DNA of 64,000 bases, from assembly GCF_900177245.1 (NCBI RefSeq), contig NZ_FXBM01000001.1:1054001-1118000 (forward strand), given 5' to 3'. The DNA is from Rathayibacter oskolensis. GTDB taxonomy: Bacteria > Actinomycetota > Actinomycetes > Actinomycetales > Microbacteriaceae. Below, piece by piece: positions 1 to 64,000 of this stretch. The position numbers and the translations under genes were made by a program. Below the pieces are notes generated by a model, which had not been told where the DNA came from, searched no databases, and saw only the letters and a program-made list of their open reading frames with translations. Numbering within the stretch: the first letter of the stretch is position 1; the number at the start of each line of letters is the position of its first letter.

Positions 1-28
1 CCGCCCGTTCTCACGATCACCCCACTGA

Positions 29-277
<249 letters not shown>

Positions 278-279
278 TC

Positions 280-837
280 GTGTTCAGCACCGCTGTGAAC
301 ATCGCTGCGGAAGAAGGTGACGTTCCCGAGGTCATCCTGATCCCGGAGTTCTACGACTTCTTCTGGTCGGGGGTGATCTTCCTCATCCTCCTGTTCTTCT
401 TCTGGAAGCTGGTCCTGCCGCGCATCCAGAAGCTGCTCGACGACCGCTCCGCGGCCATCGAGGGGAACATCGCGAAGGCGGACGAGGCTCAGCGTCAGGC
501 TGAGGCAGCTCTCGAGAAGTACACCGCTCAGCTGGCCGAGGCTCGCGCCGAGGCCGGAGTGATCCGCGAGAAGGCGAACGCCGACGGCAACGCGATCGTG
601 GCGGCGAAGAAGGAGCAGGCGCAGGCCGAGGCCGAGCGCATCCTGCACAACGCGCACGCTCAGATCGAGGCGGACCGCCAGGCGGCCGTGGTCGCACTGC
701 GCTCCGAAGTCGGAACCCTCGCCATCGATCTCGCCTCCGGCGTCATCGGCGAGAGCCTCAACGACGACGCGAAGGCGTCCGCGATCGTGGACCGCTTCCT
801 CGCCGACCTCGAGGCCTCGGAGAAGGCGAACAGCTGA
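280..837 (+). CDS. atpF: ATP synthase Fo subunit b
   Basis: This is the peripheral stalk subunit b, 185 residues. A short N-terminal extension is followed by one membrane helix (about residues 27-46, VIFLILLFFFWKLVLP) and a long charged, alanine/glutamate-rich coiled coil that runs to the C terminus and binds delta. The GTG start lies two bases after the atpE stop without a clear ribosome site, which suggests translational coupling. The length is normal for actinobacteria, and no fusion with delta (as in mycobacteria) is present because a separate atpH follows. Confidence 0.96.
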   Translation: MFSTAVNIAAEEGDVPEVILIPEFYDFFWSGVIFLILLFFFWKLVLPRIQKLLDDRSAAIEGNIAKADEAQRQAEAALEKYTAQLAEARAEAGVIREKANADGNAIVAAKKEQAQAEAERILHNAHAQIEADRQAAVVALRSEVGTLAIDLASGVIGESLNDDAKASAIVDRFLADLEASEKANS

Positions 838-1631
838 TGGGCAGCGCGTCAAGGCAGGCACTCACGGCCGCGAAGGCGGAGCTCTCCGCCTTCAACGGCC
901 ACGTGCCGCTGGAGGCGGCGCAGCAGCTGTTCGAGGCCGCCCGGGTCATCGACGGTCAGGCGCAACTGCGCTCGGCCCTCTCGGACCCGAGCATCGATGC
1001 GGGCACCAAGCGCGCGCTCGTCTCCCGCGTGTTCGCGCGATTCGACGTCGCGGCCGTCCGGCTGCTGACGGTCATCGTCGGGCACCGCTGGTCGAGCCCC
1101 GCCGATCTCGTCGCCGGCATCGAGGAGGTCGGGGTGCGCGCCATCGCGACCGCCGCGGCTCCCGACGTGTCGATCGAGACGGAGCTGCAGGCCTTCGGGG
1201 CGGTCGTGTCCTCGGACGCCCAGCTCGAGCTGGCGCTGGGAAGCAAGCTTGCGGCCGCCGACTCCAAGGTGGCGCTCGTGCAGCGCCTCCTCGAGGGCAA
1301 GGCGTCGGCCGAGACGCTGGCGATCCTCCGTCAGCTGGTCGCGCACCCGCGCGGCCGCCGCATCCCCGAGCTGGTCCGTTTCGCAGCGGGCGTCGTCGCC
1401 GACCAGGGCGGTTTCACCATCGCCACGGTCTCGGTCGCGGCCCCGCTCGCCCCCGAGCAGCTCGACCGGCTCCGCTCGGCGCTCTCGCGCCAGTACAGCC
1501 GCCCCGTCTCCGTCAACGTGCTGATCGATCCCTCCCTGCTGGGCGGCATGCGTTTGCACGTCGGCGACGAGGTCATCGACGGAACCGTCTCCGCGCGGCT
1601 CTCCGACCTGAAGCTCCAGCTCGCGTCCTGA
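837..1631 (+). CDS. atpH: ATP synthase F1 subunit delta
   Basis: The delta subunit links the b stalk to the top of the F1 head. The protein is 264 residues, longer than the roughly 180 of enteric delta, as is common in actinobacteria. The C-terminal part carries the recognisable delta/OSCP end (SVNVLIDPSLLGGMRLHVGDEVIDGT). Its ATG overlaps the atpF stop by one base (TGATG), so the two are translationally coupled. A spacer of about 110 bases follows before atpA. Confidence 0.95.
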   Translation: MGSASRQALTAAKAELSAFNGHVPLEAAQQLFEAARVIDGQAQLRSALSDPSIDAGTKRALVSRVFARFDVAAVRLLTVIVGHRWSSPADLVAGIEEVGVRAIATAAAPDVSIETELQAFGAVVSSDAQLELALGSKLAAADSKVALVQRLLEGKASAETLAILRQLVAHPRGRRIPELVRFAAGVVADQGGFTIATVSVAAPLAPEQLDRLRSALSRQYSRPVSVNVLIDPSLLGGMRLHVGDEVIDGTVSARLSDLKLQLAS

Positions 1632-1742
1632 CGGGCGCACGTATCCTCAGGGAGCGGCTCGCGCCGCCTCCGACCCCGCACCATCCAGGTCAGGCCCCGA
1701 CGACCGCTTCGGCTCGCACGGACCCAACGAATAGGAATTCCC

Positions 1743-3380
1743 ATGGCAGATATCACCATCAGCCCGGATGAGATCCGCGACGCGCTGAAGGACTTCGTCT
1801 CGTCGTACGAGCCGGGCAAGGCCTCCACCACCGAGGTCGGCTACGTCATCGACGCCGCCGACGGCATCGCCCACGTCGAGGGTCTCCCCGGCGTCATGGC
1901 CAACGAGCTCATCCGCTTCTCGAACGGCGTCCTGGGTCTCGCCCAGAACCTCGACGAGAACGAGATCGGCGTCGTCGTGCTCGGCGAGTTCTCCGGCATC
2001 GAGGAGGGCATGGAGGTGACCCGCACGGGCGAGGTCCTCTCGGTCCCCGTCGGCGACGGCTACCTCGGCCGCGTCGTCGACCCGCTCGGCAACCCGATCG
2101 ACGGCCTGGGCGACATCGCGTCCGACGGCCGTCGCGCTCTCGAGCTGCAGGCGCCCGGAGTCATGTCGCGCAAGTCGGTGCACGAGCCGCTGCAGACCGG
2201 CATCAAGGCCATCGACGCGATGATCCCCGTCGGCCGCGGCCAGCGTCAGCTGATCATCGGCGACCGCCAGACCGGCAAGACGGCGATCGCGATCGACACG
2301 ATCATCAACCAGAAGGCCAACTGGGAGTCGGGCGACACGAACAAGCAGGTCCGCTGCATCTACGTCGCCATCGGCCAGAAGGGCTCGACCATCGCCTCGG
2401 TGAAGGGCGCGCTCGAGGACGCGGGAGCGATGGAGTACACGACGATCGTGGCGTCCCCCGCCTCCGACCCGGCCGGCTTCAAGTACCTCGCTCCCTACAC
2501 CGGTTCGGCCATCGGCCAGCACTGGATGTACGGCGGCAAGCACGTCCTGATCATCTTCGACGACCTGTCGAAGCAGGCCGAGGCCTACCGCGCCGTGTCG
2601 CTCCTCCTGCGCCGCCCGCCGGGACGCGAGGCGTACCCCGGAGACGTCTTCTACCTGCACTCCCGCCTGCTCGAGCGCTGCGCGAAGCTCTCCGACGAGC
2701 TCGGCGCGGGCTCGATGACCGGGCTCCCGATCATCGAGACCAAGGCGAACGACGTCTCGGCCTACATCCCGACCAACGTGATCTCGATCACCGACGGCCA
2801 GATCTTCCTCCAGTCCGACCTCTTCAACGCGAACCAGCGTCCCGCGGTCGACGTGGGCATCTCGGTCTCGCGGGTCGGCGGTGACGCCCAGGTCAAGTCG
2901 ATCAAGAAGGTCTCGGGAACGCTGAAGCTCGAGCTGGCGCAGTACCGCTCGCTCGAGGCGTTCGCGATGTTCGCCTCCGACCTCGACGCGGCCTCCCGCC
3001 GTCAGCTCGCCCGTGGCGCACGCCTCACCGAGCTGCTCAAGCAGCCGCAGTACTCGCCGTACCCCGTCGAGGAGCAGGTCGTCTCGATCTGGGCCGGCAC
3101 GAACGGCAAGCTCGACGAGGTGCCCGTCTCGGACGTCCTGCGCTTCGAGCGCGAGCTGCTCGACTACCTGGGTCGCAACACGCAGGTGCTCTCGACGCTC
3201 CGCGACACGAACGTCCTCTCGGACGACACCGTGGCCGAGCTCAACCGCGCCGTCGACGGCTTCAAGCTCGAGTTCCAGACCGGTGAGGGCAAGCCGCTCG
3301 CCTCGGTCGGACGCGAGGAGCACCAGGCGATCTCGGCCGACGAGGTCGGCCAGGAGAAGATCGTGAAGGGCCGCCGCTAA
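1743..3380 (+). CDS. atpA: ATP synthase F1 subunit alpha
   Basis: The non-catalytic nucleotide-binding subunit of the F1 hexamer, 545 residues. It shows the beta-barrel N-terminal domain, the P-loop GDRQTGKT at about residues 173-180, the signature [14 protein letters not shown], and the C-terminal helical domain. The ATG is preceded by AGGAA. The 111-base gap after atpH contains TATCCT at 1642-1647, which could be an internal promoter, but this is weak. Confidence 0.98.
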
Positions 3381-3425
3381 CCGCGGCGCCCCGGCGATTC
3401 GTCACACAAGGACTACAGGAGACAC

Positions 3426-5865
<2,440 letters not shown>

Positions 5866-5867
5866 CC

Positions 5868-6131
5868 ATGGCCGGCACCCTGAAGGTCAGCGTCGTCTCC
5901 GCCAACGCGGAGGTCTGGGCGGGCGAGGCGAGGCAGCTCACGGCTCGCACCGTCGAGGGCGAGATCGGGATCCTCCCGGGTCACGAGCCGCTGCTCGCGA
6001 TCCTCGCCTCGGGTGAGGTCCGGGTGACGTCGGTGGACGGCACGCGCATCACCGCGCAGGCCGAGGACGGATTCCTCTCAGTCGAGAACGACGTCGTCAC
6101 GGTCGTCGCCCGCGAGGCGGCGCTCGCCTGA
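5868..6131 (+). CDS. atpC: ATP synthase F1 subunit epsilon
   Basis: The epsilon subunit couples the gamma shaft to the c-ring. At 87 residues it is a short form made of the N-terminal beta-sandwich only (KVSVVSANAEVWAGEARQ, then EGEIGILPGHEPLL). It lacks the C-terminal two-helix inhibitory domain of about 45 residues found in enteric epsilon. The ATG follows the atpD stop after two bases. It is the last gene of the operon, and a hairpin terminator follows at 6158-6192. Confidence 0.95.
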   Translation: MAGTLKVSVVSANAEVWAGEARQLTARTVEGEIGILPGHEPLLAILASGEVRVTSVDGTRITAQAEDGFLSVENDVVTVVAREAALA

Positions 6132-6157
6132 GTCACCGCCGCTCAGCGGCATCCGGA

Positions 6158-6192
6158 GGGGCCGGGCGATCACCACGATCGTCCGGCCCCTT
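6158..6192 (+). terminator. Terminator of the atp operon
   Basis: The 14-bp arms 6158-6171 and 6177-6190 pair with a single G-U wobble around a 5-base loop (ACCAC), and the stem is followed by TTCGT. The position 26 bases after the atpC stop fits an intrinsic terminator of the high-GC type with a poor U tract. Confidence 0.8.
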
Positions 6193-6229
6193 CGTCGTCC
6201 CCATCCCGTACGACCATGCGAGGAGATCC

Positions 6230-6982
6230 GTGCACGTCCTGCTGCCGCCGTCCGAGACGAAACGCGACGGCGGTTCGTCGACCTTCCACCTGGCGTCGCT
6301 CGCGTTCCCGGAACTGACCGAGCGCCGCCTCCTCCTCCGGGACGCGCTCGTCGAGCTGGCCGGCGACACGGACGCCTCTGCACGCGCCCTGAAGCTCGGT
6401 CCGCGGCAGCTGCCGGAGGTCGACCGCAACGCCGCACTCCTCACGGCGCCCGCGATGGCGGCGGTCGACCGCTTCGACGGGGTGCTGTTCGACGCGCTCG
6501 ACGCTGCCACCCTCGACCCGAGCGCCCGGGACGTGCTCGGACGGACGGTGATCATCCAGTCCGCGCTCTGGGGACCGGTCCGTGCGCTCGACGGGATCCC
6601 CGCCTACCGGTTGTCGCACGACTCGCGAGTGCCGGGATTCCCCCTGAAGCGCTGGTGGTCTGCTGACGCGTCTGCCGTCATCTCAGCGCTCCCGGGTCTG
6701 GTGCTGGATCTGCGGAGCGAGGCCTACGCGGCTCTCGCCCCGCTCGCACCGGGCGAGGGGAGGCACTTCGTCCGCGTCCGGTCGAGAGACTCCGCAGGTC
6801 GGCTGCGGAACCTGAACCACTTCAACAAGCAGGGCAAAGGACACTTCGTCCGCGCGCTCGTCGAGGACGGCTTCGCGGGCGATTCGCTCGAGGGTGTCTC
6901 CGAGTGGGCGGCAACGCGCGGCTTCGAGCTGTCTCGGAATGCCGAGACCGCGGAACTCGATCTGGTCGTGCAGGAGAGCTGA
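6230..6982 (+). CDS. yaaA: YaaA family peroxide stress protein
   Basis: A member of the UPF0246/YaaA family, 250 residues. The E. coli member limits intracellular free iron during peroxide stress and has a DNA-binding fold. Family hallmarks are the N-terminal LLPPSETK, a central WGPVRALDGIPAYRL, and the near C-terminal LNHFNKQGKG that resembles the family's FNK-rich motif. The GTG start has GCGAGGAG upstream. It is read alone after the atp terminator and converges on tag with only six bases between the two stops. Confidence 0.88.
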   Translation: MHVLLPPSETKRDGGSSTFHLASLAFPELTERRLLLRDALVELAGDTDASARALKLGPRQLPEVDRNAALLTAPAMAAVDRFDGVLFDALDAATLDPSARDVLGRTVIIQSALWGPVRALDGIPAYRLSHDSRVPGFPLKRWWSADASAVISALPGLVLDLRSEAYAALAPLAPGEGRHFVRVRSRDSAGRLRNLNHFNKQGKGHFVRALVEDGFAGDSLEGVSEWAATRGFELSRNAETAELDLVVQES

Positions 6983-6988
6983 CGGCTC

Positions 6989-7591
6989 TCACCGTGCGGA
7001 GGCGGCGCGGAAGCACCCCGTCAGGTGGTCGTCGACGAGGCCTGCGGACTGCATGAGGGCGTACATCGTCGTGGGCCCGACGAAGCGGAACCTCCGTGAT
7101 CGCAGTGCCTTCGACAGCTCGCGGGATGACGGAGTGGAGGTCGGGATGTCGCCTTGTCGCACGATCCGCTCTGTCACCGGGGAGTCGCGGAACGACCACA
7201 CGAGACGATCGAGCGCGCCGTCGCCCTCCTCCGCGAGCAGGACGAGGGCGGCCCGTGCATTGCCGATGGTGGCCAGGATCTTGGCCCGGTTCCGGATGAT
7301 GCCGGCATCGTCCATCAGCCGGTCGTCGTCCTCCTCGTCCATCCGCGAGACGATCTCGAGGTCGAAGCCGTGGAAGACCTCGCGGAAGCGCGGGCGCTTG
7401 CGCAGGATCGTGATCCACGACAGTCCGGCCTGGAACCCCTCGAGACAGATCTTCTCGAAGAGCTCGCGATCGCCGTGGAGGGGGATGCCCCACTCCTCGT
7501 CGTGGTAGCGCCGGTACTCGGGGTCGTCACCGCTCCACGCGCACCTGGTCCGGCCGTCCTCTCCGAGAACGAGGCCCTCTGCGGGACTCAT
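6989..7591 (-). CDS. tag: DNA-3-methyladenine glycosylase I
   Basis: Tag removes 3-methyladenine from DNA as the first step of base-excision repair. The protein is 200 residues with the family start RCAWSGDDPEYRRYHDEEWG, the active-site region GLSWITILRKR, and the C-terminal FVGPTTMYALMQSAGLVDDH. Its ATG overlaps the ogt stop by four bases (TCAT on the plus strand), so ogt and tag form a two-gene alkylation-damage repair operon on the minus strand. Confidence 0.95.
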   Translation of the reverse strand: MSPAEGLVLGEDGRTRCAWSGDDPEYRRYHDEEWGIPLHGDRELFEKICLEGFQAGLSWITILRKRPRFREVFHGFDLEIVSRMDEEDDDRLMDDAGIIRNRAKILATIGNARAALVLLAEEGDGALDRLVWSFRDSPVTERIVRQGDIPTSTPSSRELSKALRSRRFRFVGPTTMYALMQSAGLVDDHLTGCFRAASAR

Positions 7592-8082
7592 CGATGCGCG
7601 ATCCCCTCGTGATCGAGCAGCCAGGCCTTGGTAGCGATGCCCTCGCCGGCACTGAAGCCCGTGATGCGTCCGTCGCCCGCCAGGACGCGGTGGCAGCCGA
7701 CGATGATCGGGATGGGGTTCGCACCCACCGCACCGCCGATCGGTCGGCCCGACCGGAGTCTCCCCGTCGCAGCGCCCAGTGCGCCGTAGGACGTGATCTC
7801 GCCCCAGCCGACCCGCTGGAGCTCCTCCCAGATCTCGAGCTGGAACGCGGTGCCCCGGAGAACGAGCGGGAGGTCGAAGCGGCGTCGGGCGCCGTCGAAG
7901 TACTCGCCGAGTTGCGCGACTGCCGCCTCGAGGACGGGGAGGTCTGCGTCAGGCAGATGATCGTGGGGGAGCACGCCCTCCTTCTCGATGTCGAGGGAGA
8001 CGATCGACTCGCCGTCGCTGCCGATCTGGATGCGTCCGAGCGGGCTCGTCGTCCGGCGGACGTGGAGGGGAATCGTTCTCAT
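7588..8082 (-). CDS. ogt: Methylated-DNA--protein-cysteine methyltransferase
   Basis: This protein repairs O6-alkylguanine by transferring the alkyl group to its own cysteine. It has 164 residues with an N-terminal AGT-like domain and the C-terminal helix-turn-helix/active-site domain (ITSYGALGAATGR, then NPIPIIVGCHRVL). The active site reads GCHR where most family members have PCHR; the cysteine, histidine and arginine are intact, so activity is likely. It is the first gene of ogt-tag. TACCCT on the minus strand lies seven bases before the ATG, with no ribosome site, so the transcript is probably leaderless. Confidence 0.92.
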   Translation of the reverse strand: MRTIPLHVRRTTSPLGRIQIGSDGESIVSLDIEKEGVLPHDHLPDADLPVLEAAVAQLGEYFDGARRRFDLPLVLRGTAFQLEIWEELQRVGWGEITSYGALGAATGRLRSGRPIGGAVGANPIPIIVGCHRVLAGDGRITGFSAGEGIATKAWLLDHEGIAHR

Positions 8083-8088
8083 GCCACG

Positions 8089-8094
8089 AGGGTA
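8089..8094 (-). promoter_or_regulatory. -10 element of ogt-tag (leaderless)
   Basis: TACCCT on the minus strand; the A of the ogt ATG falls 7 bases beyond it, at the expected transcription start. Confidence 0.5.
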
Positions 8095-8170
8095 TCCGCG
8101 GCGAGAGGGTGTCCCTGGCGGGAATCGGACACCGGTGCAGAACGCCGGTGAACGCCTCCCTGGGGAGGGA

Positions 8171-8746
8171 TCAGCTGTTGAGGACGGCGACGGCGGCGTT
8201 GAGTGTCGTCGCGAAGAGCACCCAGGCGAGGTAGGGGACGAGCAGCGCCGCGGCGGGCTTGGAGTGCCGGGAGAAAGCGAGCAGCGTGAGGATGACCAGG
8301 ATGTCGAGGGCCACGATGATCGCCAGCGCGATCCAGAGAGCCGGCGCCCCGATGAAGGGATAGGCGCCGAAGAAGACCGGCGTCCAGAGGCAGTTCAGCA
8401 CCAGCTGCGCGACGTACAGGGTCAGCGCACGGCGGGACCCCTGCTCGGTCCGGCGCCGCCAGACGAGCCACGCCGCGACGGACATCAGCGTGTAGAGCAC
8501 GGTCCAGACCGGCCCGAAGAGGATGTTCGGCGGCGACCAGGGCGCCTTCGCGGCGGTCGCGTACCAGCCGTCCACGTTCTGGAGGGTGGACAGGGTCCCG
8601 AACGCGGCGACGGCGAAGGAGATCGCCAGGAACGCGACGAGGACGAGGGTGGAGGCGACTCCGCTCGAAGGTCCGGCGCCCGTCGAACTCCGGCGAGTCT
8701 CGCCGGTGCCTCTTCCGGAATCGAGCTGCGCGCCCCGTCGGCTCAT
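8171..8746 (-). CDS. TspO/MBR family membrane protein
   Basis: A homologue of the tryptophan-rich sensory protein/translocator protein, which binds porphyrins and related ligands in the membrane. The protein has 191 residues: about 40 variable residues (MSRRGAQLD...) and then five hydrophobic helices with the family signature PPNILFGPVWTVLYTLMSVAAW and the later LNCLWTPVFFGA. I chose the ATG at 8746 because GGGGAGA precedes it; a longer frame reaches 8881 but has no ribosome site. It is transcribed alone; the family is established but the ligand here is unknown. Confidence 0.85.
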   Translation of the reverse strand: MSRRGAQLDSGRGTGETRRSSTGAGPSSGVASTLVLVAFLAISFAVAAFGTLSTLQNVDGWYATAAKAPWSPPNILFGPVWTVLYTLMSVAAWLVWRRRTEQGSRRALTLYVAQLVLNCLWTPVFFGAYPFIGAPALWIALAIIVALDILVILTLLAFSRHSKPAAALLVPYLAWVLFATTLNAAVAVLNS

Positions 8747-8770
8747 CGGATCTCCCCTCGTCGTCCTCCG

Positions 8771-8776
8771 AGGGTA
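8771..8776 (-). promoter_or_regulatory. -10 element of the TspO gene
   Basis: TACCCT on the minus strand, 25 bases before the ATG; the short leader carries the ribosome site GGGGAGA. Confidence 0.4.
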
Positions 8777-8907
8777 GAGCCGTTCTGCGCACACGTCCCA
8801 GCACTTGCTCCAGCCGAGGAGATCGCGTAGCCGCCTCCACAGGCGGGACCCGCGCGAGCTCTCTCCAGCGGGCGTCGTCACCGGGCACTGTCGACGGCCG
8901 GCCGCGC

Positions 8908-8913
8908 CACGAT
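8908..8913 (+). promoter_or_regulatory. -10 element of the DUF4192 gene (leaderless)
   Basis: CACGAT with the ATG seven bases downstream and no ribosome site between them. Confidence 0.4.
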
Positions 8914-8919
8914 CTCCGC

Positions 8920-9846
8920 ATGACCCTCACAGCACTCGAGACGAGCCCTTCCTCCGACCATGTCCTCCGCTCCGTCCCCCTCCTCGTCGGCCACGAGCCT
9001 CGGGAGAGCCTCGTGCTGGTCCCGATGCGGGGCGGTCGAGCGACCGGTGCCCTCCGGTTCGATCTGCCCGACCACGACCCCGAGCCCTGCGTACGGGCCT
9101 ACATCGGGGCGCTCGGACGGTTCGGACGCGCCGAGGCCGCGCTCGCGGTGATCTACAGCGACCGTTCCCCGCGCTCCTGGTCGAGCGAGCTCGAGGGCGC
9201 CCTGCTCGCTCGCGCGAGGCGGGTGGGCCTCCGCGGATTCGACGTGGTCGTGGTCGGTCCCGCCGAGCGGATGGTGGATCGAGCGCTCGGAGCGCGTCGG
9301 TCCTCCGATCCGGGACCGACCGGATCCGCGCGCTCCGAACGGACCGGCGGACTGCTCCCCGTCGTCCGCCGCGAGACCGCGCTCGCCATCGCGGCCCAGG
9401 TCGACGTGCTCCTCGACAGGCACCCGCGCGCCGACCTGGGTGCGCAGGTGCGATCGAGTGTCGACGCTCTCCTGCGGCGAGCAGCCTCCGGACGCGGCGG
9501 TCAGCACCGACCGGGTCAGCTCGCGGCCCTCATCGTCTGCGCGCAGAGGCCGGAGTGGATCGAGCACGCCAGGAGGCTCGTGGCGACGACGGCCCCATCG
9601 CCGTCGGACGATCTGCTCGAGCTCATCGCAGTCGCCGCGGCATCCTCGCCCGCGACCGAGCGCGTCCCGGTGCTGGTGCTCCTCGCAGGACTGAGGTGGT
9701 CGGCGGGTCTCAGGGAGGACGCCGTTCAGCTCGCCGCGTGGGCGACCAGGTCGGATCCGCACGATCTCGGCGCGAGGATGCTGGAGGCAGCCCTCCACGG
9801 CACCGCCGAACGCTCGGAGCCGACTCGTGCGGATCGTGCAGCCTAG
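8920..9846 (+). CDS. DUF4192 family protein
   Basis: A 308-residue soluble protein of the actinobacterial DUF4192 family, recognised by its start (HVLRSVPLLVGHEPRESLVLVPM) and the motif RAYIGALGRFGRAEAALAVIYSD. A C-terminal helical part follows (residues about 220-300) that in the family includes the FDALLAAS-like region. No catalytic motif or membrane segment is visible, and no function is established to my knowledge. It stands alone and converges on the aminotransferase gene, 19 bases apart. Confidence 0.8.
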   Translation: MTLTALETSPSSDHVLRSVPLLVGHEPRESLVLVPMRGGRATGALRFDLPDHDPEPCVRAYIGALGRFGRAEAALAVIYSDRSPRSWSSELEGALLARARRVGLRGFDVVVVGPAERMVDRALGARRSSDPGPTGSARSERTGGLLPVVRRETALAIAAQVDVLLDRHPRADLGAQVRSSVDALLRRAASGRGGQHRPGQLAALIVCAQRPEWIEHARRLVATTAPSPSDDLLELIAVAAASSPATERVPVLVLLAGLRWSAGLREDAVQLAAWATRSDPHDLGARMLEAALHGTAERSEPTRADRAA

Positions 9847-9865
9847 GCCGTGGCTCGCCTCCGGG

Positions 9866-11308
9866 TCAGAGCCGCGACCAGGCCTCGGTCAGGACCCCGC
9901 GCAGGATCTGCTCGATCTCGTCGAACTCCTTCGGACCGATGGTCAGCGGGGGCGCCAACTGGACGACGGGGTCGCCCCGGTCGTCCGCTCGGCAGTACAG
10001 ACCTGCGTCGAAGAGCGCCTTCGAGAGGAACCCCCGCAGGAGTCGCTCGGACTCGTCGTCGTCGAAGGTCTCCTTCGTGGTCTTGTCCTTGACGAGCTCG
10101 ATCCCGAAGAAGTATCCGGCACCCCTGACGTCTCCCACGATCGGCAGATCGAGGAGCTTCTCGAGCGTGGCCCTGAAGACGGGGGAGTTCTCGCGGACGC
10201 GCTCGTTGAGCTTCTCCTCCTCGAAGATGTCGAGGTTCTCGAGAGCGACAGCAGCAGAGACCGGATGCCCGCCGAAGGTGTAGCCGTGCGGGAAGGACAC
10301 CTGACCGTGCCGGAACGGCTCGTAGATCCGGTCGCTCACGATCGTCGCCCCGATGGGGGAGTAGCCGCTCGTCATCCCCTTCGCGCAGGTGATCATGTCG
10401 GGGACGTAGCCGTACTCGTCGCACGCGAACATGTGGCCGATGCGTCCGAAGGCGCAGATCACCTCGTCCGAGACGAGCAGCACGTCGTGGCGGTCGCAGA
10501 TCTCGCGCACGCGCTGGAAGTACCCGGGAGGAGGCGGGAAGCAGCCACCCGAGTTCTGGACCGGCTCGAGGAACACGGCGGCGACCGTCTCGGGGCCCTC
10601 GAACTCGATCATCTCCTCGATGCGGTCCGCCGCCCAGACGCCGAACGCCTCGAGGTCGTCGCCGTGCTCGGGCGCGCGGTAGAAGTTGGTGTTGGGGACC
10701 CGGAAGCCGCCGGGCACGATCGGCTCGAACATCGCCTTCATCCCGGGGATGCCCGTGATCGCCAGCGCTCCCTGCGGAGTGCCGTGATAGGCGATGGAGC
10801 GCGAGATCACCTTGTGCTTGCCGGGCTTCCCCTGCAGCTTCCAGAAGTGCTTCGCGAGCTTGAAGGCGGTCTCGACCGCCTCGCCTCCACCCGTCGAGAA
10901 GAAGACGCGGTTGAGGTCGCCCGGAGCGTGATCGGCCAGTCGGTCGGCGAGCTCGATGGCCGACGGGGTCGCGTAGGACCAGAGTGGGAAGAACGAGAGC
11001 TCGGAGGCCTGCTTCGCGGCGGCCTCGGCGAGGCGCCTCCGGCCGTGCCCGGCGTTCACCACGAAGAGTCCCGAGAGCCCGTCGAAGTACTTGCGTCCCG
11101 TGCTGTCCCAGATGTGGTGGCCCTCTCCCCGGGTGATGATCGGGACTCCGGCGCCGGAGTCCATCACCGACTGGCGGGTGAAGTGCATCCACAGGTGGTC
11201 CTTGGCCTTCTTCTGCAGATCGGCGTCATCGACTCCGGCCGTCGAGTCGGTGCCGAGCACCGTCTCGCCGACCTCGAGGCCGGCCGTTGAAAATGCTGTA
11301 TCGGTCAT
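9866..11308 (-). CDS. Class III aminotransferase, probably polyamine/omega-amino acid type
   Basis: A PLP-dependent fold-type I aminotransferase of 480 residues. It shows GGGEAVETAFKLAK (phosphate-binding turn), AYHGT, the aspartate in VSDEVICAFGR, and the Schiff-base lysine in CAKGMTSGYSPIGA. The long N-terminal arm and the FTRQSVM...GVPIITRGEG region place it near putrescine/beta-alanine/omega-amino acid:pyruvate enzymes such as SpuC rather than ornithine or GABA enzymes. Its start follows the stop of the Lrp-type regulator after three bases, so the two are co-transcribed. The pot importer and two gabT genes nearby support a role in polyamine catabolism, which is an inference. Confidence 0.85.
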   Translation of the reverse strand: MTDTAFSTAGLEVGETVLGTDSTAGVDDADLQKKAKDHLWMHFTRQSVMDSGAGVPIITRGEGHHIWDSTGRKYFDGLSGLFVVNAGHGRRRLAEAAAKQASELSFFPLWSYATPSAIELADRLADHAPGDLNRVFFSTGGGEAVETAFKLAKHFWKLQGKPGKHKVISRSIAYHGTPQGALAITGIPGMKAMFEPIVPGGFRVPNTNFYRAPEHGDDLEAFGVWAADRIEEMIEFEGPETVAAVFLEPVQNSGGCFPPPPGYFQRVREICDRHDVLLVSDEVICAFGRIGHMFACDEYGYVPDMITCAKGMTSGYSPIGATIVSDRIYEPFRHGQVSFPHGYTFGGHPVSAAVALENLDIFEEEKLNERVRENSPVFRATLEKLLDLPIVGDVRGAGYFFGIELVKDKTTKETFDDDESERLLRGFLSKALFDAGLYCRADDRGDPVVQLAPPLTIGPKEFDEIEQILRGVLTEAWSRL

Positions 11309-11311
11309 CGG

Positions 11312-11791
11312 TTACCGCGTTCCCCAGTTGTAGAACTGCTTGTGAAGTTTGAGATAGACGAAGGTCTCGGTCGAGAGCACGCCCGGGAGCGAGCGGATCT
11401 CCTGGTTGAGGAGCGCGATGAGGTCGTCGTCGTTCTCGCAGACGACCTCCGCGAGGATGTCGAAGGTGCCGGCGGTCAGGACCACGTAGTCCACCGCGGG
11501 GATCGCCGCGAGTCGGTCGGCGACGTCGCGCGTGTCACCGGTGACCCTGACTCCGATCATCGCCTGGCGGTAGAAGCCGAGCTGCATCGGGTCGGTGACG
11601 GCGACGATCTGCATCACCCCCGACTCCGTGAGCTTCTGGACCCGCTGTCGCACAGCCGCCTCGCTCAGACCGACGGCCTTGCCGATCTCGGCGTACGAGC
11701 GCCGCCCGTCGGCCTGCAGCTGCTCGATGATCGCCTTCGACACGTCGTCGAGCTGGATCGGGCGCTGGGTGGGAGGGCGGGAAGGGCTCAT
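11312..11791 (-). CDS. Lrp/AsnC family transcriptional regulator
   Basis: A 159-residue feast/famine regulator. The N-terminal winged helix-turn-helix (residues about 12-60, DDVSKAIIEQLQADGRRSYAEIGKAVGLSEAAVRQRV) is followed by the RAM ligand-binding domain (about residues 75-155). It precedes and is co-transcribed with the aminotransferase, and so probably controls it in response to an amino acid or polyamine-derived signal. CAGAAT sits seven bases before the ATG, which suggests a leaderless transcript. Confidence 0.93.
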   Translation of the reverse strand: MSPSRPPTQRPIQLDDVSKAIIEQLQADGRRSYAEIGKAVGLSEAAVRQRVQKLTESGVMQIVAVTDPMQLGFYRQAMIGVRVTGDTRDVADRLAAIPAVDYVVLTAGTFDILAEVVCENDDDLIALLNQEIRSLPGVLSTETFVYLKLHKQFYNWGTR

Positions 11792-11797
11792 GCGACG

Positions 11798-11803
11798 ATT
11801 CTG
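11798..11803 (-). promoter_or_regulatory. -10 element of the Lrp-aminotransferase operon (leaderless)
   Basis: CAGAAT on the minus strand, with the ATG at +7. The remaining 219 bases up to the PP2C gene hold a possible PP2C promoter and otherwise nothing I can recognise. Confidence 0.4.
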
Positions 11804-11963
11804 ACAGTCGGGGAGGGGCCCAGCAAGTGAATCCGCATGCCACGGGGGTGGGTGGAGGCGGAATCCGCAGTCCGGTGGAGCAGACGCCGCGCGTCGGGCG
11901 ACGTGGAACCGCCGGTCGTCGCCCCCGGTCCCGGCCTTTCGCCGCCGAAGCCCCTCCAGCCGC

Positions 11964-11969
11964 TACCAT
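11964..11969 (+). promoter_or_regulatory. Possible -10 element of the PP2C-FHA-FtsK genes
   Basis: TACCAT, 54 bases before the PP2C ATG; no good -35 hexamer is visible. Confidence 0.35.
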
Positions 11970-12022
11970 CGGAAGGTTCTTCCGGCCCGCCGGCGCGGAG
12001 TGGAGCAGGAGCGAGGAGCGCG

Positions 12023-12832
12023 ATGACGCAGATCGGCAGGAGCCGCGCGTCCGTCACCGTCCCCGTCTCCGCGTGGACCTCCGACACTCCGTCGGCCGAG
12101 GTGACGATCGGCTGGGCTGCACGAACGCACACGGGGCTCGTCAGGAGCGCGAACGAGGACAGCTACCTCGCCAAGACGCCGCTCTTCGCAGTCGCGGACG
12201 GCATGGGCGGCCACGCGGCCGGTGAGGTCGCGAGCGAGGCCGTCGTCTCGAGGCTGTCCCGCGCCGCGACCGGGGCGACCGTCGGTGCCGAGGAGATCGA
12301 TCGAGCACTGCGCGACGCCGTCGACGACATCGCCCGCCACTCGGGCGAAGCCGACGGCGGCACCGGCACGACGGTCACCGGGGCCGCACTCACCACGGTC
12401 GGCGGAGAGCCCTACTGGTCGGTCTTCAACATCGGCGACTCGCGGGTCTACCTCTGGATCAGGGGTTCTCTCGTCCAGCTGACCGTCGACCACTCGATCG
12501 TCCAGGAGCTGGTCGATGCCGGGCTGATCACCCGGGACGAGGCCGATGTGCACCCGCACAGCAACGTCATCACCCGTGCGGTGGGCTTCCACGAGGCGCC
12601 CGTGCCCGACTACCGGCTCGTGCCGGTGATCGCGCCGTCGCGGCTGCTCATCTGCTCCGACGGTCTCACGAAGGAGCTCACCGACGCCGGGCTCGAGCAC
12701 GCCCTCGCCTCGGCGGGAAGCGCGCAGGACGCCGTCGACGCCCTCGTCGACGCGGCACTCGAGAACGGCGGGCGCGACAACATCACGGTCATCGTGGTGG
12801 ACGTGCTCTCGGTGACGGGCGACCCGGGCTGA
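12023..12832 (+). CDS. PP2C-family serine/threonine phosphatase
   Basis: A metal-dependent protein phosphatase of 269 residues that removes phosphate from Ser/Thr. It shows the PP2C motifs in order: RSANEDS, ADGMGGHAAGEVAS (metal-binding Asp and Gly), GTGTTVTGA, NIGDSRVYL, LLICSDGLTKEL and GGRDNITVIVVD. The ATG at 12023 has GAGGAG upstream; the longer frame from 11837 is unconserved. It is followed in the same direction by an FHA protein and an FtsK/EccC-like ATPase. The pairing suggests that phosphothreonine signalling controls the ATPase, though no Ser/Thr kinase lies in the window. Confidence 0.94.
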   Translation: MTQIGRSRASVTVPVSAWTSDTPSAEVTIGWAARTHTGLVRSANEDSYLAKTPLFAVADGMGGHAAGEVASEAVVSRLSRAATGATVGAEEIDRALRDAVDDIARHSGEADGGTGTTVTGAALTTVGGEPYWSVFNIGDSRVYLWIRGSLVQLTVDHSIVQELVDAGLITRDEADVHPHSNVITRAVGFHEAPVPDYRLVPVIAPSRLLICSDGLTKELTDAGLEHALASAGSAQDAVDALVDAALENGGRDNITVIVVDVLSVTGDPG

Positions 12833-12868
12833 TCCCTCTGATCCGGGAGGGGCCCGGCGGGCCCTGGG

Positions 12869-12874
12869 TACGAT
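12869..12874 (+). promoter_or_regulatory. Possible -10 element of the FHA gene
   Basis: TACGAT overlapping the alternative ATG at 12873. If used, transcription starts near 12881 and translation at GTG 12897. Confidence 0.35.
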
Positions 12875-12896
12875 GGAGGACGGAAGGGCGTTCTCG

Positions 12897-13490
12897 GTGA
12901 TCTGCAGCACGTGTGGCTCCACTCTCGCCTCCGGGGCGATCCTCTGCGGCGAGTGCGGTTCCTCGGTGGCGTCCCACGCGACTCCCGGCGCATCCCGTCC
13001 CGCGACCGTCGGCGACACGACGGTCCTCGATCCCTCCCGGCGCGCCTGGCTCCCCGGCCTCGCCCCCGGGCGTCACCGCCGCCCCGCTCCTGGCGCGCCG
13101 ATGGCCCCACCTGCGCAGGGCCTCGTCCGTCTCAGCTTCGCCTCCGGGCAGCACGCCATCGTGACGGGCAACGGTCTCATCGGCAGGCAGCCGCTGCCCG
13201 ACCCGGGCGAGACCTTCCGGCACATCCTCGCGATCCTCGACGCCTCGAGGTCGCTCTCGAAGACGCATCTCGAGTTCGGGTTCGACGAGGGCGGCCTCTG
13301 GGTCCGCGACCGGTGGTCGGCGAACGGATCGGTCCTGGTCGCCCCGACCCAGGCTCCCCTCCCGCTCGAGGCCGGACGGCGCTACCGCGCGAAGATCGGG
13401 AGCCGGCTCCTGCTCTCGAGCGTCGAGATGGCGGTCGAGCGGGTGGACGGCTCCTCCACAGGCTCCCGCCGTCCACCGATCACCCGCTGA
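12897..13490 (+). CDS. Zinc-ribbon and FHA domain protein
   Basis: A 197-residue adaptor-like protein. A small zinc ribbon stands at the very N terminus (CSTC and CGEC, ten residues apart), then a Pro/Ala-rich linker, then a forkhead-associated domain at about residues 80-180. The phosphothreonine-binding residues are in place: IGR, SLSKTH and NG in WSANGS. GTG 12897 was preferred over ATG 12873 because GGAAGGG lies eight bases before it and the ATG overlaps a likely -10. It sits between the PP2C phosphatase and the FtsK-like ATPase and probably recruits a phosphorylated partner. Confidence 0.82.
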   Translation: MICSTCGSTLASGAILCGECGSSVASHATPGASRPATVGDTTVLDPSRRAWLPGLAPGRHRRPAPGAPMAPPAQGLVRLSFASGQHAIVTGNGLIGRQPLPDPGETFRHILAILDASRSLSKTHLEFGFDEGGLWVRDRWSANGSVLVAPTQAPLPLEAGRRYRAKIGSRLLLSSVEMAVERVDGSSTGSRRPPITR

Positions 13491-13527
13491 GACCCCACGG
13501 GGCGGCCGGGTCGGCTGAGGTGGACGC

Positions 13528-16248
13528 ATGACGTTCCCGGCCACCGCCTCACCGCTGCGCGAACCGGTGCCGCCGGCCGTGGCACCCCGCTCCTCGTTCC
13601 CCTGGATCGCCGCCCTCGCGCCCGTGCTCTCGGCGGTCGTCCTCTATGCGCTCACGTCCTCGCCCTACACGCTCGCGCTCGCGGCCCTCGGGCCCGTCGT
13701 CGCCGTCGCGTCGTACCTCGACGCTGCCCGGGTGCGGCGTCGCTCGGCTCGGCTCGACGCCGAGCGACACGAGCTTCTGCTGGCCGACCACGAGGCGTCA
13801 CTCGTCGAGGCGAGACGCCGGGAGCTGATCGCGCTGAGTCTCGCCACGCCCGATCCGCTCGCCGTCCTCGAGAGGACGCTCCCTGCCGACGCCCGCTGGC
13901 GGCGCGATCCGGCCGGGCTCCGGCTGATGATCGGCCGGGGGTGGCGCGAGTCCGTTCGGAGCGGGCCGCTCGCGGGGGCGATCCTCGCGGACGCGCCGCT
14001 GGAGGTTGCTCTGACGGCCGGTATCGGAGTGGTCGGACCGCGGGTGCTCACGAGAGCCTTCGTGCGCGGGCTGCTCGTGCAGTGCGCGGAACTCGTCCCC
14101 TCGGACGCGCTCGCCCTCGAGTTACCGCCCGGTCCGGCCTGGGACTGCCTCCGCCCGCTCCCGCATGCGAACCGCGCCTCGGCGCCGTTCCGTCTGCGGA
14201 TCCTCGAGCAGAGCAGCGGCGCCCGGGATCGGGCGGGCGGGAGCGATCCGGTCGTCGTCCTCGCGGACGGACCCGACGACCTCCCGTCCGGCTGCAGATG
14301 CGTGGTGATCCTGGGCGGCGCCGAGGGCGATCGGGTGATCGGCAGGGCGCAGAGCGGCGTCGAGGAGGAGCTGAGCGTCGACTACGTCTCGGTGCAGCAG
14401 GCTCGCGGGTACGCCGTCGCTCTCGCCGAGGCGCTCGGCGAGGGTGCGGGGGAGGCGCTCCCCGACACGGTGCGGCTCGCTGACCTGGGGTCGCTCCGGC
14501 GCGGCGGGCACGAGGTCGGACTGCCCGCGACGCTCGGTCGCACGACCAGCGGTCCGCTCGAGATCGACCTCGTCCGGGACGGTCCGCACGCCATCATCGG
14601 CGGCACCACGGGCAGCGGGAAGAGCGAGCTGCTCATCGCGTGGATCCTCGCGCTGGCCGCGAGACACGGTCCGTCCTCGGTGACCTTCCTCCTTGCCGAC
14701 TTCAAGGGCGGGGCGGGCTTCTCGGCGCTGGCCCACCTCCCTCATGTGACCGGAGTGATCACGGATCTCGATCCGACAGGCGCCGCGAGGGCGTTCGCCA
14801 GCATCGCGGCCGAGCTCCGGCGCCGCGAGGTCGTCCTCGCGGAGCACGGCGTGCCCGACATCGCCCGCCTCGAGCCGGGGGTGCTCGCCCGTCTCGTCCT
14901 CGTCGTGGACGAGTGCGCATTCGTGCTCGAGCGGGCCCCGGAGCTGCATCGAACCTTCGCCGACATCGCCGCTCGCGGGCGATCCCTCGGGATCCACCTC
15001 GTCCTCTGCACGCAGCGACCGGTCGGGGTCGTGCGCGACGCCGTCGCCGCCAACTGCGGGCTCCGCATCGCCCTGCGGGTCTACGACCCGGCCGACTCGA
15101 GAGCCCTGATCGGATCCGACGCCGCAGCACGGATCCCGCACGGCGCCCCGGGTCGGTGCATCGTGGCGGTCGGAGGTCGCGAGCAGCTCGCTCAGTCGGC
15201 GATCGCGCAGGACGGCGACCTCGAGGCGGCCGTCCGCCCGGAGGACACTGCCGTGGCCGTTCATCGCCCCTGGCTCGATCCGCTGCCGTCGGTCCTCACG
15301 CGGCCCGGATCGAGCGGGTCGATCCTGCTCGGTCGCGTCGACCGGCCTGACGAGCAGGAGCAGTGCGCCGTCGCGTTCGAGGGGCGGTCGCTGCTCGTCC
15401 TGGGGGCGGCGGGCTCCGGACGGACCGGCGTCTTGCGGACGATCGCGGAGCAGTCCGATCGTGCGCGCATCGTCGGGGCGGACGACGCCGAGGCGGCATG
15501 GGACGCGGTGATCGAGCCCGCGGCGGCACGGGGGATCCTCCTCGTCGATGATCTCGACCTGCTGCTGCGTCGGTGCTCCGATGACGAGCGCCGGCGGCTG
15601 CTGGACGCCCTGCTGACCGAGGTCCGCTCGGGGGTCCGTCGACTGGTGCTGACTGCGCGCCGCCCGACGGACGGACTCGCAGCGCTGCGCGACGCCGTCG
15701 ACGACGTGCTCCTCCTGCGCGCCGCGAGTCGGCAGGAGCACCAGCTGCTCGCGGTCGCGGGAGAGCCCTACGTGGCGGCATTGCCGCCCGGCGGCGGCTG
15801 GTGGCGCGGTGAACGGCTCCAGGTCTTCCTGCCGGGCGATGAAGCGAACGTCGACGGTCCGACGGCCGTTCGGCAGGTCCCCCTAGGTGCAGCTCCCGTC
15901 GCCGTCCTCACGAATCGCAGCGCGGCGGTGCGCGCGCGCCTGGCCGCGGTCGGCGTCGCCTCGATGAGCGTCGAGGCCGCCCTCACGGCGGATCCCCTCG
16001 CAGAGGGCACGGCCGTGCTCGGCTCGGTCCTCGAGTGGTCGTCGGCCCGAGCTCTGCTGCTCGGGATGCGCCGAGCGGCTCCGGTCGTGGTCGACGTGGC
16101 ACCTGGCGAGGCGCGGGTCCTGCTCGGCCCGCTCGGCCCCGCACCGCTCTCCTCAGGAGACCGCGTCCTGCTCGAGCGGGACGGCATCCTCCACCGAGCC
16201 CGATGGCCCTCATCCGAGGACCTCGGACGGGAGGAATCCGCGGTCTGA
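13528..16248 (+). CDS. FtsK/SpoIIIE domain ATPase, EccC-like
   Basis: A membrane-anchored motor ATPase of 906 residues. Two hydrophobic helices (about 24-64) are followed by a cytoplasmic region and a complete FtsK/SpoIIIE-type ATPase with Walker A GTTGSGKS at 359-366 and Walker B LVLVVDECAF (Asp461, Glu462). A second ATPase-like domain has GAAGSGRT at 626-633, where arginine replaces the catalytic lysine, so it is probably degenerate. This is the layout of EccC, the type VII secretion motor. No WXG100 substrate, EccB, EccD or mycosin is seen in the window. SD GAGGTGGA precedes the ATG. It could serve secretion, or DNA or peptide transfer of unknown kind. Confidence 0.85.
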   Translation: MTFPATASPLREPVPPAVAPRSSFPWIAALAPVLSAVVLYALTSSPYTLALAALGPVVAVASYLDAARVRRRSARLDAERHELLLADHEASLVEARRRELIALSLATPDPLAVLERTLPADARWRRDPAGLRLMIGRGWRESVRSGPLAGAILADAPLEVALTAGIGVVGPRVLTRAFVRGLLVQCAELVPSDALALELPPGPAWDCLRPLPHANRASAPFRLRILEQSSGARDRAGGSDPVVVLADGPDDLPSGCRCVVILGGAEGDRVIGRAQSGVEEELSVDYVSVQQARGYAVALAEALGEGAGEALPDTVRLADLGSLRRGGHEVGLPATLGRTTSGPLEIDLVRDGPHAIIGGTTGSGKSELLIAWILALAARHGPSSVTFLLADFKGGAGFSALAHLPHVTGVITDLDPTGAARAFASIAAELRRREVVLAEHGVPDIARLEPGVLARLVLVVDECAFVLERAPELHRTFADIAARGRSLGIHLVLCTQRPVGVVRDAVAANCGLRIALRVYDPADSRALIGSDAAARIPHGAPGRCIVAVGGREQLAQSAIAQDGDLEAAVRPEDTAVAVHRPWLDPLPSVLTRPGSSGSILLGRVDRPDEQEQCAVAFEGRSLLVLGAAGSGRTGVLRTIAEQSDRARIVGADDAEAAWDAVIEPAAARGILLVDDLDLLLRRCSDDERRRLLDALLTEVRSGVRRLVLTARRPTDGLAALRDAVDDVLLLRAASRQEHQLLAVAGEPYVAALPPGGGWWRGERLQVFLPGDEANVDGPTAVRQVPLGAAPVAVLTNRSAAVRARLAAVGVASMSVEAALTADPLAEGTAVLGSVLEWSSARALLLGMRRAAPVVVDVAPGEARVLLGPLGPAPLSSGDRVLLERDGILHRARWPSSEDLGREESAV

Positions 16249-16396
16249 GGGCGCCCGGAAGACGGATTTCGTGACGATCGTGTTTCCAGATGCGCGATCT
16301 CGTCAGTCCGGCGTCGACACGGGATGGGCGCTGTGCCAGTATTTCCTCACGTTCACGCCGGTGGGCCCGAGCACCGACGCAGACAGGAGTCGCAGC

Positions 16397-17623
16397 ATGA
16401 GCCGTCCCCTCCCGCGGGATCCCGTCCTCCGCGAGGCCATCGCCGTCGCCCGGTCGCGCGAGCGCGAGCGCCGAGCGGTCCTGTCGCGGCGCGCGGTGCT
16501 CGGCGGGATCGGCCTCGGGGCGGGAGCGCTGGCGCTCGCCGCGTGCGCCCCGGTGAGCCGGCCCGCTCCCACCGCAGCTGCAGACGGCTCGGCGTCCGAC
16601 CCGCGGCTCGTGTGGGACAACTGGCCCGCCTACCTCGACGAGGACGACGACGGCGCCTACCCCACGCTTCTCGCCTTCGAGGAGCAGAGCGGGATCTCGG
16701 TGACCTACAACGTCGCCGTCGACGACAACAACTCCTACTACGGCAAGGTGAAGGACCAGCTCGCGCTCGGCCAGTACATCGGAGCCGACACGGTCTGCCT
16801 GACCGAGTGGATGGTCTCGCGGCTGGCGCGTCGCGGCTTCATCCAGGAGCTCGACCACGCGAACATCCCGAACATCGCCAATCTCGCGCCCTCCCTCGCG
16901 AACCCCGACTTCGACCCCGGTCGCCACCTCTCGCTGCCCTGGCAGGCGGGGTTCGCCGGCATCTGCTGGAACAAGGAGAAGCTGCCGGACGGTCTCGAGA
17001 GCATCGACGACCTGTGGGACCCGGCGCTGCGCGGGCGCGTCGGGGTCCTCAGCGAGATGCGCGACACGATCGGCCTGATCATGCTGGCGCAGGGGACCGA
17101 CATCGCGGGCACCTGGGGCGACGGCGAGTTCATGAACGCGATCGACGTCTTCCGGGAGCAGGTCGACGAGGGGCAGATCCGCAACATCAAGGGCAATGCC
17201 TACCTGAACGACCTGCAGAACGAGGACACCCTCGCGGCGATCTGCTGGTCGGGCGACATCACGCTCATCAACGCCGAGGCCGGCGACAAGTGGGAGTTCG
17301 CGCTCCCCGACTCCGGCGGGACCCTCTGGAACGACACGTTCGTCGTGCCGATGGGCTCGCAGCGGAAGGCCAACGCCGAAGCCCTCATGAACTACTACTA
17401 CGAGCCGGAGGTCGCCGCGGAAGTGGCCGCCTGGGTCAACTACATCACCCCCGTCGACGGAGCGAAGGAAGCCATGGAGAGCATCGACCCGGACCTGGCC
17501 GAGAACCAGCTGATCTTCCCCGACGAGGAGACGCTCTCGCAGGCGCACGTCTTCCGCACGCTCACCGCGTCCGAGGAGAAGGACTACCAGGCCGAGTTCC
17601 AGAAAGTGCTGCTGGGCATCTGA
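16397..17623 (+). CDS. potD: Spermidine/putrescine ABC transporter substrate-binding lipoprotein
   Basis: The extracytoplasmic receptor of a polyamine importer, 408 residues. The N terminus has a long charged leader, a twin-arginine-like SRRAVLGG (residues 30-37) and a lipobox LAAC with Cys50, so it is probably a lipoprotein, perhaps Tat-exported. The mature part begins RLVWDNWPAYLDEDDDG, typical of PotD/PotF, and contains YYGKVKDQL and LPWQAGFAGICWNKEKLP. ATG 16397 follows ACAGGAG; the longer frame from 16271 has no signal-peptide logic. It is the first gene of potDABC; the spacer 16249-16396 shows no clear promoter. Confidence 0.92.
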   Translation: MSRPLPRDPVLREAIAVARSRERERRAVLSRRAVLGGIGLGAGALALAACAPVSRPAPTAAADGSASDPRLVWDNWPAYLDEDDDGAYPTLLAFEEQSGISVTYNVAVDDNNSYYGKVKDQLALGQYIGADTVCLTEWMVSRLARRGFIQELDHANIPNIANLAPSLANPDFDPGRHLSLPWQAGFAGICWNKEKLPDGLESIDDLWDPALRGRVGVLSEMRDTIGLIMLAQGTDIAGTWGDGEFMNAIDVFREQVDEGQIRNIKGNAYLNDLQNEDTLAAICWSGDITLINAEAGDKWEFALPDSGGTLWNDTFVVPMGSQRKANAEALMNYYYEPEVAAEVAAWVNYITPVDGAKEAMESIDPDLAENQLIFPDEETLSQAHVFRTLTASEEKDYQAEFQKVLLGI

Positions 17624-18822
17624 TGGCGACCGGAACCTTCGCCGAGAGCGGCGCCGACCTCCAGCTGGTCGGGATCAGCAAGCAGTACCCGGGCTTCACG
17701 GCCATCGACTCGCTCGATCTCACGATCCCCGCCGGATCCTTCTTCGCGCTCCTCGGGCCCTCGGGCTGCGGCAAGACCACGACGCTCCGCCTCGTCGCGG
17801 GGCTCGAGGAGCCCTCGGCCGGGCGCATCCTCATCGGAGGCGAGGACGTCACCGCGACGAAGACCTTCCAGCGCCCTGTGAACACGGTCTTCCAGTCCTA
17901 CGCCCTCTTCCCGCACATGTCCGTCCTCGAGAACGTCGCCTTCGGCCTCAAGCGCCGCAAGATCGACGACCCCGTCGGCAAGGCGCACGAGGCCCTCCGC
18001 CTCGTCGAGCTCGACCATCTGGCCCAGCGGCGGCCCGCCCAGCTCTCGGGCGGCCAGCAGCAGCGGGTCGCCCTCGCGCGGGCGATCGTCAACCGCCCGG
18101 CCCTCCTGCTCCTCGACGAGCCGCTCGGAGCGCTCGACCTCAAGCTCCGTCGGCAGATGCAGGTCGAGCTGAAGTCGATCCAGGAGGAGGTCGGCCTCAC
18201 CTTCCTGCACGTGACGCACGACCAGGAGGAGGCCATGACGATGGCCGACACCGTGGCTGTGATGAACAAGGGCCGCATCGAGCAGATGGGCGCTCCGGAG
18301 GAGCTCTACGAGCTCCCGCGCACGGCCTTCGTCGCCAACTTCCTCGGGCAGTCGAACCTCTTCACGGGGGAGGTCGTCGGCTCGACCGATGCGGCGCTCA
18401 CGGTCGAGGTCGGCGGCCAGCGGATCGTGATCCCGACGGCTCGGTCCGCGCGCGACTCCGGCGAGATGACCATCGGGGTGCGACCCGAGAAGCTGCTCCT
18501 GCTCACCGAAGCCCCGGTCGACGCCCCCGACCGCAACGTCCTCGGACCGGGTCGCGTCATCGACGTCTCGTTCAGCGGAGTGAGCACCCAGTACACGATC
18601 GAGATCCCGAGCCTGGGCCCGGTCGTGGTCTTCGCGCAGAACATGGTCTTCGGGCCCGTCGTCGGCGAGGGCGCCGAGGTGTGGGTCAGCTGGAGCATCG
18701 AGCACGGCTTCGGACTCGCGGACGAGCCGGGCACGGTGCCGCGCTTCGATCCCGACGACTCCACCCGTGCGATCGCCTTGCAGAAGCGGGGACTCCTCGC
18801 TGGACGGGCCGGGGGGTCGTAG
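17623..18822 (+). CDS. potA: Polyamine ABC transporter ATP-binding protein
   Basis: The ATPase that drives polyamine import, 399 residues. It shows Walker [10 protein letters not shown], the Q-loop [12 protein letters not shown], signature [15 protein letters not shown], Walker [13 protein letters not shown] and the switch histidine in [10 protein letters not shown]. After residue 240 comes a TOBE-type regulatory domain ([10 protein letters not shown]). The ATG overlaps the potD stop by one base. Specificity for polyamines rests on the operon partners. Confidence 0.95.
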
Positions 18823-18824
18823 GC

Positions 18825-19742
18825 ATGGCCTTCGCCGCCTTCGCCTCGAGCACGGCAGACCCGCTCGAGCCGCCGGTCACCAAGAAGTCGACCATCGCGC
18901 TGGTGCTGCTGCTGCCGGGCATCGCCTACATGCTCCTGTTCTTCCTGGCTCCGCTGGTGTCGCTCGTCCTGACCTCGCTGCAGGTCGAGATCCCGGACGG
19001 GGACATCGGCGAGTACGCGCCCGGCTTCGCCTGGCAGAACTATCTCGTCGTGATGGCCGACTACTGGCCGCACGCTCTGCGCTCGTTCGGGTACGCGCTC
19101 ATCGCCACCGTCCTCGCGCTCGTGATCAGCTACCCGCTCGCCTACTTCATCGGCGTGAAGGCGCGCCCGTGGCCGCTGCTCCAGAACCTGCTGCTCACCC
19201 TGGTCATCGCGCCGTTCTTCATCAGCTTCCTGCTGCGCACGCTCGCGTGGAAGCAGATCCTCGCCGACGAGAGCCCGCTCGTGCAGGCCCTCAAGACCGT
19301 GGCGATCCTCCCGGCCGACGGCCACCTCACGGGGACGCCCTTCGCGGTGATCTTCGGCATCACCTACAACTTCATCCCGTTCATGACGCTGCCGCTCTAC
19401 ACGACGCTCGAGCGGCTCGACACGCGGTTCCTCGAGGCGGGGTCGGACCTCTACGCCCATCCGGCGTCGGTGTTCTGGAAGGTGACGGTGCCGCTCTCGA
19501 TGCCCGGCATCGTGTCAGGCACGCTGCTGACCTTCATCCCCGCCGCGGGCGACTACATCAACGCCAGCCGGGACTTCCTCGGATCGTCGCAGACCTCGAT
19601 GGTGGGCAACGCGATCGAGGCGAACTTCCTCACCCTCGAGAACTATCCGGCGGCCGCCGCGCTCTCGATCGTCCTGATGGCCGTCATCCTCGTCATCGTC
19701 GGCTTCTACGTGAAGCGCAGTGGAACGGAGGACCTGCTGTGA
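18825..19742 (+). CDS. potB: Polyamine ABC transporter permease, PotB type
   Basis: The first membrane subunit of the importer, 305 residues with about six transmembrane helices. The EAA loop that docks on the ATPase is seen as EAGSDLYAHPASVFWKVTVPLSMPG. LLPGIAYMLLFFLAPLVSLVLTSL is the first helix. ATG 18825 lies two bases after the potA stop; an in-frame extension upstream overlaps potA and is not used. It ends overlapped by potC. Confidence 0.93.
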   Translation: MAFAAFASSTADPLEPPVTKKSTIALVLLLPGIAYMLLFFLAPLVSLVLTSLQVEIPDGDIGEYAPGFAWQNYLVVMADYWPHALRSFGYALIATVLALVISYPLAYFIGVKARPWPLLQNLLLTLVIAPFFISFLLRTLAWKQILADESPLVQALKTVAILPADGHLTGTPFAVIFGITYNFIPFMTLPLYTTLERLDTRFLEAGSDLYAHPASVFWKVTVPLSMPGIVSGTLLTFIPAAGDYINASRDFLGSSQTSMVGNAIEANFLTLENYPAAAALSIVLMAVILVIVGFYVKRSGTEDLL

Positions 19743-20614
19743 CCGCCACGACCGACCGGCCCGTCGCGAGTGCTCAGGAGGCGCTCGGCGCCCCGGCACC
19801 TGCGCCCGTCACCGGGCCGCGCCGCTTCACGGGCCTCGGCCTCGGGATCTACACGGCGCTCGCGCTGATCTTCCTGCTCATCCCGATCGGGTACACCTTC
19901 GTCTTCTCGTTCAACGACTCCGTGAAGAGCAACCTCGCCTGGCGCGGCTTCACCCTCGAGAAGTGGGTCTCGGCGTGGACCAGCGAAGAGGTGATGACCG
20001 CCTTCGGCAACAGCCTCCTCGTCGGAGCCGTCGCGACGGTGCTGGCGACCGTGCTCGGCACGATGATCGCCCTCGCCCTCGTGCGGTACCGGTTCCGGTT
20101 CCGCTCCGCGATCAGCCTGCTGCTGTTCCTCCCGATGGCTACTCCGGAGGTGGTGCTCGGCGCCGGGCTCGCCGCCCAGTTCCTGACGGTCGGAGCCGAG
20201 AAGGGTCTGGTGACGATCATCCTGGCCCACACGATGTTCTGCATCAGCTTCGTCGTCGTGACGGTGAAGGCCCGCGTCGCGGGTCTCGATCCGCGACTGG
20301 AGGAGGCGGGGCGCGACCTGTACGCGTCGCCCGGACAGGTCTTCTGGCGAATCACCTTCCCGCTCCTGCTGCCGGGCATCCTGGCGGCCGCCCTGCTCTC
20401 GTTCGCGCTGAGCTTCGACGACTTCATCATCACGAACTTCAACTCGGGCTCGGTGACCACCTTCCCGAAGTACATCTACATCGCGGCCGCACGCGGGATC
20501 CCCGCGGAGGCCAACGTGATCGCCTCCGCAGTGTTCCTCCTGGCGATCCTGATCGTCGTGATCACCCAGGTGTCGTCGGCGGCTCGAGCGAAGCGGATCG
20601 CCCGGACCCAGTGA
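19739..20614 (+). CDS. potC: Polyamine ABC transporter permease, PotC type
   Basis: The second permease, 291 residues with six transmembrane helices. The EAA loop reads EAGRDLYASPGQVFWRITFPLLLPG, and LSFALSFDDFIITNFNSG is the hallmark of PotC permeases. The GTG start overlaps the potB stop by four bases (GTGA). It is the last gene of potDABC and converges on the asparaginase gene, with 51 bases between and no strong hairpin there. Confidence 0.93.
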   Translation: MTATTDRPVASAQEALGAPAPAPVTGPRRFTGLGLGIYTALALIFLLIPIGYTFVFSFNDSVKSNLAWRGFTLEKWVSAWTSEEVMTAFGNSLLVGAVATVLATVLGTMIALALVRYRFRFRSAISLLLFLPMATPEVVLGAGLAAQFLTVGAEKGLVTIILAHTMFCISFVVVTVKARVAGLDPRLEEAGRDLYASPGQVFWRITFPLLLPGILAAALLSFALSFDDFIITNFNSGSVTTFPKYIYIAAARGIPAEANVIASAVFLLAILIVVITQVSSAARAKRIARTQ

Positions 20615-20665
20615 GGCCGAGCCGGACGAGGTGACGCCACGACGGGCGGCACGCGGACGAGCGGC

Positions 20666-21661
20666 TCAGACGTAGGAGGCGCGGATCGCGCCGACGGGGC
20701 GCCCGCCTCCCGAGACCACGGGGTTCAGCCGGACGAGCACCTCGTTCGCGGCCGCGCGATCGACCGTGCCCGCCTCGACGAGGAGCTTCAGGCCGACCAC
20801 CGTCGCGGCTCGGAGGCTGCCGTCGAGGATCTTGAGCGCGACCGTGGTGCCGTCGGTCGCGGCCATCACGAGCACACCCTCGGCGCCGAGCTTGGCGACG
20901 AGACCGAGGCGCTCGATCACCACCGTGTTGTCGCGCCCCGGCCCGTCGAGGGCCCACGCGTTCTCGAGGACGGCGTTCGTGAGCAGGCCGGCCTGACGGT
21001 AGAGCCCGAACGGCGACGCGGGGGAGGAGGAGACGATCCGAGAGATCCCCTTGGCCAGCGCGGTCAGCGGGAGCGCGTGCACGGGCGCGCCGCAGCCGTC
21101 GACGCCCGACGCGACGATCCGCTCGCCGGTGAGCCGCTCGATCGTGTCGACGATGTGCTGCTGCAGCGGATGGGACCGCTCGAGGTAGTCCTCGGTGCTC
21201 CAGCCGTTCTGCACGCACGCCAGCAGCATCGCCGCGTGCTTGCCCGAGCAGTTCATGTAGAGCGGGTCGGCACTCGCCCCGCCGCGCAGCAGCTTGGCGC
21301 GGCTCGCGGAGTCGGAGGGCCAGTCGGCCGGGCACTGCAGGGCGGTGTGGTCGAGCCCCGCCCGGAAGAGGAGGTTCTGCACCAGGGCGACGTGCTGCGG
21401 GATGCCGGCGTGGCTCGCGGTCGCGATGACCGCCTCCGCACCGTTCAGCTCGACGCCGGCCGTCATCACCGCCAGAGCCTGGAAGGGCTTCAGGCACGAC
21501 CGCGGGAAGATCGGGGCCGACGGCGTGCCGAGGCTGCGGGTGACGCGACCGTCGGAGTCGAGCACGACGGCAGAGCCGGAATGCCGGGACTCGATGAATC
21601 CCGAGCGCTCGACGACGGCCAGTTCGACGGACTCGGCGACGGTGAAGGTTCCTGCGGGCAT
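20666..21661 (-). CDS. Asparaginase, rhizobial AnsA-like (Asparaginase_II) family
   Basis: This family hydrolyses L-asparagine to aspartate and ammonia and is unrelated to the classic EcAI/EcAII enzymes. The protein has 331 residues with the family blocks VERSGFIESRHSGSAVVLD, RSCLKPFQALAV, CSGKHAAMLLAC (catalytic Ser-x-x-Lys-like motif) and GVDGCGAPVHALPL. CAAGAT lies seven bases before the ATG. The overlap of GGAGGG with the ATG-proximal spacer leaves no room for a normal ribosome site, so the transcript may be leaderless. It follows gabT on the same strand after 58 bases. Confidence 0.87.
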   Translation of the reverse strand: MPAGTFTVAESVELAVVERSGFIESRHSGSAVVLDSDGRVTRSLGTPSAPIFPRSCLKPFQALAVMTAGVELNGAEAVIATASHAGIPQHVALVQNLLFRAGLDHTALQCPADWPSDSASRAKLLRGGASADPLYMNCSGKHAAMLLACVQNGWSTEDYLERSHPLQQHIVDTIERLTGERIVASGVDGCGAPVHALPLTALAKGISRIVSSSPASPFGLYRQAGLLTNAVLENAWALDGPGRDNTVVIERLGLVAKLGAEGVLVMAATDGTTVALKILDGSLRAATVVGLKLLVEAGTVDRAAANEVLVRLNPVVSGGGRPVGAIRASYV

Positions 21662-21667
21662 CCCTCC

Positions 21668-21673
21668 ATCTTG
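21668..21673 (-). promoter_or_regulatory. -10 element of the asparaginase gene (leaderless)
   Basis: CAAGAT on the minus strand with the ATG seven bases downstream. Confidence 0.4.
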
Positions 21674-21719
21674 CCCGACGGCCCGCCGCTCGCCGCGCGC
21701 GGCCGCTCCCTCTGGTGCG

Positions 21720-23081
21720 CTACAGGGTCGCGAAGGCGTCGGCGAGGACCGAGACGGCGTCGTCGAGCAGCTCGTCGGTGAGGGCGAGGCTCGGGAGGAA
21801 CCGGACGACGTTGCCGTAGGTCCCGGCGCTCAGGACGAGCACTCCGTGTGCAGCGGCGTAGTCGATGACGGCGGTCACGGCGGCCGTGTTCGGCGTCTTC
21901 GACGTCGAGGCCGTGCCCGCGAGGACGAGCTCGATCGCCATCATCGCTCCGATACCGCGAACGTCGCCGATGATGTCGTAGCGCGTCTGCAGATCGCGGA
22001 GGGCCGCGCCGAGCCGGGCGCCGATCCGGTCGGCCTCGGCGAGCAGACCGTCGCGCTCGATGCGCTCGAAGACGGCCACCGAGGCGGCTGCCGCGACCGG
22101 GTTGCCTCCGAACGTGCCGCCCAGGCCGCCCGCCTGCGCCGCATCCATGATCTCGGCGCGACCGGTGACACCCGCAAGCGGGAGCCCACCCGCGATCCCC
22201 TTGGCCGAGAGCACCAGATCGGGGACGAGGCCGAAGTGCTCGCTCGCGAACCAGGCTCCGGTCCTGGCCATGCCCGACTGGATCTCGTCGGCGACGAAGA
22301 CGATCCCGTTGGCGGTGCACCACTCCTGCAGCGCCGGGAGGTAACCGTCCGCCGGGACCATGAAGCCGCCCTCGCCCTGAACGGGCTCGACCACGAGGCA
22401 GGCCAGCGCGGAGGCGCCGACCGTCTTCTCGAGGTAGGAGACGGTGCGCTCGGCGGCCTCGGCACCCGAGAGGCCGTCGTGGTACGGGTAGGAGCTCGGG
22501 GCGCGGTGCACGTCGCTCGCGAACGGGCCGAAGCCGAGGCCGTAGGGCAGCGCCTTGAAGTTCATCGCCATGGTGAGGTTGGTGCGGCCGTGGTAGGCGT
22601 GGTCGAGAACGGCCACTCCCGGCCGACCCGTGTGCTTGCGGGCGATCTTGACGGCGTTCTCGACCGCCTCGGCACCGGAGTTGACCAGCACGGTCTTCTT
22701 CGCGAAGTCGCCGGGCGTGTGCTCGGCGAGCAGCTCCGCGACGCGGATGTAGGGCTCGTAGGGCGTGACCGTGAAGAGCGTGTGCGTGAGGCGGCCGAGC
22801 TGCTCGGTCGCGGCGGCCACGACGGCGTCGTCCGTGTGCCCGATCGTCGTGACGCCGATGCCGGCTCCGAGGTCGATGAACTGGTTGCCGTCGACGTCGA
22901 CCAGGATCGCGCCGTGCGCGCGATCGATGTACACGGGCAGCGCGGTGCCCACTCCGGAGGGGACCGCTGCGAGGCGACGCTCGTGCAGAGCCCGCGAACG
23001 CGGACCGGGGATCTCGGTCGCGAGGCGCCGCTCCTGGGGGACTGCCGACGTGGGAACCTGGGGGGCGAGCGTGTCTGTCAT
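21720..23081 (-). CDS. gabT: 4-aminobutyrate--2-oxoglutarate transaminase
   Basis: GabT converts GABA and 2-oxoglutarate to succinate semialdehyde and glutamate, the final amino-group step of putrescine breakdown through GABA. The protein has 453 residues with VNSGAEAVENAVKIAR, DHAYHGRTNLTMAMN, the PLP-contacting FVADEIQSGMARTG and the Schiff-base lysine in LSAKGIAGGLPLAGVTGR. A close paralogue lies at 24465-25799 on the same strand. TAGACT nine bases before the ATG suggests a leader of at most a few bases. Confidence 0.93.
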   Translation of the reverse strand: MTDTLAPQVPTSAVPQERRLATEIPGPRSRALHERRLAAVPSGVGTALPVYIDRAHGAILVDVDGNQFIDLGAGIGVTTIGHTDDAVVAAATEQLGRLTHTLFTVTPYEPYIRVAELLAEHTPGDFAKKTVLVNSGAEAVENAVKIARKHTGRPGVAVLDHAYHGRTNLTMAMNFKALPYGLGFGPFASDVHRAPSSYPYHDGLSGAEAAERTVSYLEKTVGASALACLVVEPVQGEGGFMVPADGYLPALQEWCTANGIVFVADEIQSGMARTGAWFASEHFGLVPDLVLSAKGIAGGLPLAGVTGRAEIMDAAQAGGLGGTFGGNPVAAAASVAVFERIERDGLLAEADRIGARLGAALRDLQTRYDIIGDVRGIGAMMAIELVLAGTASTSKTPNTAAVTAVIDYAAAHGVLVLSAGTYGNVVRFLPSLALTDELLDDAVSVLADAFATL

Positions 23082-23090
23082 GGTCCGTCG

Positions 23091-23096
23091 AGTCTA
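23091..23096 (-). promoter_or_regulatory. -10 element of the first gabT gene
   Basis: TAGACT on the minus strand; the start codon lies 10 bases downstream of its last base's counterpart, giving almost no leader. Confidence 0.4.
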
Positions 23097-23170
23097 TCGG
23101 CGGGCCCTGCGGAGCCAGGGGTCCAGACGGTCGAGACCGGCCTGATCCACCGACGAGAGGGAGCATTCCG

Positions 23171-23653
23171 TTGAGAGCCGAGCACGATTACGCGGTTTCC
23201 GTCGTCTGGCAGGGCGATCGGGGGACGGGAACGAGCGGCTACCGCGAGTACGGGCGGCAGACCGTTCTGAGTGCCGAGGGCCCCGAGTCCATCCTCGCCT
23301 CGGCGGACAAGCCCTTCCGCGGCGACACCGACCGGTGGAACCCCGAGCAGCTGCTGCTCGCGGCGCTGGCGCAGTGCCATCTGCTGTCCTACCTCCATGT
23401 CGCCGTGAAGAACGGAGTCGTCGTCACGGGCTACGCCGACGACGCCGTCGGGCGCATGGTGCAGGAGGGGGAGGGCGGCCGCTTCGTCTCGGTGACCCTC
23501 CGGCCCCGGGTGCGCGTGGCCGAGGAGTCGATGATCGAGATCGCGCAGACGCTGCACGCCGAGGCGTCGCGCCTGTGCTTCATCGCCAACTCGGTGAGCT
23601 TCCCGGTCGGCCACGAGCCGACGACCGTGGCCGGAGACGCCTCGACGGAGTGA
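23171..23653 (+). CDS. OsmC family protein
   Basis: A thiol-dependent peroxidase-like protein of 160 residues. OsmC/Ohr proteins reduce organic peroxides through two cysteines. Here one cysteine lies in QLLLAALAQCHLLSYLHVAV (residue about 67) and the second in ASRLCFIANSV (about residue 137), matching the family positions. The best start is a TTG at 23171 with GAGAGGGAG just upstream; no ATG or GTG is suitably placed. It is transcribed divergently from gabT and converges on plsC with one base between stops. Confidence 0.85.
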   Translation: MRAEHDYAVSVVWQGDRGTGTSGYREYGRQTVLSAEGPESILASADKPFRGDTDRWNPEQLLLAALAQCHLLSYLHVAVKNGVVVTGYADDAVGRMVQEGEGGRFVSVTLRPRVRVAEESMIEIAQTLHAEASRLCFIANSVSFPVGHEPTTVAGDASTE

Positions 23654-23654
23654 G

Positions 23655-24410
23655 TCAGAGCCGCTCGTGCGGCAGGGCGCGCTTGAGGCGCTCGACGGCC
23701 GTCGCGGGCGGCGACTCGTTGTAGACGCCCGCCGCCTCCTGCTCCGACAGGGCGTGGATGGCCGTCATCACCTCGTCGGTCGCGTGACGCCTGGCGCGGC
23801 CGGAGTCGGCGGAGCCGTGCGGCGAGAGATCGAGGGGCGCGCCGAAGCGCACGGTGATCCGGTGCAGACGCGGGATGCTCGACCCGACGGGCTGCAGCTC
23901 CTGCGTGCCGATCAGTCCGACCGGCACCACGGGCGCTCCCGTGGTGAGCGCGAGCCAGGCGACCCCGGTGCGTCCTCGATAGAGTCGGCCGTCACGCGAT
24001 CGCGTCCCCTCCGGGTAGACGGCGAAGGCCTCGTCGCGCTCGAGGATCGCGCGTCCGAGATCGAGCGCCTCCTGGGCAGCCTGACCGGCTCCGCGCTCGA
24101 CCGGCACGGCCCCGACGGCCGTGAAGAAGGAGCGGGACAGGGCGCCGCGAGCACCGGTCCCGGTGAAGTAGTCGGCCTTCGCGAGGAACTGCACCGGCCG
24201 GGGTGCGAGCAGGGTCAGCACCGGTGAGTCGATGAAGGAGAGGTGGTTGCTGGCCAGGATGACGCGGCCGGTGGTGGGCACGTTGTCGCGCCCCTCGACG
24301 ATCGGGCGGTAGACCATCCGTCCGACGCGGCTCATCGTGAATCGCGCCACACGCGCCGAGAGGCCGATCCCGGGCGGGGTCGGCCTCTCGTGATCGTCGT
24401 CGGTCCGCAT
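23655..24410 (-). CDS. 1-acylglycerol-3-phosphate O-acyltransferase, PlsC family
   Basis: An acyltransferase of phospholipid synthesis, 251 residues, membrane associated. The catalytic NHLSFID (HX4D) lies near residues 55-60 and the phosphate-binding block YPEGTRSRDGRL near 135, followed by VVPVGLIGT. The exact acceptor cannot be told from sequence. TAGCCT eight bases before the ATG, without a ribosome site, points to a leaderless transcript. Confidence 0.88.
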   Translation of the reverse strand: MRTDDDHERPTPPGIGLSARVARFTMSRVGRMVYRPIVEGRDNVPTTGRVILASNHLSFIDSPVLTLLAPRPVQFLAKADYFTGTGARGALSRSFFTAVGAVPVERGAGQAAQEALDLGRAILERDEAFAVYPEGTRSRDGRLYRGRTGVAWLALTTGAPVVPVGLIGTQELQPVGSSIPRLHRITVRFGAPLDLSPHGSADSGRARRHATDEVMTAIHALSEQEAAGVYNESPPATAVERLKRALPHERL

Positions 24411-24417
24411 CCGGACG

Positions 24418-24423
24418 AGGCTA
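24418..24423 (-). promoter_or_regulatory. -10 element of plsC-like gene (leaderless)
   Basis: TAGCCT on the minus strand; the ATG begins eight bases downstream. Confidence 0.45.
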
Positions 24424-24464
24424 CCGGCGGACGCATGCCCGCGCGGTCATGTGGTGTCGAGCGG

Positions 24465-25799
24465 TCAGCAGAGCGCCGAGAGCGCCTCCTCCAGCACCGT
24501 CGCCGCGTCGTCGATCAGCTCCTCGCTGATGACCACGCTCGGCATGATCCGCAGCACGCTGTCCCAGCTGCCCGCGTCCAGCGCGATCACGCCGTTCGTG
24601 GTGGCGTGCTTCAGGACCGCCGCGAGCGCCTCCGGGTTCTGGCGCTTCGTCCCCGGGTGCACGAGCTCGACCCCGAACATCGCGCCCTTGCCGCGGACCT
24701 CGCCGACCACCGGGAACCGCTCGGCCCAGTCGCCGATGCGGGCGAGGAGCGCGCGCTCGACGCGCTGCGCCTCCTGCAGCAGACCCTCCGACTCGATCGC
24801 CTCGAACGTCGCCAGCGCGGCGGCCGTCGAGACGGGGTTGCCGCCGAAGGTGCCGCCGATGCCGCCGGGCTGCACGGCGTCCATGATCTCGGCGCGACCG
24901 GTGACCGCGGCGAGCGGGAAGCCTCCGGCGATGCCCTTCGCCGTCGTGATCAGGTCGGGGACGACGCCGCAGTGCTCGATGGAGTACCAGGCGCCGGTGC
25001 GCGCGATGCCCGCCTGGATCTCGTCGGCCACGAAGACGATGCCGTTCTCGGTGCAGAACTCCGAGAGTCGCTCGAAGTACCCCGGGGCGGGGATGATGAT
25101 GCCGCCGTCGCCCTGGATCGGCTCGACGAACAGCGCGGCGAGCTCCTGGGCTCCGATGTGGGTGCGGATGTAGTCGATCGAGCGCTCGGCGGCTTCGGCG
25201 CCGGTCATCCCCTCCGGGTCGCGGAAGGGGTAGCTCATCGGCAGGCTGTAGATCTCGCCGGGGAACGGGCCCATTCCGGCGCGCTCCGGCCAGGGCCGGT
25301 AGGTCATCGCCATCGTCAGGTTGGTGCGCCCGTGGAAGGCGTGGTCGAGCGAGGCGATGGCGCGGCGACCGGTGTACTTGCGGGCGATCTTGACGGCGTT
25401 CTCGACCGCCTCCGCGCCGGAGTTGACGAGGATCGAGTGCTTCTCGAAGTCGCCGGGAGTGATCTCGGCGAGCTTCTCGGCGACGCGGACGTAGTTCTCG
25501 TAGGGGGTGACCGTGAAGAGGGTGTGCGTGAGCTTGTCGGCCTGAGCGGCGGCCGCGGCGGCGACCGCCGGGTGCGCGTGGCCGATGGTGGTGACTCCGA
25601 TGCCGCAGCCGAGGTCGATCAGGCGATTGCCGTCGACGTCGACGAGGACCGCGCCCGAGGCGTGGTCCATGTAGATGTTCGCGAGGGTGCCCGCGCCCCG
25701 CGAGACGCTCGCGACGCGTCGCTCCTGCAGGGCGATCGAGCGCGGGCCGGGGAGCTCGGTGACGAGCGCGCGGGACTGGGGGACCGAGAATTCACGCAT
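24465..25799 (-). CDS. gabT: 4-aminobutyrate--2-oxoglutarate transaminase, second copy
   Basis: A second GabT-type aminotransferase, 444 residues, clearly paralogous to the one at 21720-23081 over its whole length. Motifs are VNSGAEAVENAVKIARKYTGR, DHAFHGRTNLTMAM, FVADEIQAGIARTG and the PLP lysine in TTAKGIAGGFPLAAVTGR. Differences cluster in the substrate-side loops, for example the stretch after NLTMAM, so the two may prefer different omega-amino acids such as GABA and 5-aminovalerate (inference). TAGCAT lies seven bases before the ATG. Confidence 0.92.
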   Translation of the reverse strand: MREFSVPQSRALVTELPGPRSIALQERRVASVSRGAGTLANIYMDHASGAVLVDVDGNRLIDLGCGIGVTTIGHAHPAVAAAAAAQADKLTHTLFTVTPYENYVRVAEKLAEITPGDFEKHSILVNSGAEAVENAVKIARKYTGRRAIASLDHAFHGRTNLTMAMTYRPWPERAGMGPFPGEIYSLPMSYPFRDPEGMTGAEAAERSIDYIRTHIGAQELAALFVEPIQGDGGIIIPAPGYFERLSEFCTENGIVFVADEIQAGIARTGAWYSIEHCGVVPDLITTAKGIAGGFPLAAVTGRAEIMDAVQPGGIGGTFGGNPVSTAAALATFEAIESEGLLQEAQRVERALLARIGDWAERFPVVGEVRGKGAMFGVELVHPGTKRQNPEALAAVLKHATTNGVIALDAGSWDSVLRIMPSVVISEELIDDAATVLEEALSALC

Positions 25800-25805
25800 T
25801 CCCCC

Positions 25806-25811
25806 ATGCTA
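25806..25811 (-). promoter_or_regulatory. -10 element of the second gabT gene (leaderless)
   Basis: TAGCAT on the minus strand, seven bases before the ATG. The intervening GGGGGA is too close to the start to be a standard ribosome site. Confidence 0.45.
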
Positions 25812-25928
25812 GGCGCCGGGGTCCGAGGACCCTGTGACGGCACAGCGTCCAGGCACCGCAAAGGCGGATCGACGACGATGGCCTCTTCCCCGTAGGTATC
25901 CGGCCCCGCCGGAGAGGAAAGGTGCGCC

Positions 25929-26894
25929 GTGCGCAGAACATTCGCGATCCTGGCTGTCGTCGCCGCGTCCCTGGGCCTCACGGCCTGCACCGGCACGGCG
26001 GAGGAGGCGGAGCCGAGCGCCTCGGCGACCCCGCTCTCGTGCGTCTCGGAGGGCGACGCCACCGCCGCCGTCCAGACCAGCGGCGACTTCGCGACGAAGC
26101 CCGTCACCGTGTTCCCGACGCCGATGAGCGTCGACGCGACGGAGCGGGCCACCGTGATCGAGGGGACGGGCGAGGAGGTCGCGGAGGGCGACACCGTGCT
26201 CGTCGACTACACCCTCTACAACGGCACCAGCGGGGCCGAGTTCTCGGCCAGCAGCTACGCGTCGGGCGGTCGTGCGGCCTTCGAGGTCGACACCGAGCAG
26301 TACCTCGCCGGCCTCGTGAAGGCCGTGAACTGCGCGACCGTCGGCTCGCGGGTCGTCGCGGTCGTGCCGCCGGCCGACGCCTTCGGAGACGCGGGCAGCA
26401 CCGATCTCGGCATCGCAGCGACCGACTCGATCGTCATGGTCATCGACGTCGAGAGCATCGTCCCCACGACGGCGACCGGCGAGCCCCAGGCTCCCGTCGA
26501 CGGGCTGCCGACCGTCGCCCTCGCGGACGACGGGACGCCGACGGTCACGATCCCCGAGACCGATGCCCCCGCCGAGCTGCAGCTCGAGGTGCTCAAGAAG
26601 GGCGACGGACAGGCCGTCGTCGACGGCGACTCGCTGATCGTGCAGTACCAGGGCGTCGTCTGGGGCACGGGCGAGGTCTTCGACCAGAGCTGGGGATCAG
26701 GCACTCCGGCGTCGTTCAGCACGGGCGGCGTCATCGAGGGCTTCAAGCAGGCCGTCGTCGGCCAGACGGTCGGCTCGCAGGTGCTCGTGGTGATCCCGCC
26801 CGCTCAGGGCTACGGAGAGGCGGGGAACGCCGACGCCGGCATCAGCGGCACCGACACCCTCGTCTTCGTGATCGACATCCTCGCGGTGAGCTGA
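25929..26894 (+). CDS. FKBP-type peptidyl-prolyl isomerase lipoprotein
   Basis: A surface lipoprotein of 321 residues with a signal peptide and lipobox LTAC (Cys20). Two FKBP-like domains follow: the first at about residues 65-175 ([18 protein letters not shown], then [10 protein letters not shown]) and the second at about 215-320 ([47 protein letters not shown]). Such proteins catalyse proline isomerisation during folding of exported proteins. The second domain keeps more of the active-site pattern than the first. The start is GTG 25929 with AGGAAAGG seven bases upstream. Confidence 0.9.
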
Positions 26895-26920
26895 CCCGGA
26901 GCACCGCGGGCGCACCGTGC

Positions 26921-26926
26921 CAGGAT
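26921..26926 (+). promoter_or_regulatory. -10 element of dxr (leaderless)
   Basis: CAGGAT with the dxr ATG seven bases downstream and no ribosome site. Confidence 0.35.
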
Positions 26927-26932
26927 GGGCGG

Positions 26933-28015
26933 ATGCGCAGGGTCATCATCCTCGGCTCGACCGGGTCCATCGGCACGCAGGCGCTCGACGTCATCGACGC
27001 CCACCGCGACCGGTTCGAGGTGGTCGGGCTCGGAGCCGGGTCGAACCGCGCCGTGGTCGCCGAGCAGGCCCGGGCGTTCGGGGTCGAGCACCTCGCGTTC
27101 GGTGCGGGGGAGGCCGAACAGCTCGTCCGGTCGGTCGAGGCCGACGTGGTCCTCAACGGCATCACCGGCTCCGTGGGGCTCGGCCCGACGCTGGCCGCTC
27201 TCGAGGAGGGTCGGACGCTCGCGCTCGCCAACAAGGAGTCGCTGATCGTCGGCGGCGAGCTGGTCACCTCGATCGCGGCTCCCGGCCAGATCGTGCCGGT
27301 CGACTCCGAGCACTCGGCGATCGCGCAGGCGCTGCTGGCGGGGGAGCACCGTGAGGTGCGCCGGCTGGTGCTGACCGCCTCCGGGGGCCCGTTCCGAGGG
27401 CGCGATCGCGCGTCGCTGAGGGACGTCACGCCCGCGCAGGCGCTCGCGCACCCCACCTGGGACATGGGACTCGTCGTCACGACCAACTCCTCGACCCTCG
27501 TCAACAAGGGGCTCGAGGTCATCGAGGCGCACCTGCTCTTCGACGTCCCCTACGACCGGATCGACGTGACGGTGCACCCGCAGTCCGTCATCCACTCGAT
27601 GGTCGAGTACATCGACGGCTCGACGATCGCGCAGGCGTCGCCACCAGACATGCGCCTCCCGATCTCGCTGGGCCTCGACTGGCCGCACCGGGTCGCCGGA
27701 GTGGGGGAGCCGCTGGACTGGACGCGGGCCCACTCGTGGACCTTCGAACCGCTCGACGAGGAGGCGTTTCCCTCCGTCCGCCTCGCGAAGCGGGTGGGTG
27801 CGGCGGGGGCGTCGTACCCGGCAGTGTTCAACGCGGCGAACGAGCAGGCGGTGCAGGCGTTCCACGCCGGACGCATCGGCTACCTCGACATCCTCGAGAC
27901 GGTCGAGAGCGTGGTCGACGCGCACACCGTCGACGGCGCGCTCACCCGCGAGTCGCTGGCCGAGGCGGAGGAGTGGGCGCGGCGGACCGCGGACGCGCGG
28001 ATCGCCGCGGCCTGA
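26933..28015 (+). CDS. dxr: 1-deoxy-D-xylulose-5-phosphate reductoisomerase
   Basis: Dxr makes 2-C-methyl-D-erythritol 4-phosphate, the committed step of the MEP isoprenoid pathway. The protein has 360 residues: NADPH-binding [14 protein letters not shown] at the N terminus, [11 protein letters not shown], metal and substrate residues in [10 protein letters not shown] and [10 protein letters not shown], and HPTWDMG and [10 protein letters not shown]. This is slightly shorter than the usual 380-400 residues but all blocks are present. ispG of the same pathway lies two genes downstream. Confidence 0.96.
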
Positions 28016-28142
28016 GATCCGACGAGCTCCTGGGAGGCGACCGCTCGACCGCCCGTGAGGGACGCGCCGGGCCGATGGGCCGCTCCGGCGTACTCATCGA
28101 GGACGTCCAGCCGCAGCCCAGCGGGCCGGCCGGACCGCGGCC

Positions 28143-28148
28143 TACAGT
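28143..28148 (+). promoter_or_regulatory. -10 element of the rip1 gene (leaderless)
   Basis: TACAGT; the GTG start lies exactly seven bases further on. Confidence 0.5.
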
Positions 28149-28154
28149 GACCGG

Positions 28155-29531
28155 GTGGAATCCGTGCTGCTCTTCGTCCTCGGCGTCGTCATCATCGCCG
28201 TCGGCGTCGCTCTCTCCATCGCGCTCCACGAAGTCGGCCACCTCGTGCCGGCGAAGCTCTTCGGGGTCAAGGTCACCCAGTACATGATCGGCTTCGGGCC
28301 CACGCTCTTCTCCCGGCGTCGCGGCGAGACCGAGTACGGGGTCAAGGCCATCCCGCTCGGCGGCTACATCGCGATGATCGGCATGTACCCCCCGAAGCAC
28401 GAGGGCGATCCCGTGACGGAGTCGGCCGTCGGCATGTTCAAGGGGATCGGCGCGCAGCCCTCCGACGCGAGATCCACGACCCGCACCTCGATGATCGACG
28501 AGGCCCGCGCCGCGAGTGCCGAGACTGTCGGCGAGGGCGAGGAGCACCGGGCCTTCTACCGCCTGGCCGTGTGGAAGCGCGTGGTCATCATGTTCGGCGG
28601 GCCGTTCATGAACCTGGTGATCGCGACGGTCCTGTTCACCGTCCTGCTCTGCGGGATCGGCGTCGCCCAGAGCACCTCGACGATCTCCACCGTGTCGCAG
28701 TGCGTCGTGCCCGCCACCGACACGAGCACCGAGAGCTGCAGCGCCGACGACCCGCTCGCCCCGGGCGCGGCCGCGGGCATCCTCCCCGGCGACACGATCA
28801 CGTCGATCGACGACACGCCCGTCTCGTCCTGGGACGACCTGACGCCGCTCATCCGGGAGTCGGCGAACACCCCCCTGAGCGTCGTCGTCGAGCGCGACGG
28901 CGAGAGCCGCACCCTCACCATCACCCCCGTCGAGAACGAGGTGGCCGTCACCGACGCCTCCGGAGCCGTCGTCACCGACTCGACCGGAGCCACCGAGACG
29001 CAGACCGTGGGATTCATCGGCATCTCGCCGACCACAGCCCTCGTCCAGCAGCCGATCACCGCCGTGCCCGAGACGGTGTGGACGAACATCACGAGCGTCG
29101 CGCACGTGATCCTGAACCTCCCGCAACGCCTCTACGACGTCGCCCAGGCGGCGTTCGGCAGCGAGGAGCGCGACGCGAACGGACCCATCAGCGTCGTCGG
29201 CGTCGGACGGATCGCCGGCGAGATCGCCGCCTCCGACCAGCTTCCCGTGGTCTCGAAAGTGCAGACGATGGTCGGAGTACTCGCCTCGCTCAACGTCGCG
29301 CTGCTCGTCTTCAACCTCGTGCCGCTGCTCCCCATGGACGGCGGGCACATCGCCGGCGCGCTCTGGGAGGGGCTCCGACGCCGCCTCGCGAAACTCTTCG
29401 GCAAGCGCGACCCGGGCCCGGTCGACATCGCGAAGCTGCTGCCGCTGACGTACGTGGTCGTCCTGATCCTCGGGAGCATGAGCGCGCTGCTCATCTACGC
29501 CGACATCGTGAAGCCGATCCGGTTGTTTTGA
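28155..29531 (+). CDS. rseP: Site-2 intramembrane metalloprotease, RseP/Rip1 family
   Basis: A zinc protease that cuts membrane-embedded substrates such as anti-sigma factors. The 458-residue protein has the zinc ligands HEVGH at 25-29 in the first helix, a PDZ domain around residues 190-260 (APGAAAGILPGDTITSIDD), and the third zinc ligand in FNLVPLLPMDGGH (Asp395) near the C-terminal helices. The position between dxr and ispG is the usual one in actinobacteria. Start GTG with TACAGT seven bases upstream. Confidence 0.94.
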   Translation: MESVLLFVLGVVIIAVGVALSIALHEVGHLVPAKLFGVKVTQYMIGFGPTLFSRRRGETEYGVKAIPLGGYIAMIGMYPPKHEGDPVTESAVGMFKGIGAQPSDARSTTRTSMIDEARAASAETVGEGEEHRAFYRLAVWKRVVIMFGGPFMNLVIATVLFTVLLCGIGVAQSTSTISTVSQCVVPATDTSTESCSADDPLAPGAAAGILPGDTITSIDDTPVSSWDDLTPLIRESANTPLSVVVERDGESRTLTITPVENEVAVTDASGAVVTDSTGATETQTVGFIGISPTTALVQQPITAVPETVWTNITSVAHVILNLPQRLYDVAQAAFGSEERDANGPISVVGVGRIAGEIAASDQLPVVSKVQTMVGVLASLNVALLVFNLVPLLPMDGGHIAGALWEGLRRRLAKLFGKRDPGPVDIAKLLPLTYVVVLILGSMSALLIYADIVKPIRLF

Positions 29532-29541
29532 TCTGCACGCC

Positions 29542-29782
29542 GGTCCCTGCCCGGCGTGCCGCGGTCGGCTTGGCGAGGTGGTGGCGTGGGTGGAGCGTGG
29601 TGCGGTCAGCTAGCGCGAATCGCTGAGACGCGATTCGTGCGTTCGCCTCGGGGTGGTCGCTGGTCCTTGACCGGCGCGCCGTGGTCGGCTTGGCGGGAAG
29701 GTGGCGTGGGTGGAGCGTGGTGCGGTCGGCTAGCGCGAATCGCTGGGACGCGATTCGTGCGTTCGCCTCGGGGGTGGTCGCC
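29542..29782 (+). repeat. Tandem 120-bp direct repeat with internal hairpins
   Basis: Two head-to-tail copies of about 120 bp (29542-29661 and 29662-29782) differ at roughly ten positions. Each contains an 11-bp inverted repeat with one G-U pair around a 6-base loop (29613-29623/29630-29640 and 29733-29743/29750-29760). The copies lie in the 483-base spacer between the rip1 gene and ispG. The short open frames across them differ between strands and have no ribosome site, so I regard the repeat as non-coding. The first hairpin, about 80 bases after the rip1 stop, may also act as a terminator. Confidence 0.8.
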
Positions 29783-29834
29783 GGTGGTTTCTCGGCACGC
29801 GAAGGGGGCGACAGCACGCTGATCGAACGAAGGT

Positions 29835-29870
29835 GGTCTCGATGCGCCCCCTTGGGGCTCTTCGACCAGC
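29835..29870 (+). repeat. Interspersed palindromic repeat, copy 1
   Basis: An imperfect palindrome whose ends read GGTCTCGA and CGACCAGC, with a CCCC/GGGG inner stem. The same ends occur at 48716-48745. From memory, elements with these ends are scattered through Microbacteriaceae genomes between genes. The rest of the spacer up to ispG (29871-30001) shows nothing recognisable. Confidence 0.6.
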
Positions 29871-30001
29871 AAGAGGGGCGAGGTCTGCGGAGTGGGTCGC
29901 AGGGCTTGCCCGCGGCGGCGCGGCGACCGTCGGAGGGGCGGGTTGGCTGGCGGGTCGCTGAACGGGGAGGGGCCGGACGGTGGACGGGCGGACGGCGCGC
30001 G

Positions 30002-30007
30002 TACGAT
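30002..30007 (+). promoter_or_regulatory. -10 element of ispG (leaderless)
   Basis: TACGAT, eight bases before GTG 30015. It overlaps the in-frame ATG 30006, which argues against that ATG as the start. Confidence 0.5.
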
Positions 30008-30014
30008 GGAGCGC

Positions 30015-31172
30015 GTGCCAGCAGTGAATCTGGGTTTGCCCAAGGTCCCCGAGACCCTCGCCCCCCGCCGCAAGTCCCGTCAGATCAAGGTCGGCAAGGT
30101 GCTCGTGGGCGGCAACGCCCCCGTGAGCGTGCAATCGATGTGCACGACGCCGACGACCAACATCAACGCGACGCTCCAGCAGATCGCAGAGCTCACCGCC
30201 TCCGGATGCGACATCGTGCGTGTCGCCGTCCCGAGCCGGGACGATGCGGAGGCGCTGCCGATCATCGCGAAGAAGAGCCAGATCCCGGTCATCGCCGACA
30301 TCCACTTCCAGCCCAACTACGTGTACGCGGCGATCGACGCGGGCTGCGCCGCGGTCCGCGTGAACCCCGGCAACATCCGCAAGTTCGACGACCAGGTCGG
30401 CAAGATCGCCGCAGCCGCCAAGGCCGCCGGAGTCTCCATCCGCATCGGCGTCAACGCGGGATCCCTCGAGCCGAGCCTGATGCAGAAGTACGGCAAGGCG
30501 ACTCCCGAGGCGCTCGTCGAGAGCGCCGTCTGGGAGGCGAGCCTCTTCGAGGAGCACGACTTCCACGACTTCAAGATCTCGGTCAAGCACAACGACCCGG
30601 TGATCATGGTGAAGGCCTACCGTCAGCTCGCCGAGCGCGGCGACTGGCCGCTCCACCTCGGCGTGACCGAGGCGGGCCCCGAGTTCCAGGGCACCATCAA
30701 GTCGGCGACCGCGTTCGGCATCCTCCTCGGCGAGGGCATCGGCGACACCATCCGCGTCTCGCTGTCGGCCCCTCCCGCGCAGGAGGTCAAGGTGGGTCTG
30801 CAGATCCTGCAGTCGCTGAACCTCCGCGAGCGCAAGCTCGAGATCGTCTCGTGCCCCAGCTGCGGGCGCGCGCAGGTCGATGTCTACACGCTCGCGAACG
30901 ACGTCACCGCCGGTCTCGAGGGCATGACCGTCCCCCTCCGCGTGGCCGTCATGGGCTGCGTCGTCAACGGGCCGGGTGAGGCCCGCGATGCCGACCTGGG
31001 CGTCGCCTCCGGCAACGGCAAGGGCCAGATCTTCGTCAAGGGCGAGGTCGTCAAGACCGTCCCGGAGTCGGAGATCGTGCAGACGCTGATCGCGGAGGCG
31101 AACCGGCTCGCCGCGGAGATGCCCGCCGACGACACCTCGACCGGCTCCCCGGTCGTCACCGTCGCCAACTGA
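30015..31172 (+). CDS. ispG: (E)-4-hydroxy-3-methylbut-2-enyl-diphosphate synthase
   Basis: IspG (GcpE) reduces the cyclic diphosphate MEcPP to HMBPP in the MEP pathway, using a [4Fe-4S] cluster. The protein has 385 residues with the N-terminal TIM-barrel block [14 protein letters not shown] and [13 protein letters not shown]. The C-terminal cluster motif has cysteines in [13 protein letters not shown] and GCVVNGPGE. The start GTG 30015 was chosen over ATG 30006 because a -10 hexamer overlaps the latter. Confidence 0.96.
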
Positions 31173-31207
31173 GCCGCGGCGGGAGCGGGTCGCCCGAGGA
31201 CTCCGGA

Positions 31208-31213
31208 TAGGAT
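31208..31213 (+). promoter_or_regulatory. -10 element of proS (near-leaderless)
   Basis: TAGGAT, nine bases before the GTG start of proS; no ribosome site. Confidence 0.45.
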
Positions 31214-31221
31214 CGTCCCTC

Positions 31222-32991
31222 GTGGTCACCCGTCTCTCGCACCTGTTCGTCCGTACCCTCCGAGAGGATCCGGCCGACGCCGAGGTCGCGAGCCACCGCC
31301 TCCTCGTCCGCGCCGGATACATCCGGAGGCAGGCGCCCGGCGTCTTCGCCTGGCTGCCCCTCGGCCTCCGCGTCAAGCGCCGCATCGAGCGGATCATCCG
31401 CGACGAGATGGAGGCCGCGGGTGCGCAGGAGGTGCACTTCCCGGCGCTGCTGCCCCGCGAGCCCTACGAGCTCTCGGGACGCTGGACCGAGTACGGCGAC
31501 GGAGTCTTCCGCCTGAAGGACCGCAAGGACGCGGACTACATGCTGGCGCCGACCCACGAGGAGTTCTTCACCCTGCTGGTGAAGGACCTCTACTCCTCGT
31601 ACAAGGATCTGCCGCTCGCGATCTACCAGATCCAGGACAAGTACCGCGACGAGGCCCGCCCCCGCGCCGGTCTCCTGCGCGGCCGCGAGTTCACCATGAA
31701 GGACGCCTACTCCTTCGACTACACCGACGCCGGCCTCGACGCGAGCTACCAGCTCCAGCGGGACGCCTACGAGCGGATCTTCCACCGCCTCGGCCTCGAG
31801 TACGTGATCGTGCAGGCCGACGCCGGCGCGATGGGCGGCTCGCGCAGCGAGGAGTTCCTGCACCCGACCCCGGTGGGCGAGGACACGTTCGTGCGCTCGG
31901 CCGGCGGGTACGCGGCCAACGTCGAGGCGTACCGGACTCCGGTGCCCGACGCGCTGCCGATCGAGGGGCTCGCTGCGGCACGCGTCTTCGACTCGCCCGA
32001 CACTCCGACGATCCAGACGCTCGTCGACCTCGCGAACGCCCGGCAGCCGCGCGACGACGGCCGGGCCTGGACCGCAGCGGACACCCTCAAGAACGTCGTC
32101 CTCGCACTCACCGCGCTCGACGGCACGCGGGAGCTCGTGGTCATCGGCCTGCCCGGCGACCGCGACGTCGACCTCAAGCGCGCCGAGGTCGCCTTCGCGC
32201 CCGCCGAGATCGAAGCGGCCACGGAGGCGGACTTCGCGAAGCACCCCGGTCTCGTCAAGGGCTACATCGGCCCCTGGTCGGCAGAGGGTGCCGTGCTCGG
32301 CGCGGAGTCGGCGACCGGCATCCGCTACCTGCTCGACCCGCGGGTCGTCGACGGGACCGCCTGGATCACCGGTGCCAACTCCGCCGGCCAGCACGTGCTC
32401 GACCTCGTCGCCGGTCGCGACTTCGCCGCCGACGGCGTCGTCGAGGTCGCGGAGGTGCGCGCCGGCGATCTCGCACCCGACGGCTCCGGTCCGATCGAGA
32501 CCGCGCGCGGCATGGAGATCGGCCACGTTTTCCAGCTCGGCCGCAAGTACGCGGAGGTCCTCGGCCTCAAGGTGCTGGACGAGAACGGCAAGCTCGTGAC
32601 CGTCACGATGGGCTCCTACGGCATCGGTGTGACCCGGATCCTGGCGATCATCGCCGAGAGCAACCACGACGACCGCGGACTGATCTGGCCGACCGACGTG
32701 GCGCCGTTCGACGTCCACGTCATCGCGACCGGCAAGGACCCCTCCGCCCTCGAGCTCGCCGAGTCCGTCGGCGCGGCCCTCGAGTCCGCCGGCCGCGACG
32801 TGCTGATCGACGACCGCCCGAAGGTCTCTCCGGGAGTCAAGTTCGGCGACGCCGAGCTGATCGGCGTCCCGGTCATCGTGATCGCCGGTCGGGGTGCGCC
32901 CGACGGCATCGTCGAGCTCTGGGACCGCCGCACGGGCGAGCGCGAGCAGCTGCCCGCCGCCGAGGCCCTCGCTCGCCTCGGAGCCTCCTGA
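31222..32991 (+). CDS. proS: Proline--tRNA ligase
   Basis: ProS charges tRNA-Pro. The 589-residue protein is the bacterial type with the class II core, motif 2 ([27 protein letters not shown]) and an inserted editing domain (about residues 230-400) that clears misacylated Ala-tRNA. The anticodon-binding domain starts near [12 protein letters not shown] (about 490). The upstream region [20 protein letters not shown] is the usual N terminus, which supports the GTG start. Confidence 0.97.
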
Positions 32992-33016
32992 CGGCTCCGA
33001 CCGTCGATCCTTCGGG

Positions 33017-33022
33017 TAGGAT
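33017..33022 (+). promoter_or_regulatory. -10 element and long leader of nusA
   Basis: TAGGAT lies 121 bases before the nusA start. The leader that follows contains a small hairpin (GTCGC/GCGAC near 33100-33115) and an A-rich GAGAGAAAGG ribosome site. Where autoregulation of nusA is known it acts in the leader, so this is a plausible control region. Confidence 0.45.
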
Positions 33023-33142
33023 CAATGGTTCCGACGCGCGGGCTCCGCGCCTCTGCCCAGGCCCCCGACCCGCCTGACGTCGGACCGGTTTCGACATCGT
33101 CGCAGTGCGCGACACCAAGTTAATAGAGAGAAAGGCCCGCCC

Positions 33143-34144
33143 GTGGACATCGACCTGAGCGTTCTGCGCCTCATGGAACGCGAGCGCGAGATCCCCTTCG
33201 AGGAACTCGTGCAGATCATCGAGCAGGCGATCCTCACCGCCTACCTCAAGCACATCGGCCAGGCCGACGACGCCGACAAGGCGACCGCCGTCGACGCCCG
33301 CGTCCACCTCGACCGCAAGACGGGGCACGTCTCCGTCTTCGTGCCCGAGTACGACGACGAGGGCGCGGTGGTCGGCGAGGCCGAGGACTCCCCGCGCGAC
33401 TTCGGCCGCATCGCCGCCTTCGCCGCCAAGCAGGTCATCAACCAGCGGCTGCGCGACATCGGCGACGAGAAGGTCCTCGGCGAGTTCAAGGGCCGTGAGG
33501 GCGACATCGTCGCCGGAGTCATCCAGCAGGGGCCGAACCCGAAGATGATCCACGTCGACCTCGGCTCGATCGAGGCGATCCTCGCTCCCGAGGAGCAGGT
33601 CCCCGGCGAGGACTACAGCCACGGCCGCAGGATCCGGGTCTACGTGACGAGCGTCGGCCGCGGCCCCAAGGGCCCCTCGGTGCAGGTGTCGCGGACGCAC
33701 CCCTCCCTCGTCCGCAAGCTGTTCGCCCTCGAGGTGCCCGAGATCGCCTCCGGAGTCGTCGAGATCGTGTCGCTCGCCCGCGAGGCCGGGCACCGCACCA
33801 AGATCGCGGTGCGCGCGACCGAGCCCGGGGTGAACGCCAAGGGCGCCTGCATCGGCGAGCTCGGGCAGCGGGTCCGCGCCGTCACCGCGGAGCTGAACAA
33901 CGAGAAGATCGACATCGTCGACTACTCCTCCGATCTGCCGACCTTCGTCGCGAGTGCGCTCTCGCCGGCCAAGGTGACCAGCGCGTTCGTGATCGATCAG
34001 AGCATCAAGGCCGTCCGCGCCCTGGTGCCCGACTACCAGCTGTCGCTCGCGATCGGCAAGGAGGGCCAGAACGCCCGGCTCGCCGCGAAGCTCACCGGAG
34101 CGAAGATCGACATCCAGCCCGATTCGGTGATGGACGGGGAGTGA
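33143..34144 (+). CDS. nusA: Transcription termination/antitermination factor NusA
   Basis: NusA binds RNA polymerase and nascent RNA and controls pausing, termination and antitermination. The 333 residues are close to the mycobacterial length. The order is the N-terminal polymerase-binding domain, an S1 domain (about 130-200, EFKGREGDIVAGVI) and two KH domains (AREAGHRTKIAVRA and LSLAIGKEGQNARLAAKLTG). The acidic C-terminal repeats of enteric NusA are absent, as is usual in actinobacteria. It is the first gene of nusA-ylxR-infB. A rimP gene, which often precedes nusA, is not present here. Confidence 0.96.
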   Translation: MDIDLSVLRLMEREREIPFEELVQIIEQAILTAYLKHIGQADDADKATAVDARVHLDRKTGHVSVFVPEYDDEGAVVGEAEDSPRDFGRIAAFAAKQVINQRLRDIGDEKVLGEFKGREGDIVAGVIQQGPNPKMIHVDLGSIEAILAPEEQVPGEDYSHGRRIRVYVTSVGRGPKGPSVQVSRTHPSLVRKLFALEVPEIASGVVEIVSLAREAGHRTKIAVRATEPGVNAKGACIGELGQRVRAVTAELNNEKIDIVDYSSDLPTFVASALSPAKVTSAFVIDQSIKAVRALVPDYQLSLAIGKEGQNARLAAKLTGAKIDIQPDSVMDGE

Positions 34145-34195
34145 TCCCCGAGCGTCCGCCCCGCGGGGAGGCGCTCCCGGGAACGAGGGAGTAGA

Positions 34196-34525
34196 GTGGA
34201 TCCCGTCAGAACGTGCGTCGGCTGCCGTCTGCGCGCCCCGCGATCCTCTCTTCTGAGGATCGTCCTCCACTCCAACACCCTCGCGGTCGATCCGCGTGCT
34301 GTTGCTGCGGGCAGGGGGGCGTGGCTGCACGACGCGAAGGACTGCTACGAACGCGCGGTCAAGCGCCGAGCGTTCAGCAGGGCGTTCCGGACACGCGAGA
34401 GCGTGGACGCGAGCGAACTGGAGCGGTACATCACCCGCGATCCGACCGGCTCGGCCCCTCGTCCCGAGGAGCCGGCGCAGCGGATCGCACCATCGAGAGA
34501 ACAGGCAGAACGGCCCGTGAACTGA
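34196..34525 (+). CDS. ylxR: YlxR family (DUF448) protein
   Basis: A small basic protein of 109 residues encoded between nusA and infB in many bacteria. The family motif DPVRTCVGCRLRAPRSSLLRIV stands at the N terminus, followed by GRGAWLHDAKDCYERAVKRRAF. The fold is RNA-binding-like, and some members have been linked to transcription control or RNase P; the role here is unknown. Start GTG 34196 has CGAGGGAG six bases upstream. Confidence 0.9.
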   Translation: MDPVRTCVGCRLRAPRSSLLRIVLHSNTLAVDPRAVAAGRGAWLHDAKDCYERAVKRRAFSRAFRTRESVDASELERYITRDPTGSAPRPEEPAQRIAPSREQAERPVN

Positions 34526-34577
34526 TCATGAGCGAAGACTGATGAGCGGCTCGAAATGAGACCCGTCCGTTTGTGAC

Positions 34578-34608
34578 GCCTGCCCCGTCTTGGGTGCAGG
34601 CCCAAGAC
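34578..34608 (+). promoter_or_regulatory. Two mutually exclusive hairpins in the infB leader
   Basis: Hairpin 1 pairs 34578-34586 (GCCTGCCCC) with 34592-34601 (GGGTGCAGGC) with one bulged T. Hairpin 2 pairs 34587-34594 (GTCTTGGG) with 34601-34608 (CCCAAGAC) perfectly. They share the GGG and cannot form together. Hairpin 2 ends one base before the ribosome site AGGAGAG (34609-34615), so the choice between them could affect initiation. A control role is inferred. Confidence 0.5.
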
Positions 34609-34617
34609 AGGAGAGAA

Positions 34618-37530
34618 GTGGCTAAACCACGCGTGCACGAGATCGCATCGGAACTCGGTGTCGATAGCAAGGTCGCACTTGCGAAGTTGAAAGAGCTGGG
34701 CGAGTTCGTCAAGGGACCGTCCTCGAGCATCGAGCCCCCCGTGGCTCGCAAGCTCCGTCAGGCCCTCCAGGGCCAGGCCGGTACGAGCACCGGAGCGTCC
34801 GCTCCGGCCGCGCCCGGCACCACCACCGCCCGTCCGGGCGCCCCGCGACCGTCGGGTGTCCGCCCCTCCGCGCCGACCCCCGGCCCGGCCAAGCCGCCCG
34901 CTCCGGCACCGGCTCCGCCGATGTCGGTCGCCGAGCGTCAGGTCGCGGCTCAGGCCGCGCAGGAGGCAGCAGCCGCCCAGCGTGCACAGGACGCCGCCAA
35001 CGCGCCCGCCGAGGCTCCGGCTCCGGCGACCCCCGCTGCCGCTGCCGCCCCGGCCCCCGCCGAGACGCCCTCCGCCCCCGCGGCGGAGAAGCCCGCAGGC
35101 GGACCCACCCCCGGTGGCCCGAAGCCGGCGACCCCTCGCCCGGCTCCCGCGGCTGCCACCCCGCCCCGCTCCGGCGGCGCGGGCGGCTCGACCCGTCCCG
35201 GTGGCGCCCCCCGCCCCGGCAACAACCCGTTCGCGAGCAACCAGGGCATGGGTCAGCGTCCCGCTGCGCCCCGGCCCGGCAACAACCCCTTCGCCAGCTC
35301 GCAGGGCATGGGGTCGCGTCCGACTCCCAGCAACATCCCGCGTCCCGCCGCTCCCCGCCCCGGTGCCCCGCGCCCCGGCGGACCCGGCATGGGTCAGCGT
35401 CCCGCAGGCTTCGGCCAGCGTCCCGGCGGTCCCGGCGGCGGAGGAGCCGGTCGTCCCGGCGGCCCCGGTCGTCCGGCCGGCGGCGGCTTCCAGCGTCCCG
35501 GCGGCGCCCCCGGTGCAGGCGGCGGCTTCGCCCCGCGCCCCGGTGGCGGCGGCGGTCGCGGTCGCGGCCCCGGTGGCGGCACCGCAGGCGCGTTCGGTCG
35601 CGGAGGCGGCAAGAGCAAGGCCCGGAAGTCCAAGCGCACGAAGCGTCAGGAGTTCGAGCTCAGGGAGGCTCCGTCGCTCGGCGGCGTCAGCGTCCCCCGC
35701 GGCGACGGCAAGACGATCATCCGTCTGCGCCGCGGCGCGTCGATCTCGGACTTCGCCGACAAGATCGAGGCCATGACCGGTGTTCCGGTGCCCCCCGGCA
35801 ACCTGGTCACCGTGCTCTTCGCCCTGGGCGAGATGGCGACGGCGACCGAGTCGCTCGACGAGGCGACCTTCGAGGTGCTCGGCTCCGAGCTGGGCTTCAA
35901 GATCCAGGTCGTCTCGCCCGAGGACGAGGACAAGGAGCTCCTCGAGGGCTTCGGTCTCGACCTCGAGCAGGAGCTCGACGACGAGACGGACGAGGATCTC
36001 GAGATCCGTCCTCCGGTCGTCACCGTCATGGGCCACGTCGACCACGGAAAGACGCGCCTGCTCGACGCGATCCGCAACGCCAACGTCGTCGCCGGCGAGG
36101 CGGGCGGCATCACGCAGCACATCGGTGCCTACCAGGTCGTCGCCGAGCACGAGGGCGTCGAGCGCCCGATCACCTTCATCGACACCCCGGGTCACGAGGC
36201 GTTCACCGCCATGCGAGCCCGCGGTGCGCAGGTCACGGACATCGCGATCCTCGTGGTCGCGGCGGACGACGGCATCATGCCGCAGACCATCGAGGCGCTG
36301 AACCACGCCCAGGCGGCCAACGTGCCGGTCGTGGTCGCGGTCAACAAGGTGGACAAGCCCGACGCCAACCCGGCCAAGGTGCGTCAGCAGCTGACCGAGT
36401 TCGGTCTGGTCGCCGAGGAGTACGGCGGAGACGTCATGTTCGTCGACGTGTCGGCGCGGGCCAACACCGGCATCCAGGACCTCCTGGACGCCGTGCTGCT
36501 CACCGCCGACGCCGGTCTCGACCTGCGAGCCAACCCCAACAAGGAGGCTCGCGGCGTCGCGATCGAGGCGAAGCTCGACAAGGGACGCGGTGCGGTCGCG
36601 ACCGTCCTCATCCAGTCGGGAACGCTGCGGGTCGGCGACGCGATCGTCGCGGGAACGGCCTACGGCCGCGTCCGTGCGATGGCCGACGAGAACGGCGTCG
36701 CCGTGCTCGAGGCCGTGCCGTCGCGACCGGTCCAGGTGCAGGGACTCTCGTCCGTGCCCCGGGCCGGCGACACCTTCCTCGTCACCGAGGAGGACCGCAC
36801 CGCCCGCCAGATCGCCGAGAAGCGCGAAGCCGCTCAGCGCAACGCCCTGCTGGCCAAGGCCCGCAAGCGCATCTCGCTCGAGGACTTCACCCGTGCTCTC
36901 GAAGAGGGCAAGGTCGAGTCGCTCAACCTCATCATCAAGGGCGACGTGTCCGGTGCCGTCGAGGCGCTGGAGGAGTCGCTCGTCAAGATCGAGGTCGACG
37001 ACTCGGTGCAGCTGCGCATCATCCACCGCGGTGTCGGTGCGATCACGGAGTCGGACGTCAACCTCGCGACGATCGACAACGCGATCATCGTGGGCTTCAA
37101 CGTCCGCCCCGACCCGAAGGCCCGCGAGCGCGCTGCTCGAGAAGGAGTGGACATCCGCTTCTACTCGGTCATCTACAACGCGATCGAAGAGGTCGAGAAC
37201 TCGCTCACGGGCATGCTCAAGCCCGAGTTCGAAGAGGTCCAGTCGGGTGTCGCCGAGATCCGCGAGGTGTTCCGCTCCTCCAAGTTCGGCAACATCGCGG
37301 GTGTCATCGTCCGCTCCGGCACGATCACCCGAAACTCGAAGGCGCGCGTCATCCGCGATGGCGTCGTCGTCGGCGACAACCTCGCCATCGAGTCGCTGCG
37401 TCGCTTCAAGGACGACGTCACGGAGGTCCGTACGGACTACGAGGCCGGTATCGGTCTCGGCAAGTACAACGACATCCAGATCGGCGACGAGATCGAGACG
37501 ATCGAGATGAAGGAGAAGCCGCGAGGCTGA
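34618..37530 (+). CDS. infB: Translation initiation factor IF-2
   Basis: IF-2 is the GTPase that brings initiator tRNA to the ribosome and promotes subunit joining. The 970-residue protein starts with the conserved [35 protein letters not shown]. It then has a long Pro/Ala/Gly/Arg-rich disordered stretch (about 55-345) with two imperfect RPGNNPFAS...QGMG repeats, and then the GTPase domain with GHVDHGKT at 472-479, DTPGHE and NKVDKP. Domains II to IV follow. The GTG start has AGGAGAG upstream; an in-frame ATG-less extension to 34573 is excluded by that site. Confidence 0.97.
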
Positions 37531-37543
37531 TCCCGACTCACCA

Positions 37544-37570
37544 GAAGGCCCGGGTCCGCCCGGGCCTTCC
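37544..37570 (+). terminator. Terminator after infB
   Basis: A perfect 11-bp stem (37544-37554 with 37559-37569) closes a TCCG loop 14 bases after the infB stop. It is a typical GC-rich intrinsic terminator. Confidence 0.85.
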
Positions 37571-37623
37571 GGCTTTCCCGGTGGTGTGTTCACAGCAGAG
37601 CTGGGGACGCTCAGAGGGGGATC

Positions 37624-37714
37624 GGGAGGGTGCTGTCGCCCTCTCGCGCCATCCCGCGCCCTGCGGGCGCCCGCCAGACCCGAGCCAGGCGCGAGAGGAC
37701 GACAGCACCCTCCC
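37624..37714. repeat. Long hairpin element A
   Basis: Arms of 27 bp (37624-37650 and 37688-37714) pair with a single G-U position. The loop holds a small inner hairpin (37656-37670) and a 20-base core at 37670-37689 that partly enters the right arm. The same core recurs inverted in element B. The long open frames that cross this spacer are by-products of the palindromes. Confidence 0.85.
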
Positions 37715-37754
37715 TCCGCTTCAGTTCAGAAGAGCTCAGCGCTTCTGAGCAGGA

Positions 37755-37853
37755 GGATCAGGTGGGGTGCCTCGTCACGGCTCCTGGCTCGGGTCTGGCG
37801 GGAGCGCCGCAGGCGCTCGGGAGGGAGCCGTGACGAGGCACCCCGCCTGATCC
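37755..37853. repeat. Long hairpin element B, loop core inverted relative to A
   Basis: Arms of 30 bp (37755-37784 and 37824-37853) pair with one G-U position, unrelated in sequence to the arms of element A. The loop has an inner hairpin (37802-37818) and the 20-base core (37783-37802) that is the exact reverse complement of the core in element A. Elements A and B together fill most of the 422-base infB-rbfA spacer. Confidence 0.85.
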
Positions 37854-37903
37854 GGAGCCCTCGAGAGCCCCAGCAACGGCCCCCGGCAGCTGCCGGAACA
37901 GTG

Positions 37904-37910
37904 ATTAGAT
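37904..37910 (+). promoter_or_regulatory. -10 element of rbfA
   Basis: ATTAGAT, 43 bases before the rbfA ATG and downstream of hairpin element B, gives rbfA its own promoter, separated from infB. The leader has GTGAGGA as ribosome site. Confidence 0.45.
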
Positions 37911-37952
37911 GACGAGCCGAGAGGCGCGTCGAGAGAGATGTGAGGACCAGCC

Positions 37953-38390
37953 ATGGCAGATCCGGCACGGGCGAGGAAGCTCGCCGAACGGATTCAGGTG
38001 ATCGTCGCCAAGCGACTCGAGCGCGGACTCCGCGACCCGCGGCTCGGCTTCGTCACCATCACCGATGTGCAGGTGACCGGCGACCTGCAGCACGCGTCCG
38101 TGTTCTACACGGTCTACGGCACCGACGAGGAGCGCGCCGATTCGGCTGCCGCTCTGAAGGCGGCCACCGGGATGCTGCGCACCGAGGTCGGCAAGAACAT
38201 CACCGCCCGGCTGACCCCGTCGCTCGAGTTCATCCTCGACGCGGTTCCCGAGAACGCGAAGCACATCGAGGATCTCCTCGCCGCGGCGCGCAACCAGGAC
38301 TCGCAGGTGCAGACCCTCGCCGCGACGGCGGACTACGCCGGCGACGCCGACCCCTACGTGAAGCCCCGTGAGGACGACGACGAGGACTAG
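37953..38390 (+). CDS. rbfA: 30S ribosome-binding factor A
   Basis: RbfA helps late maturation of the 30S subunit and the 16S rRNA 5' end. The 145-residue protein has the family start RARKLAERIQVIVAKRLERGLRDPRLGFVTITDV and a KH-like fold ending in TPSLEFILDAVPENAKHIEDLL, with an acidic tail (DDDED). The ATG follows GTGAGGA. The stop codon overlaps the stop of the convergent RNB gene through a shared CTAG. Confidence 0.95.
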   Translation: MADPARARKLAERIQVIVAKRLERGLRDPRLGFVTITDVQVTGDLQHASVFYTVYGTDEERADSAAALKAATGMLRTEVGKNITARLTPSLEFILDAVPENAKHIEDLLAAARNQDSQVQTLAATADYAGDADPYVKPREDDDED

Positions 38391-39808
38391 TCGCCGAGCC
38401 TGAACACGGCGGAGCCCGTGGCGACATCGACCGAGACCAGGACGATGTCGACACGGGCTCCCGGCGTGAGCGGCGTCTGCACGTCGACGGTGATCTCGGG
38501 ATCGAGCAGCTGCACGGACGAGCGGGTCTTCGCGGTCTGGACGACGACGCCCTCGAAGACCGAGCCCTCTCGACCCCGGAGGATCGCCGCCTCGACGACC
38601 GCGGTCGCCGAGCGTGACGCCGCTCCGGCGCGCCGGTCGCTCGAGGCCATGAGAGCGGGGAGCTCGGGCAGTGCTGACCGGAGCCAGTCGGGCAGGTCTT
38701 CGCCCGTCGAGATCGCGAGGCAGACGGCGAGTCCGAACCGGTCGACCAGGCGGCGCAGCGGTGCCGTGACGTGCGCGTAGGCAGCGGCGAGGGCCGCCTG
38801 CTCGGGATGCTCGGGGGAAGTGCCGTCGAAGGCGGTGTAACCGGCTCCTCGGAACAGCGAGGCTGCGGCGTACATGACGGCGAGCTGCCGGGGCTCTGCG
38901 GTGTCGAGCCGGCGGAGGTAGGCGCCGTACGTCTCGTCCGTCGGCCAGGGGACGCCGAGCGCCTCGGCCCGGGTGCGGAAGGCGGCGACGGTCGAGGGGT
39001 CTGCGGCCGGCATGGTGCGGAGGATCCCGACGCCGGCGTCGAGCATCATCGCCGCCGCCGACATGCCGGTCAGGAGCGAGACCTGCGCGTTCCACGCCTC
39101 GACGGCGAGGGGGGCGCGACGCTCGACCCGGTAGCCGCCGTCGGCAGCGACGATCTCCTCCTCGGGGAGGGTCAGGCTCGCTCCACCGCGCTCGGCCTCG
39201 CGGGCGAGGCGCTCCCTCCCGAACCAGGGCAGGAGCTCGATCGACGGATGCGGCCGACCCGCGTCGACGCTGCGCTGGACCGTCTCGTAGTCGAGACGGG
39301 CGATGCTGGTCACGAGGGCGCGCTCCAGGCGCACGGAGCGCGGCTCGGCACCCGCGTCGAGCTCGAGCGTCCAGACCAGGGCGCGTCGAGGCTGCCCGGG
39401 GAGCAGGGACGCCGTGCCCTCGGAGAGCACATCCGGGTGCAGCGGGACGCGGCCATCGGGGAGGTAGTAGGTCTGGCCGCGCCGGCGGGTCTCGGTGTCG
39501 AGGGCTCCGCCGGGCCGGACGACCGCCGGCACGTCGGCGATCGCGTAGCGCAGGACGACGCCGGACGCGGTGGGCTCGAGATGGAGTGCCTGGTCGAGGT
39601 CGAGGGAGCCGGGCGGATCGATGGTCACGAACGGGACGGCGGTCAGATCGAGGCGCCCGGCGTCGTCGGCGAGCCGATCCGCCTCCTCGGCCTCGGCGAG
39701 CGCGGCAGGAGGGAACGGGCCGGGCAGCTCGTGCTCGACCCGCACGGCGGCGAGGGCCCGGGCGACGTCGTCGTCGGGGCGGGGGAGGCGGAGGCGGCGA
39801 TCGGTCAC
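38387..39808 (-). CDS. RNB domain ribonuclease (RNase II/R family)
   Basis: A 473-residue 3'-5' exoribonuclease-like protein. The catalytic block at the start of the RNB domain reads TIDPPGSLDLDQAL, keeping the metal-binding aspartates, and is followed by YAIADVPAVVRPGGALDTETRRRGQTYYLPDGRVPLHPDVLSEG. The C terminus resembles a short S1-like domain. No N-terminal cold-shock domains are present, so it is a compact form often found in actinobacteria. GTG start; TAGCGT lies seven bases upstream. The gene converges on rbfA. Confidence 0.88.
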   Translation of the reverse strand: MTDRRLRLPRPDDDVARALAAVRVEHELPGPFPPAALAEAEEADRLADDAGRLDLTAVPFVTIDPPGSLDLDQALHLEPTASGVVLRYAIADVPAVVRPGGALDTETRRRGQTYYLPDGRVPLHPDVLSEGTASLLPGQPRRALVWTLELDAGAEPRSVRLERALVTSIARLDYETVQRSVDAGRPHPSIELLPWFGRERLAREAERGGASLTLPEEEIVAADGGYRVERRAPLAVEAWNAQVSLLTGMSAAAMMLDAGVGILRTMPAADPSTVAAFRTRAEALGVPWPTDETYGAYLRRLDTAEPRQLAVMYAAASLFRGAGYTAFDGTSPEHPEQAALAAAYAHVTAPLRRLVDRFGLAVCLAISTGEDLPDWLRSALPELPALMASSDRRAGAASRSATAVVEAAILRGREGSVFEGVVVQTAKTRSSVQLLDPEITVDVQTPLTPGARVDIVLVSVDVATGSAVFRLGD

Positions 39809-39814
39809 GGCGCC

Positions 39815-39820
39815 ACGCTA
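39815..39820 (-). promoter_or_regulatory. -10 element of the RNB gene (leaderless)
   Basis: TAGCGT on the minus strand, seven bases before the GTG start; independent of upstream mutY. Confidence 0.5.
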
Positions 39821-39861
39821 CCCGTCGCCTCCGACGCCCGGCCCGGTCTGCGCGGCTGCAC

Positions 39862-40740
39862 TCAGGAGTGGGGGAGGAGGTAGCCGACAGCCGGGTCGCC
39901 GACCGCGAGTCCGTCGGCGAGGAGGCCGGCGAGCGCGCGACGACGCTGCTCGGCATCGGGCCAGAGCGAGTCGATCTCGGCCTCGGTCACCGGCGTGTGG
40001 GCGGCGCGCAGCTCGGCGAGGATGAGGCCCCGCACCTGGCGATCGGAGCCCTCGAACCTCTTCTGGCGTGCCTTCACGGGGCCGTCGTGAGCGGGATACC
40101 CCTCGGCCCGCCAGCGGCACGCCTCGCGGATCGGGCAGTCGTCGCAGCGCGGCGCCCGCGCCGTGCAGACGATCGCTCCGAGCTCCATCATCCCGGCGTT
40201 GAACGCGGCGGCGTCCTCGAGACCCACGGGGAGGAGCGCCTCCATGGCGGCCAGGTCGACCGCTGACCGGGGCGGGCCGGGTTCTGCGGCTCCCGCCACG
40301 GCTCGGGCGATGACCCGGCGCACGTTGGTGTCGACGACCGGGTGCCGGTGGCCGTAGGCGAAGACGGCGATCGCCCGAGCCGTGTAGTCGCCGATCCCGG
40401 GCAGGGCGAGGAGGACGTCGACGTCCTCCGGGACCACGTTGCCGTGCTCCTGGGCGATCGCCAGAGCGCAGGCGTGCAGGCGGAGCGCGCGTCGCGGGTA
40501 CCCGAGGGACTGCCAGGCCCTGACCGCCTCTCCGGGCGGGACGGCCGCGAGATCGGCGGGGGTGGGCCAGCGCCGGAGCCACTCCTCGAGGCGGGGGACG
40601 ACCCGTACGACCGGGGTCTGCTGCAGCATGAACTCGCTCACGAGCGTTCCCCAGGCCGGGAAGCCCTCGCGACGCCACGGGAGGTCGCGCGCGCTCGCGC
40701 GGAACCAGGAGACGATCTCGGGGGAGAAGGGTGCGGGCAT
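39862..40740 (-). CDS. mutY: A/G-specific adenine glycosylase
   Basis: MutY removes adenine mispaired with 8-oxoguanine. The 292-residue protein has the helix-hairpin-helix LPGIGDYTARAI followed by the catalytic-site region VDTNVRRV. The [4Fe-4S] ligands follow the C-x6-C-x2-C-x5-C spacing (CTARAPRCDDCPIREAC). The C-terminal MutT-like domain of enteric MutY is missing, which shortens it by about 60 residues and could reduce recognition of 8-oxoG. TAGGGT lies seven bases before the ATG. Confidence 0.93.
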   Translation of the reverse strand: MPAPFSPEIVSWFRASARDLPWRREGFPAWGTLVSEFMLQQTPVVRVVPRLEEWLRRWPTPADLAAVPPGEAVRAWQSLGYPRRALRLHACALAIAQEHGNVVPEDVDVLLALPGIGDYTARAIAVFAYGHRHPVVDTNVRRVIARAVAGAAEPGPPRSAVDLAAMEALLPVGLEDAAAFNAGMMELGAIVCTARAPRCDDCPIREACRWRAEGYPAHDGPVKARQKRFEGSDRQVRGLILAELRAAHTPVTEAEIDSLWPDAEQRRRALAGLLADGLAVGDPAVGYLLPHS

Positions 40741-40746
40741 CGGCTC

Positions 40747-40752
40747 ACCCTA
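40747..40752 (-). promoter_or_regulatory. -10 element of mutY (leaderless)
   Basis: TAGGGT on the minus strand. The whole mutY/uridine-kinase-like spacer is 36 bases, so this promoter and the one at 40765-40770 point away from each other with overlapping -35 zones. Confidence 0.5.
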
Positions 40753-40764
40753 AGGGGTGCCGCG

Positions 40765-40770
40765 TATCGT
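40765..40770 (+). promoter_or_regulatory. -10 element of the uridine-kinase-like gene (leaderless)
   Basis: TATCGT, seven bases before ATG 40777. Confidence 0.5.
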
Positions 40771-40776
40771 GAGGGG

Positions 40777-41376
40777 ATGACCAAGTGGGCTCCGCAGAAG
40801 GCCGATGTGCTCGACGCTCTCGCGGCGGAGGTGCTGCACAACTACGCGCGCGGGCGCGTCGCGGTCGGCATCGACGCGGACGACCCCGAGGTGAGCGCGG
40901 CGTTCTCCGCCGATCTCGCGGACGCCCTCCGCAGGGCCGGTCACGATGCGTTCACCGCGCACCTGGTCGACTTCCAGCGGTCTCGGGCCGACCGAGAGGA
41001 CGCGGCGCTCCCGGAGGCGCAGCGCGCCTACCTCGGCCGCTACGACTACGAGCTGCTGCGGCGCGTGCTGCTCGATCCCTTCAAGCTCGGCGGGAGCACC
41101 GGCTTCGTGCTCGCGGGCTTCGACGCCGTGCGGGACGAGGCGCGGCAGCCCAAGTGGCGCACCGCCGGCCGGGACGCCGTGCTGCTGGTGGACGGGGAGT
41201 TCGCGCTGCGGCCCGAGCTCCGCGGCGCCTGGAACCTCAGCATCCGGCTCGACACCCAGGAGCCGCCGGTGGACGCGGCCTACCGCGCGAGCACCGACCC
41301 GCGCCGTCTGGCGCCCGTGCTGGTCGACATCCGCGACCCCGAGCATCCGCGGCGCATCTTCGCCGACTCCTGCTGA
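40777..41376 (+). CDS. Uridine kinase-like protein without P-loop
   Basis: A 199-residue protein with the overall pattern of actinobacterial uridine kinase/phosphoribulokinase-like proteins, notably the FVLAGFDAVRDEARQPKW and RDAVLLVDGEFALRPELRGAWNLSIRL stretches. The expected Walker A motif after GRVAVGID is replaced by ADDPEVSAAF, with no GxxxxGK(S/T), so ATP binding by the usual route is unlikely. It may be a pseudoenzyme; function unknown. It is divergent from mutY. Confidence 0.7.
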   Translation: MTKWAPQKADVLDALAAEVLHNYARGRVAVGIDADDPEVSAAFSADLADALRRAGHDAFTAHLVDFQRSRADREDAALPEAQRAYLGRYDYELLRRVLLDPFKLGGSTGFVLAGFDAVRDEARQPKWRTAGRDAVLLVDGEFALRPELRGAWNLSIRLDTQEPPVDAAYRASTDPRRLAPVLVDIRDPEHPRRIFADSC

Positions 41377-41403
41377 CGCGGCACCTCCGTCGATCCGCCC
41401 CGA

Positions 41404-42402
41404 TCAGAGGGAGGAGGCGCGCCGGACGACGTCGGCCGGCGCGAGGAAGGCGCCCGTGCGCTCGACCTCGTGGACGAGGTCGACGAGCAGCTGGTTGACC
41501 GGCGCCTCACGTCCGAGACGGCTCGCCGTGCGCACCACCGCTCCGGCGAGATGATCGATCTCGGTCGGGACGCCGCGGCGCACGCTCTGCAGCGTGGAGC
41601 CCGGGTTGGGGACGGACCCCATGCCCGAGGCCATCCGCCGCGGCAGCAGCTCGACCACCGTGAGCGGCGCCGCCGCGAGCGCCCGCACCCGGGCGTCGGT
41701 CAGACCCTGGAGCGCGCCGAAGCTCACGCCGGACGCGATCCCGGTGCGCGCCGCCTCCTTCATCGCCCGCGCGAGCAGACGGCGCAGGCCCGGATCGGCG
41801 ATCGTCTCCTGCACCGAGAGGCCCGTGATCGCGGGGAGGGCGTTGACCTCGTTGATGAGGAGCTTGGTCCACTGCGCACCCAGGAAGTCGTCCGTGGTCG
41901 CTGTCGGAACGGCCTCCCCGAGCACGGAGGCCGCGCGACGGACGTCGTCGTCGGCGGGTCGACCGGGCACTCCGAGGGTCGTGGTGGCCGGCGCGGTGAC
42001 GCTCACCCGCCCCGGCTCGAGGTGGCTGGCGGCGAACAGGGCGAGCGCCCCGACGAGGCGGGCGTCGCGGACCTGTCGCTGCGCCGCCTGGAGGCCGTCC
42101 AACCCGTTCTGCACGACGACCACGAGGGTCCCGTCGACGGTGCGGCGGTTGGCGCGGAGGGCGTCCTCCGCATCCTGGGCCTTGGTGCAGACGAAGGCGA
42201 TCTCGGGGACCAGGTCGAGGGTCTCGCCGCTGCGCACCCAGGCGGTGTGCCGGCCCCAGGCGCCGTCGAGGCGGATGCCGGAGCGGCGGACGGCGGTGCG
42301 GTTGGCACCCCGGGCCGTGACCTCGACGTCGTGTCCGGCGCGATCCAGGAGCGCGGCGATCGTGCCCCCGACGGCGCCCGCTCCGAGTACTGCGATCCTC
42401 AT
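41404..42402 (-). CDS. panE: 2-dehydropantoate 2-reductase family protein
   Basis: An NADPH-dependent reductase of the ketopantoate reductase (ApbA/PanE) family, 332 residues. The Rossmann motif GAGAVGGTIA is at residues 7-16, VQNGLDGLQAA and the catalytic-lysine region WTKLLINEVNALPAI follow. The pathway role would be pantothenate synthesis, but members of this family with other substrates exist and no other pan gene is near. TAGGCT lies seven bases before the ATG. Confidence 0.85.
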   Translation of the reverse strand: MRIAVLGAGAVGGTIAALLDRAGHDVEVTARGANRTAVRRSGIRLDGAWGRHTAWVRSGETLDLVPEIAFVCTKAQDAEDALRANRRTVDGTLVVVVQNGLDGLQAAQRQVRDARLVGALALFAASHLEPGRVSVTAPATTTLGVPGRPADDDVRRAASVLGEAVPTATTDDFLGAQWTKLLINEVNALPAITGLSVQETIADPGLRRLLARAMKEAARTGIASGVSFGALQGLTDARVRALAAAPLTVVELLPRRMASGMGSVPNPGSTLQSVRRGVPTEIDHLAGAVVRTASRLGREAPVNQLLVDLVHEVERTGAFLAPADVVRRASSL

Positions 42403-42408
42403 CCGGCA

Positions 42409-42414
42409 AGCCTA
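42409..42414 (-). promoter_or_regulatory. -10 element of panE (leaderless)
   Basis: TAGGCT on the minus strand with the ATG seven bases downstream. Confidence 0.5.
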
Positions 42415-42466
42415 GGGCGACCCGATCCGCGGGTCGCGCGCGGAGCCGACTCCCGAACGGCGCGTG

Positions 42467-42472
42467 TATCCT
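42467..42472 (+). promoter_or_regulatory. -10 element of truB (leaderless)
   Basis: TATCCT, eight bases before the GTG start of truB. Confidence 0.5.
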
Positions 42473-42479
42473 CGCACCC

Positions 42480-43421
42480 GTGCTCGAGACCCCCGGTGAC
42501 CCAGCGACGGCGCCGAACGGGATCCTCCTCCTCGACAAGCCCGGCGGGATCACCAGCCACGACCTCGTCGCGCGGACGCGTCGCCGTGCCGGCACTCGCA
42601 AGGTCGGCCACGCCGGCACTCTCGACCCGATGGCGACGGGTCTGATGATCCTCGGCCTCGGCCCGTCGACACGGCTGCTCACCTACCTCGTCGGTCTCGA
42701 CAAGGTCTACGAGGCGACGATCCGCCTGGGCGCCGCCACCACCACGGACGACCGCGAGGGCGAGCTGCTCGAGAGGTCGGAGCCGGGTCGCGTCGCGTCG
42801 ATCACTCCGGAGTCGGTCGACGAGGTCGTCGCCGCGCTCACGGGCGCGATCGAGCAGGTGCCGAGCTCGGTCAGCGCGATCAAGGTCGACGGCCGCCGCG
42901 CCTACGCTCGTGTGCGCGACGGCGAGGAGGTCGTCCTGGCGGCCCGGAGCGTGACGGTCTCGGCCTTCGACGTCCTCGCCCGCCGCGATGTCGACGGGTT
43001 CCTCGATCTCGAGGCGCGCATCGCGTGCTCCTCCGGCACCTACATCCGCGCGCTCGCCCGCGATCTCGGCGCGGCGCTCGGTGTCGGCGGGCACCTCACA
43101 GCGCTGCGGCGCACCGCGGTGGGCCCGTTCTCCGTCGATGCGGCGGGGGACATCGACGAGGTGGACGTCGCCTCCGCCATGCTCACCCCGACCGCGGTGG
43201 CGGGGGAGCTGTTCCCGCTGCTGCACCTCGACGCCCAGGCGTCCGTCGATCTCGCCAACGGCAAGCGCATCGCGGCTCCGGAGGCGGCGCTGGCCGCGAA
43301 GGGACTGCTCGCGGCCGTCGACCCGGCCGGGCGGCTCATCGGCCTCGCCGAGCGCCGGGGCCGGCTGCTCACGAGCGTCGTGAACTTCCCCACCGAGCAC
43401 CTGCGGGCGGTTGCGCCGTGA
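42480..43421 (+). CDS. truB: tRNA pseudouridine(55) synthase
   Basis: TruB makes pseudouridine 55 in the T-loop of tRNAs. The 313-residue protein shows LLDKPGGITSHDLV, the catalytic aspartate in GHAGTLDPMATGLM, YEATIRLG, and IACSSGTYIRALARDLG. The C-terminal part (about 235-310) is PUA-like. The stop overlaps the next gene by four bases (GTGA), so truB and the membrane-protein gene are coupled. Confidence 0.96.
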   Translation: MLETPGDPATAPNGILLLDKPGGITSHDLVARTRRRAGTRKVGHAGTLDPMATGLMILGLGPSTRLLTYLVGLDKVYEATIRLGAATTTDDREGELLERSEPGRVASITPESVDEVVAALTGAIEQVPSSVSAIKVDGRRAYARVRDGEEVVLAARSVTVSAFDVLARRDVDGFLDLEARIACSSGTYIRALARDLGAALGVGGHLTALRRTAVGPFSVDAAGDIDEVDVASAMLTPTAVAGELFPLLHLDAQASVDLANGKRIAAPEAALAAKGLLAAVDPAGRLIGLAERRGRLLTSVVNFPTEHLRAVAP

Positions 43422-43786
43422 TCGAGTGGTTCACGACGCTGCAGGTCGGCGTCGCCGTCGTCGCGGGACTGCTGTGCCTCGTGCTCGGGCTCCTCGGTCG
43501 GCGCCCCTCCGACGTCTCGGTCGGGGCGACCGCGATCGTCGAGCTCCTGCTCATCGTCCAGCTCGCGGTGGCGATCGTCTCTCCGCTGGTCGGCAACTCG
43601 CCGTCGGGGAGCCTGCCGGAGTACTACGTCTACCTGATCTCGGCGCTGATCCTCCCGGTCGTCGCGGGCTTCTGGGCGCTGATCGAGCGCAGCCGGTGGA
43701 GCACGGTCATCCTGGGCGTCGTCTGCCTCTCGATCGCGGTGATGGTCTACCGGATGCACCAGATCTGGTTCTTCCAGGTCGCCTGA
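43418..43786 (+). CDS. Conserved hypothetical membrane protein
   Basis: A 122-residue protein with four predicted transmembrane helices (around residues 6-23, 36-55, 65-85 and 92-110) and short loops, which I recognise only as a conserved actinobacterial membrane protein next to truB/ribF. No catalytic residues stand out. Its GTG overlaps the truB stop, so its translation is coupled to truB. Confidence 0.75.
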   Translation: MIEWFTTLQVGVAVVAGLLCLVLGLLGRRPSDVSVGATAIVELLLIVQLAVAIVSPLVGNSPSGSLPEYYVYLISALILPVVAGFWALIERSRWSTVILGVVCLSIAVMVYRMHQIWFFQVA

Positions 43787-43824
43787 GCCCAGCGGCCGCC
43801 GCCCGGCGGCTCGTGCCGAGCGCC

Positions 43825-43830
43825 TACCAT
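43825..43830 (+). promoter_or_regulatory. -10 element of the membrane protein-ribF pair
   Basis: TACCAT, 11 bases before the ATG; the leader would be about four bases. Confidence 0.4.
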
Positions 43831-43840
43831 TGACCCTGCG

Positions 43841-44344
43841 ATGTCGAATCAAGCCAGCGATGCGCCCCGACGGGCGACCACCCCGCGAAGCACCAGGACC
43901 CAGCCCGTCCGCTCGAGACGAGCGAGGGGGATCGGCAGCCTGCTCGTGGTGGTCTACGGGATCCTCGCGCTCGCGGCCACCGGGCGCTCCGTCTTCCAGA
44001 TCATCGACCGCTTCGAGGAGGCGCCCCTCGCGTTCTCGCTCTCGGCGCTGTCGGCCGTCGTGTACATCGTCGCGACCGTCGCGCTCGTCGCGCCCGGCCG
44101 CCTCTGGCAGCGCGTCGCCTGGGTCACGATCACCTTCGAGCTGATCGGCGTGCTGGTCGTCGGTGCGATCAGCGTGCTCGCCCCGCAGCTGCTCGGCCTC
44201 ACGAGCGTCGACCCCTTCGGCCGCCAGTCCACGGTCTGGTCGGCGTTCGGCGCGGGCTACCTCCTCATCCCGCTCGTCCTGCCGGTTCTGGGGCTGTGGT
44301 GGCTCCGGGTGCAGAGCCGCCGCGACGCCGCCGGACCCGCGTGA
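43841..44344 (+). CDS. Conserved hypothetical membrane protein before ribF
   Basis: A 167-residue protein. A basic, Thr/Arg-rich N-terminal tail of about 30 residues is followed by four transmembrane helices (about 31-50, 65-85, 93-115 and 135-155). It resembles small membrane proteins often encoded just upstream of ribF in Microbacteriaceae; the function is unknown. TACCAT lies 11 bases before the ATG, which has no ribosome site. Its stop overlaps the ribF start. Confidence 0.75.
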   Translation: MSNQASDAPRRATTPRSTRTQPVRSRRARGIGSLLVVVYGILALAATGRSVFQIIDRFEEAPLAFSLSALSAVVYIVATVALVAPGRLWQRVAWVTITFELIGVLVVGAISVLAPQLLGLTSVDPFGRQSTVWSAFGAGYLLIPLVLPVLGLWWLRVQSRRDAAGPA

Positions 44345-45276
44345 TGCGCGTCGAGACCAGTCCGCAGGACCTTGCAGGGATCGGCCCCTCCGCGGTGACG
44401 ATCGGCAAGTTCGACGGCGTGCACTCCGGCCACCGTGCCGTCATCGGGACCCTGCACGAGCGTGCGCGGGAGCGGGGGCTCGCCGCCGTCGTCGTCACCT
44501 TCGACCGCAATCCGCTGAGCGTCATCGCACCCGAGAAGTGCCCTCCCGCGCTCGTCGGCAACGAGCAGAAGCTCGAGCTCCTCGCCGGCACCGGGGTCGA
44601 CGCGACCCTGATGCTGACCTTCGACGAGGCGTTCCGCTCGCTGACCCCCGAGGAGTTCGTGCAGCAGGTGCTCGTGGACGCCCTCGAGGCGCGCATCGTG
44701 CTCGTCGGCTCCGACTTCCGGTTCGGCGCGCGCGGGGCCGGAGACGTCGGGATGCTCCGCTCCCTCGGAGAGACGCACGGCTTCGACGTCGAGCTGATCG
44801 ACGACGTCCGGCCCGAGCACGGGCGCCGCGTCTCCTCGACCTGGATCCGCGAGCTGCTCGCGGAGGGCGACGTCGAGCACGCGACCTGGCTGCTCGGTCA
44901 CGAGCCCGTCGTGCGCGGAGTCGTGGTGCACGGAGCGAAGCGGGGCCGCGAGCTCGGCTTCCCGACCGCCAACCTGTCCCCGGAGTCGCAGGGGCTGATC
45001 CCCGCCGACGGCGTCTACGCGGGGCGGCTCACCGTCGAGGGGCGCACCTACCCCGCCGCGGTCTCGGTCGGGAGCAACCCGACGTTCGTGGGCGTGCCTC
45101 CGAAGCAGGTCGAGGCCTTCGTCCTCGACGAGACCCTCGACCTCTACGATCGCGTGGTCGATGTGGCCTTCGTCTCGCGCATCCGCGGACAGGTCGCCTA
45201 CGAGGGCGTCGAGCCGCTGATCCGGCAGATGAACCACGACGTCGGTCGCATCCGGACGGTGCTCGGCCTCTCCTGA
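44344..45276 (+). CDS. ribF: Bifunctional riboflavin kinase/FAD synthetase
   Basis: RibF phosphorylates riboflavin to FMN and adenylates FMN to FAD. The 310-residue protein has the N-terminal nucleotidyltransferase domain (TIGKFDGVHSGHRAVI, SDFRFGARGAGD, GRRVSSTWIRELL) and the C-terminal kinase domain (KRGRELGFPTANL, GVYAGRLTVEG, SVGSNPTF). The ATG overlaps the preceding stop by one base. An in-frame extension to 44296 is unconserved. Confidence 0.96.
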   Translation: MRVETSPQDLAGIGPSAVTIGKFDGVHSGHRAVIGTLHERARERGLAAVVVTFDRNPLSVIAPEKCPPALVGNEQKLELLAGTGVDATLMLTFDEAFRSLTPEEFVQQVLVDALEARIVLVGSDFRFGARGAGDVGMLRSLGETHGFDVELIDDVRPEHGRRVSSTWIRELLAEGDVEHATWLLGHEPVVRGVVVHGAKRGRELGFPTANLSPESQGLIPADGVYAGRLTVEGRTYPAAVSVGSNPTFVGVPPKQVEAFVLDETLDLYDRVVDVAFVSRIRGQVAYEGVEPLIRQMNHDVGRIRTVLGLS

Positions 45277-45361
45277 GCCCCCGGCCGGGCCGTTCCGGTG
45301 CCGCGGGCATAGCAGCGGGCGGGGCCGCGCACCAGCAGGGGAGGCGCGCCCCCGCTCGGCG

Positions 45362-45367
45362 TAGCGT
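45362..45367 (+). promoter_or_regulatory. -10 element of the epimerase/DUF2867 gene (leaderless)
   Basis: TAGCGT, eight bases before ATG 45375. Confidence 0.45.
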
Positions 45368-45374
45368 GGCCGGC

Positions 45375-46922
45375 ATGAGCGAATCGTCACCGGCACCGTC
45401 GCGCCCCCTCGCCCTCGTCACCGGAGCGACGGGCTACATCGGCGGTCGCCTCACCCCCAGGCTCCTCGAGGCCGGATTCCGCGTGCGCGTGCTGGTGCGC
45501 GACCCCCGCAGGCTCGCCGAGGTCCCCTGGGCCGACCAGGTCGAGGTGGCGCAGGGCGACCTCGCCGACCCGGAGTCGCTCGCGGCGGCCTTCGAGGGCG
45601 TCGGAGTCCTCTACTACCTCGTGCACTCGATGGGCTCCGGCGCCGACCACGCCCGCTTCGAGGAGATCGAGAGCCGCGCCGCGACGAACGTCGCCGAGGC
45701 CGCACTGGCCGCCGGGATCGAGCGGATCGTCTACCTCGGCGGCCTGCACCCCGACGGCGAGGAGCTGTCGAAGCACCTGCGCTCGCGCGCCGAAGTCGGC
45801 CGCATCCTGATGGAGTCGGGAGTGCCGACCATCGCGCTGCAGGCCGGAGTGATCATCGGCTCGGGCTCGACGTCGTTCGAGATGGTGCGCCACCTGACCG
45901 ACATCCTCCCCTACATGCCCGCGCCGCAGTGGGTGCGCAACTTCATCCAGCCGATCGCGGTGCGCGACGTGATGCACTACCTCATCGGCGCCGCCTCCCT
46001 CGAGGACCGCTCGATCAACCGCACCTTCGACATCGGCGGACCCGATGTGCTGCGCTACGGCCAGATGATGAACGGCTACGCGGTCGAGGCCGGTCTCCCG
46101 CAGCGGCCCATCGCGTCGCTCCCCGTGTTCACTCCGTGGCTCGCCTCGCAGTGGGTCAATCTCGTGACTCCGATCCCGCGCTCTCTCGCCGTGCCGATCA
46201 TCGCCTCCCTGCAGTACGACTGCATCGTGCGCGAGCAGGACATCCGGGAGCTGATCCCCGACCCCGAGGGCGGGCTCACCGGGTACCGGCGATCGGTGCG
46301 GCTGGCGCTGGGCAAGATGCAGTCCGGCGAGATCGAGACGAGCTGGCAGAACTCCGAGGTCGTCGGTGCCCCGAGCGATCCGCTGCCCAGCGATCCCGAG
46401 TGGGCGGGCCACACGGTCTACGTCGACCGCAAGGTCCGTCGGACGGACGCCGACGCGGCCAGGCTCTGGCGGGTCATCGAGGGCATCGGAGGGACCAACG
46501 GCTGGTACTCCTTCCCGCTCGCCTGGGCGATCAGGGGATGGATGGACAAGCTCGTCGGGGGAGTGGGACTGCAGCGCGGCCGGCGCGACTCCGAGCGCCT
46601 GCACGCCGGCGACGCGCTCGACTTCTGGCGGGTCGAGGCGATCGAGCGGCCCACACTGCTGCGCCTGCGCGCCGAGATGAAGGTCCCGGGAGGGGCGTGG
46701 CTCGAGATGCGCGCGGAGCCCGCAGACGGCGGCGGCTCGGTCTACACCCAGCGCGCCGTCTTCTTCCCGCAGGGGCTCGCCGGACGGCTGTACTGGTTCG
46801 CCGTCCTGCCCTTCCACGGAGTCATCTTCAACGGGATGGCGAACCGGATCACGGCGACCGCGGCGGGGCTCCGCGACTCGGCCGATGAGGGGTCCCCTGG
46901 CGGGCGCGGAGAGCAGAGGTGA
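45375..46922 (+). CDS. NAD(P)-binding SDR protein with C-terminal DUF2867 domain
   Basis: A 515-residue two-domain protein. The N-terminal half is an atypical short-chain dehydrogenase/NmrA-like Rossmann domain (VTGATGYIGGRL at 15-26, YLVHSMGSG, IVYLGG). The C-terminal part (about 340-500) is a DUF2867/START-like domain (NGWYSFPLAW, RVEAIERPTLLRLRAEMKVPG, FFPQGLAGRLYWFAVLPFH). Such fusions are common in actinobacteria; the substrate is unknown, with quinone-, lipid- or RNA-like ligands all possible. Confidence 0.82.
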   Translation: MSESSPAPSRPLALVTGATGYIGGRLTPRLLEAGFRVRVLVRDPRRLAEVPWADQVEVAQGDLADPESLAAAFEGVGVLYYLVHSMGSGADHARFEEIESRAATNVAEAALAAGIERIVYLGGLHPDGEELSKHLRSRAEVGRILMESGVPTIALQAGVIIGSGSTSFEMVRHLTDILPYMPAPQWVRNFIQPIAVRDVMHYLIGAASLEDRSINRTFDIGGPDVLRYGQMMNGYAVEAGLPQRPIASLPVFTPWLASQWVNLVTPIPRSLAVPIIASLQYDCIVREQDIRELIPDPEGGLTGYRRSVRLALGKMQSGEIETSWQNSEVVGAPSDPLPSDPEWAGHTVYVDRKVRRTDADAARLWRVIEGIGGTNGWYSFPLAWAIRGWMDKLVGGVGLQRGRRDSERLHAGDALDFWRVEAIERPTLLRLRAEMKVPGGAWLEMRAEPADGGGSVYTQRAVFFPQGLAGRLYWFAVLPFHGVIFNGMANRITATAAGLRDSADEGSPGGRGEQR

Positions 46923-46978
46923 CAATGGGAGGGTCCGCGGGCGGCGACGCCGCCCCGGACGCAACCGAGAGGAGCACG

Positions 46979-47602
46979 ATGAGCGAACGGTCGGACACGG
47001 ACGCGGGGCGCGATCTCCAGCTGGGCAAGACCCTCTTCATCGGGGACAGCATCATCCAGGGGGGCGGCTGGGACGAGTGGCTCTCGGCCTCGACGGTGGT
47101 CGACGAGGGAGTCGGCGGGGCGACCACGGCCGACGTGGTGGCACGGCTCCCCGAGCTGATCGAGCAGGCGCCGGACACGATCGTGCTGCTGGTCGGCACG
47201 AACGACCTCGCCTGGCACCGCACCACCGAGCACATCGTCCGCAACATCGAGACGGTCGTGGCGACCTTCCGGCGCGACCTCCCGGACGTGCGCATCCTCG
47301 TGATCTCCGTGCTGCCGCGCGGGCACGAGTTCGCGCCGCAGATCCGCGAGATCAACCGCCACCTCTGGCAGTTCGCCCCGACGGCGCACGCGGGCTACCT
47401 CGATCTCTGGCCCGTACTGGCGGGCGAGGACGGCGGGATCCTTCCGCAGTACTCCCCGGACGGGCTGCACCTCAACGAGGACGGCTACGCCGCATGGCGG
47501 GAGGCGCTCGGACCGGCGCTCGGCGCGGTCCTGCGCATGCCTCCCCGCACGCGCCCCATCACGCTGCCGTTCGACGAGTTCGCCCGCCCGAAGACGGCGT
47601 AG
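46979..47602 (+). CDS. SGNH/GDSL-type hydrolase
   Basis: A 207-residue esterase/acyl-hydrolase-like protein. The catalytic blocks are FIGDSIIQGGG (nucleophile Ser), GVGGATTADV (block II Gly), LVGTNDLAWH (block III Asn) and SPDGLHLNEDG (block V Asp and His). It lacks a signal peptide and is probably cytosolic. ATG 46979 was chosen because of GAGAGGAG just upstream; the frame opens earlier at 46919 but without conservation. The substrate is unknown. Confidence 0.87.
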   Translation: MSERSDTDAGRDLQLGKTLFIGDSIIQGGGWDEWLSASTVVDEGVGGATTADVVARLPELIEQAPDTIVLLVGTNDLAWHRTTEHIVRNIETVVATFRRDLPDVRILVISVLPRGHEFAPQIREINRHLWQFAPTAHAGYLDLWPVLAGEDGGILPQYSPDGLHLNEDGYAAWREALGPALGAVLRMPPRTRPITLPFDEFARPKTA

Positions 47603-47615
47603 GCGCCGGCTTCAG

Positions 47616-47635
47616 AGGGCGCTGAGCGCCCCTCC
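47616..47635 (+). terminator. Possible weak terminator after the SGNH gene
   Basis: GGGCGC and GCGCCC pair around TGA 15 bases after the stop, without a T-run. Confidence 0.35.
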
Positions 47636-47710
47636 ACACCCTCCCCACAGCACTCGCCAGCACTCTCGGACTGCGCCCGGACGGGGCGGAGGACGAGAGG
47701 CGGAGGCGCG

Positions 47711-48097
47711 ATGAGCGGCTACACGGTCGAGAACGACGAACGCGGGCGGGCGGCGGAGGCGACGGGATGGCCGCCGCCGAACCCCTCGACGGCATCGGCT
47801 CCCGCGGTCGAACCGCGGCGGCGCTGGTGGCGGCGACGGTCACGGGTGATCGCCCTCGCCGTGGTCGCGGGTCTGCTCCTGCTGGGTGGCGGCTACGGGA
47901 TCGGCTACGCGGTCGGCAACGCGGTCGGCTCCTCCTCCGCGGTGCGCTTCGATCCGTCGCAGCTGGGCGAGATGCCCGAGGGCGGCTTCCCGGGCGGGGG
48001 TCAGCCGGGGTTCGGAGGGCCCGGCGCGGGCGACTCGGGGACGGGCGGCACGGGCGACTCCGGCACGACGGACACGTCCGGAGCGACGACGAGCTGA
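47711..48097 (+). CDS. Small membrane-anchored glycine-rich protein
   Basis: A 128-residue protein I do not recognise. A polar N-terminal segment of about 35 residues is followed by a basic cluster (PRRRWWRRRSR), one transmembrane helix with a glycine-zipper-like pattern (VIALAVVAGLLLLGGGYGIGYAVG), and an outer tail rich in Gly, Ser, Thr and Pro (about 80-128). It is probably a single-pass protein with the tail outside. It converges on the macrodomain gene. AGGCGGAGGCGC precedes the ATG. Confidence 0.6.
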   Translation: MSGYTVENDERGRAAEATGWPPPNPSTASAPAVEPRRRWWRRRSRVIALAVVAGLLLLGGGYGIGYAVGNAVGSSSAVRFDPSQLGEMPEGGFPGGGQPGFGGPGAGDSGTGGTGDSGTTDTSGATTS

Positions 48098-48103
48098 CGG
48101 GGG

Positions 48104-48625
48104 CTAGCCGAGCTCCCCGCGGAACGCGTCGAGCGCCTCCGTCGAGAAGAGGACGAAGCGCACCTCGTCGATCGTCGGGCCGTCCTCGGCGACCGCTCGG
48201 CGCACCGATGACACGGCCACGCGGGCGGCGTCGTCCATCGGCCAGCCGTAGACGCCCGCCGAGACGGCGGGGAACGCGACGGTGCGGGCACCGAGTGCGC
48301 GAGCGCTGCGGATCGACTCCGTGTAGGCGGAGGCGAGGACGGCGGTGCGGTCCTCGCGCGTCGAGAACACCGGGCCGACCGTGTGGACGACCCAGCGCGC
48401 GGGCAGCCTGCCCGCGGTGGTGGCGACGGCGGACCCGGCCGGGAGACCGTCGGGGAGCTCGGTCGCGCGGAGGCGCCGGCACGCCTCGAGGATCTCGGGG
48501 CCGCCGGCGCGATGGATGGCGCCGTCGACCCCTCCGCCGCCGAGGAGGGAGGAGTTCGCGGCGTTGACGATCACGTCGACGTCCTCGCGGGTGATGTCGC
48601 CGCGGACGGCAGTGAGCGTGGTCAT
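48104..48625 (-). CDS. Macrodomain protein (ADP-ribose/O-acetyl-ADP-ribose hydrolase-like)
   Basis: A single macrodomain of 173 residues that binds ADP-ribose and usually hydrolyses ADP-ribose esters. The hallmark VNAANSSLLGGGGVDGAIHRAGG includes the substrate asparagine and glycine loop, and FPAVSAGVYGWP is the second phosphate-binding loop. It corresponds to the MacroD/YmdB type. ATG 48625 has GGAGGAGGC upstream; a frame open to 48679 is not supported. Confidence 0.9.
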   Translation of the reverse strand: MTTLTAVRGDITREDVDVIVNAANSSLLGGGGVDGAIHRAGGPEILEACRRLRATELPDGLPAGSAVATTAGRLPARWVVHTVGPVFSTREDRTAVLASAYTESIRSARALGARTVAFPAVSAGVYGWPMDDAARVAVSSVRRAVAEDGPTIDEVRFVLFSTEALDAFRGELG

Positions 48626-48673
48626 CGTGCCTCCTCCGCGCCCCTCCGGGCGCTGCTTCGAGCATCGCACCCG

Positions 48674-48693
48674 GCGCACCCGATCGGGTGCGC
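48674..48693. repeat. Perfect 20-bp palindrome
   Basis: GCGCACCCGATCGGGTGCGC is fully self-complementary. It lies 49 bases before the macrodomain start, in the 199-base spacer to the upstream regulator gene; it could be an operator for a dimeric regulator or a hairpin without loop. Confidence 0.55.
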
Positions 48694-48715
48694 GTTCTGC
48701 CGTCTGCGATTCGCG

Positions 48716-48745
48716 GGTCTCGACCTGCGGGGCTACCCGACCAGC
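48716..48745 (+). repeat. Interspersed palindromic repeat, copy 2
   Basis: Shares the ends GGTCTCGA and CGACCAGC with the copy at 29835-29870 but has a different, shorter centre (CCTGCGGGGCTACC). The remainder of the spacer (48746-48824) shows no recognisable feature. Confidence 0.55.
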
Positions 48746-48824
48746 AGGCCGTGGGCGGCGGGCGTCTCTCCGGGGATCCGCCGTCCTGCGGGACGGGGTG
48801 CCGCCGCCGCTCCGGCGGCCGGGA

Positions 48825-49103
48825 TCAGGAGCGGTTGTTCGAGAGCTCGAAGATCTTCACCAACTCCGCGATCGCGGCCTCCCGGGCGTCGCCGCCCTCC
48901 TCGAACATGTCGGTGATGTGCGTGCGCAGGTGGTTCTCGACGATCAGCTTGTTCAGCGAGCCGAGCGACTTCTGGATCGCGAGCGACTGCGTGACGATGT
49001 CGACGCAGTAGTCCTCGTTCTCGATCATCTTCTCGAGCCCGCGCATCTGGCCCCCCAGGATGCGGGCTCGGTGCAGGGAGCGTTTCTTGAGGTCCTCGAT
49101 CAC
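48825..49103 (-). CDS. CsoR/RcnR/FrmR family (DUF156) metal- or aldehyde-sensing repressor
   Basis: A 92-residue all-helical tetrameric repressor of the CsoR/RcnR/FrmR family. Ligand positions fall at Cys33, His58 and His62. The third position is histidine, as in RcnR-like nickel/cobalt sensors, rather than cysteine as in copper-sensing CsoR; the N-terminal His of RcnR is not at its usual place. The effector is therefore unclear. GTG start with TAGGCT seven bases upstream. A CsoR-type operator lies between this gene and the divergent membrane-protein gene. Confidence 0.9.
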   Translation of the reverse strand: MIEDLKKRSLHRARILGGQMRGLEKMIENEDYCVDIVTQSLAIQKSLGSLNKLIVENHLRTHITDMFEEGGDAREAAIAELVKIFELSNNRS

Positions 49104-49109
49104 GCGGCC

Positions 49110-49115
49110 AGCCTA
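49110..49115 (-). promoter_or_regulatory. -10 element of the csoR-like gene (leaderless)
   Basis: TAGGCT on the minus strand, seven bases before the GTG start; its -35 region falls inside the operator at 49128-49148. Confidence 0.5.
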
Positions 49116-49127
49116 CGCCGCCGGCCG

Positions 49128-49148
49128 GGATACCCGGGCGGGGTATCC
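49128..49148. promoter_or_regulatory. CsoR-family operator shared by two divergent promoters
   Basis: GGATACCC and GGGTATCC form a perfect 8-bp inverted repeat around GGGCG, the ATACCC...GGGTAT pattern known for CsoR/RcnR-family sites. It covers the presumed -35 regions of both the regulator gene (minus) and the membrane-protein gene (plus). Confidence 0.7.
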
Positions 49149-49154
49149 GGCCCG

Positions 49155-49160
49155 TAGCAT
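49155..49160 (+). promoter_or_regulatory. -10 element of the DUF6804-like membrane protein gene (leaderless)
   Basis: TAGCAT, seven bases before GTG 49167, just outside the operator. Confidence 0.5.
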
Positions 49161-49166
49161 CGGAGA

Positions 49167-49541
49167 GTGAATGCCAAGAAAGCCGGCCCCCCGCCCCGCG
49201 GAGGAGTCGCCGACCGCTACCCCTCCCGATCCACGTCGAAGATGGCACTCGCGCCGGGGATCCTGGCCGCGATCATCCTCGTGGCGGGCCTCGCGCTCGT
49301 GGGGGGCGACGCCTACGACTTCATCCGCTATCCGGTCGCGATCCTCGCGGCCGTGATCGGGTGGTTCGCGATCCAGGGGAGGGCCTACTACTGGCTGGCG
49401 GGTCTCGTCCCGATCGTGCTGCTCTGGAACCCCGTGCTGCCCTTCTCGTTCCCGGACGCGGTCTGGTCCTCGCTCCATCTCGCCGCGGTGGGAGTCGTGG
49501 TCGCAGCGGGACTGCTCATCAAGGTCCCCGTCCCCGAGTGA
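49167..49541 (+). CDS. Small membrane protein, possibly DUF6804 family
   Basis: A 124-residue protein: about 25 polar residues, then four hydrophobic segments (around 28-46, 52-70, 72-88 and 98-118). The pattern DFIRYPVAILAAVIGWFAI...NPVLPFSFPDAVW resembles the small membrane family I know as DUF6804, but this assignment is uncertain. There are no cysteines and hardly any histidines, so it is not a classical metal pump. Divergent from the csoR-like gene with a shared operator, so it is probably a target of that repressor. GTG start, probably leaderless. Confidence 0.65.
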   Translation: MNAKKAGPPPRGGVADRYPSRSTSKMALAPGILAAIILVAGLALVGGDAYDFIRYPVAILAAVIGWFAIQGRAYYWLAGLVPIVLLWNPVLPFSFPDAVWSSLHLAAVGVVVAAGLLIKVPVPE

Positions 49542-49566
49542 GCCCCGCCGGACCCCCGTCCGGGAG

Positions 49567-49572
49567 TACACT
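49567..49572 (+). promoter_or_regulatory. -10 element of the SNF2 helicase gene and long leader
   Basis: TACACT predicts a leader of about 185 bases (to 49766). It contains the near-palindrome 49606-49620 (CGGGTCTCAGACCCG) and several short repeats of GTGCA. I recognise no known RNA family. Confidence 0.4.
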
Positions 49573-49766
49573 CGGGGTGCACCCGCGCGCCGGGGATGCT
49601 GCGACCGGGTCTCAGACCCGTTGCTCGGAGCTCCCGACGGCCACCGGGCGCACCGATGCCCGTCACCTCAGCGGAGGCGACGCGGCCTGTGCAAGACAGT
49701 GCAGTGCAATGCGACGGTAGAGCGCGGGAATCCCTCCTCCGCCCCCGTCACACGTCGAGGAGGAGC

Positions 49767-51920
49767 ATGGCTCGCAGCGGCCAGCGTCAGTCCGGTCAGA
49801 CGCGTCGAACCACGAACGCGGCCGGGTCCCGGCCCCGATCGCGCGCGCGCGGAGTCGACAACTCGGGGATCATCCCGATCCTCGCCCGCCGGGTGCGGGA
49901 GGTCGAGGCGAAGGCGCAGACCGGCAAGGTCGGGCCGACCAACCGGACGAAGTTCCTGGTCATCGCCCTCCTCATGCGTGAGGAGCGCAAGCGGGTCAAG
50001 GTCGACACCGAGCTCTCGGACTCGCAGCGTGCAGAAGAGATGAAGCGCCTCGACGGTATCGCGACGATCCTCGCGAAGACCGCCGCGCGGGACACGAGCC
50101 TGATCGCCCTGCTCGAGTCGGAGGCGGGGATCACCCCCGCCGCGCAGAAGCTCCGCCGCGACTGGCTGCTCGAGGCGGGAGCCGAGCTGAGCCCCGACGA
50201 GCTGCTCATCGTCACCGAGCCCGAGCCCAAGCCGGAGGTGCCCGTCAACCAGGTGGTCCCGCCCTCGGTCCGCGCCCGCCAGCTCGCCAACCCGTTCCTC
50301 CCTCCGGACTTCTCGATCGCGGCACCGGCACCCGCACCGCGCCGCCGGCTGGACGACTGGGAGCTGCTCGGCCCGCTCTTCAAGGCCTTCGAGTACGGCG
50401 CCGGCGGTCGCGCCGCGAGCATGGAGCTGCCGGACCCTCCTGCCATCGACCGCGTGACGCCGCGCGGGCGCGAGCTGATGCCGCACCAGGCGCGCTTCAT
50501 CGAGAGCGCGCGGGAGGGGCACCGCAGCTTCCTCCTCGCCGACGAGCCCGGCCTCGGGAAGACGGCCCAGAGCCTCCTCGCCGCCTCCGTCACCGGGTCG
50601 TACCCGCTGCTCGCCGTGGTCCCCAACGTCGTCAAGATGAACTGGGCGCGCGAGGTCGAGCACTGGACACCGCAGCGCCGCGCGACCGTCATCCACGGCG
50701 ACGGCGGCACGCTCGACGCCTTCGCCGACGTCGTGATCGTCAACTACGACATCCTCGACCGGCACATCGGCTGGCTGGGGAACCTCGGGTTCCGCGGCAT
50801 GGTGGTCGACGAGGCGCACTTCATCAAGAACCTGCGCTCGCAGCGCTCGCAGAGCGTCCTCGCGCTCGCGGCGAAGATCCGCGAGACGACCCCCGGGCAC
50901 GACCCGCTGATGATCGCCCTCACGGGAACACCGCTCATCAACGACGTCGACGACTTCCGCGCGATCTGGCGCTTCCTGGGCTGGATCGACGAGACCAAGC
51001 CCGGGCCGGAGCTCATGCGCCAGCTCGAGGAGACGGGACTCACGCCGGCCGACACGGGCTTCTATCCCGAGGCCCGCGAGGCCGTGATCGATCTCGGCAT
51101 CGTCCGTCGCAAGAAGATCGACGTGGCGGCCGACCTGCCCTCCAAGCGGATCGTCGATCTGCCCGTCGAGCTCGACGACGACCTCGGCCGCTCGATCCAG
51201 AAGGCCGAGCGCGAGCTCGGAGCCCGCATGCTGCAGCGGTTCCGCGCCGTCACCGCGTCGATCACGCACGAGCTCGACGACACCGAGCAGGAGCGGTTCA
51301 TCCGCATCGTCGCGCAGAGCGAGCTCGAGGAGTCGAAGTCGGCCAAGACCGGCGAGAACGTGTTCACGATGGTGCGCCGCATCGGTCAGGCGAAGGCGGC
51401 GCTCGCGGCCGACTACGCCTCCCAGCTCGCTCGCTCCGTCGGCAAGGTCGTGTTCTTCGCCAAGCACGTCGACGTGATGGACCAGGCGGAGGACACGTTC
51501 GAGAAGCGCGACCTCACCTCGGTCTCGATCCGCGGCGACCAGACGGCGACCTTCCGGCAGGCGCAGATCGACGCGTTCAACGAGGACCCCGACGTCTCGG
51601 TCGCGGTCTGCTCGCTGACCGCAGCGGGAGTCGGCGTCAACCTGCAGGCGTCCTCGAACGTCGTCCTCGCCGAGCTCTCGTGGACCTCCGCGGAGCAGAC
51701 CCAGGCGATCGACCGCGTGCACCGCATCGGGCAGGAGGAGCCGGTCACGGCCTGGCGCATCATCGCGGCGCACACGATCGACGCCAAGATCGCCGAGCTC
51801 ATCGACGCGAAGGCCGGTCTCGCCGCCCGCGCGCTCGACGGGGCGGACGCCGAGACCGCCTCGGCCGACACGGTCCAGCTCGACGCCCTCATGCACGTGC
51901 TCCGCGAGGCGATCGGCTGA
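49767..51920 (+). CDS. SNF2-type DEAD/DEAH helicase
   Basis: A 717-residue SNF2-family ATPase. An N-terminal region of about 240 residues of unclear function is followed by helicase motif I (ADEPGLGKT, 258-266), motif II DEAH (348-351) with EAHFIKN, motif III ALTGTPLIND, and the C-terminal RecA half with SLTAAGVGVNLQASSNVVLAE and motif VI (QAIDRVHRIGQ). The compact form without added domains resembles SMARCAL1-like or phage-type translocases more than RapA. ATG 49767 with GAGGAGGAG upstream. It converges on sbcC. Confidence 0.9.
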   Translation: MARSGQRQSGQTRRTTNAAGSRPRSRARGVDNSGIIPILARRVREVEAKAQTGKVGPTNRTKFLVIALLMREERKRVKVDTELSDSQRAEEMKRLDGIATILAKTAARDTSLIALLESEAGITPAAQKLRRDWLLEAGAELSPDELLIVTEPEPKPEVPVNQVVPPSVRARQLANPFLPPDFSIAAPAPAPRRRLDDWELLGPLFKAFEYGAGGRAASMELPDPPAIDRVTPRGRELMPHQARFIESAREGHRSFLLADEPGLGKTAQSLLAASVTGSYPLLAVVPNVVKMNWAREVEHWTPQRRATVIHGDGGTLDAFADVVIVNYDILDRHIGWLGNLGFRGMVVDEAHFIKNLRSQRSQSVLALAAKIRETTPGHDPLMIALTGTPLINDVDDFRAIWRFLGWIDETKPGPELMRQLEETGLTPADTGFYPEAREAVIDLGIVRRKKIDVAADLPSKRIVDLPVELDDDLGRSIQKAERELGARMLQRFRAVTASITHELDDTEQERFIRIVAQSELEESKSAKTGENVFTMVRRIGQAKAALAADYASQLARSVGKVVFFAKHVDVMDQAEDTFEKRDLTSVSIRGDQTATFRQAQIDAFNEDPDVSVAVCSLTAAGVGVNLQASSNVVLAELSWTSAEQTQAIDRVHRIGQEEPVTAWRIIAAHTIDAKIAELIDAKAGLAARALDGADAETASADTVQLDALMHVLREAIG

Positions 51921-51947
51921 CCCGCCCGCTCGGCGCCCGCTGCACGT

Positions 51948-52020
51948 CCGGCTCGTGAGACGTCGTTCGGCTCGTGGAATCCACGCGGTTCTGCGAGCCG
52001 ACCGTGTCCCCGCGAGCCGG
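51948..52020. repeat. Imperfect inverted repeat between convergent genes
   Basis: The 27-base ends both read CCGGCTCG...CGGCTCG when compared in opposite orientation, with about 19 of 27 positions matching, around a centre of about 20 bases. It fills the 125-base gap between the helicase and sbcC stops and could work as a bidirectional terminator or be a degenerate repeat element. Confidence 0.5.
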
Positions 52021-52045
52021 AGGTGCGCGAGTGCGGCGGTGTGCG

Positions 52046-54994
52046 TCAGTCGGTGACGATCGTGCTGTCACCCCGGTCGCCGACCACGACGCGCAGACCG
52101 ATGGGGAGCCGTTCGCGCATCGCGTCGACGTGGCTGATCAACCCGATCGTGCGGCCACCCGAGCGCAGCGAATCGAGGGTGCCGAGCGCCGTCTCGAGCG
52201 TCTCGGCATCGAGTGAGCCGAAGCCCTCGTCGATGAACATCGTCTCGAGCGTGATGCCGCCCGACTGCATCGTGACGACGTCGGCGAGGCCGAGAGCGAG
52301 GGCGAGGGAGGCGAGGAAGGTCTCGCCTCCCGACAGAGACGCAGCCTGTCTGCGCGCACCCGTGAACGCGTCGAGGATCTGGATGCCGAGACCCGACGCG
52401 GCTCCGCGATAGGCGAGCGAGTCGTCGTGCAGCAGGGTGTAGCGGCCGCTCGTCATCGCCGTCAGACGCAGATTGGCCGCGCCCACGATCTCCTCGAGGC
52501 GGCCGGCGAGGGCGAACGCCTCGAGGTCCATGCGCCGGGAGTTCTGGCCGTCGACGGTCTCGGCGAGCGCGCGCAGCTCCAGGTGCCGCTCGAGCCGGCC
52601 CTCGAGCGCCAGGAGGCGCTCGTCGGCGAGCAGGGCCAGCTCGCTCAGCCGTGCGGCGCGGTGCTCGAGCACCGAGAGCAGCGACCGGGCCTCGTCGCGG
52701 CGGGACGAGGCGGCTCCTGCGCGCTCCTCGGCCCCGGCGAGGTCGACGGGAGAGGTCGGCAGCCCGTGCAGCTCGGGCTCGGCGAGGACGGCCTCGACCG
52801 CGCTCCGGCGGCGCTCGTGCTCGGCGACCACGGCCTCTGCTCGGGCGCGTTCACCGGAGGTGAGGGCGGCCGCCTCCGCCGCCTCCCGGGTCGGGAAGCC
52901 CTTCTCGACCAGCGTCCCGGCGAGCTGGTCCTCGGCTGCGGCCACCGCCTCGCCGCGGATCCGCGCGACCTCGTCGGCGCGGACCAGATCGTCGGCGACC
53001 CGGCGCCGCAGCGAGAGCGCCTCCACGCGTGCCCCGATGCTCGCCGCGCCGTCGCGGTGGGCGTCGACCCGCTCGCGGAGGTGCCGGAGCGTCTCGGAGG
53101 CGATGGTGGCCTCGCGCGCGAGCCGGTCGTGGTCGGCTCGCGACACGTCGCGGCGGGCCGCGAGCTCCTCGATCCGGGCTCGGAGCGCTGACCGCTCGCC
53201 GCGGAGCTCCTCGATGCGCGCGGCGGCGCTCAGCGCGCTCCGGAGCAGCCGCTCGACCTCGCTGCGCCGCAGGCGGAGCTCCTCCGTGCTCTCGCGGCCC
53301 GCCCGCTCCTCGAGCGCGGCGAGACGGAGGGCGGCCTCGTTCTCGCGATCGCGAGCCGAGTCCATCGCCGCCGCCGCACGCTCGACAGCCCCGCGGGCGT
53401 GCTCGAGGTCGTCGTTCGAGACCGGCGCGAGATCGTCGTCCCGGGCGGGCACAGGGTGCTCGCGGGATCCGCAGACCGGACAGGGATCGCCGGGGACGAG
53501 CGCGGTCGCCAGCTCCCCGGCGTAACCCGCGAACCGCCTCGCGACGAGATCGGCGTGCACCTCGGCGCTCCCGCTGTGCGCGCGGACCGCCTCGGCGTAG
53601 GCGGCGCGCAGGCCCGAGAGACTCGCGGCCGCCGTCTCGCGCTCCTCGGCCGCCGCGAGCCTCCGCTCGACGCCCGCGAGCTCGTCGACCCGCAGGGGGA
53701 CCGTCGCAGCGTCGGCGGAGAGCTCCGACTCCTCTGCTTCCACGGCCTGGATCCGGACGGGGTGTCCTGCGAGCTCCTCCTCGAGTCGGCGCGACGCGGC
53801 GGCTGCCCGATCGCGGTCCCTGTCGGCCGCTTCGGCGAGACGGGTCGCCTCCGGGATCCGGCCCTCCTCGGCGAGGGCGTCGGCCAGCGCGCCGAGGCGC
53901 CCGTCGATGCTCTCGCGCTCCGCCCCGGCGGCGGCGGGGTCGGGGTCGATCCCGAAGAGCGAGCGGTAGGCCGCGGCCGCTCGCTCGAGCGCCGTCGCGG
54001 CGGCGTCGGCGGCGTCGTCGGCGGTCCGCGCGGCGCGCAGGAGCGGCGCGACCCCGTCGGCCCGCCGCGACGCCTCGAGCCGCTCGCGCTGCTCGATGAC
54101 GACCGACTCCGCCACGGCGAGCTCCTCGGCATCGCGCAGGGCGCGGGCGCGGCGCTCCTGCGCGCGACGGAGCGATCGTGCCGCGTCGAGTGCGTCGAGC
54201 GCCTCCCGCGCCTCGTCGTCGGCGCGCTCGACCGCAGAGCGGGAAGTCTCGAGCGGCAGCCGGATCCGCGCGACCAGACCCGCGAACCACTCGGAGTCGA
54301 CTGCGTCGGGGCGGGGCGCGGGGGAGTCGTCGGCGAGCCGACCCGCCTCGTCGGCCAGAGCGGCGATCGCGGCGCGCTCCTCCTCGAGGGCGGCGCCGCT
54401 CTCGTGCCGCTGCGCGAGGAGGCGACGGCGCAGCAGCTCGTACCGCTCGGTCGCGAAGAGGGTGCGCAGCAGCCGCTGACGGTCGTCGTTCTTCGCGAGC
54501 AGGAACTCGTGGAAGCGGTTCTGCGCGAGCAGGATGACCTGCAGGAACTGGTCCTTCGTCAGCCCGATGATGCGGCCGATCTCGACGCCCGTCTCCTTGG
54601 CGCTCGAGGACAGGCCCGTCCACGCGCCGTCGATGCGCTCGTGCAGCTCGACCCTGGCCGGTTGGGTCGTGGTGCCCCCGCCGCGCTTGCGCGGACGCTC
54701 GTACTCGGGGGAGCGGCGGATGCGGTAGACCCGCCCCGCCGCCTCGAAGTCGAGCTCGGCCCAGGTCTCGTCCTCGGGTCCGCTGTGATCGCTGCGCAGC
54801 CGTGCCGCCGTTCCGTCGAACCGGGGCACGGAGCCGTAGAGCGCGAAGCTGATCGCGTCGAGGACGGTGGACTTGCCGGCTCCCGTCCGCCCGGCGATCA
54901 GGTAGATGCCGACGTCGTCGAGGCGATCGAAGTCGATCTCCTGCGGAGTGCGGAACGGGCCGAGTCCGGCGAAGGCGAGTCGGTGGATCCTCAC
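52046..54994 (-). CDS. sbcC: DNA repair exonuclease subunit SbcC (Rad50-like)
   Basis: The SMC-like ATPase of the SbcCD nuclease, 982 residues, which acts on DNA hairpins and blocked ends. The N terminus RIHRLAFAGLGPFRTPQEIDF is followed by Walker A AGRTGAGKSTVLDAI. Long Ala/Glu/Arg-rich coiled coils flank the zinc hook DPCPVCGSREHP (about residue 505), and the C terminus has the ABC signature ASLSGGETFLASLALALGLADVV and FIDEGFGSLD. GTG 54994 overlaps the sbcD stop by four bases. The open frame continues upstream past sbcD only by chance. Confidence 0.94.
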   Translation of the reverse strand: MRIHRLAFAGLGPFRTPQEIDFDRLDDVGIYLIAGRTGAGKSTVLDAISFALYGSVPRFDGTAARLRSDHSGPEDETWAELDFEAAGRVYRIRRSPEYERPRKRGGGTTTQPARVELHERIDGAWTGLSSSAKETGVEIGRIIGLTKDQFLQVILLAQNRFHEFLLAKNDDRQRLLRTLFATERYELLRRRLLAQRHESGAALEEERAAIAALADEAGRLADDSPAPRPDAVDSEWFAGLVARIRLPLETSRSAVERADDEAREALDALDAARSLRRAQERRARALRDAEELAVAESVVIEQRERLEASRRADGVAPLLRAARTADDAADAAATALERAAAAYRSLFGIDPDPAAAGAERESIDGRLGALADALAEEGRIPEATRLAEAADRDRDRAAAASRRLEEELAGHPVRIQAVEAEESELSADAATVPLRVDELAGVERRLAAAEERETAAASLSGLRAAYAEAVRAHSGSAEVHADLVARRFAGYAGELATALVPGDPCPVCGSREHPVPARDDDLAPVSNDDLEHARGAVERAAAAMDSARDRENEAALRLAALEERAGRESTEELRLRRSEVERLLRSALSAAARIEELRGERSALRARIEELAARRDVSRADHDRLAREATIASETLRHLRERVDAHRDGAASIGARVEALSLRRRVADDLVRADEVARIRGEAVAAAEDQLAGTLVEKGFPTREAAEAAALTSGERARAEAVVAEHERRRSAVEAVLAEPELHGLPTSPVDLAGAEERAGAASSRRDEARSLLSVLEHRAARLSELALLADERLLALEGRLERHLELRALAETVDGQNSRRMDLEAFALAGRLEEIVGAANLRLTAMTSGRYTLLHDDSLAYRGAASGLGIQILDAFTGARRQAASLSGGETFLASLALALGLADVVTMQSGGITLETMFIDEGFGSLDAETLETALGTLDSLRSGGRTIGLISHVDAMRERLPIGLRVVVGDRGDSTIVTD

Positions 54995-56139
54995 CGCGCG
55001 GCCTCGGCGTCGACCGCGGCGAGGGCGTCGAGGGCGAGGGCGCGCTCGGTCTCGGTGGCTCCGTGGCCCCCGCGCACGTGGGCGAGGAAGTCGTCGACGA
55101 CCTCGACGTCGCTGCGCCCGCGGACGCGCTCGGCGTAGCGGACCTCGGCGGACTCGGCTCGGGGCGGGCGGTGCTCGAGGGTCGCGCAGCCGGGGAACCG
55201 CGACTGCAGGCGCGCCATCGCGTCGAGCGGCCTCACCTCGTCCGTGATCACCGCCGCCACCCAGTCCGGCTCGTACTCGGCGAGCGAGGGGTCGCTGAGG
55301 AGATCGTCGAGGCGCCCCTCGATGAGGCTCAGGCGCCGCGGGACGGGCAGCGGCGACCAGCGCACCTCGCCGAGCCCCTCGGGCCCGATGTCGACCAGCC
55401 AGCCTCCGCGCGGCTTCGCCGCCTCGCCGAACGAGTAGTGCAGGGGAGCGCCGGAGTAGCGGACGTGGGGCAGCAGCGTCGCCCGGCCGTGGATGTGCCC
55501 GAGCGCCGCGTAGCCGGCCTCGGCGAAGTGGTCGACCGAGACGTAGTCGAGGCCGCCCGCGGTGATGTCGCGCTCGAGGGTCGCGGCGGGAGCGCCGACC
55601 GCGAAGCAGTGCGCGAGCACGACCCACGGCCGCCCGGCACGCTCGGCATCGGCGCGGACCCGGCGCATCGCGAACGCGAGGACGTCCTCGTGGCGGCGCA
55701 GCGACTCCTCCGGGTGCCGGTGCCGGTGGAGCGCCGGCTCGAGATAGGGGATGCCGTAGACGCCGACCTCGAGGCCGCTCGCATCGCGCAGCACCACCGG
55801 GCGGTCGTAGGCGTCGGGATCGGTCAGCACGTGCACGCCGGAGGAGCGCAGCAGCCCGGCCTGGAACCCGAGTCGCGCCGGCGAATCGTGGTTGCCGCTG
55901 ATCAGCACCACCTCGGCGCCCGCTCCGCGGATCGCCTCGAGCGTGCGGGTGAGGAGCGTGTAGTGCTCGGCCGCGGGCACCGCGGAGTCGAAGACGTCGC
56001 CCGCCACGAGGACCGCGTCGACCCGCTCGGCCCGCACGGTCTCGACCAGCGCCTCGAGCACGACGCCCAGCGCTCCGACGCTCGAGTGGCCGTGGAAGGT
56101 GCGGCCGATGTGCCAGTCGGAGGTGTGGAGGAGCTTCAC
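54991..56139 (-). CDS. sbcD: DNA repair exonuclease subunit SbcD (Mre11-like)
   Basis: The metallophosphoesterase nuclease subunit of SbcCD, 382 residues. Metal-binding motifs are HTSDWHIGRTF, AGDVFDSA, ISGNHDSPARL and YAALGHIHGRA. The GTG start has GAAAGGACG upstream. sbcD comes first in the operon, with sbcC overlapping by four bases. It is divergent from corA. Confidence 0.95.
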   Translation of the reverse strand: MKLLHTSDWHIGRTFHGHSSVGALGVVLEALVETVRAERVDAVLVAGDVFDSAVPAAEHYTLLTRTLEAIRGAGAEVVLISGNHDSPARLGFQAGLLRSSGVHVLTDPDAYDRPVVLRDASGLEVGVYGIPYLEPALHRHRHPEESLRRHEDVLAFAMRRVRADAERAGRPWVVLAHCFAVGAPAATLERDITAGGLDYVSVDHFAEAGYAALGHIHGRATLLPHVRYSGAPLHYSFGEAAKPRGGWLVDIGPEGLGEVRWSPLPVPRRLSLIEGRLDDLLSDPSLAEYEPDWVAAVITDEVRPLDAMARLQSRFPGCATLEHRPPRAESAEVRYAERVRGRSDVEVVDDFLAHVRGGHGATETERALALDALAAVDAEAAR

Positions 56140-56297
56140 AGCCGTCCTTTCGAGGGAGCGCGGGGTCGCCCCCTGTCGTGCTCCTCCAGGCTAGTGAGCC
56201 CCTCCGACACCCGGCGCGCGGCACTCCCGGTCGCCGTCACCTCCCGTTCACCCGCGGGTGCAGAATGGGTCGTCGGTCGAGACAGAGGAGGTGCGTC

Positions 56298-57431
56298 GTG
56301 AAGCTGCCCCGCGTCCCCTCGACGATCCTCGGCATCGGCTCGCGGACCCGCGCCGTCGCCGAGGACACGAGCCCGATCCAGCGGATCCTCCCCGAGGAGG
56401 AGCCCGCGCGCACCAGCACGGTCGACAACGCCATCTACCAGGACGGCCGCCGGATCGTGTCGCCGAGGAGCATCCCGGAGGCGCTCGCCGCGCTCCAGAA
56501 GCTCCCCGATGCGATGGCGTGGATCGGCCTCTACCGGCCGACCGAGGCCGAGCTCTCGTCGCTCGAGGACGAGTTCTCGATGCACCCCCTCGCCATCGAG
56601 GACGCGATCAGCGCGCACCAGCGCCCCAAGCTCGAGCGCTACGGCAGCGACATGTTCGTCGTGCTGCGGGCCGCCAGCTACTCCGACCAGCGCGAGGAGG
56701 TCGACTTCGGCGAGCTCCACCTCTTCGTCGGCCCGAACTTCGTGGTCACGGTCCGCCACTCCGAGAAGCCCGATCTCTCGCTCGTGCGGCGCCGGATGGA
56801 GGCCGACCCCGAGCTGCTGCGGGTCGGCCCGGTCGCGGTGCTCTACGCGATCCTCGACGCGGTCGTCGACCAGTACTCGCCGGTCGTCGCGGGCCTCGAG
56901 AACGACATCGACGAGATCGAGGCGCAGGTCTTCGAGGGTGACCCGGCGGTGTCCCGGCGCATCTACGAGCTCAGCCAGGAGGTGCTCGACTTCCAGCGCG
57001 CGGTCTCGCCGCTCGTCGGCATGCTCGGCCGCCTCGTGACCGACTTCGAGGTCTTCCAGTCGGACGTCGAGCTGCGCCGCTACATCCGCGACGTCGCCGA
57101 CCACGTCGCGGTCGTGAACGAGCGCGTCGACGGCTTCCGGACGACGCTGCGCGAGATCCTCGCGGTGAACGCGACGCTCGTCGCGCAGCGGCAGAACGAG
57201 GACATGAAGAAGCTGGCGGAGGCGGGCAACCAGCAGAACGACGAGGTCAAGCGCATCTCGGCGTGGGCGGCCATCTTCTTCGCACCGACCATGATCTCGA
57301 GCGTCTACGGCATGAACTTCGACGTGATGCCCGAGCTCCACGTGGCGTGGGGATACCCGGCTGCGCTGGGTGCGATGCTCGCCTCCAGCGTGGTGCTGCA
57401 CCGGCTGTTCAAGAAGTGGGGCTGGCTCTGA
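56298..57431 (+). CDS. corA: CorA family magnesium/cobalt transporter
   Basis: A pentameric Mg2+ channel subunit of 377 residues. A large cytoplasmic N-terminal domain with long helices is followed by two C-terminal transmembrane helices with the selectivity motif YGMNF (residues 337-341). The periplasmic loop MPELHVAWGYP lies after it, and the basic C terminus is FKKWGWL. The GTG start has AGAGGAGG seven bases upstream. Confidence 0.94.
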   Translation: MKLPRVPSTILGIGSRTRAVAEDTSPIQRILPEEEPARTSTVDNAIYQDGRRIVSPRSIPEALAALQKLPDAMAWIGLYRPTEAELSSLEDEFSMHPLAIEDAISAHQRPKLERYGSDMFVVLRAASYSDQREEVDFGELHLFVGPNFVVTVRHSEKPDLSLVRRRMEADPELLRVGPVAVLYAILDAVVDQYSPVVAGLENDIDEIEAQVFEGDPAVSRRIYELSQEVLDFQRAVSPLVGMLGRLVTDFEVFQSDVELRRYIRDVADHVAVVNERVDGFRTTLREILAVNATLVAQRQNEDMKKLAEAGNQQNDEVKRISAWAAIFFAPTMISSVYGMNFDVMPELHVAWGYPAALGAMLASSVVLHRLFKKWGWL

Positions 57432-57493
57432 GCGTCGGGACGGTCGTCCGGATGCGGCGCTGTCAACACCCTGACGGCCGCAGGACCCGCGCG

Positions 57494-57499
57494 TAGCGT
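57494..57499 (+). promoter_or_regulatory. Possible -10 element of the FAD/Rieske gene
   Basis: TAGCGT, 43 bases before the ATG at 57542. Confidence 0.4.
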
Positions 57500-57541
57500 C
57501 GATCGCGAGCCGCCGCCGCGCGGTCGAGCGGAGTGTGCCCG

Positions 57542-59056
57542 ATGGAGCGAACCGATGTCCGGATGCCGCCGTCGCAGTCGATCTGGCGGGCCGGAGCGGC
57601 ACCGATCCCGAGCGATCCCTTCGTCGGCGGCGCTCACTACGACGACGTCGTGGTCGGGGCGGGCCTGTCCGGTCTCGTGACGGCGCTGCTGCTGCAGCGA
57701 AGCGGCCGCCGCGTCCTCGTCCTCGAGGCCAGGGTGGCCGGGTCGGTGACGACGGGCAACACGACGGCGAAGCTGAGCCTCCTGCAGGGTGCGCACCTCT
57801 CCACGATCGCGGCGCGCAACACGGCGTCGGTCACCGAGGCCTACGTCGCCGCGAATCTCGCCGGCTTCGCCTGGCTCCTCGACTACCTCGACCAGGCCGG
57901 CGTACCCGTGCAGCGCCGCACGGCGTACAGCTATGCGCAGACCCCCGACGGAGTCGCCGCGGTACTCGAGGAGCACAGGACAGCGCGGCGCTTCGGGCTC
58001 GGCACGCGCCTGGTCGGCGACCTCGGGGCTCCGTTCCCGAGCACGGCGGCCGTCGCCCTCGACGACCAGGCGGAGTTCGATCCGATGGACGTCCTGACGG
58101 CTCTCGCGGCCGACTTCCGCGCGGCGGGCGGGGTCCTGGTGCAGGGTGTCCGCGCACTGGGCGTCCGCGCGTCGAAGCCGGTCAGCGTCCGCACGGCCCT
58201 CGGCTCGGTGACGGGGGAGCGGGCGTACCTGCTGACCGGCACGCCGATCCTCGACCGCGGGCTGTACTTCGCCAAGCTCGTCGCCCTGCGCTCCTACGCC
58301 GTCGCCTTCCGTGGCGCGGACGGGATCCCGGACGGCATGTTCCTGTCGATCGACGAGCCGTCCCGGTCGGTCCGAGACGTCGAGCGCGACGGCGAGCGGC
58401 TCCTCCTGATCGGCGGCAACGGCCACACCGTCGGGCGCCGCGGAGAGACGCTCGAGGCGGTCGAGGACCTCATCGCCTGGACGCGCCGCTACTTCCCGGG
58501 CGCCGAGCCGGTCGCCCGCTGGAGTGCCCAGGACTACGAGGCCTTCCACCGCGTGCCCTTCGTCGGCTGGCTCCCGCGCGGGAGGGGCAGGATCTTCCTC
58601 GCCACCGGCTACGACAAGTGGGGGATGACCAACGCAGTGCAGGCCGCTCTCACGCTGGTGGGCGACGCGCGGGGCGAGACGCCGCCGTGGGCGAAGACCC
58701 TGCACCGCCGCCCGACCCTCCCGCGCGTGGTCGTCGAGGGCCTCGGCGCCGGCGCGGCGGTCGGCGCCTGGGCCGCGCGCGGCTGGTGGAGCGCCATGCG
58801 GGCACCGCGATCGGAGTCGGTGATCCCCGCGGAGGGCCGCGGCGAGCTCGCCCGCGACGGGCTTCGGCCGATCGCCGTCTCGACGGTCGACGGCCGCCGC
58901 TGCGCGGTCTCGGCGGTCTGCCCGCACCTCGGGGGAGTCGTCACCTGGAACGACGCCGAGCGCAGCTGGGACTGCCCCCTGCACGGCTCGCGCTTCTCCG
59001 CCGACGGTTCGGTGCTCGAGGGACCCGCCGTCACGCGGCTGGCTCCGCGGGGCTGA
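57542..59056 (+). CDS. FAD-dependent oxidoreductase with C-terminal Rieske domain
   Basis: A 504-residue protein of the DAO (glycine/D-amino acid oxidase-like) fold with dinucleotide-binding VVVGAGLSGLVTALLL at about 36-51. It carries a C-terminal Rieske [2Fe-2S] domain with ligands in AVCPHLGG and WDCPLHGSRF. Members of this family (IolX/YhfW-like, thylakoid-type iron-sulfur oxidoreductases) have unclear substrates. ATG 57542 was chosen for the GGAG eight bases upstream; the GTG at 57533 and ATG at 57563 are alternatives. Confidence 0.87.
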   Translation: MERTDVRMPPSQSIWRAGAAPIPSDPFVGGAHYDDVVVGAGLSGLVTALLLQRSGRRVLVLEARVAGSVTTGNTTAKLSLLQGAHLSTIAARNTASVTEAYVAANLAGFAWLLDYLDQAGVPVQRRTAYSYAQTPDGVAAVLEEHRTARRFGLGTRLVGDLGAPFPSTAAVALDDQAEFDPMDVLTALAADFRAAGGVLVQGVRALGVRASKPVSVRTALGSVTGERAYLLTGTPILDRGLYFAKLVALRSYAVAFRGADGIPDGMFLSIDEPSRSVRDVERDGERLLLIGGNGHTVGRRGETLEAVEDLIAWTRRYFPGAEPVARWSAQDYEAFHRVPFVGWLPRGRGRIFLATGYDKWGMTNAVQAALTLVGDARGETPPWAKTLHRRPTLPRVVVEGLGAGAAVGAWAARGWWSAMRAPRSESVIPAEGRGELARDGLRPIAVSTVDGRRCAVSAVCPHLGGVVTWNDAERSWDCPLHGSRFSADGSVLEGPAVTRLAPRG

Positions 59057-59095
59057 CCGGCGGCCCGGCGGCGGCGACCGGGAGCGTGCGGTCTC

Positions 59096-59656
59096 TCAGC
59101 GCCTCGCGACGCGGTACTCGGTCTCGACCATGCCGTTCGCGAAGCGCGCGACGTCGAGGAGCTCGAGCGCGAGGGGGACTCCCTCCGGTGACCACGGGAT
59201 CCCGCGGCCGATCGCCGTGGGCAGCACCACGAGCCGCACGCGGTCGACGGCGTTCGCGGCGAACAGGTGCTGCGTCAGCGTGAGGCTGCCCCAGACGAGC
59301 GTGTCGCCCGGTCTCTCGACGACACCGGCGACGTCGTCGATCCCGATGACGGAGGCGGGATCGAACGTGCCCCACGGAGCCTCGGTGAGCGTCGACGAGA
59401 CGACGTGCTTCGGAGTGAGGTTGATGGCGTCGGCGATCAGCTCGCCATCGGACACCGCCGTCGGCCAGTACTGCACGAACATCTCGTAGGTCGCCCGGCC
59501 GAGGAGGATCGATCCGACGCCCGGCATCCGCGCCGTGTTCCGCTCCTCGAAGTCGGCCATCTCGGTGCCGACGCCCTCGAAGACGTCGAAGGCGCCGCCG
59601 GGGCTCGCAGCGAAGCCGTCGGCGGTGACGAACTGCTGGACGACGAGCTCACCCAT
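59096..59656 (-). CDS. RibD C-terminal/dihydrofolate reductase-like protein
   Basis: A 186-residue stand-alone reductase of the RibD C-terminal domain family (YyaP/YwjB-like), with the DHFR fold. The family start VVQQFVTADGFAASPGG, ILLGRATYEMFVQYWP and LVWGSLTLTQHLF are present. Activity on riboflavin precursors or folate is not implied. The ATG has GGAGGAGG upstream; it is read as its own unit downstream of the small ORF. Confidence 0.83.
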   Translation of the reverse strand: MGELVVQQFVTADGFAASPGGAFDVFEGVGTEMADFEERNTARMPGVGSILLGRATYEMFVQYWPTAVSDGELIADAINLTPKHVVSSTLTEAPWGTFDPASVIGIDDVAGVVERPGDTLVWGSLTLTQHLFAANAVDRVRLVVLPTAIGRGIPWSPEGVPLALELLDVARFANGMVETEYRVARR

Positions 59657-59747
59657 GGGGCCTCCTCCGGACGCGGGCGGACGGCTCCATCCTCAGTCGA
59701 ACCAGACGCAGGGACGAGGGGCGCCGCGCCGGGAGGCTGCCGCCGCG

Positions 59748-59894
59748 TCAGTCCTCGTCGCCCGGCTCCTCGACCTCGGCCCCGTCGGCCCCGGAGGCAT
59801 CGCCCTCGACGTGCAGATCGGCGTCGCCCGGGAGGGAGAAGTCGCTCAGCGGATCGAGGGGCTTCTCGTTCGGGGTCTGCTCGCGATCGCTCAT
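59748..59894 (-). CDS. Small acidic ORF behind maltokinase
   Basis: A 48-codon ORF starting MSDREQTPNEKPLDPLSD and ending GAEVEEPGDED, very rich in Asp, Glu and Gly, with no cysteine and no membrane segment. Its ATG lies nine bases after the mak stop with a weak GGGTGG before it, so it would be co-translated with mak. I have no family for it; codon usage is like the neighbouring genes. Confidence 0.5.
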   Translation of the reverse strand: MSDREQTPNEKPLDPLSDFSLPGDADLHVEGDASGADGAEVEEPGDED

Positions 59895-59903
59895 GCTGCC
59901 ACC

Positions 59904-61277
59904 CTACGAGCGTCCGGCGAGCCGCTGCACCGCGGCGACCGGGATGGACAGCCAGCCCGGACGGTTGCGGGCCTCGTAGATCGCCTCGTACACGGCCTTG
60001 TCGAGCTCGAAGGCGTCGAGCACGGCGCGGTGCGCCGTCACGGCGTCGCCCGCCCGCTCGGTGTAGCCCTCGAGGAACGCCGCCCTGGTGGCCGCGGCCC
60101 ATTCGGCCCGGGAGCTCCCGGGGGAGGCCTGCTCGGAGGCGCCCGCCGCGTAGTCGAACGAGCGCAGCATCCCGGCGACGTCGCGCAGAGCGACGTCGGG
60201 CATCAGCCGCTCGTGCATCGGCCGGAGCGGCTCGCCCTCGAAGTCGAGCAGCACCCAGCCGTGGCCGGGCACCGAGAGCACCTGACCCAGGTGGTAGTCG
60301 CCGTGGATGCGCTGGAGCACCGGCCACGGCTCGGCGGCGGCCGCGCGGAACACCGCGTCGATCGCCTCCGCGTCCTCGGCGATGACAGGCACCTCGGCCG
60401 ACGCGATCGCGAGGCGGCGGCGCATCGAGGCGATCATGCGCTCGACCACCTCGGCCGACGCCTCCTCGGTCGGGAGGACCTCGGCGAGCAGGGCGTGCAC
60501 CTCCGCGGTCGCGATCCCGAGCTCTCGTGCCGGGCCGGTGAAGTCGGAGTCGGCTCCGACAGCCTCGAGAGCGACGCGCCACGCGTCCTCGACTCCCGGG
60601 AGGAACTCCTGCGCGAAGGCGAGGTGGCCGAAGGCGCGTCCCGTCTGCTCGCCGCGGTCGTCCCACTCGCCGGTGACGTTGCCGATCACCGGCGGGACGA
60701 GCGCGCTCCCGGCCGCGTTGAGCGCCGACTGCACGGTCACGTCGGGGTTCTCGCCGTGGTGCAGCGCACGGAAGACCTTCACGATCACGGGGGTGCCGGC
60801 CGAGCCGTCCTCCGCGGTGGTCTGCACGATGATCGAGGTGTTCGACTGCTCGCCGCTCAGGATCCGCGACGACGCGAACGACCCGATCGTCGCTCCCGGC
60901 TGCCGGTGACCGTCGGCGCGGGCGCCGCCGAGGGCACCCTCCGCGTCCGAGGATCCGCCCTCCGCGATCATCTCGAGCAGGGCGCGCGCGAAGAACGGGT
61001 CGCGCGGTCCGTCGTAGACGAACCGGTCGCCCTCGGCCGCGATGAGCGCGTCCTCGAGCCCGCTGACCGGCGAGGAGTGCACGGTCACGGGGATCTGGTA
61101 CAGAACGGGTGCGGACCCCGCACGGTCGATCACGAGGTGCACGACGACGTCGCCGCCGTCGCGGTGCAGCAGCCACTCCCCGCGGATCTCGAGCTCGGGG
61201 CGCCGCCCCTTGCTCGCGTACCACCGCTGCTCCGCCACCCAGGCCGTGGCCCGGTCGATCGATAGGCCTGCGCTCAT
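59904..61277 (-). CDS. mak: Maltokinase
   Basis: Maltokinase makes maltose 1-phosphate, the substrate for GlgE in alpha-glucan synthesis from trehalose. The 457-residue protein has the N-terminal cap (AEQRWYASKGRRPELEI) typical of Mak/Pep2 and an aminoglycoside-phosphotransferase-like fold with the catalytic loop IHGDYHLGQVL and metal-binding LLDFEGEP. No treS, glgE or glgB is in the window. TAGGGT and AAGGGGAG precede the ATG. Confidence 0.87.
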   Translation of the reverse strand: MSAGLSIDRATAWVAEQRWYASKGRRPELEIRGEWLLHRDGGDVVVHLVIDRAGSAPVLYQIPVTVHSSPVSGLEDALIAAEGDRFVYDGPRDPFFARALLEMIAEGGSSDAEGALGGARADGHRQPGATIGSFASSRILSGEQSNTSIIVQTTAEDGSAGTPVIVKVFRALHHGENPDVTVQSALNAAGSALVPPVIGNVTGEWDDRGEQTGRAFGHLAFAQEFLPGVEDAWRVALEAVGADSDFTGPARELGIATAEVHALLAEVLPTEEASAEVVERMIASMRRRLAIASAEVPVIAEDAEAIDAVFRAAAAEPWPVLQRIHGDYHLGQVLSVPGHGWVLLDFEGEPLRPMHERLMPDVALRDVAGMLRSFDYAAGASEQASPGSSRAEWAAATRAAFLEGYTERAGDAVTAHRAVLDAFELDKAVYEAIYEARNRPGWLSIPVAAVQRLAGRS

Positions 61278-61307
61278 TGGTCGGCTCTCCCCTTCGTCGG
61301 CACCCCG

Positions 61308-61313
61308 ACCCTA
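61308..61313 (-). promoter_or_regulatory. -10 element of mak
   Basis: TAGGGT on the minus strand, 31 bases before the mak ATG, with AAGGGGAG in the leader. Confidence 0.4.
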
Positions 61314-61375
61314 CGCGGGGCGGGAGTCGTGCGGCTGGGGCTTGCGGCGCGCCCCTCGGATCCGGTCGATCGTCG

Positions 61376-63499
61376 TCAGGACAGTCCGAGCACGTCGAGG
61401 GTCCAGGCGTACTCGAACGCGACCTCGCGCCAGCGCTCGTAGCGGCCGCTGACCCCGCCGTGGCCGGCCGTCATCTCGATCTTCAGGAGCGCCGGTGCCC
61501 CGACCTCGCGCAGCCGGGCGACCCACTTGGCGGGCTCGACGTAGAGCACCCGCGTGTCGTTGAGGCTGGTCGTGGCGAGGATCCTCGGGTAGCGCACTCC
61601 CTCCCGCACGTTCTCGTAGGGCGAGTACGACTTCATGTAGGCGTACACCTCGGGGTCGTGCAGCGGATCGCCCCACTCGTCCCACTCGATCACCGTCAGC
61701 GGCAGCGACGGGTCGAGGATCGAGGTGAGGGCGTCGACGAAGGGGACCTGCGCGAGGATCCCGGCGAACGACTCCGGAGCGAGGTTGGCGACCGCGCCCA
61801 TCAGCAGGCCGCCGGCCGAGCCGCCCTGGGCGACGAGCCGCTCCGGAGTGGTGAAGCCCGCCTCGACGAGGTGGTGCGCCGCGTCGACGAAGTCGGTGAA
61901 GGTGGTGCGCTTGGTGAGCGTCCTGCCGTTCTCGTACCAGGATCGGCCCATCTCGCCTCCGCCGCGCACGTGCGCGATGGCGAAGACGACTCCCCGGTCG
62001 AGCAGCGACAGCCGGGGGATCGAGAAGCCCGGGTCGATGCTCGCCTCGTAGGAGCCGTAGCCGTAGAGCAGGAGCGGCGCGGGGCTCGCCTCGGGATCGG
62101 CGGCGTCGCGGCGCCAGACGAGCGAGAGCGGGATCCGCGTGCCGTCGGCCGCTGTCGCCCACTCCCGGCGCTGGATGTAGCGCTGGGGGTCGTAGTCGCC
62201 GAGGACCGGCTGCTGCTTGAGCACCGTCCGCTCGCCGGTCGCGACATCCAGCGTCAGCACCGTCGAGGGCGTCACGAAGGACGTGTAGGCCAGGCGCAGC
62301 GCCGGCTGCTCCCACTCCGGATTCCCCGCGAGGCCCGCGTCGTAGAGCGGCTCGTCGAAGACGATCTCGTCGAGGACGGACTCCAGTGCGCCCTCGCGGA
62401 GCAGGCCGAGGCGCGTCGCACCCTCCGACCGGTAGGAGACGACGACGTGGCCGGCGAAGGCGTCGACGCCCTCGATCCGGCGGCCGGGGAGGTGCGGAAC
62501 GACGATCCGTCGCTCGCGCGCCCGCTCCTCGGGACTGCGGTCGAGATCGGCCGGCTCCTCGACGACCTCGAAGTCGAGGGCGCCGTCGTTGTGCACGATC
62601 AGGAGGCGGTCGCGACCGTCGACCACGGCGTGCTCGATCTCGTACTCGACGCCCTCCCGCCGGGGCCAGACCGAGCGGAAGGAGCCGGTCGGGTCGTGCG
62701 CGTCGAGCAGGAGGCACTCGCTCGTGATCTTGGAGCCGATCTCGATGACGAGGAACCGGCGGCTCCGGGTCAGGCCGACCCCGATCCAGTACCGCTCGTC
62801 GGGCTCCGAGAAGACGACCTCGTCGGCGGAGGAGTCGGTGCCGACCTCGTGGCGCCAGATCGTGTCGGGGCGCCACGACTCGTCGACGGTGGGGTAGAAG
62901 ACGAAGCGGGCGTCGGCGCCGAACGTGGCTCCGCCGCCGGTCCCCTCGACGACGTCCGTCAGGTCCTCGCCGGTCGAGAGGTCGCGGATCCGGAGCGTGT
63001 AGCGCTCGTCGCCCTCGACATCGGTGCCGAAGAGGAGGTACCGGCCGTCGCTGGACACGTCGAAGCTGCCGAGCGCGAAGAAGTCGTGACCCTCCGCCTC
63101 CACATTGCCGTCGAGGACGACCTGCTCGCCCTCGAGTGGACCGCCCTCGGCGATCGACGGAGGCGTCCAGTCGTCGGGGCCGGTGATCGGGGCACGGCAG
63201 TGCACGGCGTACTGTCGGCCCTCGTACGAGCGCGAGAAGTACCACCACGCGCCCTCGCGCACCGGCACCGACAGGTCGGTCTCCTTCGTGCGCGAGCGGA
63301 TCTCGTCGAAGAGGCGCTCGCGCAGCGGAGCGAGCGGCTCGAGGAGCGCGTCGGTGTAGGCGTTCTCGGCCTCGAGGTGCGCGATCACCTCGGGGTCCTC
63401 CTTCTGGCGGAGCCACTCGTACTGATCGACCACCAGATCGCCGTGATGACGGCGTTCGAGCGGGACACGACGGGCGACGGGAGGGACGGGCACGGTCAT
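61376..63499 (-). CDS. ptrB: S9 family peptidase, oligopeptidase B type
   Basis: A cytosolic serine peptidase of 707 residues that cuts peptides after basic residues. The N-terminal beta-propeller (about 1-420) is followed by the alpha/beta-hydrolase domain with nucleophile block AQGGSAGGLLMG and the catalytic histidine in MTAGHGGVSGRYERW. YGYGSYEASIDPGFS and HVRGGGEMGRSWYENG are hallmarks of oligopeptidase B. TAGGCT lies seven bases before the ATG. Confidence 0.92.
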   Translation of the reverse strand: MTVPVPPVARRVPLERRHHGDLVVDQYEWLRQKEDPEVIAHLEAENAYTDALLEPLAPLRERLFDEIRSRTKETDLSVPVREGAWWYFSRSYEGRQYAVHCRAPITGPDDWTPPSIAEGGPLEGEQVVLDGNVEAEGHDFFALGSFDVSSDGRYLLFGTDVEGDERYTLRIRDLSTGEDLTDVVEGTGGGATFGADARFVFYPTVDESWRPDTIWRHEVGTDSSADEVVFSEPDERYWIGVGLTRSRRFLVIEIGSKITSECLLLDAHDPTGSFRSVWPRREGVEYEIEHAVVDGRDRLLIVHNDGALDFEVVEEPADLDRSPEERARERRIVVPHLPGRRIEGVDAFAGHVVVSYRSEGATRLGLLREGALESVLDEIVFDEPLYDAGLAGNPEWEQPALRLAYTSFVTPSTVLTLDVATGERTVLKQQPVLGDYDPQRYIQRREWATAADGTRIPLSLVWRRDAADPEASPAPLLLYGYGSYEASIDPGFSIPRLSLLDRGVVFAIAHVRGGGEMGRSWYENGRTLTKRTTFTDFVDAAHHLVEAGFTTPERLVAQGGSAGGLLMGAVANLAPESFAGILAQVPFVDALTSILDPSLPLTVIEWDEWGDPLHDPEVYAYMKSYSPYENVREGVRYPRILATTSLNDTRVLYVEPAKWVARLREVGAPALLKIEMTAGHGGVSGRYERWREVAFEYAWTLDVLGLS

Positions 63500-63505
63500 C
63501 CCTCC

Positions 63506-63511
63506 AGCCTA
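63506..63511 (-). promoter_or_regulatory. -10 element of ptrB (leaderless)
   Basis: TAGGCT on the minus strand, seven bases before the ATG. Confidence 0.5.
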
Positions 63512-63565
63512 GGCGGCGCTCGCGGCGACCGGACTGCGCGGTGTGCGCGCACCCGCGGGCGTGCG

Positions 63566-63571
63566 CACAAT
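63566..63571 (+). promoter_or_regulatory. -10 element of the CYTH gene (leaderless)
   Basis: CACAAT, six bases before ATG 63577. Confidence 0.4.
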
Positions 63572-63576
63572 GGAGC

Positions 63577-64000
63577 ATGCCCGATGACGCGAAGACGACG
63601 ACGGAGTCCCGACGGAGCGCGAAGGAGCGCAAGCGCGTGCAGACGGAGGTCGAGCGCAAGTACGACGTCGAGGCCGGCGCCGAGCTTCCCGAGCTGGTCG
63701 GCGCCGGCCCGGCCGCGGCGGAGGACCGGGAGGAGCCGGTGACGCTCCGCGCCGAGTACTTCGACACGGCCGACAGGGCGCTCTCCCGCGGCCGGATCAC
63801 CCTCCGCCGTCGCGAGGGCGGCGCGGACGAGGGCTGGCACGTGAAGCTCCCCGGATCGGCCGGGCGCACCGAGATCCACGCGCCGCTGACGACCACGAGC
63901 ACCGTGCCCGCCGCGGTCCGCCGCCCCGTTCTCGGCTACGTCGGCCGCGAGCCGCTCGAACCGCTCGCGCTGCTCGAGACGGTGCGCGGCATCACCCGGA
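63577..64000 (+). CDS. CYTH domain protein, N-terminal part (cut by the window end)
   Basis: The first 141 codons of a CYTH (triphosphate tunnel) protein. A basic N-terminal tail is followed by the family signature EVERKYDVE (a variant of ExExK) and tunnel residues in YFDTADRAL and ITLRRREGG, then GWHVKLPG. Such proteins act on triphosphates or polyphosphate; many actinobacterial members continue into a CHAD domain, which cannot be seen here. The reading frame is open at the window end. Confidence 0.85.
   Translation, partial: MPDDAKTTTESRRSAKERKRVQTEVERKYDVEAGAELPELVGAGPAAAEDREEPVTLRAEYFDTADRALSRGRITLRRREGGADEGWHVKLPGSAGRTEIHAPLTTTSTVPAAVRRPVLGYVGREPLEPLALLETVRGITR

What the first reader, a model, noticed from the sequence alone, without database searches (positions are those of the whole stretch)
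49103..49167. CsoR/RcnR-type repressor and small membrane protein share one operator
Two divergent start codons only 63 bases apart have mirror-image leaderless promoters (TAGGCT at 49110-49115 minus, TAGCAT at 49155-49160 plus). Between them sits a perfect inverted repeat GGATACCC-GGGCG-GGGTATCC that matches the ATACCC/GGGTAT pattern of CsoR-family operators and covers both presumed -35 regions. The repressor would silence itself and a four-helix membrane protein that has no cysteine and is not a known metal exporter. The sensor triad is Cys33-His58-His62, RcnR-like rather than copper CsoR-like, so both effector and output are open. This is the best candidate for an undescribed sensing system in the window.
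Basis: partly seen in the sequence, partly recalled or inferred. Interest (0 to 1): 0.7.

Follow-up and report, generated by a model that had tools for sequence, protein, structure and literature searches.

The report
Copper repressor CsoR with autoregulatory operator
The gene pair is a bacterial copper-sensing repressor with its own DNA switch, lying next to a small membrane-protein gene that is probably only a neighbour; it is a slightly unusual member of a well-known family rather than a new sensing system.

Summary
In detail: divergent GTG starts 63 bp apart, mirror-image leaderless promoters, and a perfect 8-5-8 inverted repeat at 49128-49148. The reading "effector and output are open" does not hold. 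The window is Rathayibacter. All 15 Rathayibacter genomes searched carry a close orthologue of the repressor; in 11 it is the only DUF156 gene found. Those 11 hold 26 further exact TACCC-N5-GGGTA sites, and 21 stand upstream of copper genes (copZ/copA, copB) or a DUF4396 gene. In 14 of 48 loci from other Microbacteriaceae the orthologue lies beside a copper ATPase gene, 13 of them with the exact operator. So this is the chromosomal copper CsoR. Its Cys-His-His triad, invariant in 57 distinct orthologues, is known from Thermus copper CsoR. DUF6804 looks incidental: its distance to the operator drifts (27 to 458 bp) while csoR's stays at 33-35 bp; in the other genera read it is never the immediate divergent neighbour; and 0 of 26 DUF6804 upstreams without csoR in the fetched locus have a site with at most 2 mismatches. 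In this strain DUF6804 may still be copper-inducible; that is untested.

The parts
48825..49103 (-). csoR: copper-sensitive operon repressor, 92 aa, GTG start, triad Cys33-His58-His62, Tyr32 and Glu80 conserved
   Evidence: PF02583 73.8 bits; PDB CsoR matches; orthologue in 15 of 15 Rathayibacter genomes
49110..49115 (-). -10 element TAGGCT of csoR, leaderless (6 bases before GTG)
   Evidence: a TANNNT hexamer at the same 6-base spacing in the window and 15 of 15 genomes
49128..49148 (.). type-2 CsoR operator, perfect inverted repeat with 8-bp arms and 5-bp spacer; core TACCC-N5-GGGTA at 49131-49145
   Evidence: core exact in 10 of 15 Rathayibacter csoR spacers, 1 to 3 mismatches in the other 5
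49155..49160 (+). -10 element TAGCAT of the DUF6804 gene, leaderless (6 bases before GTG)
   Evidence: a TANNNT hexamer 6 bases before the start in the window and 13 of 15 genomes (9 bases in G302 and G384)
49167..49541 (+). DUF6804 small membrane protein, 124 aa, four predicted helices, no Cys; probably a bystander neighbour
   Evidence: PF20619 40.5 bits; model; synteny
49767..51920 (+). SNF2-family helicase gene (start chosen by eye), a frequent downstream neighbour of DUF6804
   Evidence: PF00176 and PF00271; downstream of DUF6804 in 29 of 29 csoR loci that hold DUF6804, 15 of 27 other DUF6804 loci

Best explanation
The repressor is the chromosomal copper CsoR of Rathayibacter. Without copper, tetramers bind the type-2 operator across the -35/spacer region of the csoR promoter, and the equivalent sites before copZ-copA, copB and a DUF4396 gene elsewhere in the genome. 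Cu(I) bound by Cys33, His58 and His62 releases the repressor, so that copper efflux proteins and fresh repressor are made. The operator in the window is first of all the autoregulatory site. Because DUF6804 abuts it here, DUF6804 is probably repressed and copper-induced too in this strain, but as a side effect of gene order (the genes that lie between in other genera are missing), not as a conserved output. Shown by sequence: family, triad, operator, its recurrence before copper genes in relatives, the synteny drift. Inferred: DNA binding, Cu(I) as effector, release.
For: The exact core TACCC-N5-GGGTA occurs 52 times in 15 Rathayibacter genomes against 5 for the reversed pattern. 11 of 15 genomes have a single DUF156 gene, the window's orthologue. 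Of 40 non-csoR sites examined (of 42), 32 stand upstream of copZ/copA, copB or DUF4396; in the 11 single-repressor genomes 21 of 26, at least one in every genome. Of the 25 site-linked ATPases, the 15 copA-like all have CPC and the 10 copB-like all have CPH. Outside Rathayibacter, 14 of 48 csoR loci have a copper ATPase gene beside csoR: 12 copB-like on the same strand, 2 divergent copA (one with copZ); 13 of 14 have the exact operator. The csoR start lies 33-35 bp from the operator centre in 14 of 15 genomes and the window. Tyr32 is in 57 of 57 and Glu80 in 56 of 57 distinct orthologues, which fits the CsoR Tyr/Glu network that FrmR and RcnR lack (PMC5146963, passages; mapped through the M. 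tuberculosis alignment, the network Glu there recalled).
Confidence: 0.86

Rival explanations
1. DUF6804 is a true, selected output of the repressor: a copper-stress membrane protein held under the shared operator in Rathayibacter.
For: In 11 of 15 genomes the DUF6804 start lies 27-39 bp from the centre of the assigned operator (7 of these sites are exact, G332 has 1 mismatch, G046 and G264 2, G384 3), so repressor on the site should block it. 9 of 28 non-redundant DUF6804 upstreams with csoR in the locus hold a site with at most 1 mismatch.
Against: The distance is 64 bp in G117 and 456-458 bp in G401 and G001, and in G302 no site was assigned, while the csoR distance is fixed. 0 of 26 DUF6804 upstreams without csoR in the fetched locus have a site with at most 2 mismatches. 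No His, Cys or Met among the 11 invariant columns of 25 aligned homologues. DUF6804 is found next to SNF2 more often than next to csoR.
Confidence: 0.2
2. The repressor is a nickel/cobalt sensor of the RcnR kind (His at position Z).
Against: No His at position W (Met1 falls there; RcnR numbering recalled); type-2 not type-1 operator (PMC3902906, passages); the site-linked genes are copZ and CPC- and CPH-ATPases, not a Ni/Co exporter.
Confidence: 0.05
3. A formaldehyde or reactive-sulfur sensor (FrmR/CstR-like) regulating an unknown membrane function.
For: A single conserved Cys; the NCBIfam FrmR model gives 31.4 bits, far under its cut-off of 133.
Against: Ile, not Pro, at residue 2; only one Cys in 57 of 57 orthologues, so no Cys pair as recalled for CstR; copper-gene regulon.
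Confidence: 0.03

Closest known systems
Thermus thermophilus CsoR (TTHA1719; PDB 3aai by recall)
   Same: DUF156 repressor with Cys-His-His at X-Y-Z (alignment); represses a copZ-csoR-copA operon (PMC10318464, passages) and binds copper (PMC5057107, passages)
   Different: Thermus CsoR has an extra His5 at position W and a longer GC-rich site; the window protein has no W His. The original 2010 paper was not read.
Streptomyces lividans CsoR (PDB 4adz by recall) and its copZA operators
   Same: Best PDB match; type-2 operator consensus ATATACCCCTNAGGGGTATAT, with sites before copZA operons (PMC3902906, passages); a Gln aligned with its operator Gln (Gln39, 51 of 57; residue offset inferred)
   Different: Classic Cys-His-Cys triad; the window protein has His62 in place of the last Cys
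csoR-cueA divergon of Bradyrhizobium liaoningense
   Same: Divergent arrangement with a TATACCC-N5-GGGTATA box (PMC5057107, passages)
   Different: There the partner gene is the copper ATPase; here it is DUF6804 (in G335 of the same family the divergent gene is copZ, then copA: L149)
DUF6804 (PF20619)
   Same: Partner protein scores 40.5 bits over a cut-off of 27
   Different: No function known; no paper in the library holds the name; no PDB fold match at E <= 0.001

Membership tests
CsoR/RcnR family (DUF156) | PF02583 domain over gathering score; Cys at X and His at Y | tested here: met
   73.8 bits against 22.8; Cys33 and His58 in 57 of 57 distinct orthologues
Copper CsoR, functional group | Operator of type 2, TAC-X9-GTA with G tracts | tested here: met
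   TACCCGGGCGGGGTA at 49131-49145; definition from PMC3902906, passages
Copper CsoR, functional group | Same operator before copZ/copA-type genes | tested here: met
   32 of 40 non-csoR sites at copZ/copA, copB or DUF4396 (5 of the 32 are DUF4396); 21 of 26 in single-DUF156 genomes; tested in relatives, not in the window's own genome
Copper CsoR, functional group | Second-shell Tyr and Glu that FrmR and RcnR lack | tested here: met
   Tyr32 57 of 57, Glu80 56 of 57; rule from PMC5146963, passages; mapping of Glu through, partly recalled
Copper CsoR, classic subgroup | Cys-His-Cys at X-Y-Z | tested here: not met
   C-H-H in 57 of 57; so not the classic subgroup, but the C-H-H form accepted as CsoR in Thermus
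Copper CsoR, functional group | Release from DNA by Cu(I) | not testable with these tools
   needs protein
RcnR | His at W, His at Z, type-1 operator (TACT-G6-N-AGTA), Ni/Co exporter target | tested here: not met
   only the Z His is met; no W His (numbering recalled), type-2 operator, copper targets
FrmR | Pro2 at position W | tested here: not met
   residue 2 is Ile; rule from PMC5146963, passages
DUF6804 (PF20619) | Score over gathering cut-off | tested here: met
   40.5 against 27 bits

The most novel reading that the evidence does not exclude
Many Microbacteriaceae use a Cys-His-His CsoR with only one cysteine and no position-W histidine as their chromosomal copper sensor, a one-thiolate Cu(I) site for which I found no description in Actinobacteria (searches; listings and passages only). 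In part of Rathayibacter, the absence of intervening genes has placed a conserved membrane protein, DUF6804, under its operator, so that a formerly copper-independent gene became copper-inducible.
Probability: 0.3. Interest if true: 0.4.

Novelty: new member of a known kind. Interest (0 to 1): 0.27.

Why it matters
It replaces an "unknown sensor with unknown output" by a named copper regulator with a predicted regulon, and shows a large actinobacterial clade of C-H-H CsoRs, some of them linked to copper exporters. That is a natural set for asking how a CsoR tells Cu(I) from other metals with one thiol. It also shows how far a shared operator can mislead when one of the two neighbours is probably a bystander.

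Tried and rejected
DUF6804 as a metal exporter: not supported, since none of the 11 invariant columns in 25 aligned homologues is Cys, His or Met, and Foldseek against PDB gave nothing at E <= 0.001. DUF6804 as a general CsoR target: rejected, 0 of 26 upstreams without csoR in the fetched locus have at most 2 mismatches. RNA element near the genes: no Rfam match at gathering score in the window. NCBIfam gave no equivalog over its cut-off for the repressor; best was RicR at 54.2 bits against 175. Literature: DUF6804, 0 papers. A Clavibacter genome paper lists CsoR, CopZ and CopA by annotation only (PMC5358740, passages). The search pairing CsoR with Microbacteriaceae genus names listed 25 of 926 papers; of those 25 only that one held CsoR.

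Limits: the 61 csoR loci were not a random sample. L144-L150 were picked because DUF6804 lay near csoR; L151-L191 were taken, with gaps, down the score-ranked list. Two of 42 non-csoR sites (both on contig C2 of G332) were not fetched. copA/copB distances run to the start of the tblastn hit, not always to the gene start. In one search the YN and M..S[ST] patterns were found in both ATPase groups (24 of 25; L116 ends early), so only CPC/CPH separates them. The flanks of the DUF6804 loci L008-L037 are about 1.5 kb, so a csoR further away would be missed there. L147 and L164 were not annotated between csoR and DUF6804. The MFS gene beside the site in L123 and the tandem TACCCC repeats in L102 were left unexplained. 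In L171 the ATPase frame gave only a 65-residue fragment, so its CPH motif was not seen (11 of 12 seen). In L190 the ATPase hit starts about 760 bp after csoR and there is no exact operator. Outputs were cut or capped; genome tallies come from their tables, gene pictures only from rows shown.

Full report
Observation. The sequence is as described: csoR GTG at 49103 (-), DUF6804 GTG at 49167 (+), 63 bases between, TAGGCT and TAGCAT each 6 bases before their start codons, and the perfect repeat GGATACCC-GGGCG-GGGTATCC at 49128-49148. It is unique in the window, with 0.01 exact core matches expected by chance. The repressor is PF02583 and the partner PF20619.

Where it is. No assembly of the window is held, so its relatives stand in for it.

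What the repressor controls. The exact core TACCC-N5-GGGTA occurs 52 times in 15 Rathayibacter genomes, against 5 for the reversed pattern. Ten of these sites are csoR's own. Of the other 42, I fetched 40 and placed them against reference proteins. 32 of 40 stand upstream of an HMA-domain copZ and/or a CPC-type copA, a CPH-type copB, or (5 of the 32) a DUF4396 gene (Pfam names, ATPase motifs: CPC in 15 of 15 copA-like, CPH in 10 of 10 copB-like; that CPC marks Cu(I) ATPases and CPH the CopB group is recalled). Eight do not: L102, L103, L112, L115, L119, L123, L125 and L128; six of these are one conserved spot. In 11 of 15 genomes the window's orthologue is the only DUF156 gene found. In those 11, 21 of 26 non-csoR sites are at such genes, at least one in each genome. 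No other DUF156 repressor was found there to use them. The other four genomes carry extra DUF156 genes. Those I read, from G400, G332 and G264 (L082 and L120, L083, L084, L130), have the classic Cys-His-Cys; the extra gene of G172 and one more of G332 were not read. Some sites in these four, above all on the G332 contig C2, may belong to the extra repressors.

Other genera. Of 398 Microbacteriaceae genomes, 270 have DUF6804 and 152 have a hit to the repressor at E <= 1e-12. By my count from that table, 140 of the 152 are close orthologues; for the other 12 the best hit is weaker than 1e-16. Among 48 non-Rathayibacter csoR loci read, 14 have a copper ATPase beside csoR: 12 copB-like on the same strand and 2 divergent copA, one of them with copZ (L149). 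13 of these 14 keep the exact operator at csoR. Over all 48, 21 have an exact site; in the rest the best match has 1 to 5 mismatches. This set was not random (see Tried and rejected).

The sensor site. C-H-H is invariant in 57 of 57 distinct orthologues from 70 loci, with exactly one Cys per protein. The last His recalls RcnR, but the N-terminal His of RcnR is absent (numbering recalled) and the operator is of type 2, not type 1 (PMC3902906, passages read). The Tyr and Glu of the copper-CsoR second shell are present (PMC5146963, passages; Glu mapped through). 3aai, by recall Thermus CsoR, aligns with C-H-H at the same three positions. Thermus CsoR is described as H-C-H-H and copper-binding (PMC5057107, passages) and as a bona fide CsoR of copZ-csoR-copA (PMC10318464, passages). 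So C-H-H does not speak against copper.

Is DUF6804 an output? In 15 genomes the csoR start stays 33-35 bp from the operator centre (14 of 15; in G302 no site could be assigned). The DUF6804 start lies at 27-39 bp in 11 genomes, 64 bp in G117, 456 and 458 bp in G401 and G001, and unassigned in G302. The core is exact in 10 of 15, with 1 mismatch in G332, 2 in G046 and G264, 3 in G384, and 3 at an unlikely place in G302. In 16 of the 48 other-genus loci DUF6804 is in the locus, 640-4276 bp from csoR. In 14 of these 16 a gene between was identified: RbsD/FucU-like in 11 (with copZ-copA as well in L149), copA in L163, phytase-like in L148, DUF2207 in L150; L147 and L164 were not annotated there. 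In 29 of 29 csoR loci that hold DUF6804, SNF2 follows it on the same strand. Of the 30 best-scoring DUF6804 loci, 27 could be placed; 15 are followed by SNF2 and 1 has csoR, so the SNF2 link is common but not universal. Of 54 non-redundant DUF6804 upstreams, 0 of the 26 without csoR in the locus have a site with at most 2 mismatches; 9 of the 28 with csoR have at most 1 mismatch, all Rathayibacter. The simplest reading is that csoR and DUF6804-SNF2 are neighbours with a variable slot between them, and that Rathayibacter has the slot empty. In this window the operator does lie over the presumed DUF6804 promoter region, so copper induction of DUF6804 is likely in this strain, as a consequence of position.

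Function of DUF6804. Unknown. A 25-sequence alignment gives invariant A, L, P, F, W and N residues only. The model is four helices with no PDB match at E <= 0.001.

Verdict. A new member of a known kind: the chromosomal copper CsoR, with the rarer C-H-H triad, autoregulated at a canonical operator. The finding is well observed and over-interpreted.

Noticed in passing
L103, L112, L115, L119, L125, L128 (near 3001 of each): A TACCC-N5-GGGTA site at the same spot in six Rathayibacter genomes, overlapping or just before the start codon of a protein that looks secreted and sits next to an ABC transporter (both by eye); no Pfam match for the three copies scanned. A possible further CsoR target or chance conservation.
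   Followed up: partly
L001 3230-3233; window 48623-48825: In L001 the csoR stop overlaps the start of a macro-domain gene by a few bases, suggesting coupling; six further Rathayibacter loci have the macro hit at the same place, while in the window about 200 bp separate the two.
   Followed up: no
L092, L096, L098, L109, L122: A DUF4396 gene sits 37-41 bp from a perfect CsoR-type site in five Rathayibacter genomes, with a DUF779 gene nearby in four of them: a candidate copper-regulon gene of unknown function.
   Followed up: partly
L102 near 3001: Tandem TACCCC/GGGGTA-type repeats in G359 with none of the reference copper genes nearby.
   Followed up: no
window 49596-49766: The stretch before the chosen SNF2 start is also open in frame and similar in L001; no Rfam match. 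Either an N-terminal extension or a conserved leader.
   Followed up: no
L083, L130 (G332 contig C2), L084 (G264 contig C7), L120 (G400): Extra DUF156 repressors with the classic Cys-His-Cys triad coexist with the chromosomal Cys-His-His one, on contigs that also hold copper ATPase genes.
   Followed up: partly
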